From NCBI GenBank assembly GCA_910575615.1, contig CAJTEX010000020.1, forward strand, positions 1 through 55,074: a stretch of 55,074 nucleotides of DNA, written 5' to 3'. Every line of letters begins with the position of its first letter. Positions within the stretch are counted from its first letter, which is position 1. The notes below the pieces were generated by a model. It was not told the DNA's origin. It searched no databases and saw only the letters and a list, made by a program, of their open reading frames with translations. Of the stretch, positions 1 to 55,074 are shown one piece after another. This DNA comes from Bacteroidales bacterium (lineage in GTDB: Bacteria; Bacteroidota; Bacteroidia; Bacteroidales; Muribaculaceae). A program made the position numbers and the translations under genes.

Positions 1-104
1 AGCCATATGTCGAAGCGGGTCTCACTTTTTTCATATCGTTCAATATCGAAGTTGTCTATCAGGACTTCGGGTAGGATGGCTCTGAGCAGTTGATCTGGTT
101 TCAT
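1..104 (-). CDS. ISAon1-type transposase, N-terminal fragment cut by window edge
   Basis: Reading leftwards from the ATG at 102-104, 34 codons are visible, starting MKPDQLLRAILPEVLIDNF. This resembles the N-terminal part of ISAon1-family transposase proteins common in Bacteroidales, which often carry this segment as a separate small protein; the rest lies outside the window. A TATCTTTG box (109-116 on the minus strand) sits only 4 bases before the ATG, so a transcript from it would be almost leaderless. The identification rests on recall of the family and on a short fragment, so it is tentative. Confidence 0.55.
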   Translation of the reverse strand, partial: MKPDQLLRAILPEVLIDNFDIERYEKSETRFDIW

Positions 105-227
105 TGTGCAAAGATAACACTATACTCTTGATACTCTCTCCCGCCCACCGGAAAAATCCGCTGACCCCCTAAAGCTTGTCCAGTACACCGCGGGCAAAAG
201 GAAAAAGGGAGGAGCAAACAAGGCAAC

Positions 228-258
228 AAAAAAAGCGCCCTTATGAGGCGCTTTTTTT
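228..258 (-). terminator. Bidirectional rho-independent terminator behind the tRNA-Arg pair
   Basis: A run of A (228-234), a 5-bp GCGCC/GGCGC stem with a short loop, and a run of seven T. The A and T runs make it functional on either strand. It ends the minus-strand tRNA transcript and shields it from the transposase gene. Confidence 0.8.
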
Positions 259-259
259 G

Positions 260-333
260 TGATTCGCACAGGATTCAAACCTGTAACCTTCTGATCCGTA
301 GTCAGATGCTCTATTCAGTTGAGCTAGCGAACC
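260..333 (-). tRNA. tRNA-Arg (anticodon ACG), copy 2
   Basis: The reverse complement folds as a full cloverleaf: acceptor GGTTCGC/GCGAATC, D arm GCTC/GAGC, anticodon stem TCTGA/TCAGA around loop CTACGGA (anticodon ACG, read as ICG for CGN arginine codons), and T arm ACAGG/CCTGT. Length is 74 nt and no CCA is encoded. It is identical to the copy at 379-452 and is downstream of it in the same transcript. Confidence 0.95.
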
Positions 334-378
334 GCGATTTTTATTTTCAAAGGCCTTCGCTCAGTCCCGTTTTTTTTG

Positions 379-452
379 TGATTCGCACAGGATTCAAACC
401 TGTAACCTTCTGATCCGTAGTCAGATGCTCTATTCAGTTGAGCTAGCGAACC
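379..452 (-). tRNA. tRNA-Arg (anticodon ACG), copy 1
   Basis: Identical in sequence and fold to the copy at 260-333. The repeated unit includes the flanking T run, so the pair looks like a recent tandem duplication with a period of about 119 bases. It lies about 30 bases downstream of the promoter at 480-511. Confidence 0.95.
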
Positions 453-479
453 AACCTTTTATTATCGGTTTTGCGACTG

Positions 480-511
480 CAAAGTTACAACACTTTTTGG
501 AATCTACAAAA
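480..511 (-). promoter_or_regulatory. Promoter of the tRNA-Arg pair
   Basis: On the minus strand, TTTTG (507-511) lies 19 bases before TAACTTTG (480-487), matching the Bacteroidetes -33/-7 consensus TTTG / TAnnTTTG. Confidence 0.8.
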
Positions 512-636
512 TTTTCGGGCAACTTTTTTCATAACTTTTTAAATACAGCTGTTTTCCCACGCTGTCAACGCTCATTCCGTCATATCAGCCATTGCCAAAT
601 CATCCAGACGTATAATGCCACTATATATAATAAGGA

Positions 637-684
637 GGAGTGACGCCTGATTTTTAGGAAAAACCACGGCATCACTCCTTTTTT
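637..684. terminator. Terminator-like hairpin downstream of the 5'-nucleotidase gene
   Basis: GGAGTGACGCC (637-647) and GGCATCACTCC (668-678) pair with one wobble around a 20-base loop. A T run follows on the plus strand. It sits just beyond the stop of the minus-strand gene, where a terminator for that gene is expected, although the T run favours the plus direction. Confidence 0.5.
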
Positions 685-700
685 GCAAATCTTTTCAGTT

Positions 701-2221
701 TTATTTGCCGACAGCGACAAAACGGGACTTGTCAGATGGATTGATTTTCTTTCGGGAATTCTTTTTGATATAGTCGATAAGGTCATCATAAACGATGTTC
801 TCCGACTGAGCTATGATTTCACCGCGCTTTAACGGCACCATATAGTCTCCTCCTCCGGCAAGATAATCAATCGTGGCCACGGTGTAGATTTTCTCATCAT
901 CCACTGGTTTGCCATCAACCGTCAGGCTGACAACCTTACCGGTCGACGGGTCGTAAGTGACATCAACGGCCTCGCTGACTCCGTCGCCACCTCGGGCTGC
1001 ATACACATCCATCGCCTCCTTGAGGTCTTTTCCCGAGAGCTTCATGACGAGAATCTTGTTTGTGAACGGCTGCATTGAGATTATCATACCCTGGGTGACA
1101 TCCCCCTTCGGGAGTCCACGACGCAAGCTGCCGACATTCATCAAGGCAAGGTCGACAGGCTGCCCGAGCAGCTTTCCCCCTTTGGCCGCCACAAAATCGC
1201 TGACAAAATTCAGCAATCCGGGCTTGTCGTTGGGCAGTTCGCGGGCGGTTTTGCCTATGACTTTTCCCATAAGGTCATCGACCCCCTTGCGGTATGGAGC
1301 AATCACGGCGGCCAGCTGTTCGACGGTCTGCCTGTCATATCCCTTCCCAAGCCTCACCTGACGATATGCGGGAAGTTTCAACCCAACGCTGTCAAGGTCA
1401 ATAGTCACCTCTGTGATATATTCCCCTGATTTGGCATTCTGGGTGACAAGCACGGAGTCTCCATCGGCGTTGGTTATCCACTCCCGGCCACTTCCGGGGG
1501 ACAGCAACGTATGGGAATGGCCACCCAGCACCACATCAATGTTGCGGGTGTTTCTTATCACATCCTGGTCGGAGGGCGCGGGGACATTCTCATATCCGAG
1601 ATGAGAGACGGCGACAACCACATCGGCCCCATCCTGGTGTTTCAGCCACCAGGCGGCGGCATTGGCGGCCTCAACCGCGTCGAGATATTTCACCCCGTCG
1701 GCATTCCCCTCGGCAATCATCCCCTCGGGGTCTAGGTTCAGGGCAATGAATCCCACCTTGCGGTCGCCATACTCATAAATCTTGAACGGCTTGAAAAGGC
1801 TCCTGACCGCCGTATCGGCAAACTCATAATTGGTGGCCAGCCAGTCGGCGTCACTCATCGCGACATTCCTCGCCATCGTCTCCATGCCATTGTCAAAGTC
1901 ATGGTTGCCAAGTATGGCAATGTCGTATCCAAGGTTGTTCATGGCTTTCATCTCCACCTCACCACCATACAGCGTGAAGAACAATGTGCCCTGCACCGCG
2001 TCACCGGCATCGACAAGCAGCACATCCGGCCGGGTGGCCCTCACGCTGTCGACAAACACCTTGCGGCGCTGCACTCCTCCATACCCCTTGTCAGTGGGGT
2101 CAATCTGGCTGTGGGTGTCATTTGTCTGCAGAATGACCAGCTCCCGGGCATCCGCCCACTGCATCCCTCCAAAAGACATGGCCGAAACAGCCAGCAGCTT
2201 TAGCAAATCAATATTTCTCAT
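701..2221 (-). CDS. Secreted bifunctional metallophosphatase / 5'-nucleotidase (UshA-like)
   Basis: 506 residues. An N-terminal signal sequence (about residues 1-25, ending near ADA) precedes a calcineurin-like metallophosphatase domain with the metal-binding motifs NDTH (D35, H37), DAGD (71-74), GNHD (105-108) and a later GGHSH. A 5'-nucleotidase C-terminal domain covers about residues 310-480. The family hydrolyses nucleotides or nucleotide sugars to nucleosides in the periplasm. The open frame extends upstream to 2386 inside the neighbouring gene; I chose the ATG at 2221 because it gives the signal peptide and leaves an 11-base gap. It is probably co-transcribed with the AlbA_2 gene. In many Bacteroidales the two domains are separate genes; here they are fused. 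Confidence 0.88.
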   Translation of the reverse strand: MRNIDLLKLLAVSAMSFGGMQWADARELVILQTNDTHSQIDPTDKGYGGVQRRKVFVDSVRATRPDVLLVDAGDAVQGTLFFTLYGGEVEMKAMNNLGYDIAILGNHDFDNGMETMARNVAMSDADWLATNYEFADTAVRSLFKPFKIYEYGDRKVGFIALNLDPEGMIAEGNADGVKYLDAVEAANAAAWWLKHQDGADVVVAVSHLGYENVPAPSDQDVIRNTRNIDVVLGGHSHTLLSPGSGREWITNADGDSVLVTQNAKSGEYITEVTIDLDSVGLKLPAYRQVRLGKGYDRQTVEQLAAVIAPYRKGVDDLMGKVIGKTARELPNDKPGLLNFVSDFVAAKGGKLLGQPVDLALMNVGSLRRGLPKGDVTQGMIISMQPFTNKILVMKLSGKDLKEAMDVYAARGGDGVSEAVDVTYDPSTGKVVSLTVDGKPVDDEKIYTVATIDYLAGGGDYMVPLKRGEIIAQSENIVYDDLIDYIKKNSRKKINPSDKSRFVAVGK

Positions 2222-2232
2222 TATCCTGCAAT

Positions 2233-5200
2233 TTAAAATTTCCTTGATTTCCTTACATTTTCGAGGGCCTGCTGATCTGACTTCTTCTTGACCGGCAATG
2301 TCGATGTGTCTTGCCTCACAAACACCGATCCGTCGGCCATCCTCACCACACCGGCGAACGGCTTGACCGACACCACGGCGAAGCAATGGTCATCTATGTC
2401 GTCAAACTCCAGCGCGACAAGCGAGGGATAGACCTGCGTACCCTCCACGGCAAGGCCGAACTGGTCGCGCAGCACCTTGCAGAATCTCAGGCTGAACTTG
2501 TCCTTGACATCCTGGAGGTCATACTCCTCGAAACCATTGTTGATGTAGACAAAATCATTAACCAGCCCGCGAGGCACACCCGTGTTGGCCACTCCTATAT
2601 ATAACGTTCCACCCTCGGTGTTCAGCATGCCGCATATCACCTGCGCGATCTCCAGGCCCTGTTTTTTCTCGTCGGGCTGCATTTTGTTGCCCGCCGGATA
2701 CACCAGCGACTCCTTGAACTCATGGTACTGGTCTTCATTGGCATTGACACGGGAGACATCAATGTCCGGCATCTGAAGACTCAGCAGGTCATAGATCGAC
2801 TTTTTCAGCTCACGGCGCAACGAATTGAGTCGCAGCCCGCGGAGCATGTTGTAGGAGGCCACCATACGCTTCAGCGCGCCCGTCAGGGAGGAATCCCTGT
2901 CGTCGGGCAACGTCACCGTCTCACCCATCGCAGGCGCGTCGAGCATCGACAACGTCTGCAGAATCTCCATCCTGCGGGCAAGGTCAGAATCATTGCCCGG
3001 GAACTGCGAAACCCTGCGGGCAAGCTCGGCGACACCCGCGCGGTCGACGCGTCCGTCAATCACAAACCTCGACAGCCCCTCGACCATCGCCTGCTTAAGT
3101 TCAAGGAACTGCGCGCGGTAAGTGTCGCCCGCCAGCAACGCCAGCAGACGGGCCGACGCGAGGAGCGTGTATGTCTCGGTGATATTGTCGCGCGACACAA
3201 AAGCCATCGCGTCAAGCACACGCGACAACCCGTTGACAGCCTCCGCCGTCAGGTAATTTTCAGGCACCTGGCCCACACATGAGTCCATGTCTTCCACCTC
3301 ATCATGCGCCTCATCCTTGCGGGCCGGCTCAGTCCACACGCGTCCCCCGCAGACCGAGGAGAGCAAGTAATGGAAATTGCGTCTCACCGTCCGGTAATTC
3401 TCCACCGGATTGTTGTCATCAGTATACTCTTCAAACCGCGCGGCAATATACGGCTTGTTGTTCTTCTTGTTCCAGCCGATGTCATTGACAGTGACCATCA
3501 CCTTCTGGTCTTTGTGGAGTTCCTCGCCATTCTTGTAAATCAACACCGGATAACCGCCGTCAGACACTGCCAGGCACGACTCTCCGAGGTCTTTGGTAAT
3601 CACCGCCTCCATCTGAGCCTGATCCTCGCGGTCCTCCTTTGCGAGCCGCATTATCTCCTCGTCGACCTCCTTTTCCATCGAGAGCCTGAAACGGCCATCG
3701 GGCAAAACACCCGTGACACGCCCGCGGAACAGCATCTGTCCCTCTTTGAGCCAGAAAGTCTCAAGATAAGGGGAAACCGGATAAAGGACAATGTCGCGGG
3801 TGTTTATCACCCCCGCCCCCTCATACACCGGGTCCTCGATCACACACCCGAAGGTGAACTGGTCGGCCTCCTCGCGCCCAACGACCCTGAATGTGACCTC
3901 GTCATCCACCACAGGCTGCAGCTTCTTGGTCTCCACAACCTTAGGGGCCACACTCGGAGCCACCTTCTGGTCAGGATCAAACAGACTGTTCTCAAGTTCC
4001 TTCCACATGACATGGTGACGCGACAGGTTCTGGTCATCCTGCCCCGTGCGGTCATCCAGACGCCCGTTGAGACACACCGAGAAAGCCGCGCTGTCAGAAA
4101 GCCTGACAGCCAGAGCCTCCTTGGTGGCAGCCCCGGTGACCACCGGAGCCACCCTTATATTGCCCCCCTTGACCGTCAGCGAGGCGCTCTGCCCCTCGAA
4201 CGAACTGAGAGACTTCTGACTCGACGCGCCCCTGTGGTAACGATACAACCCGCTGAGGTTGGCATAGCACAGGCGGTTGACATCGTCAAGATCCTTCCAT
4301 CCATACTCCAGCGGCATGTCAAGATTCTCGGTAAGCGCCCCGACAGCCTTCTCGGCAAGCGCGGCCACAGGCTTGCCGATAAGCAACATCGCCAGGGTGT
4401 AAAGCCGCCCGCGGTAAAGGTTCCACCGGGCGTAATCCTTGTTCTGGGTGAGCAGCAGCAATATCGCAATCGCCTCTATCAGCTCACGCAGAGCCTCATG
4501 GCTCGACGTGTTGACAAACTTGCTCTCATTGTCGATGAAAATCCTGAGCATCAGTATGAACCCATCTGAAAACTCCCCGAGGAAACGGAGGTCGGAATGA
4601 TGATCGCGGATAACCTTGAATATCTCCCAGATATAATCATGCACATATGAATTCTTCAGCGTGAACAAGGCCATCATCAGCCTCATCTTCTTCTCGGGCT
4701 TGTAAAGCCAACCCGTCGATCTCAGAGACGCCAGCGTCTGGGTGATGAACTCCACATCCTCCCCCTTGGCTATCAGATTGGCCGCGTGAAGGTAATCCTC
4801 GCAGTCAAGAATCACATCCGACAGACGCTCTTGCATACGGCGGCGTTCATCCATCGGGAACCCGTTGAGATACTCCGACCGCTCAATCAGCGACAGGGCA
4901 AGTTCCTTCAACTGCCCCAGCAAAACCACTCGGAAGCCTTCACCACGCCTGAACCACATCGGAATATTGTTGGTTATGGACTCCATCACGGCCAGCACCC
5001 ATTCCGGATTGCCGTCATCAAGCCTCCCCCGGGCATCGTCAAACACCGGATTGGCCATCAACCGTTTGAAAAATCCATCCCACGACAGCAAGCGCGCCCC
5101 CTTGAGATCGCGCATGTCTGACACAAGGAAACGCGCAGCGGGGGTCTCTTTCTTCTCCTTGACATATTCGAGCCTCAGCTGCCCCTTGTCGGTGGAGACC

Positions 5201-5583
5201 ACCCTGCAGGTTATGCGCTGGAACCGCTCGAGCTTAACCCGGCCCAGGTCTATCGGATAAAACGTCAGGCCACGGGCATCATCCCTGACCGATACATGGG
5301 CGGCGGCATTGGTGTCTTGCCTCATCACCCTGAACCGGTATTCCTTCCCTACCTCATATATATCCGGCACAACAGAATTCAGGTCCTGCTCAAGACGGTC
5401 ATTGCCCTTGTAGACACACACAATCTTATCCGGAATGTCAGTTATCTGAAACTCAAACGGCTTGACTATATACGGGGTGGCAGACGCCGGGTCGCGCACC
5501 TTGAACACAAGCTTTCCTGACTCCCTTGATTTCTCAAATTCACTTTCCTTGAAAGTATATAATTTCCCTACTTCAAAAGCCAT
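2233..5583 (-). CDS. Large AlbA_2/Schlafen-type domain protein of unknown function
   Basis: 1116 residues, no signal peptide, so probably cytoplasmic. About residues 945-1070 form an AlbA_2 (divergent AAA_4/Schlafen-type) nucleic-acid-binding domain with the HEFKES motif and a following GGTLYIGV segment. Before it is a beta-rich stretch with an OB/S1-like look (GQMLFRGRVTGV, about residues 620-645), and the first 120 residues also look beta-rich. The long middle is largely helical. Its own promoter lies about 40 bases upstream, and the 5'-nucleotidase follows after 11 bases. RNA or DNA binding is inferred from the AlbA_2 domain; no specific function can be given. The unusual length relative to typical AlbA_2 proteins is notable. 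Confidence 0.75.
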   Translation of the reverse strand: MAFEVGKLYTFKESEFEKSRESGKLVFKVRDPASATPYIVKPFEFQITDIPDKIVCVYKGNDRLEQDLNSVVPDIYEVGKEYRFRVMRQDTNAAAHVSVRDDARGLTFYPIDLGRVKLERFQRITCRVVSTDKGQLRLEYVKEKKETPAARFLVSDMRDLKGARLLSWDGFFKRLMANPVFDDARGRLDDGNPEWVLAVMESITNNIPMWFRRGEGFRVVLLGQLKELALSLIERSEYLNGFPMDERRRMQERLSDVILDCEDYLHAANLIAKGEDVEFITQTLASLRSTGWLYKPEKKMRLMMALFTLKNSYVHDYIWEIFKVIRDHHSDLRFLGEFSDGFILMLRIFIDNESKFVNTSSHEALRELIEAIAILLLLTQNKDYARWNLYRGRLYTLAMLLIGKPVAALAEKAVGALTENLDMPLEYGWKDLDDVNRLCYANLSGLYRYHRGASSQKSLSSFEGQSASLTVKGGNIRVAPVVTGAATKEALAVRLSDSAAFSVCLNGRLDDRTGQDDQNLSRHHVMWKELENSLFDPDQKVAPSVAPKVVETKKLQPVVDDEVTFRVVGREEADQFTFGCVIEDPVYEGAGVINTRDIVLYPVSPYLETFWLKEGQMLFRGRVTGVLPDGRFRLSMEKEVDEEIMRLAKEDREDQAQMEAVITKDLGESCLAVSDGGYPVLIYKNGEELHKDQKVMVTVNDIGWNKKNNKPYIAARFEEYTDDNNPVENYRTVRRNFHYLLSSVCGGRVWTEPARKDEAHDEVEDMDSCVGQVPENYLTAEAVNGLSRVLDAMAFVSRDNITETYTLLASARLLALLAGDTYRAQFLELKQAMVEGLSRFVIDGRVDRAGVAELARRVSQFPGNDSDLARRMEILQTLSMLDAPAMGETVTLPDDRDSSLTGALKRMVASYNMLRGLRLNSLRRELKKSIYDLLSLQMPDIDVSRVNANEDQYHEFKESLVYPAGNKMQPDEKKQGLEIAQVICGMLNTEGGTLYIGVANTGVPRGLVNDFVYINNGFEEYDLQDVKDKFSLRFCKVLRDQFGLAVEGTQVYPSLVALEFDDIDDHCFAVVSVKPFAGVVRMADGSVFVRQDTSTLPVKKKSDQQALENVRKSRKF

Positions 5584-5623
5584 AAACAGATAGATTGAAA
5601 CATTGATACATTAATTATATTTG

Positions 5624-5655
5624 CAAAGATACGTCAAACTCACGCCACGGCAAAA
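5624..5655 (-). promoter_or_regulatory. Promoter of the AlbA_2 protein / 5'-nucleotidase pair
   Basis: On the minus strand TTTTG (5651-5655) is followed after 19 bases by TATCTTTG (5624-5631), an exact TAnnTTTG. The predicted leader is about 35 bases. Confidence 0.8.
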
Positions 5656-5719
5656 CACAATCATCAAGCCAAACGAAATATTCCTGATTTTTGTTGTTAA
5701 ATAATACAAAAAAGGTATG

Positions 5720-5727
5720 TAACTTTG
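5720..5727 (+). promoter_or_regulatory. Likely -7 box for the lipoprotein-ABC operon
   Basis: TAACTTTG matches the -7 consensus. TTG triplets lie 23-26 bases upstream, slightly too far for the usual -33 position, so the call is moderate. It gives a leader of about 60 bases and supports the downstream ATG at 5794 over the first start at 5725. Confidence 0.5.
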
Positions 5728-5793
5728 CATCGCCAACTCCCGGCCGACACGTTGCGTCAAGCATCGCCACAGGCCGGCACAAGCTCCCACAAA

Positions 5794-7200
5794 ATGACAC
5801 AGACACTGAAACACAGAATCTCGCCGATGCTATGCCTGGCAATCCTCCTCTCATTGATTTCCTGCGGCCGCAAGACCCCGGAAAACCCAATCGAGGCAGT
5901 GCCGCCGGGCTGCTCGCAGGTCACAGTCATCGACCTCCAGAGGCTGGCCGCGGCCAACGGGGCAAACAGCCTGGTCGCCGACGGCTCGCTGACACCCGCG
6001 GCGGAGGACGCCATCGCGATGCTGTTGCCCACCGACCTGCTGCGCCCCCTCGCGGCCGTGGTCTCAATCGGCGACAACGGAGTCGACACCCACCAGGCTG
6101 TGATGTTCACAACCTCAAGGGGATATGACGGACTCATACTGAAGGTCACCTCGCGGCAGCAACTCGCCGACGCGATGCACCCCTACCGCGACGCGTCATC
6201 TGATTTCGGCGAGTATGACACATACACCACCGGCAAACGCCTCATCGCCATCTCAGACCATCTCTGCGTGATCGCACCAGACGCCGCCACGATAAAGACC
6301 ATCGGACAGAAAGGTGATGGCGGCATCATCTCCGGGATGGCCGGAATCAACGAGTTCCTCTCCTCGACAGACAACTCCATACGCTCAGCCCGCCGTGGGG
6401 CAGACCTGTTCGGAGACAAGATGGATGGTCTGTGGCTATGCCTTGGCTTGAGATTCACCGACACCTCGGCGACCGCAGACCTGTCAGCGATGCGGGCCGA
6501 CGGAGAACCCGACTCAATCGGCGCGAGAATCGCCGCCCCGGTAGACCCCGACGCGCTCGCGTTCGTGCCCGAAGGCACCACCCTTGCCATCGCGAGCGGA
6601 CTGCAGGGCGACAACGCCAAACTTCTCGGGATAGAAGACCTCGTGAAAAAATATTTTCCGGGAGACATCGCGATGTCAAAGACAGGCACCACACTCTGGT
6701 ACGCACGTCCGGCTGGCACCATCACCGCCGACAACCTCCTCTCCCCGCAGGTATGGAACTTCGCCGGGGCTATCCAGATGCCACAGGAGGAAGGAGACAT
6801 GGCCATACGCAACCTGCAGGCCATGAATCACGGCCTTGGCCGTCTCGACCCTGCAACCGGATGCTACACCGTCACCCGTGGAGACGCGTCGCTCTCTTTC
6901 GGATACATCAACGGATTTTTCGCGCAATCGGCCAACGGGCCTGTCAAATACGGCAACTCAAACCCGTTCACACAGGATTTCAGCGGGGCAAGGCTCGCCG
7001 CAGTAATAGACATCCCCGGCTCAAGCTCGTTGCGCACCGCCGCCGGCCTGCCCTGCGGGGCCTCGCTTGCCTTCAAGGTCACCACCTTCAACATCCACGC
7101 CAAACTGTCATTCTACGGCAACAACGGCCCGGTTCTGCGCACAATCAACGCAATCCCCGCCCTCCACAATCTGTTGCCCTATATTGTCGGCACTCGATGA
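5794..7200 (+). CDS. Predicted lipoprotein of unknown function, first gene of an ABC operon
   Basis: 468 residues. Starting at ATG 5794 gives a clean lipoprotein signal: hydrophobic LCLAILLSL followed by the lipobox LISC (about residue 24). The rest is a globular, beta-rich protein resembling the DUF4836/DUF3352 style of Bacteroidetes lipoproteins, though I cannot assign a family with certainty. Its TGA overlaps the ATG of the ABC ATPase gene by four bases (ATGA), which argues strongly for translational coupling and joint function with the transporter. It could be the substrate-binding or envelope-anchoring component. The longer frame starting at 5725 would bury the lipobox and begins inside the promoter, so it was rejected. 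Confidence 0.7.
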   Translation: MTQTLKHRISPMLCLAILLSLISCGRKTPENPIEAVPPGCSQVTVIDLQRLAAANGANSLVADGSLTPAAEDAIAMLLPTDLLRPLAAVVSIGDNGVDTHQAVMFTTSRGYDGLILKVTSRQQLADAMHPYRDASSDFGEYDTYTTGKRLIAISDHLCVIAPDAATIKTIGQKGDGGIISGMAGINEFLSSTDNSIRSARRGADLFGDKMDGLWLCLGLRFTDTSATADLSAMRADGEPDSIGARIAAPVDPDALAFVPEGTTLAIASGLQGDNAKLLGIEDLVKKYFPGDIAMSKTGTTLWYARPAGTITADNLLSPQVWNFAGAIQMPQEEGDMAIRNLQAMNHGLGRLDPATGCYTVTRGDASLSFGYINGFFAQSANGPVKYGNSNPFTQDFSGARLAAVIDIPGSSSLRTAAGLPCGASLAFKVTTFNIHAKLSFYGNNGPVLRTINAIPALHNLLPYIVGTR

Positions 7201-7859
7201 AAACGGATTGCCAGTTCATACTCCGCGACATGCTGCCCGACGCATTCGCGTCCGAGCCCGGATCACATTCCTCATCAGACATCTGGCTCAACCCACACAG
7301 GGAGTTCCTCCCCGGCCACAGATACCTGGTCGACGCGGAGTCGGGGAGAGGCAAATCATCACTGTGCGGCTACCTCCATGGCAACCGCGACGACTACTCC
7401 GGCACATTGTCGGTCGGCGGACTTGACGCGCGCCGGATTTCACGTGCCGACTGGACAAGGCTCAGACGAGAGACCATAGCCTACCTGCCTCAGGAGTTAG
7501 GGATTTTCCCCTCATTGACCGCATGGGAAAACATCCAGCTGAAAAACCGCCTGACCTCCCACAAGAGCGACACCGAGATAATGGAGATGCTCGACACAGT
7601 GGGCCTGGCCCAGCTTTCAGACCGCCTCGCCGGACGGCTCTCCATCGGCCAGCAACAACGCGTGGCATTGGTCAGGGCCTTGTGCCAGCCCTTCTCCATG
7701 CTGCTGCTCGACGAGCCGGTCAGCCACCTCGACAGAGAAGCCAACATAGCCGTGGCGCGACTTGTCTCCCGCGAGGCATCCAGGAAAAACGCCACAGTGA
7801 TAACCACATCGGTAGGCAACGACCTGCTGCTCGACGGCTGCGAGCGCCTGTCGCTATGA
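7197..7859 (+). CDS. ABC transporter ATP-binding protein (LolD/MacB-like) with degenerate switch region
   Basis: 220 residues, a single ABC ATPase domain. Visible motifs are a Walker A of the form ESGRGKSS, a Q-loop YLPQ, the signature LSIGQQQR, and Walker B LLLDEP followed by a D-loop SHLD. The usual switch histidine (VTHD) is absent: the matching place reads VITTSVGND. The first glycine of Walker A is replaced by alanine. The start overlaps the stop of the lipoprotein gene by four bases, and the permease gene begins 28 bases downstream, so the three form one transporter. Family knowledge suggests an envelope-acting mechanotransmission or export role; the substrate is unknown. Confidence 0.85.
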   Translation: MKTDCQFILRDMLPDAFASEPGSHSSSDIWLNPHREFLPGHRYLVDAESGRGKSSLCGYLHGNRDDYSGTLSVGGLDARRISRADWTRLRRETIAYLPQELGIFPSLTAWENIQLKNRLTSHKSDTEIMEMLDTVGLAQLSDRLAGRLSIGQQQRVALVRALCQPFSMLLLDEPVSHLDREANIAVARLVSREASRKNATVITTSVGNDLLLDGCERLSL

Positions 7860-7887
7860 CATCTATCACCCCCATCCCTCATCCATA

Positions 7888-9069
7888 ATGGTCTGGAAAC
7901 TTTTACGAACCGACATAAGCAAGTGGCAGATTACGGCCTACGCCATCGCCAACATCATCGGCATGCTGATAGCCGGACTGGCCATACAGATTTACCGCGA
8001 CGTGGTGCCGCCCGGAAATGACACTTCGGCCGACCCGCTCGGCGACATCCGCTACCGGGTGGTATCACGCAAGTCGACCCAAACGCTGTTCGGGACCCAT
8101 CCTGACGGCATTTCAGAGGAGGAAATCGCCGCCATATCGCGCCAGCCATGGGCTGCCTACGCCGCGCCATTCATCCCGGCAGGTTTCGATGTCACAGTAA
8201 GCCTGTCATTCGGCGGGAATGGCTTCTCCACCGCCCTGTTTTTCGAGGGTGTGCCTGACGAATATCTCGACATCAAGCCCCGGGGATGGGCGTTCGACCC
8301 CTCCGCCCCTGAAGTGCCAATCATACTGCCGCGCGACTACCTCGCGCTTTACAACTTCGGCTTCGCCCCCACCCGAGGCTTGCCGACCATAAATGAGCGC
8401 GCAGCCTCGATGGCCCCCCTGAAAGTGACCCTGAGCGGCAACGGCATTTCCAAATCATTGCCGGGAAGGATTGTCGGATTCTCTTCGCGGCTCAACACCA
8501 TCGCCGTCCCCGAGGAGTTTGTAAGATGGGCCAACGCCATCTTCTCCCCCGGAGAACCACCCGCCCCTACCCGCGTCATAATCCGTATGGCCGACCCCGG
8601 CAATCCTGAAGCGGGGAGATACCTGTCATCCGCGGGACTTGAGGAAAGCGGCGGCGGAGAGACCGCCTCACGTCTCTCCCACTTCCTGCGTGTAGCGGCA
8701 GCCGCCGTCACCGGCGTAGGGATGCTCATCTGCCTGCTTTCAGCCGGGATGCTCGTCCTCAGCATGTTCCTGCTTCTGCAAAAAAGCCGTGCCACCCTGG
8801 CCGGCCTCATCAATCTCGGATATTCACCCCGCAATCTGGCCGGATATTATTTCAGGCTCATACTGGCGGTCAACGTCATCGTGCTGGCCATCTCCGTGAC
8901 GGCAACAACCCTGATAGCCCGCTCCTGGCAGATAAGGCTGACCGACCTCGGACTGGGAGGCACGCCGATATGGCCAACGATAACCGCCATGGTGGCCACA
9001 CTGGCAGTCTTGACCCTGCTGAGCGGCGGCATCACATGGCGCGTCATAGGCAAAATATGGCAGAAATAA
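7888..9069 (+). CDS. ABC transporter permease, FtsX/MacB-like
   Basis: 393 residues. One membrane segment near the N-terminus (about 15-37), a large extracytoplasmic domain of about 230 residues, then three membrane segments (about 268-295, 318-345 and 362-382). This one-plus-three layout is the FtsX/MacB/LolCE type, in which the permease moves a periplasmic domain rather than opening a channel. It is the third gene of the operon with the lipoprotein and ATPase. Candidate roles are lipoprotein handling, peptide or antimicrobial resistance, or cell-wall hydrolase control; nothing in the sequence selects among them. Confidence 0.8.
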   Translation: MVWKLLRTDISKWQITAYAIANIIGMLIAGLAIQIYRDVVPPGNDTSADPLGDIRYRVVSRKSTQTLFGTHPDGISEEEIAAISRQPWAAYAAPFIPAGFDVTVSLSFGGNGFSTALFFEGVPDEYLDIKPRGWAFDPSAPEVPIILPRDYLALYNFGFAPTRGLPTINERAASMAPLKVTLSGNGISKSLPGRIVGFSSRLNTIAVPEEFVRWANAIFSPGEPPAPTRVIIRMADPGNPEAGRYLSSAGLEESGGGETASRLSHFLRVAAAAVTGVGMLICLLSAGMLVLSMFLLLQKSRATLAGLINLGYSPRNLAGYYFRLILAVNVIVLAISVTATTLIARSWQIRLTDLGLGGTPIWPTITAMVATLAVLTLLSGGITWRVIGKIWQK

Positions 9070-9100
9070 CCAACTTTTTGCATTCTGCGGTTGTTTGCAT

Positions 9101-9131
9101 TTTGCATTTATAGCCGTTTTTGTTAATTTTG
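9101..9131 (+). promoter_or_regulatory. Promoter of relA
   Basis: TTTG (9101-9104), 19 bases, then TAATTTTG (9124-9131). This matches the Bacteroidetes consensus and gives a leader of about 30 bases. Confidence 0.8.
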
Positions 9132-9170
9132 CGAACATAACAGCAATCCGCAATTCATCCCAGTTGCGTT

Positions 9171-11441
9171 ATGGAAGACAAGAACAACATCAAAGACACC
9201 GCAAATCCGCCAGACACCATCAACGAGGCCAACCTGCTCAACAGCGCCGAACTCGCGTCGCTGCCTTCATTGTATCTGGCCCTCTGCCGCTCAGCCCGTG
9301 AAATCACCGACCCGCAGGCAGACCGCAAGTTGCGCGAGCTTGTCACACGCGGAGCAGCCGAAGGGGTGTTCCCGCGCGACCGGTTCGGCTTCAGCGCGTT
9401 GACAAGGGCGCTCCAGAGCGCCGACGCCTTCTGCCGCCGTGTCAGCCCCAACCGCAATGTCATACTGGCCATGCTGCTCTACCGCATGTGTGACGGACAG
9501 TTCCTCACCCTGGAGCAAGTCGAGCAAGACTGGGGGGCCGATGTCGCCAAGATGGTCAAAGGATTGCTGAAAGTGGCCTCGTTGTATTCCCGCGCCAACA
9601 CACCTGAGTCTGAAAACTTCCGCAGGCTGCTGATGGCATTCGCCGACGACATCAGGGTGATAATAATGATGATTGTCGACCGCCTCGTGTTGATGAAACT
9701 CATCAACCACCACCCCGCCGAAAGGCTTGTGCGCGACATCGCCGTGGAGTCAAACTACCTCTACGCCTCCCTGGCCCACCGTCTCGGACTATACGCCATA
9801 AAATCCGAGCTGGAAGACATGTCGCTGAAATACACCGACAGGCAGACCTACACCGACATCGCCCGCCAGCTCAACGAGCGCAAGGCAAAACGCGACGCAT
9901 ACATAGCGGCTTTCATCGCCCCCCTCCGGGAGAAGCTCCTCTCCATGGGGCTCAACTTTGAAATCAAGGGACGCACCAAGTCGATTTTCTCAATCTGGAA
10001 CAAAATCAAGAAGCAGAAAAACGACATCGACCACATATATGACCTCTTCGCCATACGCGTCATAATCGACACTCCGCCCGAGAAGGAGAAAAACGACTGC
10101 TGGCTGGCCTACTCCGTGGTCACCGACATGTACCAGCCCAACCCCTCGCGCATGAAAGACTGGATCTCGGTGCCGAAAAGCAACGGCTACGAGTCGCTCC
10201 ACATCACCGTGGCAGGTCCCGAGGGGAAATGGGTCGAGGTACAGATACGCACTCGCCGCATGGACCTCGTGGCCGAGAAAGGCCTCGCCGCCCACTGGCG
10301 CTACAAGGGCATCAAGAGCGAGGAGGTGCTTGACTCCTGGATGAACAAAATCCGCGACCTCCTCGAGGACACCGAGTCAGGCCCCATGGAGCTGATGCGC
10401 AATTTCAAGATGGACATCTACGACAAGGAGGTGTTTGTCTTCACCCCGCGAGGCGACCTCTTCCGTCTCCCCGCCGGAGCCACACTGCTCGACTTCGCTT
10501 TCCATATCCACACCAACGTCGGCAGCCAATGCACAGGCGGCCGCGTCAACGGCAAAAACGAGAAGCTGACCTACCGCCTGCGAAGCGGCGACACCGTCGA
10601 GATACAGACATCGGCCAACCAGTCTCCCAAGCCCGACTGGATAAATATAGTGGTCACCTCCAAGGCCCGCACCAAAATACGCCAGACACTGAAGGAACGG
10701 CAGAACAAGTCGGCCGAGCTGGGCCGCGAGATGATGATGCGCCGTCTCAAGAACCGCAAACTGGAATTCGAGGAGGCCGCCGTCAGCAGGCTGGTCAAGA
10801 AGATGGGCTACCGCAACATGACCGACTTCTTCAACGAAATCGCCGAAGGCCGTCTCGATGTCAACGACGTGATGGAGCGGTACGCCACATTCGAATCACA
10901 CCCCCATGACCCCCATGCCGGAAAGGTCTCGGCCGAGGAGTTCAACCTCCAGACCGCCCAGGGAGAGGAGGCCGACGCATCGGCCAACGCCGACGACGTG
11001 CTGGTGATAGGCAATGACATCAAAGGGATAAACTACAAGTTCGCCCGCTGCTGCAACCCTATCTACGGCGACGACGTGTTTGGATTCATCTCAGCCGAGG
11101 GGGTGATAAAAATCCACCGTGCCGACTGTCCCAACGCGGCCAACATCCGTGAACGCTACCCTTACAGGGTCATCACCACCCGCTGGTCAGGCAAAGTAGG
11201 CTCGCAGATGGGAGCCACCCTCCGTGTGGTGGGCAATGACGACATCGGCATCGTCACCAACATCACCTCAATAATAAGCAAGGAGAAAAATGTCTCGCTA
11301 AGAGCCATATCCATCGACTCAAACGACGGGCTCTTCCAGGGCCACCTCTCGGTAGGCATCCAGGACAACGACTCGCTCAACGCCCTGATACGGAAAATCA
11401 AGACCGTCAAGGGGGTGAAAGAGGTGTCGCGCGCCCGCTGA
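9171..11441 (+). CDS. relA: RelA-type (p)ppGpp synthetase with inactive hydrolase domain
   Basis: 756 residues with the long RelA/SpoT layout: N-terminal pseudo-hydrolase (about 30-210), synthetase (about 225-370), TGS (about 410-475), a Cys-Cys zinc-finger-like segment (FARCCNP) and a C-terminal ACT/RRM domain (about 680-756). Synthetase features are intact: GRTKSIFSIW, R327-M-K-D330, PKSNGYESLH and EVQIRT. The hydrolase metal-binding His-Asp pair is replaced by Tyr104-Arg105, and the DRLHNM motif reads DRLVLM, so hydrolysis should be lost. It makes (p)ppGpp during the stringent response, presumably with a separate SpoT elsewhere. It carries the RxKD motif usual in bifunctional enzymes rather than the ExDD of proteobacterial RelA. 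Confidence 0.92.
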   Translation: MEDKNNIKDTANPPDTINEANLLNSAELASLPSLYLALCRSAREITDPQADRKLRELVTRGAAEGVFPRDRFGFSALTRALQSADAFCRRVSPNRNVILAMLLYRMCDGQFLTLEQVEQDWGADVAKMVKGLLKVASLYSRANTPESENFRRLLMAFADDIRVIIMMIVDRLVLMKLINHHPAERLVRDIAVESNYLYASLAHRLGLYAIKSELEDMSLKYTDRQTYTDIARQLNERKAKRDAYIAAFIAPLREKLLSMGLNFEIKGRTKSIFSIWNKIKKQKNDIDHIYDLFAIRVIIDTPPEKEKNDCWLAYSVVTDMYQPNPSRMKDWISVPKSNGYESLHITVAGPEGKWVEVQIRTRRMDLVAEKGLAAHWRYKGIKSEEVLDSWMNKIRDLLEDTESGPMELMRNFKMDIYDKEVFVFTPRGDLFRLPAGATLLDFAFHIHTNVGSQCTGGRVNGKNEKLTYRLRSGDTVEIQTSANQSPKPDWINIVVTSKARTKIRQTLKERQNKSAELGREMMMRRLKNRKLEFEEAAVSRLVKKMGYRNMTDFFNEIAEGRLDVNDVMERYATFESHPHDPHAGKVSAEEFNLQTAQGEEADASANADDVLVIGNDIKGINYKFARCCNPIYGDDVFGFISAEGVIKIHRADCPNAANIRERYPYRVITTRWSGKVGSQMGATLRVVGNDDIGIVTNITSIISKEKNVSLRAISIDSNDGLFQGHLSVGIQDNDSLNALIRKIKTVKGVKEVSRAR

Positions 11442-11511
11442 CCCGCCGTCTTTGATGTAATTGGTCAAGAATCGGGTAAAATTGTATCAGCTTTCAGGGT
11501 GACGAAAAACG

Positions 11512-11519
11512 TATCTTTG
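11512..11519 (+). promoter_or_regulatory. -7 box upstream of the CotH-kinase gene
   Basis: TATCTTTG fits TAnnTTTG exactly. The -33 region (CTTTC near 11491-11495) is a poor match. The leader would be about 45 bases. Confidence 0.55.
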
Positions 11520-11569
11520 CAGTATCGGATTTTTCCGTCCCTTACCCTAAAACTAACTCAATTTCATCC

Positions 11570-14500
11570 ATGATCAAACATTTGCTAACCGGTGTGCTGC
11601 TTGGCGCAGCCCCCTTAGCTCTCTCCGCCGCTGACAACCTCAACGTCATGCCATGGGTCAACGGCACCGAATGGGCCGGCACTTCTGTCGAAAAGAAAAG
11701 CGATGGCTCCTATGTCATCCACGTCTCCGAAGACTGGGCCGGGGCCGGCATCGACTTCGCCGCCGACCATCCCGACTTCTCCCTCTCAGGCTTCACCGCT
11801 GTCCACATAGATGTCTCCGCCGACGGCGCAGGCAACAAGATGGTGTATGTCAACTATTCCGGCGGGGATTTTGACGAATACAACGGAGAAGGCGCATCCG
11901 GCACTTATTATTTCCAGGAGGGGAAGGCGATAGAGAAGATCGTGTTCAAATTCCAGAACCGTGGCACATACACGATGAGGGAATTCACCCTCCTCTCCCC
12001 TGCCAGCGCGCAACCCGAACTGCTGGCATCCGGCAACTGGCAACTTAACGCCTGGGGAGACCGCCACACCATCGACACAAGCGTCTTCAACAACATCAAA
12101 CCCGGCGACAACCTGACAATCACCTACTCTGCCTCAGACAACGCCCAGGCCCAGATCTACGCCCCGAGGAGAGCCGGGGAGGTCAACGCCAACTCAGCGG
12201 CCGACGCATGCCACCTCCACACCACAACCACCGGCGACAACATCTATGCCGACCTGAGCGCAGGGGAGAACATGACCATCAACGTCAAACTGACCGACGA
12301 CATGGTCAAATACCTGCAGCTCTACGGACTGGTGTTTGAAGGCCACGATGTGACATTCACCCGCATTGACCATATCGGCGGCAACCCAACCGTCGATGTC
12401 GACGAGCTGCCAGAGCCCGACATCGACCCCGTCACCCCCGACCAGGGGCTGGGAGGCGTCCCTGTCGGCGTGGCCCCGCGCAACAGCCTACCCGCGCTGT
12501 TCGACAACAATCCCTCCACCGCCTTCCGCGCCGCGAGGGCCGACAGGGCTTGGGCCGGACTCGATCTCGGCGAACCCCACGTCATCACCAAGGTGAAATG
12601 GATGGCTGCCGATGACAATGCCTGGAAGACCCTCCTCGGTGTATTCGAGGGAGCCAACAATGAAGACTTCTCAGACGCCATGCCCATCCACATTATCCGC
12701 CAGGCCAAACCCGCAGGCGAATGGAACGAAGCCGACATCTCCTGCTCACGCGGATTCCGCTATGTCCGCTACGTCGGCCCGCGCCGCCTTACTGACGCGG
12801 CGGCCGGCAACGGGGCCGGAGGGAGCCAAGGATCACACGGCGAAATGGCCGAGCTGCGTTTCTTCGGAGAGAAAGGGGCCGGAGACGACAGCAACCTCTA
12901 CCGTTTCACCAACCTCCCTACCGTTATCCTCAACACCGTCGACATGGAGGAACCCCATGACATGAATGTCGACCCAGACAAGGACCATGACCTCACAGCC
13001 ACCATCACGGTCATCGACTCCGACGGCAAAGTGCTGAGCAAACCTGGCATAACCCGCGAACGAGGCAATTACAGCCGCACATTCCCCAAGCGTCCCCTGC
13101 GTGTGAAATTCGACAAGAAAGACACCCCTGTGGCAGGCGCGAAAGCCCAGAAAAAGAAATGGGAGCTGCTCAACAACTACGGCGACAAGACCCTGATGCG
13201 CAACCTCGTGGCCTTTGACATCGCCCGCATGATGGGTATGGACTATGTGCCCTTCTGCACACCTGTCGATGTAATCCTCAACGGCGAGTACCGCGGCTGC
13301 TACCAGCTTGCCGACTCCAAGGAGGTCGATAAAAACCGTGTCAACATCCACGAAATGACCCTTGAGGAAGCATTGGCCGGGGGAGAAGCCCTCACCGGAG
13401 GCTATTTTATGGAGGTCGACGCATACGCCAACGAGGAACCCGCAGGCACTTGGTTCACCACCCCGCAGGGAATCCCCGTCACCGTCAAGGCCCCCGATGA
13501 CAAGGACGTGCTGTTCCAGACCAGTGCGCCGCTTGACTACATCACCGACTACTATTCCGACATGACCCGGCGCGTCAGCGACGGCAAATTCACCGGGCAG
13601 GGCAACTATCGCGAGATACTTGACGTGGAGTCTTTCCTCCAGCTGCTGATGACCAACGAAATCGGCGGCAACAAAGATGTGATGTGGAGCTTCAACATGT
13701 ACAAAGACCTCGGAGACCCCCATATCTACAGCGGCCCGGCATGGGATTTCGACGTGGCCTTTGACAACAGCCGTTACATAGACAACCAGGCATACGACAA
13801 CGACAGCTATCTTTACCTCAACACCCCCTCGGCAGCAGCCGGGTTCCGCGAATTCACAGAGAAAGTGATGTCAGACCCGCAGACCGCCGAAGAGCTGCGC
13901 CATCTCTGGGGAGCCGTCCGTGACAACGGCCTGAGCTATGACTATCTCGCCGGACAAATCGATTACTACGCCTCACTGATGGATGAGTCGCAGCAACTCA
14001 ATTTCGAGCGCTGGCCGATTCTCAACACTCCGGTGCATGACAACGCCGCCGCCCGAGGAAGCTTCCAGGCCGAGGTCAACCATATCAAGGATTTCTGCCG
14101 CAAAATCATCAGCCATTTCGACTCCAAAATCGGCTACGACCCCGGCGAACACGCCGAGATGATCGAGCCTGAGGTCAACGACGACCTTTCGGAGTTCCGT
14201 CTGTCGGTGCCCTACGGCAAACTGATGCTTGTCGACGAGGTTGTGGCCCCGGGCCAGCCGACCCCTGCGAAAACGGCCGCGATATCCGGCGGCTTCATCA
14301 ACGCCGACAAGGAATGGACGCTCGACAAATCCAGCCTCGAGGCCGACCACATCATCACCGTCTATGCCCGCCACGCAGGACGCAACAGCGAAGTGCAGTC
14401 TTACCGAGTCAACAGCGACGGCACCATCTCGGGGGTTGAGACAATCACCGCAACCACCGACGACAACCTGCCAAAGGAATATTACAACCTCACAGGCTCC

Positions 14501-14581
14501 CGCGTAAACCCCTCAGAGACAGCTCCGGGGGTCTACCTCTGCCGCCAGGGCGACAAGGTCACCAAGGTGATACTGCGCTGA
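11570..14581 (+). CDS. Secreted CotH-kinase family protein with sorting-like C-terminal tail
   Basis: 1003 residues. A signal peptide (about 1-20, cut near LSAA) is followed by a beta-sandwich carbohydrate-binding-like N-terminal region, a second segment (about 300-420) resembling an F5/8 type C (discoidin) domain, and a CotH-type domain (about 450-800) with RERGNYSRTFPKRPL, GYFMEVDAY and GPAWDFDVAFDN. CotH domains are kinase-fold proteins that phosphorylate other secreted proteins in spore-formers; in Bacteroidetes their substrates are unknown. The last 37 residues carry the EYYNLTGSRV...PGVYL tail also seen on two other secreted proteins in this window, probably an export or surface-anchoring signal. 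Confidence 0.85.
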   Translation: MIKHLLTGVLLGAAPLALSAADNLNVMPWVNGTEWAGTSVEKKSDGSYVIHVSEDWAGAGIDFAADHPDFSLSGFTAVHIDVSADGAGNKMVYVNYSGGDFDEYNGEGASGTYYFQEGKAIEKIVFKFQNRGTYTMREFTLLSPASAQPELLASGNWQLNAWGDRHTIDTSVFNNIKPGDNLTITYSASDNAQAQIYAPRRAGEVNANSAADACHLHTTTTGDNIYADLSAGENMTINVKLTDDMVKYLQLYGLVFEGHDVTFTRIDHIGGNPTVDVDELPEPDIDPVTPDQGLGGVPVGVAPRNSLPALFDNNPSTAFRAARADRAWAGLDLGEPHVITKVKWMAADDNAWKTLLGVFEGANNEDFSDAMPIHIIRQAKPAGEWNEADISCSRGFRYVRYVGPRRLTDAAAGNGAGGSQGSHGEMAELRFFGEKGAGDDSNLYRFTNLPTVILNTVDMEEPHDMNVDPDKDHDLTATITVIDSDGKVLSKPGITRERGNYSRTFPKRPLRVKFDKKDTPVAGAKAQKKKWELLNNYGDKTLMRNLVAFDIARMMGMDYVPFCTPVDVILNGEYRGCYQLADSKEVDKNRVNIHEMTLEEALAGGEALTGGYFMEVDAYANEEPAGTWFTTPQGIPVTVKAPDDKDVLFQTSAPLDYITDYYSDMTRRVSDGKFTGQGNYREILDVESFLQLLMTNEIGGNKDVMWSFNMYKDLGDPHIYSGPAWDFDVAFDNSRYIDNQAYDNDSYLYLNTPSAAAGFREFTEKVMSDPQTAEELRHLWGAVRDNGLSYDYLAGQIDYYASLMDESQQLNFERWPILNTPVHDNAAARGSFQAEVNHIKDFCRKIISHFDSKIGYDPGEHAEMIEPEVNDDLSEFRLSVPYGKLMLVDEVVAPGQPTPAKTAAISGGFINADKEWTLDKSSLEADHIITVYARHAGRNSEVQSYRVNSDGTISGVETITATTDDNLPKEYYNLTGSRVNPSETAPGVYLCRQGDKVTKVILR

Positions 14582-14652
14582 AGCGACCACCCGTGACCGC
14601 CGTCACGCCGCCTTGCGGTCAATGACACCAAGATTGCAAAGGTTATCAGTAA

Positions 14653-14705
14653 TTTGGTCAAGTCAACAAAACTCACTACCTTTGAGGGTAGAAGTTTTGT
14701 TGACT
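14653..14705 (+). promoter_or_regulatory. Promoter embedded in a terminator-like hairpin
   Basis: TTTG (14653-14656), 20 bases, then TACCTTTG (14677-14684) form a good promoter for the next gene. The same stretch holds a perfect 13-bp inverted repeat, AGTCAACAAAACT (14661-14673) with AGTTTTGTTGACT (14693-14705), an inner CTACC/GGTAG stem centred on the -7 box, and a following T run. So it could terminate the CotH transcript while starting the next one, or act as an operator. Confidence 0.7.
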
Positions 14706-14711
14706 TTTTTT

Positions 14712-15575
14712 ATGAAGACTACCGACACATTACATATCATCCTCGCAGGATGCATCCCGGCGGCATGCGCCCTCTCATTGTTGACATCCTGCTCCGGCTC
14801 GGACAAAGCCGACCCTGAGTCGCAGGCGCTCCTCGACGGGGCGACAACGGCCTACGAGACAGCCGACTACACCCGTGCCGAGTCTTTGCTCGACTCGCTG
14901 CAGAAAAACTACCCCTCCGAAATTGCCCTGCAGAAAGAGGGGATGGCGTTGCGCCCGAAAGTAATCGAGAAAGCAACCCTGCTAAAAATCTCGACCAACG
15001 ACTCCCTGATGGCCCTCGACAAGGTTGACGCAGACAGACTCAAACCCAAGCTCAAATGGGTAAAGACACCGAGGATGCTCGAGGGCTACTGGGTGGCCTC
15101 GGAGGGCTACAACCCGTCATTCATGTCGACCACGGCCATACAGGGACGCGTCTCTGAAATCGGGGAATTTTACATCGTGTCGTCGGCCAAGCCTTCGATA
15201 GGCCACACATCCATAAGCCTCTCAGACGGGTCGGCTTCGGTCTCGACCCCCGAGGTCCCATACGACGGGGAAAGCAACTACCGCATCGACGGCGGCGAGA
15301 TCATCACCTTCTCCCCCGCTCAGAGCGACACCATCGGCCAGTTTGCCCTGGCCAACACAGGCAAGCCCCTCACCCTGACCTTCCGGGGGAAATCAAGCCG
15401 CCAGGTGAAACTACCGGCAGTCCAGACCTCGGCCCTGGCCGACGCATACGCCTATGCACGGGCCATCTCCCGGGCCCGCCAGCTGGCCGTGGAGCGCCAG
15501 CGGCTCGAAGCTACCCTGCAGGTGGCCCGAAACCAGATGGCGCGCACCACACCCGACAACGAGGCGGAAAAATAA
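14712..15575 (+). CDS. Predicted lipoprotein of unknown function
   Basis: 287 residues when started at ATG 14712, which lies just after the promoter and gives a signal peptide ending in the lipobox LLTSC (about residue 27). The start at 14613 would begin upstream of the promoter and hide the signal. About residues 40-75 look like a single TPR-type helical hairpin (ALLDGATTAYETADYTRAES). A beta-rich middle follows, and about the last 50 residues are a charged helix (AISRARQLAVERQRLEATLQ) that may be a coiled coil. I do not recognise a named family. It sits alone between the CotH and nusB transcripts, with its own promoter. Confidence 0.7.
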   Translation: MKTTDTLHIILAGCIPAACALSLLTSCSGSDKADPESQALLDGATTAYETADYTRAESLLDSLQKNYPSEIALQKEGMALRPKVIEKATLLKISTNDSLMALDKVDADRLKPKLKWVKTPRMLEGYWVASEGYNPSFMSTTAIQGRVSEIGEFYIVSSAKPSIGHTSISLSDGSASVSTPEVPYDGESNYRIDGGEIITFSPAQSDTIGQFALANTGKPLTLTFRGKSSRQVKLPAVQTSALADAYAYARAISRARQLAVERQRLEATLQVARNQMARTTPDNEAEK

Positions 15576-15585
15576 TCAGGCAGCC

Positions 15586-15619
15586 TTTGATATTGTTGGC
15601 GATTTTTTTCGTAACTTTG
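15586..15619 (+). promoter_or_regulatory. Promoter of the nusB operon
   Basis: TAACTTTG (15612-15619) is a clear -7 box. TTTG at 15586-15589 is 22 bases upstream and a TTG at 15593-15595 is 16 bases upstream, so the -33 assignment is uncertain. Confidence 0.6.
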
Positions 15620-15675
15620 CCCGTCAAAATGGGACGTGCGCGAAAGCGCCCCCCACAGCAGAACATTTTCAACTG

Positions 15676-17106
15676 ATGATCAACCGAATTTTAATACGCA
15701 TCAAGGTAGTGCAGATGCTTTACGCCTACCTGCTTACCCGTAGTGAATTCCACATCGAGAGCGCCCCGGAGAAGAAGACTCGCGACGCGCGCTACGCCTA
15801 TTCCCTCTACCTCGACCTGCTTCTCATAATCATGCAGCTGTCGGGATGCAAGGTCAGACCCGGCAACCTGCGCGCCTCAATCGACTCCCTCAGGGAGTCA
15901 AACGTGCTGGCCGGCACAGCCCTGGCCAAGGCCCTCTCGGCCGACCTTTCCATACGCGAACTGATTGGGAAAGGCTCCCCCTCACTTGGCAGCTTTGACA
16001 GCACCCTCCAGGGGCTTTACCACAAAATCATCGAGTCATCAGTCTACGCCGACTACCGCAAGAAGAAGGGCAAGAAGACCCTCGCCGAGGATGTCAAGCT
16101 CTGGGCCGTGGTCCTCTCCACCGTCATCGCCAAAGATTCCGCGTTTCTTGAGAGGGCTCGCGAGAACGAGGATTTCACCTCGGCCGGATTCCGCCAGGCG
16201 TTCACAATGGCCGCCAACACCCTCAACGATTTCTCAGACACCCGCAGCACCCTGACACAGGCCAGGAAGTCGCTCAACGACTCCCTCGAGAAAGCCTACG
16301 AGCTTTACATCTCCCTGCTGCTGCTGCCCGGCTACCTCACCGACCTCGAAGCCGAGCGCATCGAGGCCGCCAAAGAGAAATATTGCCCCACCGACGATGA
16401 ACTGAACCCCAACACCCGCTTCATCGACAACCGGTATGTCAAAGCCATCCGCGAGTCGGAGGAAATCGCCCGGTATGTCAAAGACCATCCCGTGGCATGG
16501 GAGGGGGACTATTACATGCTCAAGGCGCTTCTCGACGCGGTGCGCCAGAGCGACATATACAAGGAATACATGGAAGCCGATGCCGCCACATACCAGGATG
16601 ACTGCGAGCTGTGGCGCCGTCTGCTGAAAAATGTCATCTTCCCCTCAGACGCGCTCGCCGAAGGCATGGAGAACAAGTCGGTCTACTGGAACGACGACCT
16701 CGCTGTCATGGGCACTTTCACACTGAAGACCATCAAGCAGATGGCCAACGCCGGTGACGGCTCCGTGGAGGTGCTTCCGGTCTACAAGAATGACGACGAC
16801 GCCAACTTCGGGCCCGACCTCTTCCTGGGGGCCATCAACAACCGCGAGGAATACCGCTCGTATATCGACAAGTTCATCAACGGCTCGCAATGGGATCCCG
16901 AACGTCTGGCCTTCACCGACATCGTGATTCTCATCACCGCCATCACCGAGCTGCTCAACTTCCCCTCGATTCCCGTGCCGGTGACCCTCAACGAGTATAT
17001 CGAGATCGCCAACTATTACTCGACCGCCCGCAGCGGCCAGTTTATCAACGGCGTGCTTTACTCCATCGTCAACTACCTCAAGGAGGAGGGCAAACTGCTC
17101 AAATAA
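15676..17106 (+). CDS. nusB: Transcription antitermination protein NusB, expanded form
   Basis: 476 residues from ATG 15676, which opens with the Bacteroidetes NusB start MINRILIRIKVVQMLYAYL. Family members in Bacteroides have about 310 residues and the E. coli protein about 140. Here about 150 extra residues separate this start from the segment SLEKAYELYISLLLL, after which the protein follows the Bacteroides pattern (PTDDELNPNTRFIDN, LYWND-like, and the C-terminal SIPVPVTLNEYIEIAN with SGQFINGVL). The helix TRDARYAYSLYLDLLLI near residue 35 resembles the later SLEKAYELYISLLLL, suggesting partial internal duplication. NusB works with NusE in rRNA antitermination. The upstream part of the frame (from 15454) overlaps the lipoprotein gene and is spurious. 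It is first in an operon with yajC, the YbbR-like gene and coaE. Confidence 0.88.
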   Translation: MINRILIRIKVVQMLYAYLLTRSEFHIESAPEKKTRDARYAYSLYLDLLLIIMQLSGCKVRPGNLRASIDSLRESNVLAGTALAKALSADLSIRELIGKGSPSLGSFDSTLQGLYHKIIESSVYADYRKKKGKKTLAEDVKLWAVVLSTVIAKDSAFLERARENEDFTSAGFRQAFTMAANTLNDFSDTRSTLTQARKSLNDSLEKAYELYISLLLLPGYLTDLEAERIEAAKEKYCPTDDELNPNTRFIDNRYVKAIRESEEIARYVKDHPVAWEGDYYMLKALLDAVRQSDIYKEYMEADAATYQDDCELWRRLLKNVIFPSDALAEGMENKSVYWNDDLAVMGTFTLKTIKQMANAGDGSVEVLPVYKNDDDANFGPDLFLGAINNREEYRSYIDKFINGSQWDPERLAFTDIVILITAITELLNFPSIPVPVTLNEYIEIANYYSTARSGQFINGVLYSIVNYLKEEGKLLK

Positions 17107-17159
17107 GAGATCCGTCCCCCTGCCATCAATCCGAATATTAACCGAATAATTATATCCCG

Positions 17160-17489
17160 ATGATTACCAACCTCATCCCCCTCCAGGCCGCCGCAGGCGC
17201 CGATTACAGCGGCATCATTATGATTGTCGGCCTCATCGTCGTGTTCTACTTCCTCATGATCCGTCCCCAGCAGAAGAAGCAGAAGGAAATCCGCAAATTC
17301 CGCGAAGGACTCAAGAAAGGCGACAACATCATCACCGCAGGCGGCATCCACGGCAAAATCAAGGAAATCAAAGAAGACAGCTTCCTGATTTCCGTGTCAG
17401 ACAACACCGTGCTGCGCATCGACAAGGGTTCGGTCTACCCCTCAGCATCTGACGCCCAGGAGCAGGAAGCCAACAAGACAAAAGCCTGA
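17160..17489 (+). CDS. yajC: Preprotein translocase subunit YajC
   Basis: 109 residues. One membrane segment (about 18-35, IIMIVGLIVVFYFLMI) is followed at once by the family motif RPQQKKQKE and a small cytoplasmic beta domain with GDNIITAGGIHGKI. YajC associates with SecDF at the Sec translocon. It lies 53 bases downstream of nusB in the conserved Bacteroidales order nusB-yajC-ybbR-coaE. Confidence 0.95.
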   Translation: MITNLIPLQAAAGADYSGIIMIVGLIVVFYFLMIRPQQKKQKEIRKFREGLKKGDNIITAGGIHGKIKEIKEDSFLISVSDNTVLRIDKGSVYPSASDAQEQEANKTKA

Positions 17490-17563
17490 CGGCAACCCCA
17501 TCAGCCACTGTCGCCCCGGCCAGGCCAAGGCGACAGGCGACACAACGACCCGATACACCGCAT

Positions 17564-18538
17564 ATGGTGGATTACAAGAAATATTACAGCAAATTCAAGG
17601 AGGACTTGCGCACCACCGCGGGGCGCAATGTCCTCACTTTTCTTGTGTTCCTGGTCATTTCCACCATATTCTGGTTTCTGATGGCCCTCAACGACGAAAT
17701 CCAGAAAGACTACAAGGTGCCGCTGAGGCTTGAGGAGTTCCCCAAGAACATGACCATCATCTCGGGCAACGTCCCCACAGTCAGCGTCACAATCAAAGAC
17801 AAAGGCTCAGCCCTCGCCAAATTCGCCTGGGGAGCCAAGCCGGTGCTGAAACTCCGCTACGACCAGTTCTCGCGCCCGAGCGACTACCACCTGCTCCTCA
17901 ACGAGGCGCAGCTCAACTCGGCCCTCAGGGGCATCTTCGGCACCAGCGCGTCAATCGTGGCCGTGCGACCCGACTCCCTCCATCTCTACTACACCACCAA
18001 TCCGGGCATACCGGTAAAGGTGATTGTCGACGCGGACATCACCACCCTGCCACAATACGAGGCGTTCGGAGCCCCGAAAATCTCCACCGACTCGGTGTTG
18101 CTTTACTCCAACCAGAAAGAGCGCCTGCAGATAAAAGAGCTTACCACAGCCCCCATATCGCTCTCGCGCCTCTCCGACACCACAACCGTGGAGGTCAGCA
18201 TCCTTGTCCCTGAAGGCATGAAGGCTGTCCCCTCCACCGTCAAGGTCACCTTCCCTATCGAGCCGCTTGTCACCAAGACACGCAAACTCAAGATCGAACC
18301 TGTGAATGTGCCAGGCGGCATACGCCTGATACCCTTCCCGGCAATAGTCGAGGCCACTTACCTGCTGCCCAAAAGCACATACTCGGCCGCCAACTCATCG
18401 CTGCGCGCCACCGTGGATTACAACGACATCACATCAGGCAAACAGACCATCCCCGTAAGGCTGAGCGGAGTGCCCCCCTATTACCAGAGCGCACGGCTCG
18501 CCACTCCTGAAGTCGAATTTCTCATCGAACAGGAATAA
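17564..18538 (+). CDS. YbbR-like domain membrane-anchored protein (CdaR-like)
   Basis: 324 residues. A single N-terminal membrane anchor (about 22-43, NVLTFLVFLVISTIFWFLMA) precedes extracytoplasmic beta-rich repeats of the YbbR type. In Firmicutes CdaR has such repeats and regulates a c-di-AMP cyclase; no cyclase is nearby here, so the function in Bacteroidales is open. The stop codon abuts the coaE start with no gap, indicating translational coupling. Confidence 0.82.
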   Translation: MVDYKKYYSKFKEDLRTTAGRNVLTFLVFLVISTIFWFLMALNDEIQKDYKVPLRLEEFPKNMTIISGNVPTVSVTIKDKGSALAKFAWGAKPVLKLRYDQFSRPSDYHLLLNEAQLNSALRGIFGTSASIVAVRPDSLHLYYTTNPGIPVKVIVDADITTLPQYEAFGAPKISTDSVLLYSNQKERLQIKELTTAPISLSRLSDTTTVEVSILVPEGMKAVPSTVKVTFPIEPLVTKTRKLKIEPVNVPGGIRLIPFPAIVEATYLLPKSTYSAANSSLRATVDYNDITSGKQTIPVRLSGVPPYYQSARLATPEVEFLIEQE

Positions 18539-19162
18539 ATGACACCCCTGATAGCCATAACCGGAGGCATAGGAAGCGGCAAATCGGCCGTATGCCGGTG
18601 TCTGTCCGCATGGGGACTCAATGTCTATGACTGCGACTCCCGTGCCAGGCGGCTTATGGACTCCGACCCCGCCATCCACAGGCGGCTATGCGAGGAAATA
18701 TCACCCGACACAGTCAAAAACGGCATAATCGACCGCCCGCTGCTGGCCGAAATAGTCTTTTCAGACCCCTCTAAACTCGCCAGGCTCAACGCCATCACAC
18801 ACCGGCGCGTCACTGAAGACCTGCGCCACTGGCGCGAGACAAACTCATCCTCATCCCCGGTGCTTTTCGTGGAGACAGCCATATTGCTCGAAAGCCGTCT
18901 TCACGACGAGGTTGACCAGATATGGGTCGTAGATGCCCCGGAGGAGACAAGGCTGGCGCGCGCCTGCCTCCGCGACTCCGCCACTCCAGACCAGATAATG
19001 GCACGCATGCGTCGCCAGCGCCACGTGTGTCACGGAGATGTGAGCGTCCCGCTCCATATCATCGACAACAGCGGCAACGCGCCTCTCCTGCCCCGACTGA
19101 CTGAGTTGCTGGCCGACCTCGGCATTCATCCATCCTCCCTCCCCGGCCAATGGAAAAACTGA
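18539..19162 (+). CDS. coaE: Dephospho-CoA kinase
   Basis: 207 residues. P-loop GGIGSGKS at residues 9-16, then DCDSRARRLM (the CoaE DxD-like segment) and a lid region rich in Arg. It phosphorylates the 3'-OH of dephospho-CoA, the last step of CoA synthesis. The start codon directly follows the YbbR stop, and the 3' end overlaps the next gene by 13 bases. Confidence 0.95.
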   Translation: MTPLIAITGGIGSGKSAVCRCLSAWGLNVYDCDSRARRLMDSDPAIHRRLCEEISPDTVKNGIIDRPLLAEIVFSDPSKLARLNAITHRRVTEDLRHWRETNSSSSPVLFVETAILLESRLHDEVDQIWVVDAPEETRLARACLRDSATPDQIMARMRRQRHVCHGDVSVPLHIIDNSGNAPLLPRLTELLADLGIHPSSLPGQWKN

Positions 19163-20523
19163 TGCAGTTTGTATGGCAGCACCGTCTCTGGGACTACACC
19201 CCGCTGCGCACCTCAGACGGCAGACGCGTCAGGATCATCCATCCCGGCACCCTCAACCATGACTCCGGCCCTGACTTTTTCAACGCCTCAGTTGAAATCG
19301 ACGGACAGCGGTGGGCCGGCAACATCGAGATTCATGTCAGGGCCTCTGACTGGATGCGCCACGGCCATGACCGCGACCGGGCATACGACTCGGTGATACT
19401 GCATGTGGTCCAGGTCGATGACGCGCAGGTCATGCGCCCCGACGGTTCGGTCATCCCGCAGGTGGCTGTCAGATGCTCGGCCCGGTCAGCGGCCCGGTGC
19501 AACATGCTGATGTCGGGAGCTTCATCCGCGCTCCCCTGCGCGGCCACCATCGCCCGGCTCGAACGGGTGCGCCACACCGAATGGCTCACAGCCCTCGCCA
19601 TCGAGCGACTTTACAGCAAAAGCGACCGCATACTCGACCTCGTCAAATTCACCGAGGGTGACTGGGAGGCCGCGACCTACATCACCCTCTCCCGCGCCTT
19701 GGGATTCGGCCTCAACGCCGAGCCGTTCGAGGTGCTGGCCAAAAACCTCCCCCTTAAATTCCTCAACCGCCACCGCGACGAGCTTGTCACGATGGAGGCT
19801 CTTGTCTTCGGCCAGGCCGGCATGATACCCTCCCCCGCGCCAGACGAGGACGGATATGTCACCCGTCTCCGCCAGGAATACCAGTTCATGGCCCGCAAGT
19901 TCAGCCTCACCCCTTTGCCGCTGCAATGGAAGCTCTCCCGCACACGGCCCCAGAACTTTCCACACAGGCGGCTGGCCATCCTGGCCGAGAAAATCCACCG
20001 GGGCTTCTACCTGATCGGCCATCTCGACGACATCATCGCCGACCTATACCGCCGACGGGAAAAATCATTGATGGAGACAAGACTGTATTACCCCCACATA
20101 CCCGAACCGGAGACTCCCGCCCTGCCATCACTGCAGGAAATCCGCAAGGAATTCGACATACGGCTGACCGGATTCTGGGCCACACGCTACACATTCGGCT
20201 CATCAGGCCGGGGAGCCACACCGAAAGCCCTTTCAGAAAGCTCCATAGACCGCCTGGTCATCAATGTGGCCATCCCATTGATGCTCGCCAGGGCCACCGC
20301 CAGGGGAGATGTCGCGACAATGCGCCTAATCCCCGAACTGCTCAGGGGTTTCCAGGCGGAAGACAACAAAGATGTCAGGCTGTTCGCCTCGACCGGACTG
20401 GACTGCCGTGACGCTTTCGACTCACAGGCGATGATACAACTGCGACGCGAGTATTGCGAAAAAAACAAATGCATCTACTGCCGTTTCGGCCACCGGATGC
20501 TCGCCGCGGAAATACAAAAATGA
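19150..20523 (+). CDS. DUF2851 family protein
   Basis: 457 residues, no signal peptide. The opening EKLMQFVWQHRLWDYTPL, the GPDFFNASVEIDG...GNIEIHV segment and the Cys-rich end EYCEKNKCIYCRFGHRML are typical of this Bacteroidetes-specific family of unknown function. The N-terminal G-P-D...E-I-H pattern recalls a PD-(D/E)xK nuclease core, but this is a weak resemblance. It overlaps the end of coaE by 13 bases and closes the nusB operon. Confidence 0.82.
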   Translation: MEKLMQFVWQHRLWDYTPLRTSDGRRVRIIHPGTLNHDSGPDFFNASVEIDGQRWAGNIEIHVRASDWMRHGHDRDRAYDSVILHVVQVDDAQVMRPDGSVIPQVAVRCSARSAARCNMLMSGASSALPCAATIARLERVRHTEWLTALAIERLYSKSDRILDLVKFTEGDWEAATYITLSRALGFGLNAEPFEVLAKNLPLKFLNRHRDELVTMEALVFGQAGMIPSPAPDEDGYVTRLRQEYQFMARKFSLTPLPLQWKLSRTRPQNFPHRRLAILAEKIHRGFYLIGHLDDIIADLYRRREKSLMETRLYYPHIPEPETPALPSLQEIRKEFDIRLTGFWATRYTFGSSGRGATPKALSESSIDRLVINVAIPLMLARATARGDVATMRLIPELLRGFQAEDNKDVRLFASTGLDCRDAFDSQAMIQLRREYCEKNKCIYCRFGHRMLAAEIQK

Positions 20524-20576
20524 CGATTAGTGGCCAAATTAGCCATACCCATCCCGTCAATTATCCCCTCTCCCCT

Positions 20577-20607
20577 TTTGTAAACTGGAGGATATTCGCT
20601 ATTTTTG
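20577..20607 (+). promoter_or_regulatory. Promoter of the TetR-like regulator, with long structured leader
   Basis: TTTG (20577-20580), 19 bases, then TATTTTTG (20600-20607). The leader to the ATG at 20758 is about 145 bases and includes an ACGTC/GACGT stem near 20632-20650 and an ACGGAG/CTCCGT stem (20704-20709 with 20728-20733) close to the start codon. Confidence 0.75.
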
Positions 20608-20757
20608 CAATACCTTGAACACCGCTGGAGCGCACGTCCCACAAAAGACGTACAGCCTTGGCTATGGCGCGACGCGGCAAAAGACATACGTAGTCAACAT
20701 TTTACGGAGTCAGATGGATGGAAATGTCTCCGTGAACACCCGTAAAAACACTTGAAT

Positions 20758-21609
20758 ATGGAACCTGCTAATGAAGTAAAAACCAGGAGACCGCGACGAT
20801 CGAAGGCCGACATCGAGGAGGCAATCAACAAAGCGGCCGTCGCGCAGATAAAAAAGAAAGGTTTCTCACTCGCCTTGGTGACCGACATAGTCAAGCGAGC
20901 AAAGATCGAGCCGATTGTGTTCTACAACCGGTACAAGAATCTTGACGAGTTTTATGACGAGTTCGTCAAGAATTATGATTACTGGCTCAGCGACCTTGTC
21001 AGGGACTCCATGGAGGAAATAGGCTCGGAGGAAGGTTACAGCAACATACTCGAGAAACTGCTGACCAACCTCATGCAGGAAGAAATCATGACCGAGCTGC
21101 TTCGTTGGGAGATAGCCGAAGGCAACCACATCACCGAACGCACATCACGCCTGCGCGAGCTCCACGCCATCGAGCTTATCAACTCATACAGCGAGCTGTA
21201 TCACCGCGAGAATTTCGACATCCCGGCCATTACAGCCATACTCGTCGCCGGCATATATTACCTGGTGCTGCACAAAGACCGCTCCACATTCGCCGGAATC
21301 GACATCAACACCATCCCGGGCAAAAGGCGCATGCTGCGGGCGATACGCAACATATCCTCGCTGATGTTCAGGGAAGAGGAAAACCTGCGCCTTGCAGACG
21401 CGTCAGGAGATGAGGATGTGGAGACTTACCGCCGCAATTACGAGGCGGCATGCCGCGAAAGGGTGGAAAGCGACTTCCGCGACCATGTCGAAGACCTCAT
21501 GGAGGCCAGGCGCATTGCCGACAGGCAGCGCATCGCCGAGAACATGAGGGCACAAGGCATCCCCGAGGATGTCATCGAGCAGTGTGTCAACGGCAACCAC
21601 GACGAATGA
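20758..21609 (+). CDS. TetR/AcrR-type transcriptional regulator
   Basis: 283 residues from ATG 20758 (a TTG two codons earlier is less likely). The first about 65 residues form the TetR helix-turn-helix: RRSKADIEEAI, then FSLALVTDIVKRAKIEPIVFYNRYKNLDEF. The helical ligand/dimerisation region follows, and about 60 extra charged residues at the C-terminus make it longer than the usual 200. The target is unknown. It is transcribed alone between the DUF2851 gene and the convergent phosphorylase gene; the leader hairpin might be an autoregulatory site. Confidence 0.8.
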   Translation: MEPANEVKTRRPRRSKADIEEAINKAAVAQIKKKGFSLALVTDIVKRAKIEPIVFYNRYKNLDEFYDEFVKNYDYWLSDLVRDSMEEIGSEEGYSNILEKLLTNLMQEEIMTELLRWEIAEGNHITERTSRLRELHAIELINSYSELYHRENFDIPAITAILVAGIYYLVLHKDRSTFAGIDINTIPGKRRMLRAIRNISSLMFREEENLRLADASGDEDVETYRRNYEAACRERVESDFRDHVEDLMEARRIADRQRIAENMRAQGIPEDVIEQCVNGNHDE

Positions 21610-21644
21610 CCCTACGGCAACGACCAGCCGCCATCCAAACAGAC

Positions 21645-21682
21645 AAAAAAGTTCTCGCGGAACGCCCGCGAGAACTTTTTTT
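21645..21682. terminator. Bidirectional terminator between the regulator and phosphorylase genes
   Basis: A6, a perfect 10-bp stem GTTCTCGCGG/CCGCGAGAAC with a 5-base loop, then T7. It serves both convergent genes. Confidence 0.9.
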
Positions 21683-21703
21683 CCGTGATATTCAGAGGTG
21701 CCG

Positions 21704-22579
21704 TCAGATACGGTCAAGCACTGTCGATATGAGGTCGCGGATGGCGGTCTTGTAGTTGGGAGTCACGTCATGGCGCATACGGTTGGCGATGATCGAGCAG
21801 ACGGTCATGGCGCGGTGGCCCATCAGACGGCCCAGCCCCTGGAGGGGAGCCGACTCCATCTCGTAGTTGGTCACCTTGCGGCCGTTGAACCTGAACTCCT
21901 CGATGCTCTGGTTGAGTCCCGGGTTGGAGAGCGGCAGACGCAGCTCGCGGCCCTGCGGTCCATAGAAGCCCACGGCAGAGATTGTGTTGCCACGCACCAT
22001 GTCGTCCTGGCCGATCTGGTCGACCAGCGAACTGTCGGCATCAACCACATACGGTTTAGCCCACAGGGGATTCCATGAAGTATGGTCGCAGAAAGCCTTC
22101 TCGAATTCAAGGTCGGCGATTTCGTTGCGGCCGGCGTAATAGTTGAGTACACCGTCGAAACCGATGGCCTTCTCGGCAATCACCGGAGTGCCCACGATCA
22201 GCTCGGGCTGGAGGGCACCGGATGTGCCGATGCGCACCATCGTCAGCTGGCGGTGCTGGTCCTTCACCTCACGCGTGGCGAAATCAATGTTGGCCAGCGC
22301 GTCAAGTTCATTGATTACGATGTCGATATTGTCAGGCCCGATGCCATGGCTGAGACACATAATGGGTTTACCCTTGTAAGTGCCGCCAATGGTGTGGAAC
22401 TCACGCGACGACACCTCGAAGTCACGGGTGTCGAAATGCTCCGCCACGATGTTGACGCGGGCCGGGTCGCCCACGAGGATTATGCGGTCGGTCAGCTGCT
22501 CGGGAAGCAGGTGGAGATGAAACACCGACCCGTCCTGGTTGATGATAAGCTCCGAAGGAGCGATTATTTTCTTTTCCAT
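21704..22579 (-). CDS. Nucleoside phosphorylase (uridine phosphorylase family)
   Basis: 291 residues. Family motifs: RIILVGDPARV (phosphate-binding loop), a GIGPDNIDI segment, VRIGTSGAL, and NYEMESAPL near the C-terminus, the region that binds the ribose and base. It cleaves nucleosides with phosphate to the free base and ribose-1-phosphate, in nucleoside salvage. Uridine is the likeliest substrate, but purine nucleosides cannot be excluded. It lies 72 bases downstream of dprA on the same strand and may belong to that transcript. Confidence 0.88.
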   Translation of the reverse strand: MEKKIIAPSELIINQDGSVFHLHLLPEQLTDRIILVGDPARVNIVAEHFDTRDFEVSSREFHTIGGTYKGKPIMCLSHGIGPDNIDIVINELDALANIDFATREVKDQHRQLTMVRIGTSGALQPELIVGTPVIAEKAIGFDGVLNYYAGRNEIADLEFEKAFCDHTSWNPLWAKPYVVDADSSLVDQIGQDDMVRGNTISAVGFYGPQGRELRLPLSNPGLNQSIEEFRFNGRKVTNYEMESAPLQGLGRLMGHRAMTVCSIIANRMRHDVTPNYKTAIRDLISTVLDRI

Positions 22580-22651
22580 GGTGTATGTATGGGTTTGTGG
22601 TTGCTCATTAATATATAAGGTCAGAGAGGGCTGGATTGTTTAGCGGGCGGC

Positions 22652-23764
22652 TCAGGCCAGACGGTAACGCGAGCCGGGGAGGGCCATCACCACACCGTCC
22701 ATCTCCAGCTCCATCAGCATCCCCATCAGCCGCCCGACAGGGATGCCAGTGTGGGCCGTCAGGAGATTTATCTGCCCCTCGCCGTGGGCCGTCAGGTAAT
22801 CCACGATGGCCTGCTCCTCGGGCGAGAAGCATCTGAACAGGGCCGGCTGCTCAGGCTCGGCCTGGCGCCCGGTCCAGCCCATCGTGTCCATCAGGTCGTC
22901 AGCGCCGCCACACAACACCGCCACCTGGCGACGTATCAGGCGGTTGCATCCGCCGCTGTAATGGTCGCTCGTGCGGCCCGGCAGGGCAAACACCTCGCGG
23001 TCATATTCCCGGGCGAGCCGGGCAGTGTGAAGCGCGCCCCCGTGGTCGGCGGCAGACTCCGCCACCACCAGGCAGTCGACCATCCCGGCCACAATCCTGT
23101 TTCTGGCCAGGAAATTTCCCCGGAACGGACGGGTCTTGCTCGGATAGTCGGTCAGCACGATGCCTGCGCCACGGGCCATCCGCGCCGCGTCTTCGCGGTT
23201 CTCGGCCGGATACATCGTGTCGAGCCCGTGGGCCACGATTCCGGCCGTCGGAACTCCCGCCGCAATCGCGCGCCTGTGGGCCGCCACGTCACATCCCAGG
23301 GCGAGGCCGCTGACAATCAGCAGGCTGTCGAGCCGCGCGGCAAGGTCGTCGACAAGACGGTTGATGAAATTCACCCCGTAATGGGTGGCGTTGCGGGTGC
23401 CGACAATCCCGACCACATGTCGCGCGTTGAGGTCACACTCACCCTTGCCATACAGCATCAGCGGCGCGTCCTCACATTCCAGGAGCCTGCGCGGGAAATC
23501 CCCGTCGGTGAAGTAAAGGCATCGCACGGCATTGGCCGTCACAAACCTCACTTCCTCCCTGGCGCGCGACAGCAGCTCCTCCCTCATGCCATCCCTGAAA
23601 TGACGGCTTCCAAGCCCGGTCAGACGCTCCATCTCGCGCAGGTCGAGCCTGAAAAACGCCTCCTCCGAGCCGAGGGCCTCCAGCATGTGGCGGGCGGCCC
23701 CCACGGTCATACCCTTTATGCGGGAAAAAGCGATCCTGTATGTCAGAAGTCCGTCGCCCGTCAT
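22652..23764 (-). CDS. dprA: DNA-processing protein DprA
   Basis: 370 residues. A helical SAM-like N-terminus (about 1-90) leads into the Rossmann-like DprA core with VGIVGTRNATHYG, VSGLALGCDVAAHR, FLARNRIVAG and GALHTARLA, and a C-terminal winged-helix-like segment (about 305-370, VDYLTAHGEGQINLLT). DprA binds incoming single-stranded DNA and loads RecA during natural transformation. The start overlaps the end of the thioesterase gene by four bases (ATGA). Confidence 0.95.
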   Translation of the reverse strand: MTGDGLLTYRIAFSRIKGMTVGAARHMLEALGSEEAFFRLDLREMERLTGLGSRHFRDGMREELLSRAREEVRFVTANAVRCLYFTDGDFPRRLLECEDAPLMLYGKGECDLNARHVVGIVGTRNATHYGVNFINRLVDDLAARLDSLLIVSGLALGCDVAAHRRAIAAGVPTAGIVAHGLDTMYPAENREDAARMARGAGIVLTDYPSKTRPFRGNFLARNRIVAGMVDCLVVAESAADHGGALHTARLAREYDREVFALPGRTSDHYSGGCNRLIRRQVAVLCGGADDLMDTMGWTGRQAEPEQPALFRCFSPEEQAIVDYLTAHGEGQINLLTAHTGIPVGRLMGMLMELEMDGVVMALPGSRYRLA

Positions 23765-24207
23765 CCCTTCTCATCCGGTTTTGGCAGACATCCGGCGAAA
23801 GCCGCCGCGAGCTGCTCGCCGCGGCTGAGCCGTCCGTTCTCAAGGGCCACGATTGTCACAAGCGCCTTGACCACATACTTGCCGGAGGCATTGAATATGT
23901 CCTGGTGGAACACAAACCTCGCCCCCTTGCGCTCAAGCCAAAGGCAACTCGTCATCGTCTCGGCCAGTCTCAGCGGTGTCAGATAGGATATTTCTATCTT
24001 GCTGACCACCGGGTCGATGCCGTCGCGCTGCATGTCGCGGAATGAGACCCCGCGCTCCTGGCAGAACTCATGGCGGGTATGTTCGAGGTAATGGAGATAG
24101 TTGGCATTGTTGACTATCCCCTGCGAATCCACCTCATAGTCCCTGACTTTCAGCGGCATCTCATATATGTACGGCTCCTTGCGGAGCGCTTTTTTCTCTG
24201 GTTCCAT
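23761..24207 (-). CDS. Acyl-CoA thioesterase, YbgC/FadM-type hotdog fold
   Basis: 148 residues, one hotdog domain. The catalytic segment VRDYEVDSQGIVNNANYL has the family's Asp (D27) followed by G-x-V-N-N-x-x-Y. It hydrolyses acyl-CoA or acyl-ACP thioesters; the acyl group is not known. Its stop overlaps the dprA start, so the two are translated together. Confidence 0.85.
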   Translation of the reverse strand: MEPEKKALRKEPYIYEMPLKVRDYEVDSQGIVNNANYLHYLEHTRHEFCQERGVSFRDMQRDGIDPVVSKIEISYLTPLRLAETMTSCLWLERKGARFVFHQDIFNASGKYVVKALVTIVALENGRLSRGEQLAAAFAGCLPKPDEKG

Positions 24208-24235
24208 ATCGTGCGCGTCATAGTGTAACGAACCT

Positions 24236-24243
24236 CAAAGTTA
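24236..24243 (-). promoter_or_regulatory. Likely -7 box of the thioesterase-dprA transcript
   Basis: TAACTTTG on the minus strand, about 28 bases before the ATG. No good -33 element is visible at the right distance. Confidence 0.4.
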
Positions 24244-24285
24244 ACCATTTTACTTGGATTTGCCCCCAGTTAACACCTATTTTTT

Positions 24286-24317
24286 TTTGGGCGTGTCGGC
24301 GCAAAATGCTATCTTTG
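24286..24317 (+). promoter_or_regulatory. Promoter of the M3 peptidase gene
   Basis: TTTG (24286-24289), 20 bases, then TATCTTTG (24310-24317), 23 bases before the ATG. Confidence 0.8.
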
Positions 24318-24340
24318 CATAAAACTACAAGCTTTCTGCA

Positions 24341-26488
24341 ATGAAGAAACTTCTTACCACACTAACTGTTACATTAAGCCTGATGTCAACAATGTCATCG
24401 CAGGCACAGCCTGCTCCAGGCGCCGTGTTCGCCGACAAATTCAACACAGTCCACTCGACCGCCCCGTTCTCCAAAATCTCCAACGCCGACTACGAGCCGG
24501 CCATCGACAGGGGCATCGAGATGGCGAAGGCTGAAATCGACGCCATCGCCAACAACCCCGACGCGCCGACATTCGAGAACACCGTGGTGGCCCTCGACCG
24601 CTCTGGCCAGCAGCTCAACAAGGTGCTTAACATCTTCTTCCCCATCCTCTCGGCCGACGCCGACGACGAGCTGATGGAGATATCGATGCGCGTCACCCCC
24701 AAGCTCTCTGACTACTCCACATCAATCATCCTCAACGAGAACCTCTGGAAGCGCATCAAGTCGGTCCATGACAACCGCGCCTCGCTCACCCTCACCCCCG
24801 AGCAGCAGATGCTCCTCGATGAGACATACAACAATTTCGCCCTCTCCGGAGCCAACCTCCAGGGGGACGACCGCGAAAAGTTCCGCCAGATTTCCTCTGA
24901 GCTTTCAGAGCTCACCACCATCTTCGGACAGAATGTGCTCAAAGAGCTCAACACCTATGAAATCTGGCTCACCTCCGACGACCTCGCGGGCCTGCCCAAG
25001 GGAATCGTCGACGAGGCCGCCCAGCTGGCCGCCGCAAAAGGACGTGAAGGGGAATTCCTCTTCACCCTCGCCCAGCCCACCTACATGGCGTTCATGAAAT
25101 ACTCCGACCGCCCCGACCTGCGCGAGAAGTTCTACCGCCTCTATACCGGCCGCAACACCTCGGGTGAATACAACAACCTCCCCGTGCTTACCAAAATCGC
25201 CTCGCTGCGTCTCCAGCTCGCCAACCTCCTTGGCAGCAAGACCTACGCCGAACACTCGCTGAAGCGCACCATGGCCCGCACCCCCGGGAATGTCTACAAG
25301 CTGCTCGACCAGCTCCGCGACGCATACCGCCCCGCCCTCGACAAGGAGATGGCCGAGCTGACGGCATTCGCCTCCAAGACCGAAGGCAAGCCCGTCGAAA
25401 TCAACGCCTGGGATTACAGCTACTACGCCAACAAGCTCAAAAACGAGCTTTACTCATACGACGAGGAGCAGCTCCGACCCTACTTCGAGCTTGACAACGT
25501 CATAAACGGCGTGTTTGGCCTCGCCACCCGCCTCTACGGCCTGCAGTTCTCCCCCAACGACTCCATCGAAGTCTACCATCCTGATGTCAAGGCATTCGAT
25601 GTCACCGACGACAAGGGAGACTTCATCGGAGTGATATACACCGACTTCTTCCCCCGCGACACCAAGCGCCCGGGCGCATGGATGACCGGCTTCTCCGACC
25701 AGTGGATTGACGGCGAAGGGGTCGACCACCGTCCGCTGGTGTCGATCGTGATGAACTTCACCAAGCCCACAGCCGACAAGCCCTCGCTGCTCACCCCCTA
25801 CGAGGTGGAGACATTCCTCCACGAGTTCGGCCACGCCCTCCACGGCCTGCTGACACGATGCAACTACTCCTCCCTCTCAGGCACCAATGTTTACCGCGAC
25901 TTCGTCGAACTCCCCTCGCAGTTCAACGAGAACTACCTCACCGAGAAGGAGTTCCTCGACTCATTCGCCAAAAACTACCTCACCGGCGAACCACTCCCCC
26001 AGGAGATGGTAGACAAAATCGTGGCCTCCTCACAGTTTGGCGCGGCCTACTCATGCATGCGCCAGCTCTCATTCGGATACGTCGACATGGCATGGCACTC
26101 GCTGGCCGACACCACAGCCGTGGCTGACCCTGTGGCCTTCGAGCGCGCGGCCATAGAGCAGGTGCGCATCTTCCCCGATGTTGACGGCTCGGCCACCTCG
26201 CCCCAGTTCAGCCACATATTCGCCGGAGGCTACGCCGCAGGCTACTACTCCTACAAATGGGCCGAAGTGCTCGACGCCGACGCCTTCGCCCACTTCAAGG
26301 AGAACGGCATCTTCGACCGCGAGACGGCCGACGCCTTCCGCCACAACATCCTCGAGAAAGGCGGCTCCGAGGCTCCCGATGTCATCTACAAGCGTTTCCG
26401 CGGGCAAGACCCCACAATCGACGCCCTGCTGATACGCGACGGCATCAAGGAGCCTGAAGCTCCCGCCTCACTGCTCAAGAAAGACTGA
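24341..26488 (+). CDS. dcp: Exported M3-family peptidyl-dipeptidase (Dcp-like)
   Basis: 715 residues. A signal peptide (about 1-22, cut after SSQA) sends it to the periplasm. The zinc-binding motif HEFGH lies at residues 494-498, with the downstream glutamate in the expected helix. N-terminal sequence PFSKISNADYEPAIDRGIE is typical of Dcp. The family removes C-terminal dipeptides from oligopeptides. It is monocistronic, with its own promoter and a strong terminator. Confidence 0.93.
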   Translation: MKKLLTTLTVTLSLMSTMSSQAQPAPGAVFADKFNTVHSTAPFSKISNADYEPAIDRGIEMAKAEIDAIANNPDAPTFENTVVALDRSGQQLNKVLNIFFPILSADADDELMEISMRVTPKLSDYSTSIILNENLWKRIKSVHDNRASLTLTPEQQMLLDETYNNFALSGANLQGDDREKFRQISSELSELTTIFGQNVLKELNTYEIWLTSDDLAGLPKGIVDEAAQLAAAKGREGEFLFTLAQPTYMAFMKYSDRPDLREKFYRLYTGRNTSGEYNNLPVLTKIASLRLQLANLLGSKTYAEHSLKRTMARTPGNVYKLLDQLRDAYRPALDKEMAELTAFASKTEGKPVEINAWDYSYYANKLKNELYSYDEEQLRPYFELDNVINGVFGLATRLYGLQFSPNDSIEVYHPDVKAFDVTDDKGDFIGVIYTDFFPRDTKRPGAWMTGFSDQWIDGEGVDHRPLVSIVMNFTKPTADKPSLLTPYEVETFLHEFGHALHGLLTRCNYSSLSGTNVYRDFVELPSQFNENYLTEKEFLDSFAKNYLTGEPLPQEMVDKIVASSQFGAAYSCMRQLSFGYVDMAWHSLADTTAVADPVAFERAAIEQVRIFPDVDGSATSPQFSHIFAGGYAAGYYSYKWAEVLDADAFAHFKENGIFDRETADAFRHNILEKGGSEAPDVIYKRFRGQDPTIDALLIRDGIKEPEAPASLLKKD

Positions 26489-26522
26489 CACTCGTCAGCC
26501 CCAGCAAGATAACAGGCAGCCC

Positions 26523-26571
26523 CTGATGGCCCCGGACACAGGCTCCGGGGCCATCAGAGGCTGTCTTTTCC
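26523..26571 (+). terminator. Terminator of the peptidase gene
   Basis: Perfect 14-bp stem CTGATGGCCCCGGA/TCCGGGGCCATCAG with a 7-base loop, followed by a U-rich TGTCTTTTC tract. Confidence 0.8.
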
Positions 26572-26743
26572 ATAAAATATGTTGTTAAACATGCCGCTTT
26601 ATTGCCACTTTTGGGAAATTTTCACCAACTTTGCAAAAAAAATTGGCCTCGCCACAACAACGAGGCTCCAACAACTATCCAGAGATTATATCTTTACTAC
26701 TTACATTTATCTAAACCAACAATCTATTAACCAGACTCTGCAA

Positions 26744-29700
26744 ATGAGAAAGCTGACACAATGGCTCATCATAGCGCTCACATTCCTTGTGACGTTGCCC
26801 TCGATGGCCACGACTTTCGTGGGAGAGCGTTCTGACTTCCGCGACGAGACCATCTATTTCGCGATGACCACCCGCTTCTATGACGGCGACCCCAAGAACA
26901 ACGTCTGCACCTGGGACAAGCAGGAGAAGCAGATTGCCACCAACGACCCCGCATGGCGCGGCGACTTCGCAGGTCTTATCGAGAAGCTCGACTACATCAA
27001 GGCCCTCGGATTCACCGCCATCTGGATCACACCCGTGGTGCAGAACGGCTCCGGCATAGACTACCACGGCTACCACGCCATGGACATGTCGAGCGTCGAC
27101 CTCCGCTACGAGAGCCGCACCGAATGGGGCTCGGAGAAGGACGTGAAATTCCAGGACCTCATCGACGCCGCCCACGCCAAGGGCCTCAAGATTGTGCTTG
27201 ACGTCGTGCTCCAGCACACAGGCAACTTCGGAGAGGCCAACCTCAACCCCCTCTTCACCCGCAACCAGAACATCCGCAACCAGGCCAACATCGAATGCTC
27301 GATGATTCCTGATGAGAAGCTCGGCGGAGCAAGCTACTGGGATCTCCCCAACTCCGGCGAGACCACCCAATACAGCGTGCGCTGGAAATATTTCAAGAAC
27401 CCCCAGTACGAGCCCAACAACTACTACCACCACTACGGCACCGGATGGAACTGGGACCTTCCCAACCGCTGGTGGGGACAGATCGCCGGCGACTGCGTCG
27501 ACCTCAACACCGAGAACAACGCCGTTGCCGAGTATGTCGTCGACTGCTACGGCAAATTCATCGAGATGGGCGTTGACGCGTTCCGTATCGACACCTCCGG
27601 CCACATCTCCCCGCTGACCTTCAACAAACAGTTCATCCCCCAGTTCCAGGCACTCGGCGAGAAATACAAGAGCAAGCGACTCAACGGCGCGCCCTTCTAC
27701 ATGTTCGGCGAGGTCTGCCAGCGCTTCCAGGGCACGGTGGTTTACCGTGACCAGCCCAACCTCTCATGCTACTTCTACACCTGGAAATCAGACCAGGCCC
27801 TGCTCGACGAGTTCAACGGCGACCCCGCATGGTGGCGTCAGCAGAACCTTCCCGAAGGCCATGACACCCCCGTAGGCCCTATGGCAGTCTGCGAGAAGGA
27901 CACCCAGGACAAGCCCCGCTCCAACAACGCTTGGATGCAAAACGGCGCATGGCACGAGCCCGACTACTCCCAGGCCTCAGGCTTCAACGTGATTGACTTC
28001 CCCATACATTACAGCTACAAGAACGTGGGCGAAATACAGCAGTATTTCAAACAAGACAACTACTACAACGACGCTTCATTCAACGTGGTCTATGTCGACT
28101 CCCACGACTACGGTCCCGGACCCAACGACGGCATCCGATTCAACGGCGGCACAGCACAGTGGGCCGAGAACCTCTCCTGGATGTTCACCTTCCGCGGCAT
28201 CCCCTGCCTCTATTACGGCTCTGAGGTTGAATTCCAGGCAGGCAAGCTGATTGATGACGGCATGAACACCGCCCTCATCAACACCGGCCGCGCCTACTTC
28301 GGGCACTACCTCGAAGGCAACGTGAAGGCCACCGACTTCGCCCAGTACACCGCTGACGGCCAGGTTGCCGCCACACTCAAAGGCGACCTCGCCCACCACA
28401 TCCAGCAGCTCAACAAAATCCGCGCCGCCGTGCCCGCCCTCCGCAAGGGCCAGTACACATTCGACGGCTGCTCCGCGAATGGCGGCTGGGCCTTCAAGCG
28501 CGCTTACAAGGATGAGTCTTACGCGCTGGTAGCTGTCAACGGCGGCGCCACATTCACCAATGTCCCCGCAGGCACCTACACCGACATCGTGACCGGCCAG
28601 ACCTACCAGGGCGGCGGCACAATCACCGTCACTGCCCCCGCGACCCAGGGCCAGCTCCGCGTGCTGGTCAAGGACTGGAACGGCGGCAAGGTGGTAGAGG
28701 ACGGCAAGTTCATCTACACTACCTCCCCCGTGGCACAGGGTGGAACCCCCACCGCCACCGACCCCGGAGCATCATTCTACTACACCAAGGATGACGCCAT
28801 CGACGAGACCCCGGGCGTGATCTTCAGCCCCGCCGGAGGCACCTTCAAGACCGAGACCCTCACCGTTTCCGTGTCACTCACCCCCGCCTCCGTCTCCGGA
28901 TGGTATCAGGTGGCAGGCCAGCAGAAAGTGAACATCACCTCTGGCAACACCTCCACATTCACCATCGGTGCAGGCATGAGCTTCGGCGAATCAATCTCCG
29001 TGACCTACGGAGCGACCTCGCAGTCAGGCGACACCACCACCGGCACCGTCACCTACAAGAAGGTCGACCCCACCGCATCGATCACCGTGTATGTCGACGG
29101 CCCCCAGGGCACCAACATGTATGCCTGGGGCAAGAACGGCGTGGGCACGACCGTGTCACCCTGCGGCGAATGGCCCGGCAAGGCCCTCTCCGAGACCGTC
29201 AATGTCAACGGCACCGACTACTACTACGTCACATTCGACGACATGGAGTCTGTCAACATCATCCTCAACAAGGACGGCAACCAGACCGGCGACATCGAGG
29301 GCATCACCGAGGACACCTTCTTCAAATATGACGGAAACTCCACCGTCACCAAGGTAAACGAGGATGTGACCCCCGTCCCCGTGGTCAAGTTCTCACCCAA
29401 CGGCGGCAACTTCGTCAACAATGTCAAAGTGACCGCCACCGCCTCCAATGCCACCTCGGCCTGGTACAAGATCGGCAACGGCCAGCAGATCAACATCAGC
29501 GGCTCAGCCACCTTCTCGCTCGGCGACGGCATAGCGATCGGCGAGAGCGTCACCGTCTACTGGAGCGCGTCCAGCGCCACCGAGACCAAGACCGGCAGCG
29601 TGACATTCAAGAAAGTCGAGGAGCAGGTACTGCCCGAAGGCCTGACTGTCTACTATGACAACTCCGTGACCAAGTGGGGCTCCGTGAAGGTTCACTACTG

Positions 29701-30049
29701 GGGAGGCGAGAGCGCGACAGAATGGCCCGGCGTCGACATGCAGATGGTTGCCTCAAACATCTACATGTACACCTGCCCCAAGGGCACCACAGGAGTCGTC
29801 TTCAACAACGGCGGCGGCGACCAGACCAACGACATCGAGCCTGAGAACAACCATATCTACAAGGGCACCGGCAACCACCAGTATGTAGACGGAGGCTCAT
29901 ACTCCTCTTCAGTCGCTGACACATTCCTCGACGCTGACGACGAGCCCGTTGAATACTACAACATCCAGGGCATCCGCGTCGACAACCCGACCCCCGGATT
30001 CTACATCATGCGCAAGGGCAACAAAGTCCAGAAAGTGCACGTGTTCTGA
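26744..30049 (+). CDS. Secreted modular GH13 alpha-amylase with duplicated starch-binding modules
   Basis: 1101 residues from ATG 26744, chosen because it opens the signal peptide (MRKLTQWLIIALTFLVTLPS). The frame upstream to 26579 is rejected. GH13 barrel: nucleophile D283 in FRIDTSGH, acid/base E323 in FGEVCQR, and D455 in YVDSHD. After the catalytic part comes a tandem A-B-A'-B' array: Ig-like modules at about 692-775 and 880-960 (FSPAGGTF, FSPNGGNF), alternating with CBM26-like starch-binding modules at about 778-875 and 963-1055 (both with EWPG and DQTNDIE/NQTGDIE). The last 35 residues are the EYYNIQGIRV...PGFYIM tail shared with two other secreted proteins here. It is predicted to degrade starch or glycogen outside the cell. 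No SusC/SusD pair lies nearby. Confidence 0.92.
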   Translation: MRKLTQWLIIALTFLVTLPSMATTFVGERSDFRDETIYFAMTTRFYDGDPKNNVCTWDKQEKQIATNDPAWRGDFAGLIEKLDYIKALGFTAIWITPVVQNGSGIDYHGYHAMDMSSVDLRYESRTEWGSEKDVKFQDLIDAAHAKGLKIVLDVVLQHTGNFGEANLNPLFTRNQNIRNQANIECSMIPDEKLGGASYWDLPNSGETTQYSVRWKYFKNPQYEPNNYYHHYGTGWNWDLPNRWWGQIAGDCVDLNTENNAVAEYVVDCYGKFIEMGVDAFRIDTSGHISPLTFNKQFIPQFQALGEKYKSKRLNGAPFYMFGEVCQRFQGTVVYRDQPNLSCYFYTWKSDQALLDEFNGDPAWWRQQNLPEGHDTPVGPMAVCEKDTQDKPRSNNAWMQNGAWHEPDYSQASGFNVIDFPIHYSYKNVGEIQQYFKQDNYYNDASFNVVYVDSHDYGPGPNDGIRFNGGTAQWAENLSWMFTFRGIPCLYYGSEVEFQAGKLIDDGMNTALINTGRAYFGHYLEGNVKATDFAQYTADGQVAATLKGDLAHHIQQLNKIRAAVPALRKGQYTFDGCSANGGWAFKRAYKDESYALVAVNGGATFTNVPAGTYTDIVTGQTYQGGGTITVTAPATQGQLRVLVKDWNGGKVVEDGKFIYTTSPVAQGGTPTATDPGASFYYTKDDAIDETPGVIFSPAGGTFKTETLTVSVSLTPASVSGWYQVAGQQKVNITSGNTSTFTIGAGMSFGESISVTYGATSQSGDTTTGTVTYKKVDPTASITVYVDGPQGTNMYAWGKNGVGTTVSPCGEWPGKALSETVNVNGTDYYYVTFDDMESVNIILNKDGNQTGDIEGITEDTFFKYDGNSTVTKVNEDVTPVPVVKFSPNGGNFVNNVKVTATASNATSAWYKIGNGQQINISGSATFSLGDGIAIGESVTVYWSASSATETKTGSVTFKKVEEQVLPEGLTVYYDNSVTKWGSVKVHYWGGESATEWPGVDMQMVASNIYMYTCPKGTTGVVFNNGGGDQTNDIEPENNHIYKGTGNHQYVDGGSYSSSVADTFLDADDEPVEYYNIQGIRVDNPTPGFYIMRKGNKVQKVHVF

Positions 30050-30093
30050 TAACCGGCTACGCTGACCGTCAATGACGGCAGCATCCCGACCTC

Positions 30094-30127
30094 AAAGCCC
30101 CCGGCTCACCGCGCCGGGGGCTTTTTT
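30094..30127 (+). terminator. Terminator of the large amylase gene
   Basis: AAAGCCCCCGGC/GCCGGGGGCTTT stem with a 7-base loop, ending in T6. Confidence 0.9.
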
Positions 30128-30217
30128 GTCTGGCGAAATTTGTCAAAAATGCCGTCACATAAAGGGCACAATCTGATATTTTTCTCTTTTTTTGCCTGTT
30201 GTTTCGGCGAAAATCAC

Positions 30218-30225
30218 TACCTTTG
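30218..30225 (+). promoter_or_regulatory. -7 box upstream of serine palmitoyltransferase
   Basis: TACCTTTG fits the consensus. TTG candidates lie 16 and 23 bases upstream, neither at the ideal distance. The leader would be about 110 bases. Confidence 0.55.
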
Positions 30226-30339
30226 TCGGCTGAATCGGTTTCCTCTCCAAAACAGACTCTTCACCACAGGGTCATGCCATACGGTCAGACCGCGCATACC
30301 CCGACTGTGTTAAAAAAGGAAAAGTAATTTACACCAGCT

Positions 30340-31527
30340 ATGAAGTTGCTTCAAGCCAAATTAGCCCAATACACCGCGCCCCAGCAGGCCAAAGCTGCAG
30401 GGGTGTATCCCTATTTCCGCGCCATCGAGAGCGAGCAGGAGGCGGAAGTCATCATCAACGGCCGCAAGGTGCTGATGTTCGGCTCCAACTGTTACTCTGG
30501 CCTCGTGAGCGACCCCCGTATCAAGGAAGCTGCAATCGAAGCCACCCGGAAATACGGCACAGGATGCGCCGGATCACCATTCCTCAACGGCACCCTCGAC
30601 CTCCACAAGAAGCTCGAGCGCCGCATCGCCGAGTATATCGGCAAAGAGGATGTGATGATTTACTCCACCGGCTTTGAAGTCAACCTCGGCGTGGTTTCAT
30701 GCCTGACGGGCCGCGGCGACTACATCGTCTATGACGAGCAAGACCACGCCTCGATCATCGAAGGCCGCCGTCTCAGCTTCTCAACCAGCCTCAAATACAA
30801 GCACAACGACATGGAGTCGCTCGAACAGCAGCTCCAGCGCTGCGACCCCGAGAAGGTGAAACTCATCGTTACCGACGGCGTGTTCTCGATGGAGGGTGAT
30901 GTGGCCAACCTGCCTGAAATCGTCCGCCTGGCAAAGAAATACAACGCCGCCGTGATGGTTGACGAAGCCCACGGCATCGGTGTGTTCGGCAAAGGTGGAC
31001 GCGGCACATGCGACCATTTCGGCGTGACCGACGACGTGGACCTCATCATGGGCACATTCTCCAAGTCGTTCGCCTCCCTGGGCGGCTTCATCGCCACCGA
31101 CAAGGAAATCACCAACTACCTGCGCCACCACTCACGCTCATACATCTTCACAGCCTCCATCACCCCCGCCTCGACAGCGGCGGCCCTCAAGGCGATAGAC
31201 CTAATGATCGAAGAGCCGGAGCGCCAGGAGAACCTGTGGAAAATCACCAATTTCGCCCTCGACGGCTTCCGCCAGATGGGATGCGAGATCGGCAACACCA
31301 CCACCCCCATCATCCCCCTCTTCATCCGCGACGACTACAAGACCTACACCGTGACCCGCGACCTCTTTGACGAGGGCCTCTTCGTCAACCCCGTGGTCAC
31401 CCCCGCCGTCGCCCCCCAGGACACCCTCATCCGCTTCTCGCTCATGGCCACCCACACCAAGAAGCAGGTAGAGTTTGCCCTCGAGAAAATCGAGAAGGTG
31501 TTCCGCAAGCACGGAATCATAAAGTAA
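30340..31527 (+). CDS. spt: Serine palmitoyltransferase (alpha-oxoamine synthase family)
   Basis: 395 residues. PLP lysine K242 in GTFSKSFAS, the cofactor-binding MVDEAHGIGVFG, and the substrate region GCAGSPFLNGTLDLH. The N-terminus (LLQAKLAQY...AAGVYPYFR) and the closing TLIRFSLMATHT match characterised Bacteroides SPT closely in pattern. It condenses serine with palmitoyl-CoA to 3-ketodihydrosphingosine, the first step of sphingolipid synthesis, a hallmark of Bacteroidales. The related enzyme glycine C-acetyltransferase is the main alternative. It appears monocistronic. Confidence 0.88.
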   Translation: MKLLQAKLAQYTAPQQAKAAGVYPYFRAIESEQEAEVIINGRKVLMFGSNCYSGLVSDPRIKEAAIEATRKYGTGCAGSPFLNGTLDLHKKLERRIAEYIGKEDVMIYSTGFEVNLGVVSCLTGRGDYIVYDEQDHASIIEGRRLSFSTSLKYKHNDMESLEQQLQRCDPEKVKLIVTDGVFSMEGDVANLPEIVRLAKKYNAAVMVDEAHGIGVFGKGGRGTCDHFGVTDDVDLIMGTFSKSFASLGGFIATDKEITNYLRHHSRSYIFTASITPASTAAALKAIDLMIEEPERQENLWKITNFALDGFRQMGCEIGNTTTPIIPLFIRDDYKTYTVTRDLFDEGLFVNPVVTPAVAPQDTLIRFSLMATHTKKQVEFALEKIEKVFRKHGIIK

Positions 31528-31572
31528 ACCCTGGACACATCTCCCCGCCCTCTGTTTTTTTGGCCCCGGGGG

Positions 31573-31602
31573 TTGATTTCTCCAAAATAATTATTAACTT
31601 TG
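31573..31602 (+). promoter_or_regulatory. Promoter of tRNA-Leu
   Basis: TTG (31573-31575), 19 bases, then TAACTTTG (31595-31602), about 50 bases before the tRNA. Confidence 0.75.
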
Positions 31603-31652
31603 CCCGCAAGGTGGCCATTGACAACACAGGCCCGCTCCAAGGGCAAAGTATC

Positions 31653-31734
31653 GCGCAAGTGGCGTAATTGGTAGCCGCGCCAGACTTAGGATCTGGTGAC
31701 TTCGGTCGTGGGGGTTCGAGTCCCCCCCTGCGCA
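31653..31734 (+). tRNA. tRNA-Leu (anticodon TAG)
   Basis: 82 nt. Acceptor GCGCAAG/CCTGCGC with one A-C mismatch, D arm with GGTA, anticodon stem CCAGA/TCTGG around CTTAGGA (anticodon TAG), an extended variable arm (TGACTTCGGTCG) typical of class II tRNA-Leu, and a T arm with GTTCGAG. No CCA is encoded. Confidence 0.95.
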
Positions 31735-31757
31735 CACGACATCCATACATCACCCAT

Positions 31758-31787
31758 AAGGGACGCAGCCTGCTGCGTCCCTTGTTT
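31758..31787 (+). terminator. Terminator after tRNA-Leu, directly upstream of the nfnA-like start codon
   Basis: Perfect 11-bp stem AAGGGACGCAG/CTGCGTCCCTT with a 4-base loop, then GTTTT. The stem ends only 9 bases before the ATG at 31793. It ends the tRNA transcript and may also attenuate the following operon. Confidence 0.75.
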
Positions 31788-31792
31788 TAGCT

Positions 31793-32572
31793 ATGAACAA
31801 GATATTAGAAAAAGAGCACTTCTCAGAAAAAGTAGTAAAGCTCGTCGTGGAGGCCCCGATGATTGCCAAAGCCCGCAAGCCGGGCCACTTCGTCATTGTG
31901 ATACCCAATGAGAAGGGCGAACGGATACCTCTGACAATCGCCGATGCCGATGTCAGGCGCGGCACCATCACGCTGGTGACACAGGCCATCGGCGACTCCA
32001 CCGCCGAGATATGCGCCAAGGAGCCGGGCGACTGTCTCCACGACGTGGTGGGCCCGCTGGGCCGCGCCACCGACATCCGCCGTTACGGGACAGTGGTCTG
32101 CTGCGGCGGAGGGGTCGGGGTGGCCCCGCTTCTCCCCATACTGAGGGCCATGAAAGCGGCGGGAAACAAGGTGATTTCAATCCTCGCCGCCCGCACCAAA
32201 GACCTCATCATACTCCAGGAGCAGGTGAGGGAGGCCTCCGACGAGGTCATCATCATGACCGACGACGGCAGCCTTGGCGACAAGGGGCTCGTCACAGACG
32301 GCCTGCAGAAGGTGATAGACCGTGAGAAAATCGACCTCGTATGCACCATCGGCCCGGCTGTGATGATGAAATTCGTCAGCCTGCTCACAGCGCGCCACCA
32401 GGTGCCGACAATCTGCTCGCTCAACACAATAATGGTCGACGGCACCGGCATGTGTGGGGCCTGCCGCGTCACCGTCGGCGGCAAGATGAGATTCGTCTGC
32501 GTTGACGGCCCCGAGTTTGACGCCCATCAGGTTGATTTCGACGAGATGCTGATGAGGCTGCGCTCATATTGA
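31793..32572 (+). CDS. NfnA-like ferredoxin:NADP+ oxidoreductase subunit (FNR-type, 2Fe-2S)
   Basis: 259 residues. An FAD-binding beta-barrel (PGHFVIVIP, ERIPLTIAD), an NAD-binding segment with CGGGVGVAPLLPIL, and a C-terminal cluster of cysteines (C-x2-C in GMCGACRV plus a later FVCVDGPEFD) for a 2Fe-2S centre. This is the layout of NfnA / sulfide dehydrogenase small subunits, related to PyrK. With the next gene it would form an electron-bifurcating NADH/ferredoxin:NADP+ transhydrogenase. The alternative is PyrK, but the partner gene argues for NfnAB. Confidence 0.85.
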   Translation: MNKILEKEHFSEKVVKLVVEAPMIAKARKPGHFVIVIPNEKGERIPLTIADADVRRGTITLVTQAIGDSTAEICAKEPGDCLHDVVGPLGRATDIRRYGTVVCCGGGVGVAPLLPILRAMKAAGNKVISILAARTKDLIILQEQVREASDEVIIMTDDGSLGDKGLVTDGLQKVIDREKIDLVCTIGPAVMMKFVSLLTARHQVPTICSLNTIMVDGTGMCGACRVTVGGKMRFVCVDGPEFDAHQVDFDEMLMRLRSY

Positions 32573-32595
32573 CCCTTATCCAACACAAGCCACAA

Positions 32596-34071
32596 ATGGA
32601 CAATTCAACAACCATATCCCCGCGCGACGCCAAATGGCGCGAGGAGCTGCGCAAATCCCACACCGCCAAAGAGCGCATGGCGATTCCGCGCGTGCAGATG
32701 CCCGAACTCGACCCTGCCTATCGTGTCACATGCAATGACGAGGTCAACCAAGGGCTGTCGGCCGAACAGGCCATCCTCGAGGCCACCCGTTGCCTCGACT
32801 GCCCCGACCCGCAGTGTGTCACCGGATGCCCTGTGTCAATCAACATCCCCGGATTCATCAAGAACATCGAGCGGAGCGACTTCCTGGAGGCAGCCGCCGT
32901 GCTGAAAGAGACATCGGCCCTCCCTGCCGTTTGCGGACGCGTATGCCCCCAGGAACGCCAGTGTGAGTCGAAATGCATATACACCAAGACCCGCCGCCCG
33001 GCTGTGGCCATCGGCTACCTCGAGCGGTTCGCCGCCGACACCGCGCGCGAGGCCGCGTCACGCGATGTGGAGACAGCGCCGCTGCAGCCCACGACAGGCG
33101 CGACCCGTGTCGCCGTCGTAGGCTCCGGACCCGCGTCGCTCTCCTTCGCCGGTGAGATGGCCCGCAGGGGCTACTCGGTGCATGTCTTCGAGGCCCTGCA
33201 TGAAATCGGCGGCGTGCTGAAATACGGCATACCCGAGTTCCGCCTGCCCAACGAGATTGTCGACGCCGAAATCAGGGGACTGCGCGCGGCCGGGGTGGAG
33301 TTCACCGCCGACTGCGTCATCGGCAAGACCCTCTCCTACGAAGACCTCATGGAGATGGGCTTCAAGGGGGTGTTCGTCGCCTCCGGGGCAGGTCTGCCCC
33401 GCTTCATGGGCATACCCGGCGAGAACTACATCGGGGTGATGTCGAGCAACGAATACCTCACCCGTGTCAACCTGATGGGGGCCGGCCGGCCGGGCTGGGC
33501 CACACCCGTGATACGGGGCCGCAAAGTGGCCGTCATCGGGGGCGGCAACACAGCCATGGACTCCTGCCGCACCGCGCGGCGCATGGGGGCCAAGGAGGTC
33601 TACATCGTCTACCGCCGCTCCGAGGCGGAGATGCCCGCCAGAGTCGAGGAGGTGCGTCACGCCAAGGAGGAGGGGGTGACATTCCTCACCCTCCACAACC
33701 CGGTGGAATATCTCGCCGACGAGAAGGGGCGCGTCAGGGCCATGAGGCTGCAGCGCATGGAGCTTGGCGAGCCTGACGAGTCGGGCCGCCGGTCGCCCCA
33801 GCCTGTCGAGGGGGCTATCTCGGAGGTTGAGGTAGACGAGGTAATCGTCAGCGTAGGGGTATCGCCCAACCCCCTCATCCCCGACTCAATAGAGGGGCTG
33901 GAGGTCACCCGCCGAGGCACACTCGTGACCGACCCCGAGACCCTTGAGACCACCATCCCGATGCTCTTCGCCGGCGGCGACATAGTCCGCGGGGGAGCCA
34001 CCGTGATTCTCGCCATGGGCGACGGACGCAAAGCCGCCGCGGCCATGGATGAAAAAATCCGCAAATCCTGA
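32596..34071 (+). CDS. NfnB-like flavoprotein (glutamate synthase small-subunit family)
   Basis: 491 residues from ATG 32596; a TTG at 32569 overlapping the previous stop is possible but less likely. The N-terminal Fe-S domain has ATRCLDCPDPQC...GCPV and CGRVCPQERQCESKC. Two nucleotide-binding folds follow, VAVVGSGPASLSFA (FAD) and VAVIGGGNTAMD (NADPH), and the family's FAGGDIVRGGATV lies near the end. GltD/GltA-type proteins share this fold; pairing with the FNR-like gene upstream suggests NfnB. Reduced ferredoxin and NADH would drive NADPH formation in an anaerobe. Confidence 0.87.
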   Translation: MDNSTTISPRDAKWREELRKSHTAKERMAIPRVQMPELDPAYRVTCNDEVNQGLSAEQAILEATRCLDCPDPQCVTGCPVSINIPGFIKNIERSDFLEAAAVLKETSALPAVCGRVCPQERQCESKCIYTKTRRPAVAIGYLERFAADTAREAASRDVETAPLQPTTGATRVAVVGSGPASLSFAGEMARRGYSVHVFEALHEIGGVLKYGIPEFRLPNEIVDAEIRGLRAAGVEFTADCVIGKTLSYEDLMEMGFKGVFVASGAGLPRFMGIPGENYIGVMSSNEYLTRVNLMGAGRPGWATPVIRGRKVAVIGGGNTAMDSCRTARRMGAKEVYIVYRRSEAEMPARVEEVRHAKEEGVTFLTLHNPVEYLADEKGRVRAMRLQRMELGEPDESGRRSPQPVEGAISEVEVDEVIVSVGVSPNPLIPDSIEGLEVTRRGTLVTDPETLETTIPMLFAGGDIVRGGATVILAMGDGRKAAAAMDEKIRKS

Positions 34072-34104
34072 CATCAAACTGTCTAATATTCTTACCCATC
34101 GATT

Positions 34105-35304
34105 ATGGAAGAACTGACAATCGGCGAAATCTACCGCGCCCAGATGGTGCTACGCGATGTGGCCCGTCACCCTAAAATCATAGGCCCGACACAGCTTTCT
34201 GACAGCTGCCGGATATACCTCAAACCTGAGAACCTGCAGCACACCGGGGCATTCAAGCTCAGGGGTGCGTATTACAAAATCTCACAGCTCACCGACGAGG
34301 AGAAACACCATGGCGTGATTGCCTGCTCGGCCGGCAACCATGCCCAGGGGGTCGCGCTCGCAGCCAGCCACAACGGCATAAAGTCGCTCATATGCCTCCC
34401 CGCCGGCGCGCCCATCTCTAAAATAGAGGCCACCAAGCGCCTCGGAGCCGAGGTATGCCTCGTGCCGGGGGTCTACGACGACGCCTACGCCAAGGCCATC
34501 GAGCTGAAGGAGGAGAAAGGCTACACTTTCGTCCACCCCTTCAACGACCCCAAAGTCATCGCCGGACAGGGCACCATTGGACTCGAGATACTTGAGGAGA
34601 TGCCCGGTGTGGAGGCCATCGTCGTCCCGGTGGGTGGCGGCGGCCTGATAGCCGGAGTGGCATTCGCCGTGAAGACCCTGCGCCCCGACATCAAGATCTA
34701 TGGAGTGCAGGCCGCCGGCGCGCCCTCGATGGCCGAATCAATGAAGAAACATGAGCGGGTCCATCTCGACTCGGTGTCGACCGTCGCCGACGGCATAGCC
34801 GTCAAGGAGCCGGGCGACCTCACCTACGAGCTTTGTGAACGTTATGTCGACGAGATTGTCACCGTGAACGACGACGAAATCGCCGCCGCCATCCTCGCCC
34901 TGATTGAGAAGCAGAAGCTCGTGGCCGAGGGGGCCGGGGCCGCCGCTGTGGCCGCCGCCATGTTCGGCAAACTGCCCCTCGAGGGCAAGAAGGTGGTCTG
35001 CCTGGTTTCAGGAGGCAACATCGACGTTAACATCCTGAGCCGCGTCATCAACCGCGGGCTGCTCAAAAACGGCCGTCTCTGCCAGCTTGAGCTGGAGGTG
35101 CCCGACAAGCCCGGCACCCTATCGCAGGTGCTGAAAGTGGTGGCCGACCACGGCGGCAATGTGCTTTCCGTAAGCCACGAACGTGTCGCGGCCTCATCGC
35201 AAATCAACGCCTGCACCCTGCATCTCGAACTGGAGACACTCGACCACAACCATGTCTCACGCCTGAAAGCCGCCCTTGGCGAGGCCGGATTCCCCGTGGT
35301 CTGA
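34105..35304 (+). CDS. ilvA: Threonine ammonia-lyase (threonine dehydratase) with ACT domain
   Basis: 399 residues. PLP lysine K51 in GAFKLRGA, the phosphate-binding VPVGGGGL, and CSAGNHAQGVA. A single C-terminal ACT-like domain (about 325-399, LELEVPDKPGTLSQV) suggests allosteric control. It deaminates threonine to 2-oxobutyrate, for isoleucine synthesis or for propionate-forming catabolism. The gap of 33 bases behind the NfnB gene suggests one transcript. Confidence 0.92.
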   Translation: MEELTIGEIYRAQMVLRDVARHPKIIGPTQLSDSCRIYLKPENLQHTGAFKLRGAYYKISQLTDEEKHHGVIACSAGNHAQGVALAASHNGIKSLICLPAGAPISKIEATKRLGAEVCLVPGVYDDAYAKAIELKEEKGYTFVHPFNDPKVIAGQGTIGLEILEEMPGVEAIVVPVGGGGLIAGVAFAVKTLRPDIKIYGVQAAGAPSMAESMKKHERVHLDSVSTVADGIAVKEPGDLTYELCERYVDEIVTVNDDEIAAAILALIEKQKLVAEGAGAAAVAAAMFGKLPLEGKKVVCLVSGGNIDVNILSRVINRGLLKNGRLCQLELEVPDKPGTLSQVLKVVADHGGNVLSVSHERVAASSQINACTLHLELETLDHNHVSRLKAALGEAGFPVV

Positions 35305-35362
35305 CCCATCATAAACGAGCCCCACAAGACCTTAAACGTCCATAAATAAAACACCATAACAC

Positions 35363-36325
35363 ATGTCACGTCTGATCACACGACAGGAAATCGCCGAGGC
35401 CGCCGAGGGAGCCTACACCATGGCGCGCGTCGACAACGGCGGACATAACGCCCATTATATCCCTTACCTGGCCAACGTCCCATCCGACCTCTTCGCCATG
35501 ACTGTCACGCTCCCCGACGGGGAGGTGTTCAGTTTCGGCGACGACGCGTATGTCTTCGGCATCGAGTCAGTCTCGAAAGTGGCCTCGGCCATACTCGCCA
35601 TGAAGCAATGGTCGCCCGAGATGGTGCTGCGCAAAATCGGCGCCGACGCCACCGGTCTCCCATTCAGCTCCATATTCTCGATTCTGCTCGAGAACGACCA
35701 TCCATCCACCCCCCTGGTCAACGCCGGAGCCATATCGACCTGCTCGATGGTCAAGCCCCTGGGCAACCCGGTTGGGAAATGGAAGGCCATCGTCGACAAC
35801 ATGGTGTCGCTCTTCGGCTCAGAGCCGCAGCTAATAGACGAGCTCTACCGCTCGGAGTCTGACACCAACTACAACAACCGGTCAATGACCTGGCTGCTCA
35901 AGAAGCACGACCGCCTGTATGACGACCCGATGATGAGCCTCGACCTATACACACGCCAATGCTCGCTCGGGGTGACCTGCCGCCAGCTCTCGGCGATGGC
36001 CGCCACCATCGCCAACGGAGGCATCAACCCGCTGACCGGCGAACGCTCCTTTCCCGAGGAGATTTCGCCGAAGATTGTCAGCATGATGGCCTCGGTGGGT
36101 TTCTACCAGCACACGGGCGACTGGATGTTCTCCTCAGGGCTTCCGGCCAAGACAGGCGTTGGCGGCGGCATCGTCGGGGTGTTGCCCGGTCTTCTGGGCA
36201 TCGCCGCTTTCTCTCCGCGCCTCGACCAGGCGGGCAACTCCGTGAGGGCGCAGGCCGCCATAAAGCAGTTCATGCAGACACTCGGGCTGGGAATTTACAA
36301 CTCCACACAGGTTGAACTGGGCTGA
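35363..36325 (+). CDS. glsA: Glutaminase
   Basis: 320 residues, a beta-lactamase-like glutaminase. The catalytic S69-x-x-K72 is visible in ESVSKV, with NAGAI and a late GVGGGIVG (oxyanion region). It hydrolyses glutamine to glutamate and ammonia, feeding nitrogen metabolism or acid resistance. It lies 58 bases after ilvA, so all four genes from 31793 may be one amino-acid/redox operon. Confidence 0.92.
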   Translation: MSRLITRQEIAEAAEGAYTMARVDNGGHNAHYIPYLANVPSDLFAMTVTLPDGEVFSFGDDAYVFGIESVSKVASAILAMKQWSPEMVLRKIGADATGLPFSSIFSILLENDHPSTPLVNAGAISTCSMVKPLGNPVGKWKAIVDNMVSLFGSEPQLIDELYRSESDTNYNNRSMTWLLKKHDRLYDDPMMSLDLYTRQCSLGVTCRQLSAMAATIANGGINPLTGERSFPEEISPKIVSMMASVGFYQHTGDWMFSSGLPAKTGVGGGIVGVLPGLLGIAAFSPRLDQAGNSVRAQAAIKQFMQTLGLGIYNSTQVELG

Positions 36326-36393
36326 CACGGCTCCGCTTCACGCTGTTTTCCATCTTTTTTATAGAAAATTTCCGTTTTCCCCGACACAAAGCA

Positions 36394-36422
36394 TTGATAT
36401 ACGCTTTTTTTTGCTAACTTTG
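36394..36422 (+). promoter_or_regulatory. Promoter of the histone H1-like gene
   Basis: TTG (36394-36396), 18 bases, then TAACTTTG (36415-36422). The leader is about 85 bases. Confidence 0.65.
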
Positions 36423-36512
36423 CCAAAAATCATCGCAAAGAAGGCAGGCAATGCCCCTCTCCACCTCCCCTCACGCATCTGAAATCCTTAAATATCCAAC
36501 ACAGTTAAGACA

Positions 36513-36689
36513 ATGAAAGAATTAGTTGAAAAGGTAGCTTCCCTCTATGAAGCTTTCCAGAAAGAGGCCCAGGCCCAGCTCGAAAACGGCAACAAGGCCG
36601 CAGGCACACGCGCCCGCAAGGCTTCCCTCGAAATCGAGAAGGCAATGAAGGAATTCCGCAAGGCTTCCCTCGAGGCTGCCAAGGCTTAA
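36513..36689 (+). CDS. Histone H1-like small basic DNA-binding protein
   Basis: 58 residues, starting MKELVEKVASLYEAF and ending in KAMKEFRKASLEAAKA. It is Lys/Ala-rich and helical, with the family segment GNKAAGTRARKASLEIEK, as in the proteins annotated as histone H1 throughout Bacteroidetes. It probably binds DNA non-specifically and helps compact the nucleoid. The gene has its own promoter and a 120-base gap before the helicase gene. Confidence 0.85.
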   Translation: MKELVEKVASLYEAFQKEAQAQLENGNKAAGTRARKASLEIEKAMKEFRKASLEAAKA

Positions 36690-36810
36690 CCAGCCCTCAC
36701 AGACCGCTTTCAAGGGCGGGAGCCGGGAGAACGCATCCCCCGGTTCCCGCTCTTGGCATCATTGATTCAGACCTCGCCAACCGCCCTCCCCACTCCCCCA
36801 GCAATCGACA

Positions 36811-39018
36811 ATGGAACAGATGAAGATGACCCCCGACGACAACCTGCGCATGGCGTGGGACTTTGTGGAACGCACCGGAGTAAGCATATTCCTCACCGGA
36901 AAAGCAGGCACCGGAAAGACCACCTTCCTGAGGGAAGTGATGAAAAACAGCGCCAAGACAGCCGTCGTGGTGGCCCCGACAGGAGTAGCCGCCATCAACG
37001 CCCGCGGGGTCACCATCCACTCATTCTTCCAGATCTCCCCCGCCCCATACATCCCCGGGGCCGAGACACGCGACACCTACGGCTTCTCCAAACAGAAACT
37101 GCGCCTGATCCGCTCCATCGACCTGCTGGTCATCGACGAAATCTCGATGGTCAGGGCCGACCTGCTCGATGCCATCGACAACGCCCTGAGGAAATACCGC
37201 CGCGACCCTCGCCCCTTCGGCGGCGTGCAGCTGCTGATGATCGGCGACCTGCAGCAGCTCGCCCCAGTGGTCACCCCACGTGACGAGGAGATACTGCGGG
37301 GCCATTACTCCACCCCCTATTTCTTCGGCAGCCACGCCCTGGCGCGGATTCCATATGTCACAATCAGGCTCGAAAAGGTGTTCCGGCAGCAAGACACAGA
37401 TTTCGTGGAACTGCTCAACCATGTCCGCGACAACAGCCTGACCGAGGCCGACCGGCGGATGCTCGCCTCCAGGCTCGACCCCGCCTTCATCCCCCCCGCC
37501 GGGAGCGGCTACATCCGCCTGACCACCCACAACTCCTCGGCCGACAGCTACAACGACAACCAGCTGCGCAAACTCCCCTCCCGCCCCGTCAGGTACAAGG
37601 CCCAGGTGAAGGGCACATTCCCCGAACTTGCCTACCCCACCGCCGAGGAGCTGGTCATCAAGCCCGGCGCGCAGGTGATGTTCGTCAAGAACGACACAGT
37701 CACCCGGGAGTACTACAACGGCCTGATAGGCCATGTGGTCAACGCCGGCGACCGCAGCGTCAGCATACGTGTCGCCGGGCGGCAGACCCCCATAGAGGTC
37801 ACCCCGCAGGTGTGGGAGAACTCCAGATACAAAATCAACGAGCAGACCAACACGATAGAGACCGAGGTGCAGGGCACATTCACCCAGATGCCGCTGCGGC
37901 TGGCCTGGGCCATCACCATCCACAAGAGCCAGGGCCTGACATTCGACCGGGTGATAATCGACGCGGGCTCATCGTTCGCCCCCGGGCAGGTGTATGTGGC
38001 CCTCAGCCGATGCCGCACCCTTGAGGGGATGGTGCTGGCGACACCCATCGCCGAAGACTCCCTGCGCCCCGACCCCGCGGTGGCCGAGTATATCCTCAAC
38101 CAGGCAGGGGAGGCCCGCCGCAGTGTCGAGATGCTTGACGGGATAAAAGGCGACTATTACCGCCAGCTGCTCGGCGAGCTGTTCACCTTCCGCGACATCG
38201 CCGCCCGCGAGGAATCCCTCTCGCGGCATGTCTACACCAACTACCGCCACAGCTTCCCCCAGGAAAGCGCCGACCTTGAACGCATCGCCCGCGACCTGCG
38301 CGCCCGAGTGATAGAGGTCTCAGACAAATGGACAGCCCTTATCCGCGCCACCCCGCTCCCCTCACTCTCATCTGATGAATTCCTCTTGCGTGTCCGCAAG
38401 AGCGCCGTCTACTTCTACAACACCCTCGTCGACACATTCGGCAACGTCATCGCCCGTTGCGGCAAAATCAAGACCGACAACAAGCGAGCCAACACCCGTG
38501 TGGCCGAACTCACCCTCGACCTCAAGCAATCCATACTGGCCCGGCTCTACCTGCTGCGCGACATCAACGAGCACGGCTACACCGTCTCAAACTATCTCGG
38601 CTTCAAGCAGCAGGCCTGGATGAAAGCCACACGCGACCCCGCCGAGGAAGCCAAAGCGCGCCGGCGCGAGGAGAAGGAGGCCCAGCGAAAGACAAAAGCC
38701 CGCGAACGAGCCGCCCGACAGCCCAAGGAGTCAACCTACGACCTCACCTACCGCCTGTTCCGCCAGGGGTTGTCGCGCGAGGACATCGCCCGCGAGCGCG
38801 GCCTGACCCCGACAACCATCTCCGGCCACCTGCTTAAGTTCATCGAGACCGGCCGCCTGACCGTCGAGGAGGTGCTTCCCCCCGTGGCCATCAACGCCAT
38901 CACCTCCGTCATCACACGCCTCGGCCCCGAGGCCGGCTACACCGCCCTGACCGAGGCCCTCCCCGGCATCGACTACCACGACATCCGCATGGTACTCCAC
39001 TCCCTCCCCAAATCCTGA
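36811..39018 (+). CDS. PIF1/RecD-like superfamily 1 helicase with C-terminal helix-turn-helix
   Basis: 735 residues. Helicase motifs: I GKAGTGKTT (about 30-38), Ia APTGVAAINA, II VIDEISM, III IGDLQQLAP, and the later TIHKSQGLTFDRV and YVALSRCR typical of PIF1/RecD. About residues 560-620 look HRDC-like (REL-style helices), then a Lys/Arg/Glu-rich linker (EEAKARRREEKEAQ) leads to a C-terminal winged or HTH_40-type domain with GLSREDIARERGLTPTTISGHL. It is expected to unwind DNA in repair, or at G-quadruplexes or R-loops. It lies at the left edge of the accessory island. Confidence 0.88.
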   Translation: MEQMKMTPDDNLRMAWDFVERTGVSIFLTGKAGTGKTTFLREVMKNSAKTAVVVAPTGVAAINARGVTIHSFFQISPAPYIPGAETRDTYGFSKQKLRLIRSIDLLVIDEISMVRADLLDAIDNALRKYRRDPRPFGGVQLLMIGDLQQLAPVVTPRDEEILRGHYSTPYFFGSHALARIPYVTIRLEKVFRQQDTDFVELLNHVRDNSLTEADRRMLASRLDPAFIPPAGSGYIRLTTHNSSADSYNDNQLRKLPSRPVRYKAQVKGTFPELAYPTAEELVIKPGAQVMFVKNDTVTREYYNGLIGHVVNAGDRSVSIRVAGRQTPIEVTPQVWENSRYKINEQTNTIETEVQGTFTQMPLRLAWAITIHKSQGLTFDRVIIDAGSSFAPGQVYVALSRCRTLEGMVLATPIAEDSLRPDPAVAEYILNQAGEARRSVEMLDGIKGDYYRQLLGELFTFRDIAAREESLSRHVYTNYRHSFPQESADLERIARDLRARVIEVSDKWTALIRATPLPSLSSDEFLLRVRKSAVYFYNTLVDTFGNVIARCGKIKTDNKRANTRVAELTLDLKQSILARLYLLRDINEHGYTVSNYLGFKQQAWMKATRDPAEEAKARRREEKEAQRKTKARERAARQPKESTYDLTYRLFRQGLSREDIARERGLTPTTISGHLLKFIETGRLTVEEVLPPVAINAITSVITRLGPEAGYTALTEALPGIDYHDIRMVLHSLPKS

Positions 39019-39202
39019 CCCGTCAGAAGGAGGGCCTATACACTTTTTAACTCTACCCCCCGACAACTCCGCGACTACACATCGCGGAGCCATAGCCCCT
39101 GTATGGCTGGCATTGTAGCCATTCTTTCCGTTTTTCATTACATACAGCAGCCCGTCAACCTTGACAACTTTCCATCAATAACAGGTACTCCATAGCAAAA
39201 AG
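39019..39202 (+). other. Intergenic stretch with hairpin behind the helicase gene
   Basis: No gene is supported here. A perfect 8-bp stem CTCCGCGA/TCGCGGAG (39067-39074 with 39082-39089) is followed by a CCATA/TATGG stem and, further on, a short T-rich tract. It may end the helicase transcript. Base composition drops towards AT from about 39130. Confidence 0.5.
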
Positions 39203-39263
39203 TTTTTAATTTTTAATTTTTAATTTTTAATTTTTAATTTTTAATTTTTAATTTTTAATTTTT
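39203..39263 (+). repeat. AT-rich heptamer tandem repeat (TTTTTAA, about 8.7 copies)
   Basis: Nearly perfect head-to-tail copies of TTTTTAA, 61 bases, ending 11 bases before the -33 box of the peptide-cassette promoter. Simple repeats like this vary in copy number by slippage. It could act as an UP-like AT tract or a curved-DNA element for the promoter. Confidence 0.9.
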
Positions 39264-39274
39264 CATAGAAATTA

Positions 39275-39306
39275 TTTGCACATTTCCAATTCAAACATTA
39301 TCTTTG
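39275..39306 (+). promoter_or_regulatory. Promoter of the RiPP cassette
   Basis: TTTG (39275-39278), 20 bases, then TATCTTTG (39299-39306), an excellent match to the consensus. Transcription would start near 39313, so the precursor start codon must lie downstream of that. Confidence 0.82.
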
Positions 39307-39340
39307 TGACGCAGTTAGTTTCACTCCAACCAAAACAGGT

Positions 39341-39688
39341 GTGTTTCTTCCTCCTATAATCAATTTCATTCTCACTTTTTTAGATACAGGCCATCTGAAA
39401 AAAGACAATCAGCTTGCAAGAGTAAATGCTTTCATCGAAAGCCTCTCACTTCCATCCACCACAGATGGCATAATCCTTGTTGACTCCGAAATGGAATCGC
39501 ATGGAGCCATTGACACACTGACTGATTGGCAGAACGGTGGCAATTGCAAAAATGATTCACTTGGATCTTGCAGCACAAATAAAGGAAGTTGTGTAAATTC
39601 AGGTGTCGGTTGCATAAACTCCAAAAATGGCAGCAATTGTGACAACAAAAATACTGTCGGGAGTAATTGCCAGCAGGTTTGCAACTGA
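39341..39688 (+). CDS. Putative RiPP precursor peptide: leader, Gly-Gly site, 7-Cys core
   Basis: 115 codons from GTG 39341. No in-frame ATG precedes the leader; a CTG at 39395 followed by AAA AAA looks like a natural start (giving 97 residues), so the start is uncertain. The leader (LARVNAFIESLSLPSTTDG, ILVDSEME) ends with N65-G66-G67. The 48-residue core has seven cysteines at 69, 77, 84, 91, 100, 110 and 114, each preceded within three residues by glycine or the motif G-S-N (except the last), and is very rich in Asn, Ser and Gly. Position and promoter, together with the downstream radical SAM maturase and C39 exporter, support a modified, secreted peptide. No named family is recognised. 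Confidence 0.72.
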   Translation: MFLPPIINFILTFLDTGHLKKDNQLARVNAFIESLSLPSTTDGIILVDSEMESHGAIDTLTDWQNGGNCKNDSLGSCSTNKGSCVNSGVGCINSKNGSNCDNKNTVGSNCQQVCN

Positions 39689-39733
39689 CAATTAACGCCC
39701 AACGTGTCAAACAATAATGGCTGCCTCGTATTA

Positions 39734-39774
39734 GTTTTGTGCGCTGTCTTCGAAGAAAGGATGGCACACAAAAC
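39734..39774 (+). promoter_or_regulatory. Stem-loop between precursor and maturase genes
   Basis: GTTTTGTGCGC (39734-39744) pairs with GCACACAAAAC (39764-39774) with one mismatch, and TCTTCGAAGA forms an inner palindrome. No T run follows. It could protect the precursor mRNA end or reduce read-through, so that more precursor than enzyme is made. Confidence 0.55.
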
Positions 39775-39845
39775 GTACGATGCAGTGGCACGAATATACT
39801 TAGTGACGTGTATTTTTAGGTGCTTATCAAACATAATTATGATTT

Positions 39846-41141
39846 ATGAAACTTAGCAAGTTCAACAACTTTATACCATTACCGGGCGACAAAGTATTGG
39901 CATACAACGCATTCACAAGACGCTATCTAATTATGCCATCCTCAATATCCTATATTGTTTCCAATCTGCGTGAGGGAGACGATTTCGGCAATCTCAGCAG
40001 CTCAACTCTTCAATGCCTTACAGAAACCGGTTTTATAATCAAGAATGATGCTGATGAACTGACTGTGCTTGATAAGGACATCATCAATCTTGATTGTGAC
40101 CCAAGTAGTTATGAGCTGACAGTCAATCCTACTTTGGATTGTAACTTCAGATGTTGGTACTGTTATGAACAACATGGAAAAGGCACCAAGCTGAATAACG
40201 ACATCTTAAATCGAATAAAGAAACACCTTAACAACACCCTGCAACCACCTGTCGAGATATTTTACCTCAGTTTTTTTGGAGGCGAGCCTCTACTTCAATT
40301 TGAGGACGTATGTAAACCTTTGATGGAATATTCCAGAAGCTTATGTTCTGAGAGAAAAATTGGATTAAGAATTCATTTTACATCTAATTCTTTTCTTGTC
40401 ACAGATAGCATCATTGATTTTCTGAAGCAATATCTGTGTAGTTTTCAAATAACCCTTGATGGGGGAAAAGAATTCCACGACAAAGTCAGATTCACAAATG
40501 ATGGCAAAGGTTCCTACGACAAAATACTCAACAATGTCAAACAGCTGGCGAATAATGGGATTGTCATAACATTGAGGATAAATTACACACTTGGGAATAT
40601 ACACTCAACCGAAAACATCATCAACGACCTTCTGCGAAGTTGTATATGTCACCCAGAAAACATACTTGTCAATTTTCAACGTGTTTGGCAAGATTTCCAC
40701 AACGGAGGAGAAGAGCTGATAAAATCACTATTGAACGAATTCAAAAGAAAGCTTATTTCCAACGGGATGAGATTCTGTATTCCTGATATGTTGAATCCAA
40801 GGACCAGCAGCTGTTATGGAGACAAAGTAAATTCCGCTTGCATTAATTTCGACGGCGACTTTTACAAATGCACTGCCCGTGATTTCATCAAAAGCAATCG
40901 ATGTGGGTATCTGGACACAGAGGGCAAATTAATATGGGACAACGGGAAAGAAGCTTTATGGTCGACTTCGAAATTTATGCATCCGGCTTGCCGCGTATGT
41001 AGGATTGCCCCCATATGCCTTAGCGGGTGCAGACAAAAAAGCATCGAGGGGGTAAAAGAATGCGATTGCCCGCTGTGTTACGATGAAAAAAGAAAAGACG
41101 GATTGATTCTGCAACAATTTGAATCATTGTATATTAATTGA
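39846..41141 (+). CDS. Radical SAM/SPASM peptide maturase
   Basis: 431 residues. The N-terminal about 75 residues (NFIPLPGDKVLAYNAFTRRYL) look like the small recognition region seen in Bacteroidetes peptide maturases. The radical SAM cluster motif C99-x3-C103-x2-C106 lies in LDCNFRCWYCYE, and SFFGGEPLLQ is the GGE motif. The C-terminal SPASM region has cysteines at about 382, 385, 391, 395, 406, 408 and 411 for auxiliary Fe-S clusters. Such enzymes form thioether or carbon-carbon crosslinks in RiPP precursors; the cysteine-rich core upstream suggests thioether bonds. An anaerobic sulfatase maturase is the alternative, but no sulfatase is present. The gene is markedly more AT-rich than the flanking housekeeping genes. 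Confidence 0.86.
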   Translation: MKLSKFNNFIPLPGDKVLAYNAFTRRYLIMPSSISYIVSNLREGDDFGNLSSSTLQCLTETGFIIKNDADELTVLDKDIINLDCDPSSYELTVNPTLDCNFRCWYCYEQHGKGTKLNNDILNRIKKHLNNTLQPPVEIFYLSFFGGEPLLQFEDVCKPLMEYSRSLCSERKIGLRIHFTSNSFLVTDSIIDFLKQYLCSFQITLDGGKEFHDKVRFTNDGKGSYDKILNNVKQLANNGIVITLRINYTLGNIHSTENIINDLLRSCICHPENILVNFQRVWQDFHNGGEELIKSLLNEFKRKLISNGMRFCIPDMLNPRTSSCYGDKVNSACINFDGDFYKCTARDFIKSNRCGYLDTEGKLIWDNGKEALWSTSKFMHPACRVCRIAPICLSGCRQKSIEGVKECDCPLCYDEKRKDGLILQQFESLYIN

Positions 41142-41156
41142 TAACACATTCCCTAA

Positions 41157-43535
41157 ATGACTCAATCAACAATTATATCTCGACCAACCAAATTACTCAA
41201 AATCATAGCGATGTCTTTAGCGATAGCCGCTGGGACACTGAACGGGATAGCTCAAATCAGCGGCACTGTGGTCGACACGGAAGACAATCCCCTGGAAGGA
41301 ATTGCGGTAGTGATGATGCAGTCGCCCGACAGCTTGTTCATCAGCGGCACGATGACCGACATCAATGGTCATTTCTCATTCTCCGGGAACTCATTACCCG
41401 AAAAAGCCATATTGCGAGCCGAGGGTATCGGATACAGAAAAACTGACACAACCGCTGTAAGAGGAACCGCCTGCAGGCTAATGCTGGAAAACTCCGACCT
41501 TAAGCTTGGCGAGGTGACCGTCACACCCCCGTCATTGCAGGTGTCTCCAGGTAAATTCACGTTTTACCCCGGTGATATTGCCTCTTATGCCGACAACGGA
41601 TTCTCACTCCTCGAATACGCTCCTTTATTGCGAATCAGCGACCGGACTGACGTTGTCAGCATCATAGGCAAGGAAAACACCACGGTGTTTATCAACGGCA
41701 AAGAACCCATCGGAGGCGACTATGCCGCCATAAAGCTGCTGCAAGCCGCCGACCCATCGAGAATAAAGCGTGTAGAGATAATTGTGCAACCTGGAATTGC
41801 TGACTCCGAACACGAATCCATAGTGAATGTGATTATGACTCCGCTTAAAGGAAATCTGGTCACATCTGACGTGCTTCTTCATTATATGAATGACCGCCTG
41901 TCCTCCAGGCAGCAGGTGTTCTACTACGGGGAATATGACCGCTGGCAGTTCTCCGCCAGTTTTCACGCAAACGAGTCACGCGAAAAACGCAATTCACATT
42001 CCTCATACACTACCTACGGTGAAAGCTCCAGCCTCCCATATGACCTTGTAAGGATAAACGACGCGACAGAGACCTCAGACAGAAACTGGTTTTCAGCCGA
42101 TGTCGGCAGCAACCTTGACCTTGGCCACCGAAACTCTGTCGGGATGAATCTCAGGCTCAACATGTACCAGACCAAGGTCAGTTCAAATGTATTCTCACTG
42201 TATCAGCCATCCGGCTCCTCGCAGGAGACTTTTGAGCAAACCCACAAGCCATACAAACCCTTCGGGAGCGTCACGTTGAATTATGACCATGACTTGGACT
42301 CCCTCGGGAGCAATTTCTGGGCAAAAGCAGCTTTCTATTTTGATGAAGAGGAGGAATCGACGCATTATAATCCGGAATCACCGCTTTTGGCTTACCGAAT
42401 GCCATTTTCAAAAAAATCAGTCCAGTTCAAAACGGCATGGAACAAAGTGTTCAATGACAAGCTGTCGCTCCAGCTCGGCACAAAAGCATATCATGACAGG
42501 CAGCACTACAGGATGTTTGAGAGCAACAATCCAGCCCTCTCGCCCGACATGCCCATCACTGACAACTTCCGTTATCTGCAGAGTCATGCTGACATCTTCG
42601 GATCGGTGAGATACGACTTTTCAGACATCTTCAGCGTCCAGGTCGGAGCCACGGCAAGATGGTATGAAAGAGTCATAGACCAGTATGTGCAGGACATACA
42701 CCGAAAATACTCTAATTTATACCTCTTGCCATCAGTTTCAGTCAGTCTGAACATAAATTCCAATCATATATTAACCGTCGGATATGAGAGCAACCTGCGC
42801 CAGCCCGACTATGGCTCGGTCAACCCAATTGTAAAATGGCAGACCCCGACTTCATACACCCAAGGCAATCCCGACCTGAAGGCGGAGACAAGCCATAATG
42901 TCAGCCTGACTTACATATTGTTACAGAAAATGGTGTTTGGCGGGAAGTCTTCATTCATAAGCAACACCCCAAGATGGGCGGCGCTCCCCGTAGTGAATGG
43001 AATCACCGCAAGCGGACCGCTCGACATCGGCAAGGCTTCAAGGACCGACCTGTTCGCTTCTTATCAAAACGTGTTCCTGAACTACAGATGGATTTTGACA
43101 GGACAGGTAGAATGGTCATACCAACATTTTTCTGAATTCGGGCTATCCGACTCATATGGAATCGGCTCAGAGAACTCCTCGCAGTGGAAGATGACTCTCG
43201 GCAACAGCTTCTATGTCGGGAAAGCACGTGACTGGAGAATGAATCTGTCTTTGCGATGCGAGTCTCCTGTCGAAGAGCCTTTCTACAGACGCGGATGGCT
43301 GACTGACATCAACATAGACATACGCAAGAGTTTCAAGTGGGGAGGCGCAGTCACGTTATCTGTGGTGAATCTGCTCGACTCGCGGCCCAAAAGCCATTTT
43401 GAATGTGATGCTTATTCAAGCTGGAGCAAAAACACCGGCAGTCAACGTGTCGTGATGTTACGTTTTGACATGACCTTCGGGAATAAATTCGACACCCGAG
43501 ACATGAGTGGCACATCCGGCATGGGTGGAGAATAA
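41157..43535 (+). CDS. Outer-membrane beta-barrel, TonB-dependent-receptor-like
   Basis: 792 residues. A signal peptide (about 1-32, ending GIAQ) precedes a carboxypeptidase-regulatory-like beta domain (about 34-112, ISGTVVDTEDNPLEG), a plug-like domain (about 120-225) and a long barrel of the OMP_b-brl_3 type with many alternating strands. It is placed 15 bases after the maturase and 7 bases before the exporter, so it belongs to the cassette. Possible roles are outer-membrane exit route, re-uptake receptor or immunity/sensing for the peptide; the sequence does not decide. A TolC-like protein would have been the usual partner. Confidence 0.82.
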   Translation: MTQSTIISRPTKLLKIIAMSLAIAAGTLNGIAQISGTVVDTEDNPLEGIAVVMMQSPDSLFISGTMTDINGHFSFSGNSLPEKAILRAEGIGYRKTDTTAVRGTACRLMLENSDLKLGEVTVTPPSLQVSPGKFTFYPGDIASYADNGFSLLEYAPLLRISDRTDVVSIIGKENTTVFINGKEPIGGDYAAIKLLQAADPSRIKRVEIIVQPGIADSEHESIVNVIMTPLKGNLVTSDVLLHYMNDRLSSRQQVFYYGEYDRWQFSASFHANESREKRNSHSSYTTYGESSSLPYDLVRINDATETSDRNWFSADVGSNLDLGHRNSVGMNLRLNMYQTKVSSNVFSLYQPSGSSQETFEQTHKPYKPFGSVTLNYDHDLDSLGSNFWAKAAFYFDEEEESTHYNPESPLLAYRMPFSKKSVQFKTAWNKVFNDKLSLQLGTKAYHDRQHYRMFESNNPALSPDMPITDNFRYLQSHADIFGSVRYDFSDIFSVQVGATARWYERVIDQYVQDIHRKYSNLYLLPSVSVSLNINSNHILTVGYESNLRQPDYGSVNPIVKWQTPTSYTQGNPDLKAETSHNVSLTYILLQKMVFGGKSSFISNTPRWAALPVVNGITASGPLDIGKASRTDLFASYQNVFLNYRWILTGQVEWSYQHFSEFGLSDSYGIGSENSSQWKMTLGNSFYVGKARDWRMNLSLRCESPVEEPFYRRGWLTDINIDIRKSFKWGGAVTLSVVNLLDSRPKSHFECDAYSSWSKNTGSQRVVMLRFDMTFGNKFDTRDMSGTSGMGGE

Positions 43536-43542
43536 GACATCT

Positions 43543-45711
43543 ATGAGTTTCAGACAATTTCACTACTACCACCAGATCGAGCAGTCGGACTGCGGGGTGA
43601 CCTGCCTGAGGATGGTCGCCCGGCATTTCGGCCGAAAGATTCCCGTGAAGTTCCTGCGCTCCCGGGCGGATTTGTCGCGCGGCGGCATTTCCGTCAGGGG
43701 GCTGAAGGAGTGCGCGGAATCAATCGGCATGAAAGGATACGGGGTGAAGCTCGGTTCCGGGCTGTTGGGGGATGCTCCCCTACCGGCCATTCTCCACTGG
43801 AACCAGAACCATTTCGCCGTGTTGTGGAAAGTCAGCAAGGGGAGATACTTCGTGGCCGATCCTGCGGCCGGGATGATGGTCTATTCCCGGGAGGAGTTCG
43901 ACGCGCATTTCTGCGGCGACGGCGAGAGGGGCATAGCCCTGATTCTCGCCCCGACCGAAGAGTTCCACTCCGTCAGCTTCCCCGCCGACGACAGCCGGGG
44001 AAAGATTTTCCGCGCCCTGCGCGACAGCATCCGGGAGCATTGCTCCACCTACCTGCTCATCCTGTCGCTGGCATTGCTCGCGCTGGGAGCGAGCGTCTTT
44101 GTCCCGCTGCTCATGCAGAAGACAATCGACGAGGGCATCGCCCGGCGCGACATCCCCCTTGTATGGCTGCTGGTCATCGCACAGATCGCCATATTCGCCG
44201 GAAGCCAGCTGACCACATCCGTCTCGGGATATGTGGTCAACAAACTCGGGCTGCAGCTCTCTACCGGGGCCGTGGACCGGTATCTGACGAAACTTGTCAG
44301 CCTGCCGCTGCGTTTCTTCGACTCGCGGGTGAGTTCTGACCTCATCCAGAAGACCTACGACCAGGAGCAGACCCAGCAGTTCATGCTCCAGACCCCGACC
44401 ACTTTGCTTCTGACAATCATCAACATCGCGGTGTTCTCCGCGTTGCTGCTGTGGTTCAATCCATGGATTTTCCTCGGTTTCCTTCTGCTCACACTTGCCG
44501 GACTGGCCTGGGAGGGATGGATGCTCCGACGCAGGCGCAGCGTGGACTATGACATCCGCACCATCCAATGCCGCAACAACAACAACGTCTACGAACTGGT
44601 CAACGGCATCTCTGACCTGAAAATCCACAACGCCCACAATCACCGGGTGTCGCTCTGGCGCACGCTGCAACTGCGGCTCAACCTGCTGCGGCGGCGGTCA
44701 GAAAACATCCGGCTCATACAGGGGAGCGGCGCGTCACTGCTATACCAGTCGCGAGACCTGGCCATAACCGGACTTTGCGCCACTCTTGTCATCGGCGACG
44801 CGATGACCCTTGGGACAATGGTTACCGTCGCGTTTGTCTCCGGACGGCTCGCAACCGGTTTCAGCTCCATCTCCTCCTCACTGTCCTCACTGCAACAAAC
44901 ATCCATCGCCCTCGACCGCAGCAACGACGTGATGGATGAGCCTGCCGAAACTACTGAGGGGAGAATCGACAGCCTTGACGGCGACATAATCCTCCGGGAT
45001 GTCACATACAAGTACTCCGGCTGCGACAGCCGGCCGGTAATCAGCGGCCTTGACATGACCATCCCCCGGGGGAAGACAACCGCCATCGTCGGCCCGAGCG
45101 GATGCGGCAAATCCACCCTTATGAAGCTCCTCCAGGGGCTTTACCATCCACAAGATGGCTCCATCACCGCAGGGAAGGCGGATGTGGCCACGCTCCAGCC
45201 CCAGGAATGGGGAAAAATCTGCACAAGCGTATCGCAACAGGGCTACATTTTCTCCGACTCGATTGCCCGCAATATCGCCCTGGGAGATGAGTCTCCCGAT
45301 ATGGAGAGGGTGGCAGAGGCAGCCCGCACTGCCTGTCTAGACTCGCTCCTCGACAAACTCCCCCTGAAGCTCCACACCCTCATCGGCCCCTCGGGGATGG
45401 AGCTGAGCGGCGGTGAACGGCAGCGCCTGATGATTGCCCGCGCCGTCTATCGCGACACTCCGGTCATCCTCCTTGACGAGGCCACCTCCTCGCTCGATGC
45501 CGAGACCGAACGCCGCATCGTCGCCAACCTCTCGGATTTCTCGGAGGGGCGCACCATGGTCATCGCCGCCCACCGCCTCTCCACCGTCAGCAACGCCGAC
45601 CTCATCCTGTTCATGGACTCGGGCCGCATCACCGAGCAGGGCACCCACCGCTCCCTGATGTCGCTCGGGGGCCGCTACGCCTCATTTGTCTCCGGCCAGC
45701 TGACCTCATGA
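43543..45711 (+). CDS. Peptidase-containing ABC transporter (C39 peptidase, exporter, ATPase)
   Basis: 722 residues from ATG 43543. An N-terminal C39 domain has C17 in QSDCGVTCL, H90 in NQNHFAVL and D106 in VADP, the full catalytic triad. About residues 165-420 form the membrane domain (segments near 170, 205 and 290-320, with more around 400-425), and about 485-722 the ATPase: Walker A GPSGCGKST (517-525), signature LSGGERQ (from 621), Walker B LLDEATS (D645) and switch IAAHRLS. C39 exporters cut a leader after Gly-Gly while secreting the core, which matches the NGG site of the precursor upstream. No HlyD-type adaptor is encoded in the cassette. This gene is GC-rich, unlike the maturase. Confidence 0.92.
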   Translation: MSFRQFHYYHQIEQSDCGVTCLRMVARHFGRKIPVKFLRSRADLSRGGISVRGLKECAESIGMKGYGVKLGSGLLGDAPLPAILHWNQNHFAVLWKVSKGRYFVADPAAGMMVYSREEFDAHFCGDGERGIALILAPTEEFHSVSFPADDSRGKIFRALRDSIREHCSTYLLILSLALLALGASVFVPLLMQKTIDEGIARRDIPLVWLLVIAQIAIFAGSQLTTSVSGYVVNKLGLQLSTGAVDRYLTKLVSLPLRFFDSRVSSDLIQKTYDQEQTQQFMLQTPTTLLLTIINIAVFSALLLWFNPWIFLGFLLLTLAGLAWEGWMLRRRRSVDYDIRTIQCRNNNNVYELVNGISDLKIHNAHNHRVSLWRTLQLRLNLLRRRSENIRLIQGSGASLLYQSRDLAITGLCATLVIGDAMTLGTMVTVAFVSGRLATGFSSISSSLSSLQQTSIALDRSNDVMDEPAETTEGRIDSLDGDIILRDVTYKYSGCDSRPVISGLDMTIPRGKTTAIVGPSGCGKSTLMKLLQGLYHPQDGSITAGKADVATLQPQEWGKICTSVSQQGYIFSDSIARNIALGDESPDMERVAEAARTACLDSLLDKLPLKLHTLIGPSGMELSGGERQRLMIARAVYRDTPVILLDEATSSLDAETERRIVANLSDFSEGRTMVIAAHRLSTVSNADLILFMDSGRITEQGTHRSLMSLGGRYASFVSGQLTS

Positions 45712-45776
45712 ACCCCGCCCGCATCCCCATTCCCAATCATTTTTCTGATATCATCTCCATTCTCCCGTTTTTTTTG

Positions 45777-45784
45777 TAATTTTG
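45777..45784 (+). promoter_or_regulatory. -7 box of the AAA-ATPase module
   Basis: TAATTTTG preceded directly by a T tract; no clear -33 box. The leader would be about 30 bases. Confidence 0.5.
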
Positions 45785-45818
45785 CATTCAGGCATATTGA
45801 CCCAACATATAATCCCTC

Positions 45819-46973
45819 ATGATAATGAAAGAATATCTCCGGATAGAGAATTTTGGCCCGATTGTCGACATTGAGATAAATGACATCCGGCCATTGACCG
45901 TGTTCATCGGAGAATCCGGAAGCGGGAAAAGTACGATAATGAAGGTGCTTTCCCTGTTCCGATGGATGTTCAAGCGGGTAAACCTCCGGTCTTTCATCAA
46001 ACTTTCGGGCATAAAGAACACCAAACTCGGGTTCAAGACTATGCCGCTTCTCAGGAATTCCGGGCTGCTTGAATACCTGAGGGAGGACTCCCGCATAACA
46101 TACCGAAACGGGCGATATGAGATAAAGATGGAACGCAAATCCACAAGCGTCAATGTCCGAGCCTTGGACGCGGCAGACCTCAGCCTTGAGAAGATATGCT
46201 TCATAAGCGACAAGCGTTCCATAATTCCGGATATCCTGTCAAGCACCGTCGACCGGCACAAGGACAATTTTTACCTCCAGGACACGCTTGAAAACTTCCG
46301 CACCGCCCTCAAATATGTGCCACACCTCAAGATGGATTTCCTCGGGGTGGAATTCAATGTGGAAAAGACAAAAAACGCCGGACTTCAATACAAGATTTCC
46401 GGGACAAGCGATGAAGGGGAATACACGATACACCTGCGCAATGCCTCATCCGGAATGCAGACGGCAACCCCATTGGGGGTGATCGTACAATATTTCACCG
46501 ATAAATACAACCTGGAAGACTCTCTCAACAGCGCGCTTTTCAGATACTTCACCGACAATGACAACCTCAAGGAGTTCCGCGCGGGGATGAATGTAGGGGA
46601 ATTCCCCCACCGGCGCGTGCATCTTTTCATCGAGGAACCTGAACTGAGCCTGTATCCTGACAACCAGACGGCATTGATTGACTTTCTTGTGGAGAGATGT
46701 TTCCATCACGGGCTTGACTACCAGGTGACGCTGATGATGGCCACCCACAGCCCCTACATTGTCAACTACCTCAACCTGCTCACCGCACGCCACCGTCACG
46801 CGTCACAGGGGGTCGCCAGCCTCTCTGCCGATGATGTCGATGTCTACCTCGTAGCCGGAGGGACACTGACCCGCATGAACATCGAAGACAACGGGACGGA
46901 TATCATCGACACCAGTGTTCTCTCTGACCCCATCGCAGAAATATACAACGAATACAACTCATTGGTGAAATGA
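45819..46973 (+). CDS. AAA_15/AAA_21-type ATPase, first gene of a putative defence pair
   Basis: 384 residues. N-terminal EYLRIENFGPIVDIEI leads into Walker A GESGSGKST (31-39). An ABC-like signature region (ASSGMQTATPLG), Walker B LFIEEPELSLYP and the switch ATHSPYIVNYL follow. The order is that of SMC/RecF-like ATPases of the AAA_15/AAA_21 class, which are frequent in phage-defence systems (OLD, PARIS AriA, Septu, retron-linked). Its end overlaps the next gene by four bases (ATGA), so the two products likely form one complex. A second in-frame ATG two codons downstream is equally possible as the start. Confidence 0.83.
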   Translation: MIMKEYLRIENFGPIVDIEINDIRPLTVFIGESGSGKSTIMKVLSLFRWMFKRVNLRSFIKLSGIKNTKLGFKTMPLLRNSGLLEYLREDSRITYRNGRYEIKMERKSTSVNVRALDAADLSLEKICFISDKRSIIPDILSSTVDRHKDNFYLQDTLENFRTALKYVPHLKMDFLGVEFNVEKTKNAGLQYKISGTSDEGEYTIHLRNASSGMQTATPLGVIVQYFTDKYNLEDSLNSALFRYFTDNDNLKEFRAGMNVGEFPHRRVHLFIEEPELSLYPDNQTALIDFLVERCFHHGLDYQVTLMMATHSPYIVNYLNLLTARHRHASQGVASLSADDVDVYLVAGGTLTRMNIEDNGTDIIDTSVLSDPIAEIYNEYNSLVK

Positions 46974-47617
46974 TTGTCTCCCTGCTCCAATCATCAATCC
47001 TCGCAGCCATAAACGACCGGCGGTCGGGAGCGTTGGAGACACCTTATCCCGCCCCGGCAACAGTCTTATACGAAGACATTTCCGACAATGTCTTTGACAT
47101 CGTGGATGTGAAAGGAACCGGCGGCTCGATAAAACGCGTCCCTGCCACCGGGACTGCGACATATTTCAACGGAAACGGCCCGCGCAGGCATGAACTGCGC
47201 TTCATAAGATATGAGGAATACCTCAACCAGTTCAACACCCCGCAGGGTGACTGGGCGAAAGGCATGAGCCGTCCCGACTTCATAGTCCACACCCTGGATT
47301 CCCAAGATTACTTCATAATCCATGAATTATCCGAGGGGGCGATTGGCAGCAAGAGACACAAGGCGGTCATTCAGATTCTGAACACCGTCAGGTTCCTGTC
47401 AAAGATTCCCGATGTCAAAGATTATCTTGACTCGTTCAGGGAAAGACTGTGTTATGTCTCCGCAAAGGGATGCGTCGGTATTGAGTCTCCCCAAGGGATG
47501 GCCGACGGCTTCATGGCCATTTACGACAAGTTGCCCGACCCGCTCCCGATAAACAACCAGTCGTTGGAGCGGATGGGATTCTCGGCATATGCCTCAAACG
47601 TGGTGAAACTCTACTGA
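46970..47617 (+). CDS. Unknown partner of the AAA ATPase, possible effector
   Basis: 215 residues, no signal peptide, no family recognised. The stretch around residues 101-130 (RPDFIVHTLD, then FIIHELSEG and a Lys/Arg cluster) has the look of a PD-(D/E)xK nuclease core, but the ExK is not exact. It is translationally coupled to the ATPase gene. By analogy with two-gene ATPase-effector defence systems it may be the toxic or nuclease part; this is inference only. Confidence 0.65.
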   Translation: MIVSLLQSSILAAINDRRSGALETPYPAPATVLYEDISDNVFDIVDVKGTGGSIKRVPATGTATYFNGNGPRRHELRFIRYEEYLNQFNTPQGDWAKGMSRPDFIVHTLDSQDYFIIHELSEGAIGSKRHKAVIQILNTVRFLSKIPDVKDYLDSFRERLCYVSAKGCVGIESPQGMADGFMAIYDKLPDPLPINNQSLERMGFSAYASNVVKLY

Positions 47618-47659
47618 CACACCTGACACCCCAGTCGATGTAGCGGGGCGCAGGGCGGA

Positions 47660-47691
47660 TTTGGGGGATTCGGGAAAAATTCGTAAATTTG
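47660..47691 (+). promoter_or_regulatory. Promoter of glycyl-tRNA synthetase
   Basis: TTTG (47660-47663), 20 bases, then TAAATTTG (47684-47691). The leader is about 90 bases. Confidence 0.78.
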
Positions 47692-47788
47692 TGGCTTAAA
47701 TCCGGGAGCCGGGCCGATGGCGGCATTTCGCCGCACGACTGCTCCGCGTCAAAACAGAAAACAAAACAAACAACCCGCATAACTGACA

Positions 47789-49333
47789 ATGGCACAGCAA
47801 GAAGACGTGTTCAAGAAAATCGTTTCCCACGCCAAGGAATACGGTTTTGTCTTTCAGTCAAGTGAAATCTACGACGGCCTTTCAGCCGTTTACGACTACG
47901 GCCAGAACGGCGTAGAGCTCAAAAACAACATCAAACGCTACTGGTGGGAGGCCATGACCCTCCTCCATGAGAATATCGTCGGCATCGACTCCGCGATTTT
48001 CATGCACCCGACAATCTGGAAAGCATCGGGCCATGTCGACGCTTTCAACGACCCCCTGATTGACAACCGCGACTCCAAGAAGCGTTACCGCGCCGATGTC
48101 CTCATCGAGGACCAGCTCGCCAAATATGACGAGAAAATCGACAAGGAGGTAAAGAAAGCCGCCAAGCGTTTCGGCGAGTCGTTTGACGAGGCCATGTTTC
48201 GCCAGACCAATCCCCGTGTGGCCGAGACCGTGGCCAAGCGCGACGCTCTCCACGAGCGTTTCGCCCAGGCGATGAACGACAACAACCTCGAGGAGTTGCG
48301 CCAGATAATCCTCGACGAGGAAATCGTCGACCCCGTCAGCGGCACCCGCAACTGGACCGAGGTGCGCCAGTTCAACCTCATGTTCAAGACCGAGATGGGT
48401 TCCACCGCCGACGGAGCCATGTCAGTCTACCTCCGTCCCGAGACCGCCCAGGGCATCTTCGTCAACTACCTCAACGTGCAGAAGACCGGCCGCATGCGCA
48501 TCCCCTTCGGCATCGCCCAGATCGGAAAGGCATTCCGCAACGAAATCGTCGCCCGCCAGTTCATCTTCCGCATGCGCGAGTTCGAGCAGATGGAGATGCA
48601 GTTCTTCGTGCGCCCCGGCTCCGAGCTCGAATGGTTCGGCAAATGGAAAGAGACCCGCCTGAAATGGCACAAGGCCCTCGGCCTTGGCGACGAGAAATAC
48701 CGCTACCACGACCACGACAAGCTGGCCCACTACGCCAACGCCGCCACTGACATCGAGTTCCAGATGCCTTTCGGCTTCAAGGAGGTTGAGGGAATCCATT
48801 CCCGCACCAATTTCGACCTCTCGCAGCATGAGAAGTTCTCCGGCAAGAAAATACAGTATTTCGACCCCGAGCTCAACGAGAGCTACACACCCTACGTCAT
48901 CGAGACATCCATCGGCGTTGACCGTATGTTCCTCAGCGTGATGTGTTCGAGCTACGAGGAGCAGCAGCTCGAGGGTGGCGACTCCCGCGTGGTGCTCCAC
49001 CTCCCCGAGGCCCTCGCCCCCGTGAAATGTGCCGTCATGCCCCTTGTCCGCAAGGACGGCCTGCCCGAAAAGGCCCGCGAGATTGTCAACGACCTCAAGT
49101 TTGACTTCAACACCCACTACGAGGAGAAGGACTCCATCGGCAAACGTTACCGCCGCCAGGACGCCATCGGCACACCCTTCTGCATCACCGTCGACCACCA
49201 GACCCTGGAGGACAACACCGTCACCCTGCGCGAGCGCGATTCCATGGCCCAGACCCGCGTGAAGGTCGAAGACCTCCACAGCCTCATCCACGACCGAGTG
49301 TCGCTCAACTCCCTGCTGCGCAAGCTCGGCTGA
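47789..49333 (+). CDS. glyS: Glycyl-tRNA synthetase, single-chain (eukaryotic-like) type
   Basis: 514 residues. Class II core: GFVFQSSEIYDGLSAVYDYG at the N-terminus, motif 2 FRNEIVARQFIFRMREFEQME, and motif 3 IGVDRMFLSV, followed by a C-terminal anticodon-binding domain (about 410-514, LAPVKCAVMPL). This homodimeric form replaces the alpha-beta GlyQ/GlyS of many bacteria and is usual in Bacteroidetes. It returns the window to GC-rich housekeeping DNA right of the island. Confidence 0.95.
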   Translation: MAQQEDVFKKIVSHAKEYGFVFQSSEIYDGLSAVYDYGQNGVELKNNIKRYWWEAMTLLHENIVGIDSAIFMHPTIWKASGHVDAFNDPLIDNRDSKKRYRADVLIEDQLAKYDEKIDKEVKKAAKRFGESFDEAMFRQTNPRVAETVAKRDALHERFAQAMNDNNLEELRQIILDEEIVDPVSGTRNWTEVRQFNLMFKTEMGSTADGAMSVYLRPETAQGIFVNYLNVQKTGRMRIPFGIAQIGKAFRNEIVARQFIFRMREFEQMEMQFFVRPGSELEWFGKWKETRLKWHKALGLGDEKYRYHDHDKLAHYANAATDIEFQMPFGFKEVEGIHSRTNFDLSQHEKFSGKKIQYFDPELNESYTPYVIETSIGVDRMFLSVMCSSYEEQQLEGGDSRVVLHLPEALAPVKCAVMPLVRKDGLPEKAREIVNDLKFDFNTHYEEKDSIGKRYRRQDAIGTPFCITVDHQTLEDNTVTLRERDSMAQTRVKVEDLHSLIHDRVSLNSLLRKLG

Positions 49334-49353
49334 TTTCCAACGACCCATCTCTT

Positions 49354-49389
49354 CCGGGACGCGTGTCGGCAACTTAACACGCGTCCCGG
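49354..49389 (+). terminator. Terminator-like hairpin after glyS
   Basis: Perfect 13-bp stem CCGGGACGCGTGT/ACACGCGTCCCGG with a 10-base loop. No T run follows, so it may be a processing or partial terminator. Confidence 0.55.
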
Positions 49390-49441
49390 ATGTTGATATC
49401 AAAGACACCCCCGGATATTGACATCTCAAAACCATAAGACA

Positions 49442-50047
49442 ATGAAAAAAAGCTATATCGCAGGCATCGTCATCGCCCTCCTGCTGGTGTTCCTCTTCTT
49501 CGGAGGCTGCTCCAGCTACAACGGAATGGTCGACGCAGACCAGGCCGTAAAGAAACAGTGGGGCCAGGTGGAGAACCAGTACCAGCGTCGCGCCGACCTG
49601 ATTCCCAACCTCGTCAACACCGTCAAGGGATACGCCGCCCACGAGTCGACCACTCTGCAGAATGTGACCGACGCGCGCGCCGGGCTGACCAAGGCATACA
49701 ACGACGCCAACGCCATCTCGGGCGACTCCGCCCAGGCCAACATCGCCGCCTACCAGCAGGCTCAGAGCAACCTGCGCGGCGCCCTCGACATCTATGTCAA
49801 CGCCGTCCGCGAGGCATATCCCGACCTCAAGGCCAACACCAACTTCATGAACCTCCAGGAACAGCTCGAATCGACCGAGAACCGCATCGCCACAGAGCGC
49901 CGCCGCTACAACGAGGAGGTGGAGACCTACAACAAGAAGGTGCTGCGCTTCCCCGGAAGCATCTGGGCATCGATGTTCAACTTCGACCCAAAAGACATGT
50001 TCCAGGCCGAAGAAGGGGCCAACAAAGCTCCCAAAGTGGAATTCTGA
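49442..50047 (+). CDS. lemA: LemA family protein
   Basis: 201 residues from ATG 49442. A single N-terminal hydrophobic segment (about 5-22) ends in FGGC, which may be a lipobox. LemA-type helices follow: YNGMVDADQAVKKQWGQVENQYQRR, ADLIPNLVNTVKGYA, and a long helical bundle to VLRFPGSIWA. LemA proteins are envelope-anchored helical proteins of unclear function. The gene precedes the FKBP lipoprotein gene on the same strand. Confidence 0.93.
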   Translation: MKKSYIAGIVIALLLVFLFFGGCSSYNGMVDADQAVKKQWGQVENQYQRRADLIPNLVNTVKGYAAHESTTLQNVTDARAGLTKAYNDANAISGDSAQANIAAYQQAQSNLRGALDIYVNAVREAYPDLKANTNFMNLQEQLESTENRIATERRRYNEEVETYNKKVLRFPGSIWASMFNFDPKDMFQAEEGANKAPKVEF

Positions 50048-50101
50048 ACCTCCTGAATGCCAGGCCCACAGACATCTCTCTTTTCTTATCAAAGACTTGC
50101 A

Positions 50102-50671
50102 ATGAAGAAATCACTGACATATCTCGCCGGAGCGATGCTGCTCATTCCCGCTCTCTGCAGTTGCAGCGACAGCGACGATGAGGACACCGACATCGGCACC
50201 ATCTGGGACCGCTACGAAGAATACCGCGAAGCCAACCTCACCTGGATAGCCCAGCAGGAGACACGCCTCAACCCCGACGGCACGAAGTATTACGAACGTC
50301 TCCAGCCCCAATGGAACGCCAACAGCTACATCCTCATCCACTGGTTCAACGACCGCTCGGAGACCGCCGGAAACCTGGTGCCGCTGCTGACATCATCCGT
50401 GCGCGCCCGCTACATCGGCCGCAACTACCTCGGACAGGTGTTCGATGCCGACTCCACAAGCGAGAACGGCACATACTTCCTTGTCAACCAGGTGGTGGCC
50501 GGATGGCAGCTCGCCCTGCAGAACATGCATGTGGGCGATTCCGTGGAAATCATCCTCCCCTACAACCAGGCCTACGGGTCATCCACCCCCAACGACCTGA
50601 TACCTCCCTACTCCACCCTCCAGTTCACGATGCGTCTCCACGACATCCCCACACTGGAAGTACGCCCCTGA
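50102..50671 (+). CDS. FKBP-type peptidyl-prolyl isomerase lipoprotein
   Basis: 189 residues from ATG 50102. A signal peptide with lipobox ALCSC (about residue 20) is followed by an acidic stretch (DSDDEDTD). The FKBP domain shows VVAGWQLALQNMHVGDSVEIILP, AYGSS and IPPYSTLQFTMRL. It is predicted to help proline isomerisation of proteins in the periplasm, anchored to a membrane. The start at 50057 would hide the signal peptide. Confidence 0.88.
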   Translation: MKKSLTYLAGAMLLIPALCSCSDSDDEDTDIGTIWDRYEEYREANLTWIAQQETRLNPDGTKYYERLQPQWNANSYILIHWFNDRSETAGNLVPLLTSSVRARYIGRNYLGQVFDADSTSENGTYFLVNQVVAGWQLALQNMHVGDSVEIILPYNQAYGSSTPNDLIPPYSTLQFTMRLHDIPTLEVRP

Positions 50672-50698
50672 CACGACCTGCGGGCAGAAGCCCCAACC

Positions 50699-50764
50699 GT
50701 CACACAATAAACCGAAGCCGTCGCCGGGAAGATTCCCGACGACGGCTTCGGTTTATTGTGTGAC
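50699..50764. terminator. Very long bidirectional hairpin terminator
   Basis: Perfect 25-bp arms, 50699-50723 with 50740-50764, extended by an inner CGGGAA/TTCCCG stem, so about 31 pairs over 66 bases. It lies between the convergent FKBP and crcB genes and can serve both. Confidence 0.85.
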
Positions 50765-50772
50765 ATTTGATT

Positions 50773-51144
50773 TCAGCGGATAAGCGCACGGCCGCCCCAG
50801 ACGAGCAGCACCCCGACGATGACGCTGGCGCAGAGATAGATGACAGATGTGGTCCAGTCACCCTTGTTGCCAAGCACCCAGAGGTCATCGGCAAACGAGG
50901 AGAAAGTGGTGAACCCGCCGCAGAATCCGGTGATAAACAACGCATTTTCGCTCGCGCTCATGACATGGGACTTCTCCAGCAGCCCGAAGAAGAGACCTAT
51001 GATGAAACAGCCGATTATGTTGACGAGGAATGTCCCCATCGGAAAGCTGCCGTGGAACATCCCGGAGGCCCACTTGCCGACAAGGTAGCGGCCGCAGGTG
51101 CCGACAAAGCCACCGCAACCTGCAAGAATCATTGCTTTAATCAT
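50773..51144 (-). CDS. crcB: Fluoride channel CrcB/Fluc
   Basis: 123 residues, four membrane segments (about 3-20, 36-56, 67-87, 97-118). The family motifs GGFVGTCGRYL, GTFLVNIIGCF and GFCGGFTTFSSF are intact, including the phenylalanine and serine/threonine residues that line the fluoride path. It exports fluoride passively as a dimer. I see no convincing fluoride riboswitch in the 95 bases upstream. Confidence 0.93.
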   Translation of the reverse strand: MIKAMILAGCGGFVGTCGRYLVGKWASGMFHGSFPMGTFLVNIIGCFIIGLFFGLLEKSHVMSASENALFITGFCGGFTTFSSFADDLWVLGNKGDWTTSVIYLCASVIVGVLLVWGGRALIR

Positions 51145-51240
51145 AACTTGATGAGTGTTCTATATGTTGAAACTTTACAATATAACGATAAAAGCAACTC
51201 ATTAATTTTTATCGGACAGCAATAAAACGATTCTTTCAGA

Positions 51241-51400
51241 ATCTCCCGCCTGATGACCGTAACCCCGGGTTGCCGCTTGGTCGCCCTCAAGGGGCTCCCG
51301 CGCGCCAACCCGGGGCTAATAGTTAACGAATCCTCCGGATTCGCGGACAGAGAGGAATCGAAGCCAGGCTGGGGTGGATTCAATCCAGGATTCGTGGGCG
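51241..51400. repeat. Structured dispersed repeat element (noncoding)
   Basis: Contains a CCCCGGGTTG/CAACCCGGGG stem (51263-51272 with 51306-51315), an inner GCCC-TCAA-GGGGC hairpin, the palindrome CGAATCCTCCGGATTCG (51327-51343), and further inverted GGATT/AATCC pieces. The minus-strand order (palindrome, then GTTAACTATTAGCCCCGGG) matches, as I recall, a sequence scattered through many Bacteroidetes genomes and often mis-annotated as small proteins. A plus-strand open frame of 106 codons runs across it but has no gene features. The rest of the 296 bases between the flanking genes holds no gene I can support. Confidence 0.55.
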
Positions 51401-51440
51401 GTCTTGGAATTACAGGTGTCAGTCAGACACGTTTGCCGTA

Positions 51441-52670
51441 TTATCTTATGACAATTTTGGATGAAGCGGTTCCGCTGCGCACGATGTATATTCCGGGGGC
51501 CAGAGTCTCCCCGTTTACTTTGACACCAAGCAGATTGAAATATTCTGTCGGCAATTCATCAGCGGAGGAATAGGTTTCAGGGGCGGCCACACCTCCCGTC
51601 TGGGATATGATGTCATCCTTGAAATAAAAGCGCACCTTTGAGAATTCCGCGATTTTCTCATCGGAATCCTTTCCGATGACATTCACTGCCGGAATGTCAA
51701 TCACCGCGTTTTGCGCTTCGTCGCGCTTGTCATCATCCCAGGTAATATCGCGAATCACACCTGAAAATATCCGGGAATTGTCCGCGTCAGACAAAACGGC
51801 AGTATTCTCACCCAATCTCACTTCCTGTTCCCGGAAAGTAGCCGACATATTGTCGGCATCTATCTCAACCTCCACCGGATTTTCCCATCCTGTGCGGAAC
51901 GCATTGTAGACTACTGCCTTATGTCCGTCACTGACAGCATGAACCACCGTTTGCTCCACATCAGGGTTGCCGTCACCGTCATAATCAACGGCGGTCAAAT
52001 ATTCCATCTCTCCATGTCCGAGATAGAATACGCTGTTCTCGGCAATCTCAAACCAGCCGACATGCTGTCCTTCGCCATTCATCGCCACATATCCCCAGCG
52101 GTCTTGCGAGACAATCTTGGAGATTTTCCCGTCATGCAGCTGGAATGTGCCTGTGAAAGGCCTGTCGAAATTAGGCACATAACGCCCATCCTCGACATCC
52201 ACGGTGACGAAATAGACATCCAGGCCCGGGTCGTCATAGTCGTCGGGATCCTCATAGTAGACCGTGGCGAAGCAGCTCGGTATAGTGATTTCCCCGCTCT
52301 CAAAGTCGACGTGGCCCTTCAGTATCGCCCTGAGGATGAAGAGGTAGCCGATGTTGACATCACCGGGGTCATCAGAGAAATAATTCTCCACAATCATCGG
52401 TTGCTCGATGCAGCGGCCATACGGCTCATTGGTCTCGGGATTCACCAGCGGGCTGTAATACTCACAAGAGTAGCGGCCTTTGACTTGTGACTCGAAGTCT
52501 GTGATGGCCATTGACTCTTCTTCTGCCGGGGCCTGCCGTGACAGCCCCATCACAGGGACGGCCGAACTTGAACACATGGTTAAAGACTCTCTTGGGGCAG
52601 CAAATCCATTGACAGTGGCGGCCAACGCCAACATCAGGATTGCCCCTGAGCGGAGGTAATTCTGTTTCAT
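51441..52670 (-). CDS. Secreted protein of unknown function with sorting-like C-terminal tail
   Basis: 409 residues. A signal peptide (about 1-25, GFAA) is followed by an acidic, beta-rich body of unknown family with an EF-hand-like calcium loop (VDYDGDGNPDVE, about 228-239) and repeated short beta elements. The last about 35 residues (EYFNLLGVKV...PGIYIV) match the tail of the CotH-kinase protein and large amylase in this window. It is probably exported to the cell surface by the same route. No enzymatic motif is visible. Confidence 0.72.
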   Translation of the reverse strand: MKQNYLRSGAILMLALAATVNGFAAPRESLTMCSSSAVPVMGLSRQAPAEEESMAITDFESQVKGRYSCEYYSPLVNPETNEPYGRCIEQPMIVENYFSDDPGDVNIGYLFILRAILKGHVDFESGEITIPSCFATVYYEDPDDYDDPGLDVYFVTVDVEDGRYVPNFDRPFTGTFQLHDGKISKIVSQDRWGYVAMNGEGQHVGWFEIAENSVFYLGHGEMEYLTAVDYDGDGNPDVEQTVVHAVSDGHKAVVYNAFRTGWENPVEVEIDADNMSATFREQEVRLGENTAVLSDADNSRIFSGVIRDITWDDDKRDEAQNAVIDIPAVNVIGKDSDEKIAEFSKVRFYFKDDIISQTGGVAAPETYSSADELPTEYFNLLGVKVNGETLAPGIYIVRSGTASSKIVIR

Positions 52671-52746
52671 GTTGATGGAATCTGGGGTAAATGAATATGA
52701 TTAGTAAACGTTTGTCAGACAATTAAGACAGCCATTATGGCATCTG

Positions 52747-52754
52747 CAAATATA
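52747..52754 (-). promoter_or_regulatory. -7 box of the secreted tail protein gene
   Basis: TATATTTG on the minus strand, about 75 bases before the start codon; the -33 element is not clear. Confidence 0.5.
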
Positions 52755-52797
52755 ATGAAATAGATTGAAAACCCATTGGCCCGGACAAGAATAATCA

Positions 52798-52835
52798 TTA
52801 AGTCCCGGCATGTTTTAAAACATGCCGGGACTTAA
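52798..52835. repeat. Perfect 38-bp palindrome
   Basis: Two 19-bp arms with no spacer, TTAAGTCCCGGCATGTTTT and its exact complement. It lies about 45-80 bases upstream of the -7 box of the 409-residue gene and about 170 bases behind the small amylase gene. It could be an operator for a dimeric regulator, a terminator without T run, or a cruciform. Confidence 0.85.
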
Positions 52836-52936
52836 CACAATGAACATTGTCATCTGCCACGCGTTATAATGGCAAGAGAAGGCATTTTGCTGGCTTTATT
52901 AAAAAGCCGTCCACTCAAAAATGATTATCCTTCTCC

Positions 52937-52976
52937 GCCCGCCCTCCCCCTCGGGGAGGTGTCGGGCTCTTTTTTT
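52937..52976 (+). terminator. GC-rich hairpin followed by a T run, plus orientation
   Basis: Outer stem GCCCG/CGGGC and inner stem CCTCCCC/GGGGAGG, then T-C-T7. The plus orientation is unexpected because no plus-strand gene precedes it within 1.5 kb; it may also fold as the minus-strand terminator of the small amylase gene. Confidence 0.65.
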
Positions 52977-53008
52977 GACTTGCCGCGGGGATTGGCCGCG
53001 GCCGGTGG

Positions 53009-54481
53009 TCATTTCTTCCCACAGCAGCTCTGAGGTTGAGACGCAGGGGTAGCAAGCACTACATATGCGCCCGGGGCGAGGGTGGCGGGGATTGTGGCGG
53101 CATTGGCTGGAGCAAAAACATCGGTCAGCCCGGCCATGTCGGGCGCGGCCCCTGTGTACTCCACCGCCTCCTCCTTTGAACCGAGGTTGACGGCAACCAC
53201 CACACGCGAGTCACCCAGCGAGCGCTCAAATATGTAGAGGTCGGGCGACACGGTCGGATAACGCATCATCTTGGCTCCATCGGGGTTGCCTGCGGCCAGC
53301 GCCTTGCGGGTATGTTTCAGGTCGGTCAGAGTCTTGTAGAACGTGAAATACTCGTTGCGCGGCTCCCACTGCGGGGCCTTGTCTTTCTCAAAGAACTCAA
53401 AAGCGCGGTTCATACCTGTCTCCTGACCGGTGTATATGAGCGGCATGCCGGGCAAGGTGAAGCTAAGCACTCCGAATGCCTGCGAGAGGTTGCCGAGGCG
53501 CTCGAATTCGGTGCCCTCCCATGAATTGAGGTCATGGTTGGTGATCATCTCCATCAGGTAGGTGTCGGCGGGGAATTCAGCGGCCTGCGCGTTGAGCATC
53601 GAGTCGATTGCCACCGCGTGCTTCACGGCGAACTTGCGCGGCTCGGTCTGGCCGTTGCGGGTGTCGACAAACGTGTACTGCCCCTGGGTGGCGGCGATTT
53701 CCGAGAAGAGGTCTTTCATCGGCCAGTTGTAGCCCATGTCAAAGCCCTCTACCTGAAGCTCAGGCTTGGTGGCCTCGGCGAGCATGAACAGACCAGGCTG
53801 GGCCTCCTCGAGCTGCGGACGGGCCTCGTTCCAGAAATCGGTGGGCACCTCTCCGGCCACATCGCAACGGAAGCCGTCGATGCCGGCTTCGGTGAGCCAG
53901 AATTTCAACGCGTCAATCATCCCGGCGCGCATCTCGGGATTGGAGTAGTCGAACTTGTAGACATCGGTCCAGTCATACGGGCCATACATCTCCCCTTTCT
54001 CGTTGCGGACATACCAGTCGGGGTGCTGCTCCACCCAGGCGTTGTCACATCCCGAATGGTTGGGCACCCAGTCGATTATCACCTTCATGCCAAGGTCGTG
54101 GGCCTTTTTGACGGTGTTCTTGAAATCCTCAAGGTTGCCAAACTCGGGATTGATTTCTTTGTAGTTGCGCACAGCGTAATAGCTGCCGAGTGTCCCCTTG
54201 CGGTTTTTCTCCGAGATAGGATGGACCGGCATGAACCAGAGCAGGTCCACACCCAGCTCCTTGAGACGGGGCAACTCCTTGTCAAACGCTTGCAACGTCC
54301 CCTCGTCGGTAAACTGGCGCAGGTTGACCTCATAGATGACCGCGTTGCGGCTCCAGCAGGGATGTTTCACTTTGGTCGGGGCAACAGCCGGGATATTAAC
54401 CTGCACCGCCTCCTGGGCGGCAGCTGTGAGGCCCAACAGCGCGCACATTCCACACGCAACTCCTTTCAGAATCTTTTTCAT
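53009..54481 (-). CDS. Exported GH13 alpha-amylase / alpha-glucosidase, compact form
   Basis: 490 residues from ATG 54481, which opens the signal peptide (MKKILKGVACGMCALLG, cut near TAAAQ). GH13 residues: nucleophile D207 in GFRCDVAGEV, acid/base E236 in FMLAEATKP, and D317 in ITNHDLNS. The beta-strand motif VIIDWVPNHSG is also present. A C-terminal beta domain ends in QSCCGKK. There are no starch-binding modules and no sorting tail, unlike the large amylase at 26744-30049, so it is more likely a periplasmic enzyme for maltooligosaccharides. The frame starting at 54523 lies within the promoter region and was rejected. Confidence 0.9.
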   Translation of the reverse strand: MKKILKGVACGMCALLGLTAAAQEAVQVNIPAVAPTKVKHPCWSRNAVIYEVNLRQFTDEGTLQAFDKELPRLKELGVDLLWFMPVHPISEKNRKGTLGSYYAVRNYKEINPEFGNLEDFKNTVKKAHDLGMKVIIDWVPNHSGCDNAWVEQHPDWYVRNEKGEMYGPYDWTDVYKFDYSNPEMRAGMIDALKFWLTEAGIDGFRCDVAGEVPTDFWNEARPQLEEAQPGLFMLAEATKPELQVEGFDMGYNWPMKDLFSEIAATQGQYTFVDTRNGQTEPRKFAVKHAVAIDSMLNAQAAEFPADTYLMEMITNHDLNSWEGTEFERLGNLSQAFGVLSFTLPGMPLIYTGQETGMNRAFEFFEKDKAPQWEPRNEYFTFYKTLTDLKHTRKALAAGNPDGAKMMRYPTVSPDLYIFERSLGDSRVVVAVNLGSKEEAVEYTGAAPDMAGLTDVFAPANAATIPATLAPGAYVVLATPASQPQSCCGKK

Positions 54482-54526
54482 GGTGATATTGATGATGTTA
54501 TTGTAAGTGGTCAGGTTTTTCACTTA

Positions 54527-54557
54527 CAAATTTACCATCTTTCACCCACATTTCCAA
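54527..54557 (-). promoter_or_regulatory. Promoter of the compact amylase gene
   Basis: On the minus strand TTG (54555-54557), 20 bases, then TAAATTTG (54527-54534). The leader is about 40 bases. Confidence 0.75.
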
Positions 54558-54585
54558 CCCATGCCGTGATTTTATGGCCAAGCCA

Positions 54586-54783
54586 TCATTCAGGCTTGTC
54601 AAAAGCAATCGCTGTCAGCCGTCTCTCAAGCCTCAGGGCAATCGCGCCGCATTCCTTGATAAACGAGTAAAACTCGCCGACAGGCTGCAGCTCAGGCTCG
54701 TTGTCAACTATCCATACTATCGGCCTTATATTGGAGACCACATGGAAAAAATGCCTGACCTTGTCTGAGACCGTACCATTCAT
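54586..54783 (-). CDS. Small hypothetical protein, uncertain
   Basis: 65 codons, starting MNGTVSDKVRHFFHVV. The translation looks protein-like, with a hydrophobic strand IRPIVWIVD and a charged helix near the end, and ends at a TGA. No family is recognised and no good promoter is visible. An overlapping open frame on the other strand is less protein-like. Confidence 0.35.
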   Translation of the reverse strand: MNGTVSDKVRHFFHVVSNIRPIVWIVDNEPELQPVGEFYSFIKECGAIALRLERRLTAIAFDKPE

Positions 54784-55074
54784 ACTCGATTCATTCTAAT
54801 CTTTTAGATAAACAACCCGCATATAAATGGGTTCAGATGTCGTTGCCACCCTTTCAATCACAAATATCCCTCTATAATTTCGCGCCCTCACCGAAATTTC
54901 ATTATATTTGTCTTATCACAATGATTCGGTAAAATTTGAGGTTGTTCAGTCTTGGCTAAGCCGCTAACTGAGCCAACCGATGATTTATTTTCTGAATTAT
55001 TTTGAGATGCGGAGATTTTCCGCAAGTCGAAATAATTGTTGAGGCGAGATAAGATTCAAACATAAGCCGTTTGA
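54784..55074. other. Right-edge region without a confident gene
   Basis: AT-rich. A TATATTTG box on the plus strand (54903-54910) has no clear -33 partner. On the minus strand two short frames run in from beyond the window: one stops at 54997 (ending SPQQLFRLAENLRISK) and one at 54956 (ending KINHRLAQLAA). Either could be the tail of a gene; neither can be identified. Confidence 0.4.

Follow-up and report, generated by a model that had tools for sequence, protein, structure and literature searches.

The closest solved relative of the maturase described here is CteB, which acts on CteA in the thermocellin system, a SCIFF ranthipeptide (structures 5wgg and 5why). That system resembles ours by its cysteine-rich precursor and by an enzyme with an RRE, a radical SAM domain and a SPASM domain. 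The Cys32–Thr34 thioether of CteA, from a cysteine to the residue at +2, and the C-beta thioether between Cys23 and Asn20 of NxxcA are chemical precedents for the links that we propose (PMC8326336). Among Bacteroidales the gene clusters BGC6-9 (Fernandez-Cantos et al. 2023, PMC10352776) also have a PCAT and an outer-membrane protein, with no MFP; most precursors in that work have leaders of the GG type. They differ from our locus in their modifying enzymes: in BGC6-8 a radical SAM enzyme is paired with a YcaO, and BGC9 has a LanM. A CxN scaffold, a barrel of the TonB-dependent transporter (TBDT) type and mosaic exchange are not described in sections 3.2 and 4 of that paper. A further relative is found in Myxococcus, where PopC is secreted in a TonB-driven process through outward transport by the TBDT Oar. 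Like our barrel, Oar has a CarboxypepD_reg extension and a TonB box; it differs, in the account of PMC6434023, by a protein substrate, a Plug/TonB_dep_Rec Pfam architecture and the absence of a RiPP operon.

Literature searches for a radical SAM enzyme with an outer membrane beta-barrel and a precursor peptide in Bacteroidetes, and for a radical SAM enzyme with a TonB-dependent receptor and C39 in Bacteroid taxa, found no paper. In wider searches no title among the matches listed concerned a family of this kind.

Layout of the cassette

The locus is found in a stretch of 55,074 nt, which we will call the window: positions 1-55,074 of the forward strand of contig CAJTEX010000020.1 (GCA_910575615.1, a Bacteroidales bacterium of the Muribaculaceae). 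Between positions 39275 and 45711 a promoter is followed by the genes of a precursor with seven cysteines, a radical SAM/SPASM maturase, an outer-membrane protein and a C39 exporter. All of them have the same direction (+), as had been described from the sequence, and the ORF coordinates reproduce the intergenic distances of 157, 15 and 7 nt. A precursor gene with a conserved leader and a variable core thus adjoins its modifying enzyme, as in RiPP systems. The RiPP reading of the original prediction is supported by a genuine precursor, a maturase of the thioether type and an exporter of the leader-cleaving type. Very probably the product is a small cysteine-rich peptide, which is predicted from the genes to be made, crosslinked and exported.

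The promoter (39275..39306, +) has the form TTTG-N20-TATCTTTG, which we take to be the Bacteroidota consensus. The window has nine such sites, while shuffled sequences give 0.25, and an equivalent layout precedes the first precursor of the related locus L002; a promoter ahead of the small ORF is confirmed. The next site downstream, at 47660, precedes the GlyRS gene. A tandem array of 8.7 units of TTTTTAA (39203..39263, no strand assigned) ends 11 nt upstream of the −33 element of the promoter and is a possible candidate for a repeat-number switch. A 30-nt probe, about four units, has matches only inside this array in the 3.13-Mb assembly that was searched.

Precursor and maturase

The precursor had been described as an ORF of 115 amino acids (39341..39688, +) with a GTG start, seven cysteines and a Gly-Gly. 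It is a genuine precursor, with homologues beside related maturases, but its GTG start is not conserved. The 5′ untranslated leader (39307..39394, +) is conserved in two L002 copies, with a change in length of 4 nt in the part from the GTG to the conserved start; the frame of the first 18 codons, counted from the GTG, is not conserved in this comparison. The conserved leader of the peptide (39395..39508, +) starts at CTG 39395-39397, which aligns with the ATG of both L002 copies, and ends in DSEMESHGA. It is followed by the predicted core (39509..39688, +), which has 59 amino acids and a stop, with a scaffold of five cysteines and nearby asparagines and two additional cysteines.

The CTG at the conserved start means that the window precursor may be weakly translated or decaying. 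A silent or decaying copy which has lost its normal start codon is an improbable reading in our estimate. It would agree with the CTG where L002 has ATG twice and with the ATG methionine in the other 24 aligned rows, all within five alignment columns of this position, although some of these starts were hand-picked among in-frame ATGs. The upstream GTG frame does not offer an ancestral start, given the homology of the 5′ untranslated region with L002, and two L002 precursors have leader and core in different frames. Against decay, the frame is open from the CTG across all 97 codons, and scaffold and promoter are intact. CTG and GTG are both capable of initiating translation, and here initiation is possible at the CTG and at the in-frame GTG.

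The leader had been expected to be cut after the Gly-Gly at 39536..39541 (+). This does not hold: the GG of the relatives aligns 11 residues upstream, at HGA, and the pair in question lies inside the core (NGGNC), where NGGxC recurs in related cores. Most relatives end their leader in G[GAS]; the window has HGA and, as judged by eye, has no hydrophobic residue at −4.

We aligned 25 precursor rows, the window and 24 copies from 20 related loci, which share the leader and a core of five cysteines. At least five core cysteines are present in all 25 rows. The rows were chosen by eye for CxN, so that the counts which follow are inflated: asparagine is found at Cys1+2 and at Cys3+2 in 25/25 rows and at Cys5+2 in 18/25. 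All rows also have an asparagine between Cys2 and Cys3 and another between Cys4 and Cys5. The alternation between an asparagine at +2 (Cys 1, 3 and 5) and one further on (Cys 2 and 4) is not strict, since asparagine is found at Cys2+2 in 2/25 rows and at Cys4+2 in 6/25. Over the same selected rows 78 of 138 core positions at Cys+2 are asparagine; shuffling gives a mean of 26.1 and a maximum of 41. The conserved asparagines could have a structural role instead of being acceptors. As stated in the original prediction, the core fits no class that can be named: among the precursors scanned there was no NCBIfam match and no Pfam match above cut-off.

The maturase (39846..41141, +) was identified by profile, sequence and fold. 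Its N-terminal region has an RRE-like order, three strands followed by three helices. The cysteines of the CX3CX2C motif (99, 103 and 106) and a SPASM-type set (323, 342, 382, 385, 391 and 395) are located where such an enzyme had been announced, with more cysteines at 406-411. CteB is the best solved relative both by sequence (5wgg, E 1.5e-17) and by fold (5why/5wgg). With its SPASM cysteines the enzyme is thus of the CteB/PapB kind found with ranthipeptides. The highest NCBIfam scores, nearly full length, are those of TIGR04463 (152 bits), for which a literature search found no paper, and NF038107 (CefB, 141 bits), far under their cut-offs of 525 and 600. PapB (117 bits, cut-off 340), SCIFF TIGR03974 (86, cut-off 425) and TIGR04148 (GG_samocin_CFB, 43.8, cut-off 300) are also below threshold. 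The low SCIFF score sets our locus apart from CteA/CteB, as do the TBDT-like barrel and the C39 exporter which here follow the maturase. With the anaerobic sulfatase maturase model TIGR03942 the score is 68 bits, where the cut-off is 349 and TIGR04463 reaches 152. On these scores we reject a sulfatase maturase, one of two findings that would have spoken against the original prediction.

The other was related maturase loci lacking a similar cysteine-rich ORF. In the maturase clade of the window 23 of 25 members have a nearby ORF with at least two CxN, and the two exceptions are both close to contig ends. At least three CxN are found in 18/25 rows of this clade and in 0/40 others: the precursor type tracks the maturase clade. 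The ORF is short and its start is odd, as would be expected of a chance frame with the maturase acting on something else. This is extremely improbable; the leader profile, the scaffold and the association with the clade across loci speak against a chance ORF.

From the CxN pattern and its precedents we infer that the cysteines form thioethers to a non-alpha carbon, as in ranthipeptides. The RRE would be the docking site for the leader, and the CteB-like enzyme would join each core cysteine to a nearby asparagine: that of CxN for Cys 1, 3 and mostly 5, and one a few residues further on for Cys 2 and 4. Each link would remove 2 Da.

Export and the outer-membrane barrel

The last gene (43543..45711, +, ATG at 43543) codes for an ABC exporter with a fused C39 peptidase, a PCAT by its Pfam matches. 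The C39 triad is intact as announced (Cys17, His90, Asp106), and the homology with PCAT1 and ComA covers the full length, including the peptidase. These two come from Gram-positives and, unlike our cassette, work without an outer membrane. The exporter would cut after the G[GAS] which ends the leader, in the window between ESHGA and IDTL, and would release the peptide into the periplasm.

Between maturase and exporter lies the gene of the barrel (41157..43535, +), a TBDT-like protein by Pfam, motif and fold model. It has a signal peptide (by eye), a CarboxypepD_reg extension, a TonB-box-like LGEVTV, a plug and a PF14905 barrel. Plug and barrel, which had been noticed in the sequence, are seen in a fold model of moderate confidence (pLDDT 73, pTM 0.64). 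The TonB box is putative: the motif is present in 57/57 scorable rows of 58 barrels, against 161/11600 random 10-mers. A plain export pore is not what the model resembles, since its fold is that of TBDTs, with Cir, OprC and FepA among the closest.

The barrel accompanies 43 of the 48 maturase genes that have a C39 exporter, and 42 of these 43 have no HlyD. Of the three loci with HlyD, two have no barrel (Fisher p 0.025, a contrast which rests on three loci). The barrel is thus usually encoded where the HlyD adaptor is absent; the gene of an adaptor or of TolC may lie elsewhere.

We consider it somewhat probable that the cassette is a four-gene RiPP operon in which cysteines are linked to asparagines, C39 removes the leader, the peptide passes through the TonB-type barrel and the specificity genes form a swappable unit. 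The peptide would cross the outer membrane through this dedicated barrel. We know of no RiPP which leaves the cell through a TonB-powered barrel, and TBDTs are importers as a rule. Outward, TonB-driven passage appears to be the most economical reading, with recapture of the own peptide close behind.

In the latter case, which is quite possible although short of probable, the barrel would be a cognate receptor that retrieves the secreted peptide as a private metallophore or self-signal; exit would use a TolC-type route encoded elsewhere, and the mosaic would be a specificity locus, as in pyoverdine and its receptor. The TBDT fold and the TonB-box-like motif agree with it, and so do the nearest folds listed, mostly importers of metal complexes or haem, with the microcin/colicin receptor Cir in first place. 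A title cited in PMC8326336 places SCIFF-derived ranthipeptides in quorum sensing. On the other side, the ORF list and Pfam give no regulator or periplasmic binding protein from promoter to exporter, and a pure receptor does not need the tendency of barrel and HlyD to exclude each other, which is based on small numbers.

Co-variation of core and barrel does not provide proof of a receptor. In 16 loci the partial Mantel r is 0.40 (0 and 2 of 2000). L002 and L041, which have two barrels, were each entered with a single barrel and a single precursor, and in the extension-trimmed test one row (L002) was trimmed at the wrong place. Within barrels with the N-terminal extension r falls to 0.17 (308/2000), therefore the signal is one contrast only and is lost within one barrel type. 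L135 has an extended barrel, yet its Cys2-Cys3 spacing is nine, as is common in the other group. Precursors and barrels are not paired one to one either: L002 has two barrels and three precursor copies, of which two are frame-broken and the second is intact with an ATG; L044 has a single barrel, three identical precursors and, besides these, another small GG ORF.

Comparison with congeners

The exporter is 97% identical to that of a congener, with a dS of 0.21; in the flanks dS is 0.33-0.77. At synonymous sites the maturase (49%) and the barrel (37%) have reached saturation or come close to it. Two congeners have no cassette between PIF1 and GlyRS. Judged by these values the locus is a mosaic, and its exporter has a history other than that of the specificity parts. 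In the operon which we favour, the exporter would read mainly the leader and remain interchangeable between species, whereas precursor core, maturase and barrel would form the swappable unit. The conserved exporter beside a diverged maturase and barrel, as seen between the window and L002, also fits a receptor.

It appears unlikely that the peptide is an antibacterial aimed at close relatives, for which the barrel would be the entry receptor or a means of self-protection. The divergence of cassettes at a single site, the sites found empty and the spare precursors with a broken frame in a relative would fit an arms race, and colicin V is a PCAT-exported antimicrobial of Gram-negatives (PMC10352776). 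NCBIfam and Pfam scans found no immunity-like gene among the cassette genes, however, and signals and metallophores fit the identical anatomy. As a tentative and rather doubtful proposal, the locus may be a modular peptide-identity locus of Bacteroidales: core, maturase and TonB gate would be recombined before a shared exporter in exchanges between species, and a peptide with multiple Cys-Asn crosslinks would be both secreted through the barrel and recognised by it.

The precursors form a family with no model in the libraries tried, with five cysteines, an asparagine near each, and a matching maturase clade. PMC10352776, in the part that treats these clusters, leaves unsettled how PCAT-exported Bacteroidales RiPPs with no MFP cross the outer membrane; the barrel narrows this question to one gene. 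An exporter that is kept while peptide, maturase and gate diverge strongly in close relatives would suit a private signal, a weapon or a nutrient-catcher. Should the barrel be a private gate or receptor, these loci would be candidates for a peptide-based way in which Bacteroidales recognise or compete with one another.

The cassette and its precursor family

The four genes of the cassette, all on the forward strand, have the reading frames, gaps and domains of the original prediction: precursor (39341–39688), maturase (39846–41141), outer-membrane barrel (41157–43535) and C39 exporter (43543–45711). Translation of the exporter from ATG 43543 places Cys17, His90 and Asp106 in a C39 context. The motif TTTG-N(18-22)-TAnnTTTG, which we take to be the promoter consensus, is found at 9 sites in the window, with 0.25 expected. 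The cassette has a single site, at 39275–39306; the following one is at 47660, upstream of the glycyl-tRNA synthetase gene (GlyRS), which suggests a single four-gene operon. Immediately upstream of the promoter there is an array of 8.7 TTTTTAA repeats (39203–39263). With a 30-nt probe, this array was the only one detected in the 3.13-Mb assembly. Control of expression by repeat number is possible.

Precursor homologues were found by small-ORF scans near related maturases. Our alignment has 25 rows (the window and 24 copies; 20 loci), picked by eye for cores with Cys-x-Asn (CxN), a choice which favours CxN counts. All rows have at least five core Cys, with a common spacing 8-7/9-7-9. In these rows, chosen for CxN, Asn is found at Cys1+2 and Cys3+2 in 25/25 and at Cys5+2 in 18/25; overall 78 of 138 Cys+2 positions are Asn, while shuffles give a mean of 26.1 and at most 41. 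Asn within Cys2–Cys3 and Cys4–Cys5 was no selection criterion: it is found somewhere in each interval in 25/25 rows, and at Cys4+5 in 22/25. Exceptions to strict alternation are Asn at Cys2+2 (2/25) and at Cys4+2 (6/25).

A leader-only profile from the aligned rows, searched over 20,249 frames (1.24 Mb), recovered all 25 of its source rows. It also detected (E <0.01) L010, an additional copy in L133, one in L046 and three pieces in L002 (CAMWVQ010000007). Two of these pieces are leader-only frames; the four core-bearing extras have one to three CxN each. The expected small Cys-rich frame does accompany homologous maturases: in the window's maturase group 23/25 have a nearby ORF with at least two CxN, and 18/25 one with at least three. 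The two maturases without it lie close to contig ends, L131 at 115 bases and L140 at 290. Outside this group a frame with two CxN lies near 11/40 maturases, in some cases clearly by chance, and one with three near 0/40.

Other core types are found in the wider maturase group. A sister set has NNCxC cores, a label of our own. The precursors upstream of the maturase in L050 (9521–9754), L150 (about 10646–10903) and L153 (about 10317–10544) are very Cys-dense, with 10–11 Cys in repeats of NNCxC, NCPC or GCGC type. L044 has a tandem of three identical 56-aa precursors (about 9094–9921) with one maturase downstream. L002 has two further copies (4502–4800 and 11750–11970) with leader and core in different frames, the first with a run of C nearby; they may be in decay or serve as a silent reservoir of cores.

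Two details of the predicted precursor had to be revised. The Gly-Gly proposed as the leader end is found within NGGNC, 11 residues downstream of the HGA which aligns with the GG of its relatives (most have G[GAS] there); NGGxC also recurs within their cores. Conservation of the 5' region extends to both L002 copies, except for a 4-nt length change between the proposed GTG start and the conserved one (ATG in L002, CTG at 39395–39397 in the window), which indicates that the 18-residue GTG extension is not ancestral.

The maturase and its partners

The best NCBIfam models for the maturase are TIGR04463 (152 bits) and CefB (141 bits); every model listed scores far under its curated cut-off. A sulfatase maturase is rejected (68 bits, cut-off 349). 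CteB is the closest solved structure by sequence (5wgg, E 1.5e-17), the only other match being ChlB (E 0.008). The AlphaFold model (pLDDT 84, built with 9 sequences) also places CteB first (5why/5wgg, TM 0.66–0.69), then TigE and anSME; at the N-terminus of the model, three strands and three helices are arranged in RRE order. In a quick tree of 65 maturases, the window falls in a 25-member group (SH-aLRT 90, not starred). A search of the maturase's own genome at E 1e-5 gave no further homologue. Counting that genome, homologues are found in 34/393 genomes of the order (E 1e-20) and 53/397 of the family (E 1e-50).

Over 16 loci, leader distance correlates with maturase (r 0.76) and exporter (0.77), and less with barrel (0.52). 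Core distance is hardly tied to maturase (0.02–0.11), leader (0.06–0.14) and exporter (0.09–0.19, at best 36/1000 shuffles), and reaches 0.36–0.43 with barrel. This last link is suggestive only, because it stems from the difference between barrels that have an N-terminal extension and those that lack one; in one barrel type alone r is 0.17 (308/2000).

For CxN, a Cys–Asn thioether is the natural guess by analogy: in excerpts of the sources, CteB makes a Cys32–Thr34 link and NxxcA carries a Cys23–Asn20 C-beta thioether (PMC8326336), and PapB joins Cys to Asp with varied spacing (PMC9413430). Core Cys would thus be joined to Asn.

A mosaic locus

The window, L002 and L041 (from genome G139) share the order exporter–GlyRS. 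PIF1 is found on the left in the window and L002; none was found in the 6.7 kb searched before the L041 cassette. Between window and L002, dS in three left flank genes is 0.73 (measured on the L087 copy of that record; 0.65 over the part within L002), 0.61 and 0.54, and on the right 0.33 (GlyRS) and 0.77 (next gene scored). The exporter has dS 0.21 and 97% amino-acid identity, while the maturase (49%) and the two L002 barrels (37%) are at or close to synonymous saturation (infinite, infinite and 2.38). Maturases are 63% identical between L002 and L041 and 49–50% between the window and either, but exporters 96% between window and L002 and 70–71% between these and L041. Together these comparisons indicate that the exporter and the remaining cassette differ in history: recent sharing is likely for the exporter, and the other parts belong to old, separate lineages.

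The exporter is found at 70% identity or more in 3/14 genomes of the genus. In 2/14 (G400, G394) about 165–170 bp separate the PIF1 match from the GlyRS match, with the intervening genes absent; in the other 9, some cut by contig ends, PIF1 was not seen before GlyRS in the stretch examined. Distant barrel homologues near GlyRS in two other congeners (L091 160–4487 in G395, L098 5503–7935 in G397) suggest that cassettes of this kind may recurrently occupy this neighbourhood; in G395 the barrel is accompanied by a C39 exporter with some 36% identity. Between exporter and GlyRS the window has one gene for an AAA_15 ATPase and, overlapping it by 4 nt, a second for a 215-aa protein (45819–47617); both are missing from the corresponding L002 position. 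The ATPase matches PADLOC PDC-M29A (E 1.2e-37) and the second gene no PADLOC model; they are a candidate defence pair adjoining the cassette.

Transport and novelty

The outer-membrane protein is present as described, but a third revision concerns its type: its predicted model (pLDDT 73, pTM 0.64) resembles TonB-dependent transporters, with Cir, OprC and FepA among the best folds. At the position of LGEVTV, the TonB-box-like pattern [LIM]x[EDGN][ILVF]x[VIFL] is found in 57/57 of the rows that could be scored (58 barrel rows in all, the window's among them) and in 161/11,600 random 10-mers. Among 66 maturase genes in 61 loci (duplicates L087 and L148 left out), 48 are accompanied by a C39 exporter at up to 8 kb on their own strand, 51 by a barrel and 43 by both; the direct order maturase–barrel–exporter is seen in 35. 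The 48 exporter-linked genes have barrel only (42), barrel and HlyD adaptor (1), HlyD only (2) or neither (3), a contrast with Fisher p 0.025 on small numbers. The HlyD profile has four seeds, and weak adaptors may escape it; the count excludes seven short second-round matches (150–171 aa; two searched in Pfam, zero matches) and L049, which lacks a barrel match and encodes its HlyD and exporter on the opposite strand. Two NNCxC-type cassettes have a family 2 glycosyltransferase after the second barrel or exporter (L003 11830–12816, L149 3394–4338), which hints at a glycosylated product.

From the exporter family, C39 would cleave the leader and the peptide would be exported across the inner membrane. 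The outer-membrane step would use the barrel, the sole candidate encoded in the cassette. Uptake of the peptide by the barrel would be normal for such transporters, but barrel and HlyD seldom coincide (small numbers), which puts outward passage slightly ahead. For this outward passage there is a precedent in Oar of Myxococcus, where excerpts of PMC6434023 describe TonB-driven secretion through a transporter with the same type of N-terminal extension. BGC6-9 of Fernandez-Cantos et al. appear, in excerpts of PMC10352776, with a C39 peptidase-containing exporter and an outer-membrane protein without membrane fusion protein, their transport left open.

The window precursor has no match in NCBIfam or Pfam. 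Ten precursors of the wider group (six CxN or closely related, four with cores of other types) have none in NCBIfam; six CxN precursors have none above threshold in Pfam, with two sub-threshold matches to one of them (E 0.026, 0.088). No description of the CxN family was found in search listings and a few papers of open-licence PMC text, which does not extend to subscription journals and preprints. We therefore rate the CxN precursors as an apparently undescribed variant of a type of RiPP system already reported.
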